Shown here: one piece after another, positions 1 to 11,764 of the stretch
Position numbering within the stretch: the stretch's first letter is position 1
Layout of the letters: each line of letters begins with the position of its first letter
Source of the DNA: an uncultured Bacteroidales bacterium
Lineage (GTDB): Bacteria; Bacteroidota; Bacteroidia; Bacteroidales; Muribaculaceae
Reading direction: 5' to 3'
DNA length: 11,764 bases
NCBI GenBank assembly: GCA_945828175.1
Contig: CALZQD010000021.1
Coordinates: forward strand, 1 to 11,764
The notes under the pieces: model-generated
What the model saw: the letters and a program-made list of their open reading frames with translations, nothing else
Database searches by the model: none
Told to the model about the DNA's origin: nothing
Program-made: the position numbers and the translations under genes

Positions 1-45
1 ACACACTGCATATCGTCGGCAGCGTCAGATGTGTATAAGAGACAG
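1..45 (+). other. Illumina/Nextera adapter (not genomic)
   Basis: Bases 1-4 (ACAC) match the end of the P5 oligo. Bases 5-12 (ACTGCATA) match Nextera i5 index 506. Bases 13-26 are the Read 1 handle TCGTCGGCAGCGTC, and bases 27-45 are the 19-bp Tn5 mosaic end AGATGTGTATAAGAGACAG. The order is exactly that of a Nextera library molecule, so this is untrimmed adapter at a contig end. Genomic sequence starts at 46. Confidence 0.98.
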
Positions 46-287
46 ACGATGAAGAATGCCCAATAGAGCGTCATCACCGATGCCAAAAGGAATCCGACGC
101 CAATCGAGATGAATATCAGCGCGATAAGTGCTAAAGCTACTATCAGCGTGCTTAAAGCGACGGCCGACAGGAGCATCGACACCTTCTCGGCAGCCGAGAG
201 CCTCATATAATCGGCATACAGGCCAAGATAACGTTTCAGGCTCTCGATTATGCCCGATGTGTTGTCGTTGTTAACTGTTCCGAACAT
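46..287 (-). CDS. Phage holin family membrane protein, 3' end missing
   Basis: The reading frame starts at the ATG complementary to 285-287 and stays open for 80 codons until it meets the adapter at 45/46, so the C-terminus is missing. The protein begins MFGTVNNDNTSGIIESLKRY. An N-terminal amphipathic segment with a YADYMRLSAAEK stretch is followed by two hydrophobic spans, roughly residues 38-60 and 65-80. This layout fits the 'phage holin family' (DUF1469/Phage_holin_3_6-like) proteins, small envelope proteins of unknown function in Gram-negative bacteria that are not tied to prophages. It lies 103 bp downstream of the two YtxH-type genes on the same strand, an arrangement that suggests one envelope operon. 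The membrane nature is clear from sequence; the family name rests on pattern memory. Confidence 0.7.
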
Positions 288-390
288 CTCTCTGTGATTT
301 AATTTTAAGCTTGTGATTATTTCGATGAATAGGCCTGCGGGCTGCCGGCGCTGTTGCCTGCTCCGGCGCGCCGCGGGTCGCTATCGTCTG

Positions 391-582
391 TTATTTTTTA
401 TCTTCTATCTCGCCGGCAATGATGTCTACGAGTTCGTCTACCTGATCTTTGGCAATGATACCCTTCTTCTGAAGGATAGTTTTGATGCGGTATCTCAGGT
501 CTTCACCGCTTTCGGGGGTGAGAAGGGCCGTTGCAACAGCGCCTACTGCGACGCCTGCAAGAAATTTTACGAATCCACTCAT
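391..582 (-). CDS. Small YtxH-like membrane protein (second copy)
   Basis: This 63-residue protein has one N-terminal hydrophobic span (about residues 4-22, FVKFLAGVAVGAVATALLTP). It is followed at once by a PESGEDLRYRIK segment and a charged helical tail, the layout of YtxH-domain proteins (hydrophobic span, then a P-x-x-G-x-[DE] turn, then a charged helix). Its start overlaps the stop of the upstream gene as ATGA, and a GGAG sits seven bases before the ATG (minus-strand complement of 590-593). Both point to translational coupling. It looks like a diverged paralogue of its neighbour. YtxH proteins are linked to envelope stress in some bacteria but have no defined biochemical role; no more specific function can be read here. 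Confidence 0.75.
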   Translation of the reverse strand: MSGFVKFLAGVAVGAVATALLTPESGEDLRYRIKTILQKKGIIAKDQVDELVDIIAGEIEDKK

Positions 583-785
583 AGTTTGGCTCCTTTTATT
601 TCTTCACTGATCTGTTCGGCAAGGCGGTCGAGTTTGTCGGTCTTGATGCCGGGGAAGTGATCTTTGATAAAATCTTTTATTGTCTCGCGGGTATCCTCGC
701 CCTTCTGGGGGGCAAAGAGGAGTGCAACGGCTGCACCCACTACGGCGCCGCCGACTGCTGCTAACACTAAATCTAATCCTTTCAT
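579..785 (-). CDS. Small YtxH domain-containing membrane protein
   Basis: This 68-residue protein starts MKGLDLVLAAVGGAVVGAAV. It has one glycine/alanine-rich hydrophobic span (about residues 5-25) followed by the family-typical LFAPQKGEDTRETIKDFI turn and a charged amphipathic helix, matching YtxH-domain proteins in both order and length. It is the first gene of the putative three-gene operon: this gene, the overlapping second YtxH-like gene, then the holin-family protein. A possible but weak promoter lies at 823-848 just downstream of the htrA terminator hairpin. The likely location is the inner membrane with a cytoplasmic or periplasmic helix. The function is unknown beyond envelope association. 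Confidence 0.8.
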   Translation of the reverse strand: MKGLDLVLAAVGGAVVGAAVALLFAPQKGEDTRETIKDFIKDHFPGIKTDKLDRLAEQISEEIKGAKL

Positions 786-822
786 TTCTGTGGCGTTTTT
801 AGAGTTGGTTGTATGTTGCTTG

Positions 823-848
823 TAAAATTAGTTTTATAGTATAAACAA
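823..848 (-). promoter_or_regulatory. Weak candidate promoter of the YtxH/holin operon
   Basis: On the minus strand TAATTTTA (complement of 823-830) differs from the Bacteroidetes -7 consensus TAnnTTTG at its last base. A TTG (complement of 846-848) lies 15 bases upstream, shorter than the usual spacing of about 19-21. It sits about 38 bp before the first YtxH ATG, in a sensible place, but the match is imperfect. Confidence 0.25.
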
Positions 849-878
849 GCGCCCGGCACATTTTGTTGTGTCGGGCGC
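849..878 (-). terminator. Hairpin terminator after htrA
   Basis: The arms GCGCCCGGCACA (849-860) and TGTGTCGGGCGC (867-878) pair as a 12-bp stem with a single G-T wobble around a six-base loop. The hairpin lies 26 bp past the htrA stop. In the minus direction it is followed by a moderately T-rich stretch (TTGTTTATACTATAAAAC). It separates htrA from the downstream YtxH operon. It is a strong stem with a poor U-tract. Confidence 0.8.
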
Positions 879-903
879 GGCGAAAATTTTATTTTCGATA
901 ATC

Positions 904-2430
904 TCAGTCGTTGAGAGGCACGGCGTAGTAAGCCTGGCGGCCGTCGGGATAAAGGCCGATGATAAACATCACCTTGTCGCGGTCGGCGCTCTTGCGAACG
1001 GCGTTGTAGATCTTCTCGACATCGTCGGCCGATGTCACGCGGCTGTTGTTGATCGACAGGATGATGAAATCGTCCTTGATGCCGTTGTCCTTGAAGCGGC
1101 CGTCGGTCAGCTTGCCGACCGACACACCGCCAGAGATTTCGAGACGGCGGGCTGTCTCCTCGTCGACGGCTTTGAGCGTGGCGCCGAGCGACGACGAGTT
1201 GTCGGCACGAGTCAGACCCGTGTTGCCCGAGCTGTTGCGCAGGGTGACGACAGTGGTCTCTTTCTTGCCGTCACGCACATAGCTGACTTTAACCTTATCG
1301 CCGGGGCTGAACTTCGTCACTGCCTCCTGGAGCTGGGCGGTCGACAGCGTGGGATATTTATCGAGCGCCGTGATGATGTCGCCCTCCTTGATGCCGGCGG
1401 CTTTGGCTGCCGAGCGGTCTTCGACCGAGGCTACGAGGATGCCGGCGTTGACGCCCTTGATGTCTTTCTCGGCGATGAGTTCGGGCGTCAGCTCGACGAA
1501 GCGGATGCCGAGATATGCGCGCTGCACGGCGCCGAAGCTCTTGAGGTCAGAGACGACCTTCGTGACGATTGACGTCGGTATAGCGAACGAGCAGCCGGCG
1601 TAAGTACCCGTCTTCGAGTAAATTGCCGTGTTGATGCCGACGAGTTCACCGTTGAGGTTGACCAGGGCGCCGCCCGAGTTGCCGCTGTTGACAGCTGCAT
1701 CGGTCTGGATATACGACTCGATGCCGCCGCTCGACGGCGTGCGGGTCGACGACGAGATGTTGCGCGCCTTGGCACTGACGATGCCCGATGTCACCGACGA
1801 GGTGAAGCCGAAGGGGTTGCCGACGGCAAGCACCCATTCGCCGACCTTGAGGTCCTCCGAGTCGCCGATGGGAATGACGTGGAGGTCAGGAGCTTCGATT
1901 TTTATAAGCGCGAGGTCGGTCACGGGGTCGGCGCCGATGACCTTGGCCTCGAAATTACGGTTGTCGTTGAGGGTTACTTCAAGACGCTCGGCGTCGGCGA
2001 TGACGTGGTTGTTGGTGACGATGTAGCCGTCCTTGCTGATGATGACGCCCGAACCGAGGCCTATCTGCACCTGCTTGGGCTGCTCGGTCTGGCGAGGCTG
2101 CTCCTGACGGCGCGGACGGCCGAAGAAGAATTCAAACAGCGGGTCGTCATACATGTCCATGCCGTAGTTGCGGCCATAGTTCTGACGCGGAACCGCATAG
2201 CTCTTTACCGAGACGACGCCGTTGACGGTCTGCTCGGCTGCGTTGGTGAAGTCATCCTGATAGATGACGCGGCCGCGGCTATCGTGACGGTTGCTCTGCT
2301 CACGACCTTCGTCGACGGCCTTATCCGATTCGCCTGCTGTTGAAATCTGGGCGGCAGCCGTAGCTGCGACAAGAGCCGTCGCCACGAGCACCGACAGCTG
2401 TATCGTTTTCAAAAAATTAAAAGGTTTCAT
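904..2430 (-). CDS. degP/htrA: DegP/HtrA-family periplasmic serine protease (Do-like)
   Basis: The chosen start gives 508 residues: a signal peptide (about 1-27, ending ATAAAQ), a trypsin-like protease domain (about 65-300) and two PDZ domains (about 305-400 and 415-505). The catalytic triad is visible: H142 in VTNNHVIADA, D172 in DPVTDLALIKI and S252 in NSGNSGGALVN. A Q/R/P-rich loop with a DPLFEFFFG stretch (about 96-120), the LA-loop type insertion of Do proteases, precedes the protease core. HtrA enzymes degrade or refold misfolded periplasmic and outer-membrane proteins. The frame is open up to 2520, but a -7 promoter box lies at 2508-2515, inside that extension, so the true start is downstream. 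Starts at 2448 (six residues longer) and 2430 are both possible; 2430 gives the cleaner signal peptide. The gene is single, divergent from the NlpC/P60 gene, and ends at the hairpin at 849-878. Confidence 0.95.
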   Translation of the reverse strand: MKPFNFLKTIQLSVLVATALVAATAAAQISTAGESDKAVDEGREQSNRHDSRGRVIYQDDFTNAAEQTVNGVVSVKSYAVPRQNYGRNYGMDMYDDPLFEFFFGRPRRQEQPRQTEQPKQVQIGLGSGVIISKDGYIVTNNHVIADAERLEVTLNDNRNFEAKVIGADPVTDLALIKIEAPDLHVIPIGDSEDLKVGEWVLAVGNPFGFTSSVTSGIVSAKARNISSSTRTPSSGGIESYIQTDAAVNSGNSGGALVNLNGELVGINTAIYSKTGTYAGCSFAIPTSIVTKVVSDLKSFGAVQRAYLGIRFVELTPELIAEKDIKGVNAGILVASVEDRSAAKAAGIKEGDIITALDKYPTLSTAQLQEAVTKFSPGDKVKVSYVRDGKKETTVVTLRNSSGNTGLTRADNSSSLGATLKAVDEETARRLEISGGVSVGKLTDGRFKDNGIKDDFIILSINNSRVTSADDVEKIYNAVRKSADRDKVMFIIGLYPDGRQAYYAVPLND

Positions 2431-2507
2431 AGATTTGTTAGATTTCATAGAGCTTAGTATTGTAATGAACTTATGTTTTTTCTCTCTGATTTTTCTTTCT
2501 TTTAATA

Positions 2508-2515
2508 CAAAAATA
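2508..2515 (-). promoter_or_regulatory. Candidate htrA promoter, -7 box
   Basis: The minus strand reads TATTTTTG, a perfect match to the Bacteroidetes -7 consensus TAnnTTTG. It would give a leader of about 50-70 bases before the htrA start at 2430 or 2448. The -33 position (20 bases upstream) reads TGCG, a poor match to TTTG. The surrounding region 2449-2640 is markedly AT-rich compared with the genes. Confidence 0.45.
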
Positions 2516-2669
2516 ATCAAACTCTATAATATAGACGCATTAATAACCAAAGGTTTAAACTTATTTTGCCGAAAGGGTCGAACTTTAAGATTTGTTTTAA
2601 CAATTAGTGTTAAATTTATAAATGCGTGTTAATGACAGCGCCGCGCGCTCGCCTCTCGCCGAAGATGAC

Positions 2670-2677
2670 TATATTTG
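2670..2677 (+). promoter_or_regulatory. Candidate promoter of the NlpC/P60 gene, -7 box
   Basis: TATATTTG is a perfect TAnnTTTG box placed 22 bases before the proposed GTG start at 2700, which leaves a very short leader of roughly 15 bases. No TTTG is seen at the -33 position. The box supports translation starting at or after 2700. Confidence 0.5.
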
Positions 2678-2699
2678 TAGGTACAAATAACAGATCATC

Positions 2700-3524
2700 G
2701 TGCGCCACAGTCTCGTCGTCATATCCATGCTCCTGCTGCTTCTCCTCGGCTCCTGTAAGTCGTCGCGTAACAGCGTGAAAGTCAAGCCCGACAATCGCGA
2801 GGCCGCCGTGACGCCCGTACCCCATAAGCTCAGTTCGTCGTCAGTCGACACCGAGATTGGCAACCGCCTCGTAAGCGAGGCCCGCAAATGGCTCGGCGTG
2901 CCCTACAGCTACGGCGGCAACTCACGCAAGGGCGTCGACTGCTCGGGCATGGTCGTCGCCGTCTACCGCGACGCCGCCTCATTGAAACTGCCGCGCAGCT
3001 CCGCTGACCAGCACCGCTACTGCCGCGACATAAACCGCAAGGACCTCGAAGCCGGCGACCTCGTCTTCTTCAAAGGCTCCTCCAAGGGCAAGATCAGCCA
3101 CGTCGGCATCTACATCGGCGACAACAAGATGATCCACGCCTCATCGTCGCGCGGCGTCATCGTCAGCGACCTCGCCGAGAAATACTATGTGCGCCACTAC
3201 CACGCCTCGGGCCGCGTCGAGGGCGTAACCTTCGCCGCTACAGGCAACTCGCCCGACAAAAACAAGAAAAAGAAGCAGAAAAAATCAAAGCGAACGCCCC
3301 CTCCGCCTCCAGTCGAGGAGAAAATCATCACCCCCGCCGACACTATTATCGTCCGCCCGATAGTCCCCACAGACAGCGTCCAAGAGCGCCGCAACACCAC
3401 CCCGGCTGACAGCATTATAAGCCGCCGCAACACCATCGCGGCCGACAGCACAGCCGTCGACACCACCGCCGTCACCGACGACATCCGCAACCGCGTCTCC
3501 CGCGGCTTCAAAGGCGCATTCTGA
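2700..3524 (+). CDS. NlpC/P60-family cell-wall endopeptidase lipoprotein
   Basis: The protein is 274 residues from a GTG start. The lipobox LLGSC puts the acylated cysteine at C19, so it is an envelope lipoprotein. The NlpC/P60 domain spans about residues 52-170. Its papain-like catalytic residues are visible: C81 in GVDCSGMV, H134 in KISHVGIYIG and H146 in KMIHASSS. This family cleaves peptide stems of peptidoglycan (D-Glu to diamino acid or similar bonds). The GTG is preferred because the next Met (residue 10) would leave too short a signal peptide, and a -7 box lies 22 bases upstream. The tail after residue 185 is unusual: a Lys-rich patch (187-198), a Pro run (200-204), then TPADTII / TPADSII and two RRNT units. 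It stands alone, divergent from htrA; both act on envelope maintenance. Confidence 0.9.
   Translation: MRHSLVVISMLLLLLLGSCKSSRNSVKVKPDNREAAVTPVPHKLSSSSVDTEIGNRLVSEARKWLGVPYSYGGNSRKGVDCSGMVVAVYRDAASLKLPRSSADQHRYCRDINRKDLEAGDLVFFKGSSKGKISHVGIYIGDNKMIHASSSRGVIVSDLAEKYYVRHYHASGRVEGVTFAATGNSPDKNKKKKQKKSKRTPPPPPVEEKIITPADTIIVRPIVPTDSVQERRNTTPADSIISRRNTIAADSTAVDTTAVTDDIRNRVSRGFKGAF
3387..3449 (+). repeat. Imperfect 36-bp-period repeat in the NlpC/P60 tail
   Basis: Two 27-bp copies (3387-3413 and 3423-3449), both starting CGCCGCAACACCA, match at 24 of 27 positions by hand count. They encode RRNTTPADS and RRNTIAADS, 12 residues apart. An earlier TPADTII at residues 211-217 echoes the same unit. Confidence 0.7.
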
Positions 3525-3670
3525 CAGCGCCATCAACCACTGCCAAGGCAACATTTTTATCCTGGTTCCGAGCTTTAGCGAGGCCTACTCTCAGCGTTCT
3601 CGCCATCTTCCGATTTTTCCGATAAACTCCGATAACTCCGATTGCTATCTTTACCTCCCGCACGCCAAAG
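3525..3670. other. Intergenic stretch with no gene seen
   Basis: I see no plausible coding frame, no RNA gene and no convincing terminator hairpin between the NlpC/P60 stop and the pseudogene remnant. The only structure is the CCGAT repeat cluster at 3610-3642. Confidence 0.6.
3610..3642. repeat. Four spaced CCGAT direct repeats
   Basis: CCGAT occurs at 3610-3614, 3619-3623, 3629-3633 and 3638-3642. The spacing is 9, 10 and 9 bases, close to one DNA helix turn, with AT-rich spacers (TTTT, AAACT, AACT). It could be a decayed microsatellite or a protein-binding array; the sequence alone does not decide. Confidence 0.6.
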
Positions 3671-3872
3671 CTATGTCAGCGCTCCCGTCCAGACATAATT
3701 AAGAGCAAAAATAACGGTGAAAGCGAAGTCGAGCCACGGCAGGGCGATGGTGAGTGCAAAAACGATGAGGTGTATAGCTGAAGTCGTCGAAGCCCCACGG
3801 CGTGAGAGCGAAAATGAGGCCATATAAAGCGGCGGCAGCGATGAGCCAGATGTTGAAAAGGCGTGATTTCAT
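3671..3872 (-). pseudogene. Frameshifted remnant of a multi-pass membrane protein gene (DUF6056-like?)
   Basis: From the ATG at 3872 the minus strand encodes MKSRLFNIWL, a hydrophobic span and TPWGFDDFSY. It then becomes non-membrane-like and stops at 3699 (57 codons). The +1 frame, read from about the DDF codons, instead encodes a hydrophobic stretch (IHLIVFALTIALPWLDFAF) ending FALNYVWTGALT before a stop at 3671-3673. An N-terminal membrane span with a TP..DD[FY] motif and a later NY-[LV]-W motif recall the large polytopic DUF6056-type proteins, which are several hundred residues long. My reading is a gene reduced by a large internal deletion plus a frameshift. The family assignment is tentative. 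A functional 57-residue small protein is the alternative. Confidence 0.45.
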
Positions 3873-3919
3873 GAAGTTATCGCTTTATAAGCCAAACATT
3901 CGCGGGGCGGTGACGGAGA

Positions 3920-5566
3920 TTATTCGAGAGGCTGATTGAGGCGGCGGAGGTGGGGAGCATAGTTGAAGCCGTAGACCTCGTAGATGTCCATCAGCTGCGG
4001 GAGGCGGCGGAGGAACATCGTATAGTCTTTAGTCGAGGGGTCGACCCACTGGATTTCGCTGAGAGCAGCATAGCGGGGCAGCGCCTGATATTCGACGTCG
4101 GTGAAGTGGAAGAGACGCTCGGTCCACATATTTGCCTGAACGCCGAGGATGTGCTTGCCCTCTTCGGGAGTGAGTACCGAGGGCACGGGGTCGAAGCTGT
4201 AGACTTTGTCGACAGGAACGTAGTTGAAGCAGCCGTGGGGCTCGTTGGGCTCGCGGCTCTGGAAGTAATCGAAGTAGAGGTAGTCGGTGGGGGTCATGAT
4301 GACATCGTGGCCCGAGCGGGCAGCGGTGATGCCGCCGTCGGTGCCGCGCCACGACATGATGGTGGCTGTGGGCGATACTTTGCCTTCGAGAATCTCGTCC
4401 CAGCCGATTATCTTGCGGCCGCGGGCGTTGATAAATTTCTCGGCATGGTCCATGACGTAGTTCTGGAGGAGCTGTTCGGCCGTGTGATGCTCGTCGGAGA
4501 CGAGGCCGAGCTCCTTGATCTTGGCCTGGCATTTGGGGCACTCCTGCCAGCGGAATTTGGGGCATTCGTCGCCGCCGATGTGGATATACTCTGAGGGGAA
4601 GATGTCGATTACCTCGGCGAGGACATCGTCGATGAAGTCATAAATCTTGTCGTTGCCGGCGCAGAGCACCTCGTTGGTGATGCCCCAGTCCTGCCAAACC
4701 TCGTAGGGGCCGCCGGTGCAGCCGAGTTCGGGATAGACGGCGAGGGCGGCCTGCATATGGCCGGGCATGTCGATTTCGGGGATGATGACGATGTTGCGGT
4801 CGGCGGCGTAGGCGATGATGTCGCGAGCCTCGTCCTGGGTGTAGAAACCGCCGTGGGGGATGCCGTCGAACTCACCGGGACGGCCTTTTATGGCTGTGCC
4901 TTTGCGCTTCGAGCCTTCGGCGGCGAGGCGCGGGTGTTTCTTGATTTCGATGCGCCAGCCCTGGTCGTCGGTGAGATGCCAGTGGAGTCGGTTCATGTTG
5001 TGCATGGCCATGATGTCGATGAAGCGCTTGATTGAGTCGGTCGTGAAGAAATGGCGGCTGACGTCGAGGTGGGCGCCGCGATAGCCGAAGCGGGGAAAAT
5101 CGGTGACGCTGACTGCGGGGAGCTCAATCGAGGCGGCTTTGCCTGCGGGGAGCGATTTGCGGAGGGTCTGGATGCCGTAGAAGACGCCGCCGTTGTCGGG
5201 GGCGGTAATGCTGACGCCGTCGGCCTTGACGGTGAGCGAGTAGCTCTCGGGCTTGCCTTCACCGGCTACGGCGAGGGTTATGCCGTCGCTGCCCGTGCCG
5301 GTCGCGGGGACGAGGGTGATGCCTGTCTGCTCCTTGACGTATCCGGCGAGGAATCCGGCATATTTGGCGAGCGCGGCGTTATCGGCGGGGTAATATACTT
5401 TCACGCCGTCGCGCAGGACGAAGGGCGCGTCGCCGTCGGTGTAGGCGACTTCGCGCGGCATGGGGATGACTTTGAAATTGGCTTTCGAGGCAGCCTCGGC
5501 CGGCATGAAGGCACAGGAGAGCGCCAGAACGAAGGCCACGCGGGCTATGGTCTTGAGAAATTTCAT
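3920..5566 (-). CDS. Secreted GH20 beta-N-acetylhexosaminidase
   Basis: The protein is 548 residues: a signal peptide (about 1-26, ending MPAEA-AS), an N-terminal GH20b-type alpha/beta domain (about 30-157) and a GH20 TIM barrel (about 160-515). The catalytic pair is D333-E334 in YIHIGGDECP: the Asp orients the substrate acetamido group and the Glu is the acid/base of the substrate-assisted mechanism. RGAHLDVSRHF (163-173), HWHLTDDQGWRIEI (195-208), MPGH (267-270), GWDEIL (388-393), MSWRG (404-408) and the final EIQW (504-507) are further family landmarks. It removes terminal beta-linked GlcNAc/GalNAc, for example from mucin or host glycans. The frame is open upstream to 5821, but the start at 5566 follows a -7 box at 5611-5618 and begins a proper signal peptide. 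The frame is intact. No SusC/D genes adjoin it, so it is not in an obvious polysaccharide utilisation locus here. Confidence 0.95.
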   Translation of the reverse strand: MKFLKTIARVAFVLALSCAFMPAEAASKANFKVIPMPREVAYTDGDAPFVLRDGVKVYYPADNAALAKYAGFLAGYVKEQTGITLVPATGTGSDGITLAVAGEGKPESYSLTVKADGVSITAPDNGGVFYGIQTLRKSLPAGKAASIELPAVSVTDFPRFGYRGAHLDVSRHFFTTDSIKRFIDIMAMHNMNRLHWHLTDDQGWRIEIKKHPRLAAEGSKRKGTAIKGRPGEFDGIPHGGFYTQDEARDIIAYAADRNIVIIPEIDMPGHMQAALAVYPELGCTGGPYEVWQDWGITNEVLCAGNDKIYDFIDDVLAEVIDIFPSEYIHIGGDECPKFRWQECPKCQAKIKELGLVSDEHHTAEQLLQNYVMDHAEKFINARGRKIIGWDEILEGKVSPTATIMSWRGTDGGITAARSGHDVIMTPTDYLYFDYFQSREPNEPHGCFNYVPVDKVYSFDPVPSVLTPEEGKHILGVQANMWTERLFHFTDVEYQALPRYAALSEIQWVDPSTKDYTMFLRRLPQLMDIYEVYGFNYAPHLRRLNQPLE

Positions 5567-5610
5567 TGATAAGAGATGTTGAGTTATAGGATAATGCTTT
5601 GGTTTTAGCG

Positions 5611-5618
5611 CAAATCTA
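5611..5618 (-). promoter_or_regulatory. Candidate GH20 promoter, -7 box
   Basis: The minus strand reads TAGATTTG, a perfect TAnnTTTG match, 44 bases before the GH20 start, giving a leader of about 38 bases. No TTTG is seen at the -33 position. It decides against translation from the longer frame that runs up to 5821. Confidence 0.5.
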
Positions 5619-5682
5619 CTAAAAAAAGTGCGAACTTGCGGCATAAGGTCGGGCAAAGAAGGCGATATTATAATTTTTTGTA

Positions 5683-5690
5683 TATTTTTG
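5683..5690 (+). promoter_or_regulatory. Candidate promoter of the thioredoxin-like gene, -7 box
   Basis: TATTTTTG matches TAnnTTTG and lies 42 bases before the ATG at 5733. No -33 TTTG is found at 19-21 bases upstream. It is divergent from the GH20 box about 65 bp away, so the two genes share one short control region (5567-5732). Confidence 0.45.
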
Positions 5691-5732
5691 CCGATATAAA
5701 TATGGCGCGGACAACGGCGCCGCAATATTAAC

Positions 5733-6755
5733 ATGATGAAAAAGACATTCAAGACACTCCTTTTTGCGGCGGCATCGATCTGCTGCCTGACGGCCTCGGC
5801 CGAGAAATACAAAGTCATCATCCCCTTCGGCGACGAAGAAGAGGGCGCGATGGCCTATATGGTCAACTTCGACAACGGCGACAAAATCGACAGCGTCATC
5901 GTGGCCGACAAGGCAGCCGTGTTTACGGGCGAGATTGACGAACCCGTCGTCGCCCGCGTGCTTGTCGACGGCCAGCGAGTAGGAACCTTCATTCTCGAGA
6001 GCGGCACGATAGGCTACAACCATCAGCACGGCGCTTTCGGTTCGATGCTCAACGACCGCCTCAAGGCCATCAGCGACTCGGTCGGCGCCATCGCCGGCAA
6101 GTTCCGCACAGCCGCGACCGACGCCGAGCGCGAGGCCATCTACGCCGACTATCAGCGCTATATCGACTCGCAGATTGCCGAGAACCTCGACAGCCCGATA
6201 GCCTACTACCTCTTCATCCAGGACGCCGGGTCGCTCGAGCCCGCCGAGTTTGAGGCCGCACTGAAGAAGTATCCGGCCCTCGCCTCATATCAGCGCGTCG
6301 GCAAAATCAAGGAATCGCACGCCCGCCGTCAGGCCACGTCGCCCGGCAATATGTTTGCCGACTTCGAGGTCGAATATCAGGGCAAGACCTACCGCCTGAG
6401 CGATTATGTCGCCAAAGGCCGTTATGTGCTCGTCGACTACTGGGCAAGCTGGTGCGGCCCCTGCCTGCGTCAGCTGCCGGTGCTCAAAGAGCTCTACGGC
6501 GAGTATAAAGACAAGGGCCTCGACGTGCTCGGCGTAGCCGTCTGGGACCAGCCGGCCGACACCGAGGCCGCCATCGTCAGCCACGAGCTGCCCTGGCCCT
6601 GCATCATCAACGCCGGCAATGTGCCGACCGACATCTACGGTATCAACGGCATACCCTGCATAATACTCTATGGCCCCGACGGCAAGATTCTCGTGCGCGA
6701 CAAGCAGGGCGACGAGCTCAAAGCCGCCGTCCGCGAGTTTATGGACAAGAAATAA
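5733..6755 (+). CDS. TlpA-family periplasmic thioredoxin-like protein
   Basis: The protein is 340 residues. A signal peptide (about 1-23, ending LTASA-E) is of the non-lipoprotein type: the CC at 17-18 is not preceded by a lipobox. An N-terminal DUF4369-like beta domain (about 24-110) and a helical linker (110-200) lead to a TlpA/thioredoxin domain (about 207-338). The redox motif is WCGPC (C241, C244), and the cis-proline loop is GIPCIILYGPDG (P308). This class is common in Bacteroidetes and probably reduces or exchanges disulfides in the periplasm; its substrate is unknown. C290 and C309 are extra cysteines. C309 directly follows the cis-proline, where Thr or another residue is more usual. 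ATG at 5733 and ATG at 5736 are both usable. It is divergent from the GH20 gene and convergent with the VanZ gene 36 bp away. Confidence 0.9.
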   Translation: MMKKTFKTLLFAAASICCLTASAEKYKVIIPFGDEEEGAMAYMVNFDNGDKIDSVIVADKAAVFTGEIDEPVVARVLVDGQRVGTFILESGTIGYNHQHGAFGSMLNDRLKAISDSVGAIAGKFRTAATDAEREAIYADYQRYIDSQIAENLDSPIAYYLFIQDAGSLEPAEFEAALKKYPALASYQRVGKIKESHARRQATSPGNMFADFEVEYQGKTYRLSDYVAKGRYVLVDYWASWCGPCLRQLPVLKELYGEYKDKGLDVLGVAVWDQPADTEAAIVSHELPWPCIINAGNVPTDIYGINGIPCIILYGPDGKILVRDKQGDELKAAVREFMDKK

Positions 6756-6791
6756 GAGGAGAGAGGAAGGCGGTGCAGCGCCGAGCGGAGC

Positions 6792-7190
6792 TTACCGCTG
6801 TCTCAACACCCTGTTGACGGCCGGGGGAGCCGTGAAGACGGCCACCCAGACGCCGGTCCAGTCGGCCAGCAGGTCGAAGATGTCGCCCGAACGGCTGTCG
6901 GTGAGATAAGCCTGGGCGAGCTCGTCGGCGATGCAGGCCACCATGACACATAAAGCAACTTTAGACATGAAGCTGAACGTCAACTGCCGTTGGCGTTCAG
7001 CTCTTTTATAGTCGAAGGCGATGGCGCCGACGAGGCCGCCCATCATAATGGCGTGGATGAGTTTGTCGAGGTGGGGAATCTCGAAACTGACGTCGCCGGT
7101 GGGGTCAGACGAGAGCGTGGCGTAGAGTATCACGCCGACGACGATGAGTGTGGGCCAGTAGTGGCGCAGAAAAGTTATAAAGCTGTTCAT
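6792..7190 (-). CDS. VanZ family membrane protein
   Basis: The protein has 132 residues and four likely membrane spans (about 12-28, 44-60, 76-92 and 105-122). The VanZ-like landmarks are DKLIHAIMMGGL (42-53) and DELAQAYLTDSRSGDIFDLLADWTG (89-113), the acidic/aromatic loop typical of the family. VanZ proteins of vancomycin clusters give low teicoplanin resistance, but chromosomal relatives like this are widespread, have no proven role and do not indicate glycopeptide resistance. Its ATG overlaps the stop of the upstream small protein by 4 bp (ATGA), so the two are probably translationally coupled. It is the last gene of the transporter, small protein, VanZ set. Confidence 0.88.
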   Translation of the reverse strand: MNSFITFLRHYWPTLIVVGVILYATLSSDPTGDVSFEIPHLDKLIHAIMMGGLVGAIAFDYKRAERQRQLTFSFMSKVALCVMVACIADELAQAYLTDSRSGDIFDLLADWTGVWVAVFTAPPAVNRVLRQR

Positions 7191-7477
7191 TCGTTGACGG
7201 GTTCATCAAGGTAATTGCGGCTCACGGCCTTGCTCGCAGCCGGTTTGCGGGGTTTGGCGGCGCGCTTGCGCGATGACTTCGCCGCGGCGCTGTCGGCTGA
7301 GACTGAAGCTTCTTTGGCGGCGACGATGACGGCGGCGACGCTGTCGGCCTCGGCGATATGACGCTCAGCGGCAGCCCTGTCGCCGGTCGGACACGATGTC
7401 ACGGCCAAGGCGACGGCGATAACGACGACGAGGACCGTCAGCGCGACGGTCTCGAGAGATGTGAGCCTGAGTTTCAT
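7187..7477 (-). CDS. Small membrane-anchored or lipoprotein of unknown function
   Basis: I do not recognise this 96-residue protein. A hydrophobic span (about residues 9-28) ends in VTSC, which fits a lipobox with C29 as the lipidated residue, although a plain membrane anchor is also possible. The rest is Ala/Ser-rich (30-66), then strongly basic (about 67-83, SSRKRAAKPRKPAASKA), and ends in an acidic NYLDEPVNE tail. No enzymatic motif is visible. It begins 4 bp after the transporter stop and overlaps the VanZ start by 4 bp, so it is very likely co-translated with both. That tight packing argues that it is a real gene despite low complexity. Confidence 0.7.
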   Translation of the reverse strand: MKLRLTSLETVALTVLVVVIAVALAVTSCPTGDRAAAERHIAEADSVAAVIVAAKEASVSADSAAAKSSRKRAAKPRKPAASKAVSRNYLDEPVNE

Positions 7478-7481
7478 TATA

Positions 7482-8846
7482 TTATATCAGCTTGGAAATC
7501 ATGATGGCGGCGATGAGCAGCGGAGCCACATAGCGGATGACGAAGGCCACGGCCGAGGTGACGCGCGACTTAATCGTGCCGTGGTTGGTGAGCTGCTCGT
7601 CGAGGAGATGATGCGGGGCAAACCAGCCGACATAGACGCAGACGCCTATCGAGACGAGCGGCAGCAGGATGTCGGTCGTAGTTGAGTCGAGGAAGTCGAA
7701 GATGTTCTTGCCGCCGATGGTGATGTTGCCGAGCGAGCCGTAGGAGAGCGAGCAGACCGAGCTGAAGACAAAGAGTGGCAGCATCACCGTCAGGCAGGCG
7801 CGGCGTCGGCTCATCGAGAAATGGTCCTGCATGAAGGCAATCGACACCTCGGCAATCGACACGGTCGAGGTCAGCGCGGCGACGAGGAGCAGCAGGAAGA
7901 ACATTATCGACCAGAGGACGGTGCCGGGCATGTTGGTGAATACCTCGGGGAGGGTGACGAAGACGAGCGTGGCGCCGGCGAGGCTGTGGTTGTCGAGGCC
8001 GAAGGTCGTCACGGCGGGGAAGATGATGCAGCCCGTGAGGATGGCGACGAGAAGACTCATCGTCGAGACGATGACCGACGTGCGCGTCAGGCGCGTGTCG
8101 TCGGGGTAGTATGCGGCGTAGGTAATGAGGATGCCCATGCCGAGGCTGAGCGAGAAGAAGGTTTGGCCGAGGGCGCTGACGAAGACTTCGGGGGTAATCT
8201 TCGAGAAGTCGGGCGAGAGGAAGAACTCGAGGCCCCGGCCGGCACCGGGGAGGCTGAGCGTCACCGCGCAGAGCACGACGAGGATGAGGAAGAGCAGTGG
8301 CATAAGAACGTTCGACAGACGCTCGATGCCTTTCTGGACGCCGCCGAGGAGGATGCCGATGTTGATGATTATGACAGCCCAGGTCGCTGTCAGCGGCGCG
8401 ATGTCAGAGAAGATATATCGCTCCATGCGGCCGGTGAAGGCGTTGTCGAGGGCGGCGTCGGTGCTGCCGAGGTCGCTGTAGAGATTGCCGGTGATTGACT
8501 CCCAGAGGTATTCGAGAGTCCAGCCGGCGACTACCATATAGTAGCAGAGGATGAGGTATGAGGCGAGGATGGCGAGGCCGCCGACGATGGGCCACTTCGA
8601 GCCTGGCGAGAGGCGGCTGAACGAGCCGGCGGCGTCGTTGCGGCCCGCACGGCCGAGCGAGAACTCGGCCAGCATCACGGGGATGCCGAGCACCACGACG
8701 CAGGCGATATAGAGGATGAGGAAGGCCGCGCCGCCGTTGTTTTGAGTCTCGGCCGGGAAACGCCATACATTTCCCAGTCCGACGGCAGAGCCCACGGTCG
8801 CTGCGATCAATCCTATTTTTGAACCGAATTGAGCTTTCTTTGACAT
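7482..8846 (-). CDS. Sodium-dependent transporter, NSS/SNF (LeuT-fold) family
   Basis: The protein is 454 residues from the ATG at 8846, with about 11 hydrophobic spans, a usual size for bacterial NSS members. TM1 carries the family signature GSAVGLGNVWRFP (19-31), including the unwound-helix residues that bind Na+ and substrate. QKGIE (171-175) is the conserved loop after TM4-5, ALGQTFFSLSLGMG (225-238) is the TM6 substrate region, and T326-S327 in AALTSTVSIAE (323-333) match the TM8 Na2-site residues. These carriers import amino acids or similar compounds with Na+ across the inner membrane; the substrate cannot be told here. The frame runs up to 8888, but the promoter at 8886-8917 overlaps that extension, fixing 8846 as the start. 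It is the first gene of the operon. Confidence 0.93.
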   Translation of the reverse strand: MSKKAQFGSKIGLIAATVGSAVGLGNVWRFPAETQNNGGAAFLILYIACVVVLGIPVMLAEFSLGRAGRNDAAGSFSRLSPGSKWPIVGGLAILASYLILCYYMVVAGWTLEYLWESITGNLYSDLGSTDAALDNAFTGRMERYIFSDIAPLTATWAVIIINIGILLGGVQKGIERLSNVLMPLLFLILVVLCAVTLSLPGAGRGLEFFLSPDFSKITPEVFVSALGQTFFSLSLGMGILITYAAYYPDDTRLTRTSVIVSTMSLLVAILTGCIIFPAVTTFGLDNHSLAGATLVFVTLPEVFTNMPGTVLWSIMFFLLLLVAALTSTVSIAEVSIAFMQDHFSMSRRRACLTVMLPLFVFSSVCSLSYGSLGNITIGGKNIFDFLDSTTTDILLPLVSIGVCVYVGWFAPHHLLDEQLTNHGTIKSRVTSAVAFVIRYVAPLLIAAIMISKLI

Positions 8847-8885
8847 TATGTACGATGATTTGTTGACTATGCTGTAAAATTGTTG

Positions 8886-8917
8886 CAAAATTACACAAAC
8901 TAATTTATAAATGCAAA
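8886..8917 (-). promoter_or_regulatory. Promoter of the NSS transporter operon
   Basis: On the minus strand TTTG (complement of 8914-8917) and TAATTTTG (complement of 8886-8893) are separated by 20 bases, a full match to the Bacteroidetes primary sigma-factor consensus (TTTG, about 19-21 bases, TAnnTTTG). The start codon follows 39 bases downstream. Confidence 0.75.
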
Positions 8918-8941
8918 AGCAGCGATAATTTTATTCACCTA

Positions 8942-8973
8942 TTTGCCTGAATAGGAATAAATCCTTATCTTTG
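8942..8973 (+). promoter_or_regulatory. Promoter of the TIR-Sel1 gene
   Basis: TTTG (8942-8945), a 20-base spacer and TATCTTTG (8966-8973) match the full Bacteroidetes -33/-7 consensus. Transcription would start near 8980, about 22 bases before the ATG. It lies back to back with the transporter promoter, whose -33 box is 24 bp away. The gene therefore looks constitutively or at least independently transcribed. Confidence 0.75.
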
Positions 8974-9001
8974 CGATAAACTACTCACTCTGCTAATCAC
9001 C

Positions 9002-11392
9002 ATGGACCAGGATATATTTATCAGCTACAGCCGTAAAGACACGATGATTGCCGAACGCATCTGCGCGGCGCTTGACCGCGTCGGCATCACGTATTTCATA
9101 GACCGTCAGGGCATAGCCGGCGGCATGGAGTTCCCGGAAGTGCTCGCCGACGCCATCACCGACTGCAAGATTTTCCTCTTTCTCGCGAGCGAGAATTCTT
9201 ATGTCTCTAAGTTTACCAACAGCGAGATAACATTCGCTTTCAATGAGAAACAGCCCAACTCGATACTGCCGTATATCATCGACGGCTCGCAGTTGCCCAA
9301 GAAGATGCGCTTTATCTTCTCGGGAATCAACTGGCGCACGATAGAGCAGCACCCCATCGACTCGGTGCTGATGAACGACCTGCTGCAGCTGCTCGGCCGC
9401 GACGGCTCGACGACGCCGCGGCGCCCGACGAAAGTGCCCGGCGGACTCGGCAGCGACACCGGTACGGTCGACGTCGGCACTAAGACAACGACTAAGACAA
9501 CATCGTCGTCGTCGATGACCCAGGCCGAGATCGACAAGACCAAAGGCGCCGCCGACGCCCTCTATAATCAAAAGAAATACAGCGAGGCCTACCAGCTCTA
9601 CCTCAAGGCCGCCGACGCCGGCGACTACTGGTGCCAGTTCCGCGTGGCGTGGATGGCAAACAACGCCGAGGGCGTCACGAAAAACGTCGATACGGCTCGC
9701 AAATACTATACTATGTCGGCCAATCAGGGATATAACTACGCCCAGTATAACCTCGGCGTCATATATGAAGAAGAGGGAAACAAGGCCGACGCCTATCTCT
9801 TATACCGCAAGGCGGCCGAACAGGGCCATGATTCGGCGATGTACTGGCTTGGCGTGGCGCTGAGAGACGGCAAAGGCTGCGCCAAAGACGAGAAAGAGGC
9901 CATTTCATGGTTTATGAAGCTTGCCGACAAAGGTGACGGACGTGGATTTAACGCTCTCGGCAATGAGTATTATAACGGCACAGGTGTCGCCGTCGACTAC
10001 AACAAGGCGGTAGATTACTACCGCCGCGGATATGAAGCCGGCAACATCTACGCTACATCGAATCTCGGCATGTGCTATGAATATGGCAACGGCGTGGCCA
10101 AAGATCTCGACATGGCAAAAAAATATTACAAGGAGGCCGCCGACAAGGGTAATAAATATGCCAAAGAGCAGTATGAGCGCCTCTCGAAGTCATCATCATC
10201 GACATCGTCAACGACCACAAACTCGACAACGATGTCGAAATCATCGGTTGACGAACTCGTCAAGCAGGCCGACAAGCTCTATGATGCAGCAAAATATTCC
10301 GAGGCCGTCCCGAAATACCGTCAGGCTGCCGACGCCGGCAGTTCGTGGGCGCAGTTTCGCATCGGCTGGATGGCAAACAACGCCGAAGGTATGGTGAAAG
10401 ACCCCGAGATGGCCCGCAAATATTACAGGATGTCGGCCGAGCAGGGCTATCGCTACGCTCAGTATAATCTCGCAATCATATATGATGCGGACAAGAATTA
10501 TGAGGAATCGTATAAATGGTACCGCAAGGCAGCCGAACAAGATCATGACTCGGCCATGTATTGGCTCGGCGTGGCGCTGCAAGAGGGCAAAGGATGTGTC
10601 AAAGACGAGAAAGAGGCCCATTCGTGGTTTATGAAGCTTGCCGCCAAAAACGACAAACGCGCCCTCGCAGCCGTCGGTAACGACTATTATTACGGCCGCG
10701 GCGTCGCAGTCGACCTCCCCAAATCGGTCGAATATTACCGCAAAGCCGCCGACCTCGGTCATGTCTATTCGCAATACAGCCTCGGCTATGCTTATGAGCG
10801 CGGCAAGGGCGCCCCGGTCGACCTCGACGAGGCGAAGCGCTGGTATCGCAAAGCCGCCGACGGTGGCAACGAGAGCGCCCGCAAGGCTCTCGACAGGCTC
10901 AAGAACGGCAATGCGTCAGACCCGCTGTCGACGATGACCGAGGGTCAGCTGATCAATGAGGCCAACAGCCTATATAACGCCAAGAATTACGCCGAGGCAT
11001 TCCGCTATTATCAGGCGAGCGTCGACCGCTTCCCCAACGGCAGCGTTTGGTTGCGCATGGGTGCGATGTGCGAGGATGGCCTGGGCGTGCCTGTCGATTA
11101 CAACAAGGCTATGCATTTTTATGAACTCGCCGGCGAGAAAAACAATGCTAGCGGTTGGGTCAATATTGGTCACATGTATTATAATGGCAAGATTAAGAAG
11201 GACTATTCGCTCGCAGAGAAGTATTATCAGAAGGCCGACGCACTCGGCGACGCTGCCGGTGCAGCCTGGACGGGAGTGCTCTATCACTATGCCCTCGGAC
11301 GTCCGGCCGACAAAGCCAAAGCACGCCAATACTACGACAAGGCCATCTCGCGCGGCAGCAAATTCGCCGAAGAGCAGAAGGCAAAACTTTGA
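9002..11392 (+). CDS. TIR domain - Sel1 repeat fusion protein
   Basis: The protein is 796 residues with no signal peptide, so probably cytoplasmic. The TIR domain covers about 4-132: strand A with box 1 (IFISYSRKD, 5-13), a BB-loop region (DRQGIAGGMEF, 34-44) and LASENSYVSKFTNSE (61-75), which matches the bacterial TIR pattern S-x-x-x-x-S-x-[WF]-x-x-x-E, so E75 aligns with the NADase glutamate. A Ser/Thr-rich linker (134-172) leads to about 13 Sel1 repeats of 36 residues in three modules (174-395, 416-635, 645-796). Each module opens with a TPR-like hairpin (LYNxKxYxEAxxxY) and follows a Ser/Thr-rich spacer. Bacterial TIR domains often cleave or convert NAD+ in immunity; Sel1 repeats bind proteins or ligands. 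A sensor-effector role is inference; a scaffold or signalling role is the alternative. The frame is intact and the gene single, with its own promoter and terminator. Confidence 0.92.
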   Translation: MDQDIFISYSRKDTMIAERICAALDRVGITYFIDRQGIAGGMEFPEVLADAITDCKIFLFLASENSYVSKFTNSEITFAFNEKQPNSILPYIIDGSQLPKKMRFIFSGINWRTIEQHPIDSVLMNDLLQLLGRDGSTTPRRPTKVPGGLGSDTGTVDVGTKTTTKTTSSSSMTQAEIDKTKGAADALYNQKKYSEAYQLYLKAADAGDYWCQFRVAWMANNAEGVTKNVDTARKYYTMSANQGYNYAQYNLGVIYEEEGNKADAYLLYRKAAEQGHDSAMYWLGVALRDGKGCAKDEKEAISWFMKLADKGDGRGFNALGNEYYNGTGVAVDYNKAVDYYRRGYEAGNIYATSNLGMCYEYGNGVAKDLDMAKKYYKEAADKGNKYAKEQYERLSKSSSSTSSTTTNSTTMSKSSVDELVKQADKLYDAAKYSEAVPKYRQAADAGSSWAQFRIGWMANNAEGMVKDPEMARKYYRMSAEQGYRYAQYNLAIIYDADKNYEESYKWYRKAAEQDHDSAMYWLGVALQEGKGCVKDEKEAHSWFMKLAAKNDKRALAAVGNDYYYGRGVAVDLPKSVEYYRKAADLGHVYSQYSLGYAYERGKGAPVDLDEAKRWYRKAADGGNESARKALDRLKNGNASDPLSTMTEGQLINEANSLYNAKNYAEAFRYYQASVDRFPNGSVWLRMGAMCEDGLGVPVDYNKAMHFYELAGEKNNASGWVNIGHMYYNGKIKKDYSLAEKYYQKADALGDAAGAAWTGVLYHYALGRPADKAKARQYYDKAISRGSKFAEEQKAKL
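9542..10189 (+). repeat. Sel1 module 1 (first copy of the 717-bp-period duplication)
   Basis: Encodes residues 181-396. It aligns without gaps to residues 420-635 at a constant offset of 239 residues. My hand count is 126 identities in 216 positions (about 58%), with near-identical stretches such as HDSAMYWLGVAL and KYSEA. Confidence 0.9.
10259..10906 (+). repeat. Sel1 module 2 (second copy of the 717-bp-period duplication)
   Basis: Encodes residues 420-635, the ungapped partner of module 1. It contains five Sel1 repeats preceded by a TPR-like hairpin and reached through a Ser/Thr-rich spacer (residues 395-415). The third module (645-796) has the same opening hairpin but only three repeats and is more diverged. 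Confidence 0.9.
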
Positions 11393-11420
11393 TAAGCAGA
11401 CATAATATTTGTAATAAAAC

Positions 11421-11457
11421 CGCGTCCGACGTCAACCCGAAAGTTGCGCCGGACGCG
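11421..11457. terminator. Hairpin terminator between TIR-Sel1 and the barrel protein
   Basis: CGCGTCCG (11421-11428) pairs with CGGACGCG (11450-11457). Inner CAAC/GTTG pairing extends the stem past a mismatch and a bulge, and closes a loop of about six bases. ATTTT follows on the plus side and GTTTTATT on the minus side, so it can serve both converging genes. Confidence 0.85.
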
Positions 11458-11485
11458 TGATTTTGCATAGTACATTATATATCAC

Positions 11486-11749
11486 TTATCTGCCGCCGGC
11501 GGTTGAACGGTCGGTTGAGGCGTCGATGTCGACGAGTTTCTGAGCGCCGCGTTTCTGACGTCCCCACTGCAGGTTATAGCTCAATGACAGGTAGGGCATG
11601 CGCATGTCGAGGCGCATGTGCTGGACGTTGCGGTTCCATTTGCTTATCGAGCGGCTGCCCTGGTCGTATTTGCCGAAGGGCATAATGACGCCGGCGCTGA
11701 ACTGCCATGATTTCCAGTTGTAGCTAAGGTCGATTATGTGGTCTATGGG
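11486..11749 (-). CDS. Outer-membrane beta-barrel protein (TonB-receptor-like), C-terminal fragment
   Basis: The frame reads from the window's right end to a stop at 11486-11488 and gives 87 residues of alternating aromatic/polar strands: LSYNWKSWQFSAGVIMPFGK, then MRLDMRMPYLSLSYNLQWG and a short tail ending STAGGR. This is the closing part of a large Bacteroidales outer-membrane beta-barrel protein of the OMP_b-brl_3/TonB-dependent-receptor type, with paired transmembrane strands and a short basic-acidic tail. The full protein would be several hundred residues more. An in-frame TGA at 11750-11752 breaks the reading 15 bases from the contig end; I suspect a contig-end error or frameshift rather than a true stop. 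The ATG at 11683 is internal, not a real start. Confidence 0.75.
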   Translation of the reverse strand, partial: PIDHIIDLSYNWKSWQFSAGVIMPFGKYDQGSRSISKWNRNVQHMRLDMRMPYLSLSYNLQWGRQKRGAQKLVDIDASTDRSTAGGR

Positions 11750-11764
11750 TCAAAATGGGTGTTT

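Follow-up and report, generated by a model that had tools for sequence, protein, structure and literature searches.

A TIR-Sel1 protein from an uncultured Bacteroidales bacterium belongs to a family in which a conserved TIR head bears different tails

Bacterial TIR systems are commonly described as fixed gene pairs. The TIR-Sel1 gene analyzed here was read in a first-pass annotation as a solitary fusion that may form a one-gene sensor-effector system. The window, that is, the whole stretch of DNA that was analyzed, is an entire contig (C21) of 11,764 bases, belonging to a 1.9-Mb genome that is 82% complete and lies in 316 contigs.

The TIR-Sel1 gene and its protein

The features of the gene are given in Table 1. 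Pfam confirmed the annotated joining of a TIR domain to Sel1 repeats, with a TIR_2 match of 65.4 bits over residues 5 to 113 (Pfam cut-off, 28 bits) and a Sel1 match of 253.7 bits over 10 stretches, both far above chance. The seven other window ORFs scanned with Pfam comprised a DegP-type protease, an NlpC/P60 protein, a GH20 hydrolase, a thioredoxin-like protein, a VanZ-like protein, the SNF-family symporter, and one unmatched ORF. No obvious partner gene was found among them, and the annotated lack of partners was upheld within the window, which stops 372 bases 3′ of the gene. A simple hydropathy scan revealed no transmembrane-like stretch in the TIR-Sel1 protein, and no signal peptide was recognized on reading its sequence.

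The Bacteroidetes −33/−7 promoter consensus is TTTG-N20-TAnnTTTG. An exact pattern search found two such sites in the window versus 0.03 expected, one of which ends 28 bases 5′ of the TIR-Sel1 ATG; the other (positions 8917 to 8886, minus strand) lies just upstream of the symporter gene. A generic sigma-70 scan upstream of TIR-Sel1 was unhelpful, yielding a single weak match (8863 to 8891, 9/12). On the 3′ side, RNA folding predicted a terminator-like hairpin, which has a weak T run and is absent from the output of the generic sigma-70/terminator scan. The annotated promoter was therefore borne out by the Bacteroidales-type site, and the annotated terminator found its counterpart in this hairpin; on paper, the two elements would make TIR-Sel1 a single-gene unit.

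Table 1. Coordinates of the TIR-Sel1 gene, its parts, and flanking features in the window
Feature	Position	Strand	Description	Basis
SNF-family sodium symporter gene	7482..8888	−	divergent common neighbor, outside the proposed system	Pfam
Bacteroidales-type promoter of TIR-Sel1 gene	8942..8973	+	TTTG at −33, 20-base spacer, TATCTTTG at −7	exact pattern match
TIR-Sel1 gene	9002..11392	+	796 aa, ATG start, intact	ORF call, Pfam
TIR head, residues 5-135	9014..9406	+		Pfam, family conservation, AlphaFold2
F71 codon	9212-9214	+
E75 codon	9224-9226	+	in helix 70-82	AlphaFold2
Disordered Ser/Thr-rich linker, residues 137-173	9410..9520	+	pLDDT <50 for residues 137-170
Sel1 solenoid block 1, residues 174-398	9521..10195	+	55.6% identical to block 2	Pfam, AlphaFold2
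Sel1 solenoid block 2, residues 413-636	10238..10909	+		AlphaFold2, internal-repeat comparison
Sel1/TPR solenoid block 3, residues 643-796	10928..11389	+		Pfam, AlphaFold2
Terminator-like hairpin 3′ of TIR-Sel1 gene	11421..11457	+	z −3.9	RNA fold of 11393-11475

Structure prediction of the TIR part alone with AlphaFold2, which had been proposed as a check, yielded a TIR fold (pLDDT 91.3, pTM 0.88), and the head belongs to the TIR family by this fold as well as by its above-cut-off Pfam match. Its low-confidence loop, residues 37 to 43, is what we take to be the BB loop. When the family profile was compared with PDB sequences, 76 matches were obtained at an E value of 0.01. In three of the five alignments shown, E75 aligns with a glutamate, namely, that of Cat1, AT1G72930, and Roq1, and the other two, both of Toll-receptor-related 2 chains, have no glutamate at this place. 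The glutamate at this position is presumably the catalytic one of NADase TIRs, and the TIR head carries it by alignment position. Residue 75 is E in 149/149 database copies, in 53/54 locus copies, and in 56 of the 58 alignment rows (the other two are gaps); locus L089, whose head is 68% identical, has V at this place. These data agree with the annotated candidate NADase glutamate, and on this conservation the TIR head is a probable NAD-cutting enzyme. The annotation had further remarked that F71 replaces the usual tryptophan. This holds against Cat1 and the plant TIRs, which carry W, but F is the norm within the family of TIR-Sel1 (140 F and 9 Y among the 149 database copies).

The full-length AlphaFold2 model (pLDDT 87.4, pTM 0.38) has the annotated solenoid attached to the TIR head via the disordered linker; at this pTM, the placement of the head relative to the arm is not fixed by the model. 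After residue 170, the chain forms 35 helices of at least 9 residues, arranged in three blocks with about 17 helix pairs. Block 2 duplicates block 1 internally (239-aa spacing, aligned over 232 aa). Tandem Pfam repeats, modeled helices, and matches to solved Sel1 relatives all identify the repeats as Sel1-like. The annotated long repeat solenoid was thus recovered; its annotated count of about 13 repeats compares with 10 stretches by Pfam and about 17 helix pairs in the model.

Similar TIR heads joined to unrelated tails

When a WG-tailed relative's head was used as the query for a family search, 896 proteins were obtained, the best 120 of which were scanned with Pfam. TIR_2 was present in all of these, accompanied by Lcl_C (presumably a C-type-lectin-type fold) in 69, L12 in 26, Sel1 in 13, WG in 8, FGE-sulfatase in 7, and SEC-C in 6; because the slice was picked by similarity to one member, these counts do not reflect family-wide proportions. 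The tails in ten whole-genome relatives were Sel1 (three), 4Fe-4S (L053), WG, L12, Lcl_C-like, nothing recognizable beyond TIR (two), and a triple TIR, where "Lcl_C-like" is used because many Lcl_C matches fall below the Pfam cut-off (26.2 versus 34.9 in L089). The window head is 66 to 71% identical to those of seven close relatives carrying Sel1 (three), WG, L12, 4Fe-4S, and unknown tails. We define a conserved-head/variable-tail family here by heads that are at least about 60% identical and whose near relatives bear other tail classes, as is the case for the window gene. These data indicated that TIR-Sel1 belongs to a Bacteroidales family in which the TIR head is conserved and the tails differ; the annotated "solitary TIR-Sel1 fusion" is real as a fusion but was understated, since the head occurs with several tails, of which Sel1 is one.

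Pairwise comparisons revealed close heads on unrelated tails. The heads of P0154 (Lcl) and P0137 (Sel1) are 94.6% identical and those of P0138 (FGE) and P0146 (Lcl) 90% identical, and the tails in each pair are unrelated (tail-versus-tail E values of 5.0 and 0.48, respectively); head identity in Sel1/WG pairs reaches 80%. The pair P0163 (L12) and P0149 (Lcl), with 97.7% identical heads, was ruled out as a clean swap, since part of the tail is common to both, which implies gain or loss instead of a full swap. Pairs with 100% identical heads likewise have partly common tails that differ by one added module.

A head tree was built from 133 columns, leaving out one protein without exactly one TIR hit and all TIR hits shorter than 116 residues; 56 of its 124 inner branches are open. 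Tail labels were assigned by hand from Pfam, mixed tails being put into one class and 22 of the 158 rows being unlabeled. On this tree, the tails need 18 changes versus a minimum of 6, and shuffled labels average 72. If only the well-supported branches are counted, repeated change is required just for Lcl (4) and L12 (3), and with these branches a single origin of the Sel1 tails may be compatible. Compared with the Sel1-tailed proteins P0001 to P0004, the window gene has a 98 to 100% identical head and blocks that are 70 to 100% identical where aligned (98% and 70 to 79%, respectively, for P0003). Head and arm diverge alike in P0005 (62% versus 57 to 68%), and thus stronger conservation of the head than of the arm is not a general rule. 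Taken as a pattern of sequences, a near-constant head with a replaced arm points to an adaptable immune-type switch. Among the relatives, L090 (2422 to 4896) encodes an 824-aa protein in which apparent membrane stretches separate three TIR domains, and L085 (8687 to 9907) holds a TIR-Sel1 relative in two separate pieces of 267 and 115 aa.

A survey of related genomes returned a patchy distribution. With the own genome included, strong matches to TIR-Sel1 occur in 7/226 family genomes, 3/393 order genomes, and 5/49 genus genomes (12/49 at E 0.001); the neighboring symporter is present in 45/49 genus genomes at E 1e-60. The genes flanking four close relatives (10 scanned) differ; most have housekeeping or polysaccharide functions, and two lack a match. 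Across 15 loci, neighbors recur in pairs, and in at least three loci only as short matches among three distant loci. A phosphotransacetylase neighbor is common to L053 and L054, and L083 has an SNF-type transporter that is 43% identical to that of the window. The TIR-Sel1 gene is thus accessory and mobile-like. The full-length protein had no relative in a wider set of genome contigs, where a TIR-only alignment did find relatives. Viral contigs gave no match to a single TIR query and one weak 27% match to a TIR alignment query, which is little sign of phage carriage. PADLOC recognized 28 families at E 1e-5 among 105 ORFs around ten loci, the strongest matches being mad3 (5.9e-49) and MzaA (4.8e-48), neither of them placed at a locus; a follow-up rescan covered 10 proteins, 9 from the 105, and the mad3 and MzaA matches lie outside this set.

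RyR-domain genes in the wider family

RyR-domain genes were surveyed in the 39 higher-ranking loci among the best 80 of 436 confirmed TIR loci (L094 to L131 and L133; best-segment identity, 45 to 72%); five of the 39 coincide with loci of the first series (L053, L054, L056, L084, and L086). RyR-domain ORFs lie within 5 kb of the TIR gene in 9/39 loci, at gaps of 9 bases in L103, 36 in L108, 24 in L117, and 71 in L118, and at 1.7 to 5 kb in the other loci. No ORF spans the whole TIR match in L118, L121, L124, and L130, two of which are among these nine. In total, 12 RyR ORFs, plus a weak match in L127, were counted in the 0.57 Mb around the 39 loci, compared with an expectation of about 0.28 given 48 matches across 38 genomes (95.9 Mb), and Pfam confirmed the domain in all three loci scanned (L103, L108, and L119). 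The RyR-linked loci carry FGE or unclassified tails, the latter often with transmembrane stretches. No RyR domain was found at twelve symporter loci that served as controls (193 kb), at ten first-series TIR loci, or, in the locus DNA examined, at eight loci with a tail best matching Sel1.

Co-occurrence was also evident at the level of genomes. Of the 38 TIR-bearing genomes, 30 contain RyR and 8 show none, and the domain occurs in 10/49 genus genomes, 48/226 family genomes, and 0/14 control genomes. Within the genus, RyR accompanies any TIR match in 8/12 genomes versus 2/37 without TIR (Fisher p 4e-5) and a strong TIR match in 4/5 versus 6/44 (p 0.004); in the family, 5/7 TIR genomes have RyR versus 43/219 others (p 0.005). 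These Fisher tests ignore relatedness, and the genome sets overlap. The own genome has one RyR gene, on contig C47 and unlinked to TIR-Sel1, whose product resembles animal RyR repeats as well as proteins of solved structure named "putative ryanodine receptor." It adjoins an unrelated, apparently exported protein; that the gene sits in a channel operon was considered and dropped, as this neighbor weakly resembles exported NAGPA-type proteins. The annotated idea of a one-gene system was therefore left uncertain: there is no partner in the window, but RyR genes occur near 9/39 wider-family loci and elsewhere in the own genome.

According to passages of a 2026 preprint (PMC13232231), phage RyR proteins cleave or sequester 2′/3′cADPR, which are cyclic ADP-ribose immune signals; it is the one report found in the open-access literature that treats RyR domains and TIR domains together in connection with bacteria. 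Taken with this activity, the linkage and co-occurrence of RyR genes favor a nucleotide product of the TIR head over mere loss of NAD+, with the reservation that the linked loci have other tails than Sel1.

Several RyR loci are complex. L117 (6236 to 10371) and L108 (7363 to 16396) each hold an array of three TIR ORFs, with different tails in L117, and an RyR gene lies within or next to the array. In L119, a run at 3445 to 10900 contains an RyR gene with a C39-like peptidase, a 967-aa protein with transmembrane-like stretches, a TIR-transmembrane protein, a Sel1 protein, and a small RyR protein; its reading as a split TIR-Sel1 is weakened by the export-signal-like stretch with which the Sel1 gene opens. 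Homologous neighbors occur near the TIR and RyR genes of L117 (2661 to 4010) and L103 (6923 to 7969), that of L117 having an SH3 domain as well as a PARP match below threshold.

A proposed sensor-enzyme, its alternatives, and known systems

We propose, with a probability of about 0.5, that TIR-Sel1 is a cytosolic single-chain sensor-enzyme whose TIR head is controlled by its tail, in a family with exchangeable tails and with RyR proteins reading or clearing the product. The head would process NAD+ in an E75-dependent manner into an ADP-ribose-type nucleotide, and NAD+ depletion could also occur. The Sel1 solenoid on its flexible linker would hold the head idle until a protein trigger, probably derived from a phage or from damage, is bound, upon which heads would cluster and become active. 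One conserved head with exchangeable tails would then couple many inputs to one output, and RyR-domain proteins, whose genes lie close to that of the TIR protein in certain relatives, would read or clear the nucleotide. By analogy, an immune role of TIR-Sel1 is probable. If this is true, swapping the inputs of a conserved enzyme head would diversify immune sensing in a plant-receptor-like manner without hypermutation at the DNA level, and the natural tail variants would form a ready set for trigger finding. The RyR association would supply a candidate partner for TIR products inside bacteria, the activity on such signals shown in passages of PMC13232231 being that of phage RyR proteins, and it bears on what the RyR domain in animal calcium channels binds.

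A broader formulation is offered tentatively. It sees a modular Bacteroidales TIR immune repertoire in which one conserved NAD+-processing head is recombined onto many unrelated tails that serve as sensors or decoys. The genes would be scattered singly or in arrays, bacterial RyR-domain proteins would read or erase the ADP-ribose signal, and the window gene would be the Sel1-tailed member. It is rather unlikely, in our estimate, that TIR-Sel1 is a suicide effector whose solenoid senses infection and whose head empties the cell of NAD+ without making a nucleotide signal, with RyR being incidental or a damage-control enzyme. A single gene with its own promoter and the absence of RyR around the eight loci with Sel1-like tails are in line with such an effector, and the conservation of E75 applies to it equally; the co-occurrence and enrichment of RyR around part of the family suit a nucleotide product better.

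The tails may instead mimic host parts that phages attack (ribosomal L12, ferredoxin, SecA-type SEC-C, and repeat scaffolds), so that the attack frees the TIR head. Housekeeping-type tails such as the L12 C-terminal domain (26/120) and SEC-C (6/120), both among the best 120 of 896, and the 4Fe-4S tail of L053 would fit such decoys. We nevertheless consider them improbable, since passages of PMC7159879 report L12/ClpS insertions as multimerizing modules in Bacteroidetes conflict systems. Moreover, Lcl_C, FGE, WG, and Sel1 are hardly evident targets for phages. An equally doubtful proposal is a non-enzymatic scaffold that works through TIR-TIR contacts only, its Sel1 arm organizing complexes, perhaps at the envelope: Sel1 proteins frequently act as scaffolds and L089 lacks the glutamate, but E75 is otherwise kept (149/149 and 53/54) and the protein has no transmembrane-like stretch. 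Least probable is a secreted effector acting on animal host TIR signaling or on neighboring bacteria, for although pathogen TIR effectors are known and many relatives come from animal-gut samples by their record titles, the protein lacks a transmembrane-like stretch and secretion genes are absent among the eight window ORFs scanned.

The proposed sensor-enzyme was also compared with known systems. It resembles ThsB/ThcB of Thoeris in its head of the predicted NAD+-processing type, with weak PADLOC matches of the ThsB type (29 bits) and a match to ThcB4 (42 bits) that is far below the curated cut-off of 220. Thoeris pairs a ThsB-type TIR with an adjacent ThsA-type effector; the latter is absent among the window genes scanned, and the window protein differs further by its long Sel1 arm. 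Cat1 shares the TIR match and the glutamate at the same place but is a chain of 263 aa that matches the family profile with 44 bits only. The PDB entry 9m0n, a "Tetratricopeptide repeat protein" of 824 aa with a TIR match at residues 4 to 97, seemingly has the same TIR-plus-repeat layout, judged from its name and length; no paper naming 9m0n or 9umd was found in the open-access literature.

In MoxR-vWA and related ternary conflict systems, TIR, FGS (FGE-sulfatase), Sel1, and ribosomal L12 serve as modules of variable effectors, which gain variety by module acquisition (passages of Kaur 2020, PMC7159879). The modules are common to both, whereas in the present family it is the TIR head that is conserved, with the tail fused to it, and matches to vWA, MoxR, and STAND are absent among the window genes scanned. 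Antigen sensors diversified by DGRs combine TIR and C-type lectin domains (passages of PMC10907252), a module similar to the Lcl_C and FGE tails of the relatives, while the window tail is Sel1; a crude YxDD motif search showed no DGR reverse transcriptase at eight relatives. The C-terminal TPR/Sel1 repeats of Avs5 are presumed to sense the pathogen and thought to keep the protein inactive (passages of PMC12931631). The window protein has a similar C-terminal region, unlike Avs5 without a STAND NTPase match. A "TIR-Sel1" fusion by name was not found in the open-access literature, though it may be described elsewhere, nor was a TIR domain together with a WG repeat. The passages of PMC3710099 that mention both a TIR domain and a Sel1 repeat describe no fusion, and "Sel1" is absent from the main text of PMC9092222 on gut TIR NADases.

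The own genome holds other TIR genes with close neighbors. On C23 (L060, 317 to 4393), a TIR-WD40 gene lies 24 bases from a NAD synthase/carbon-nitrogen hydrolase gene, an arrangement suggestive of an NAD-breaking and NAD-making pair. A contig-edge TIR gene on C192 (L063, 2 to 4267) overlaps an nSTAND1-LRR gene by 4 bases, and the two are likely to form a STAND immune pair. On C12 (L061, 1007 to 3312), a TIR gene has a 4-base overlap with a 434-aa gene that is unmatched in Pfam. Among relatives, one gene family recurs 3′ of related TIR genes in L116, L118, L120, L122, L124, L127, and L129, with a 4-base overlap at three loci and spacings of 2 to 18 bases at two and about 580 bases at two; the members scanned, from L122 and L129, are PEGA/BACON proteins of 778 and 759 aa, respectively.
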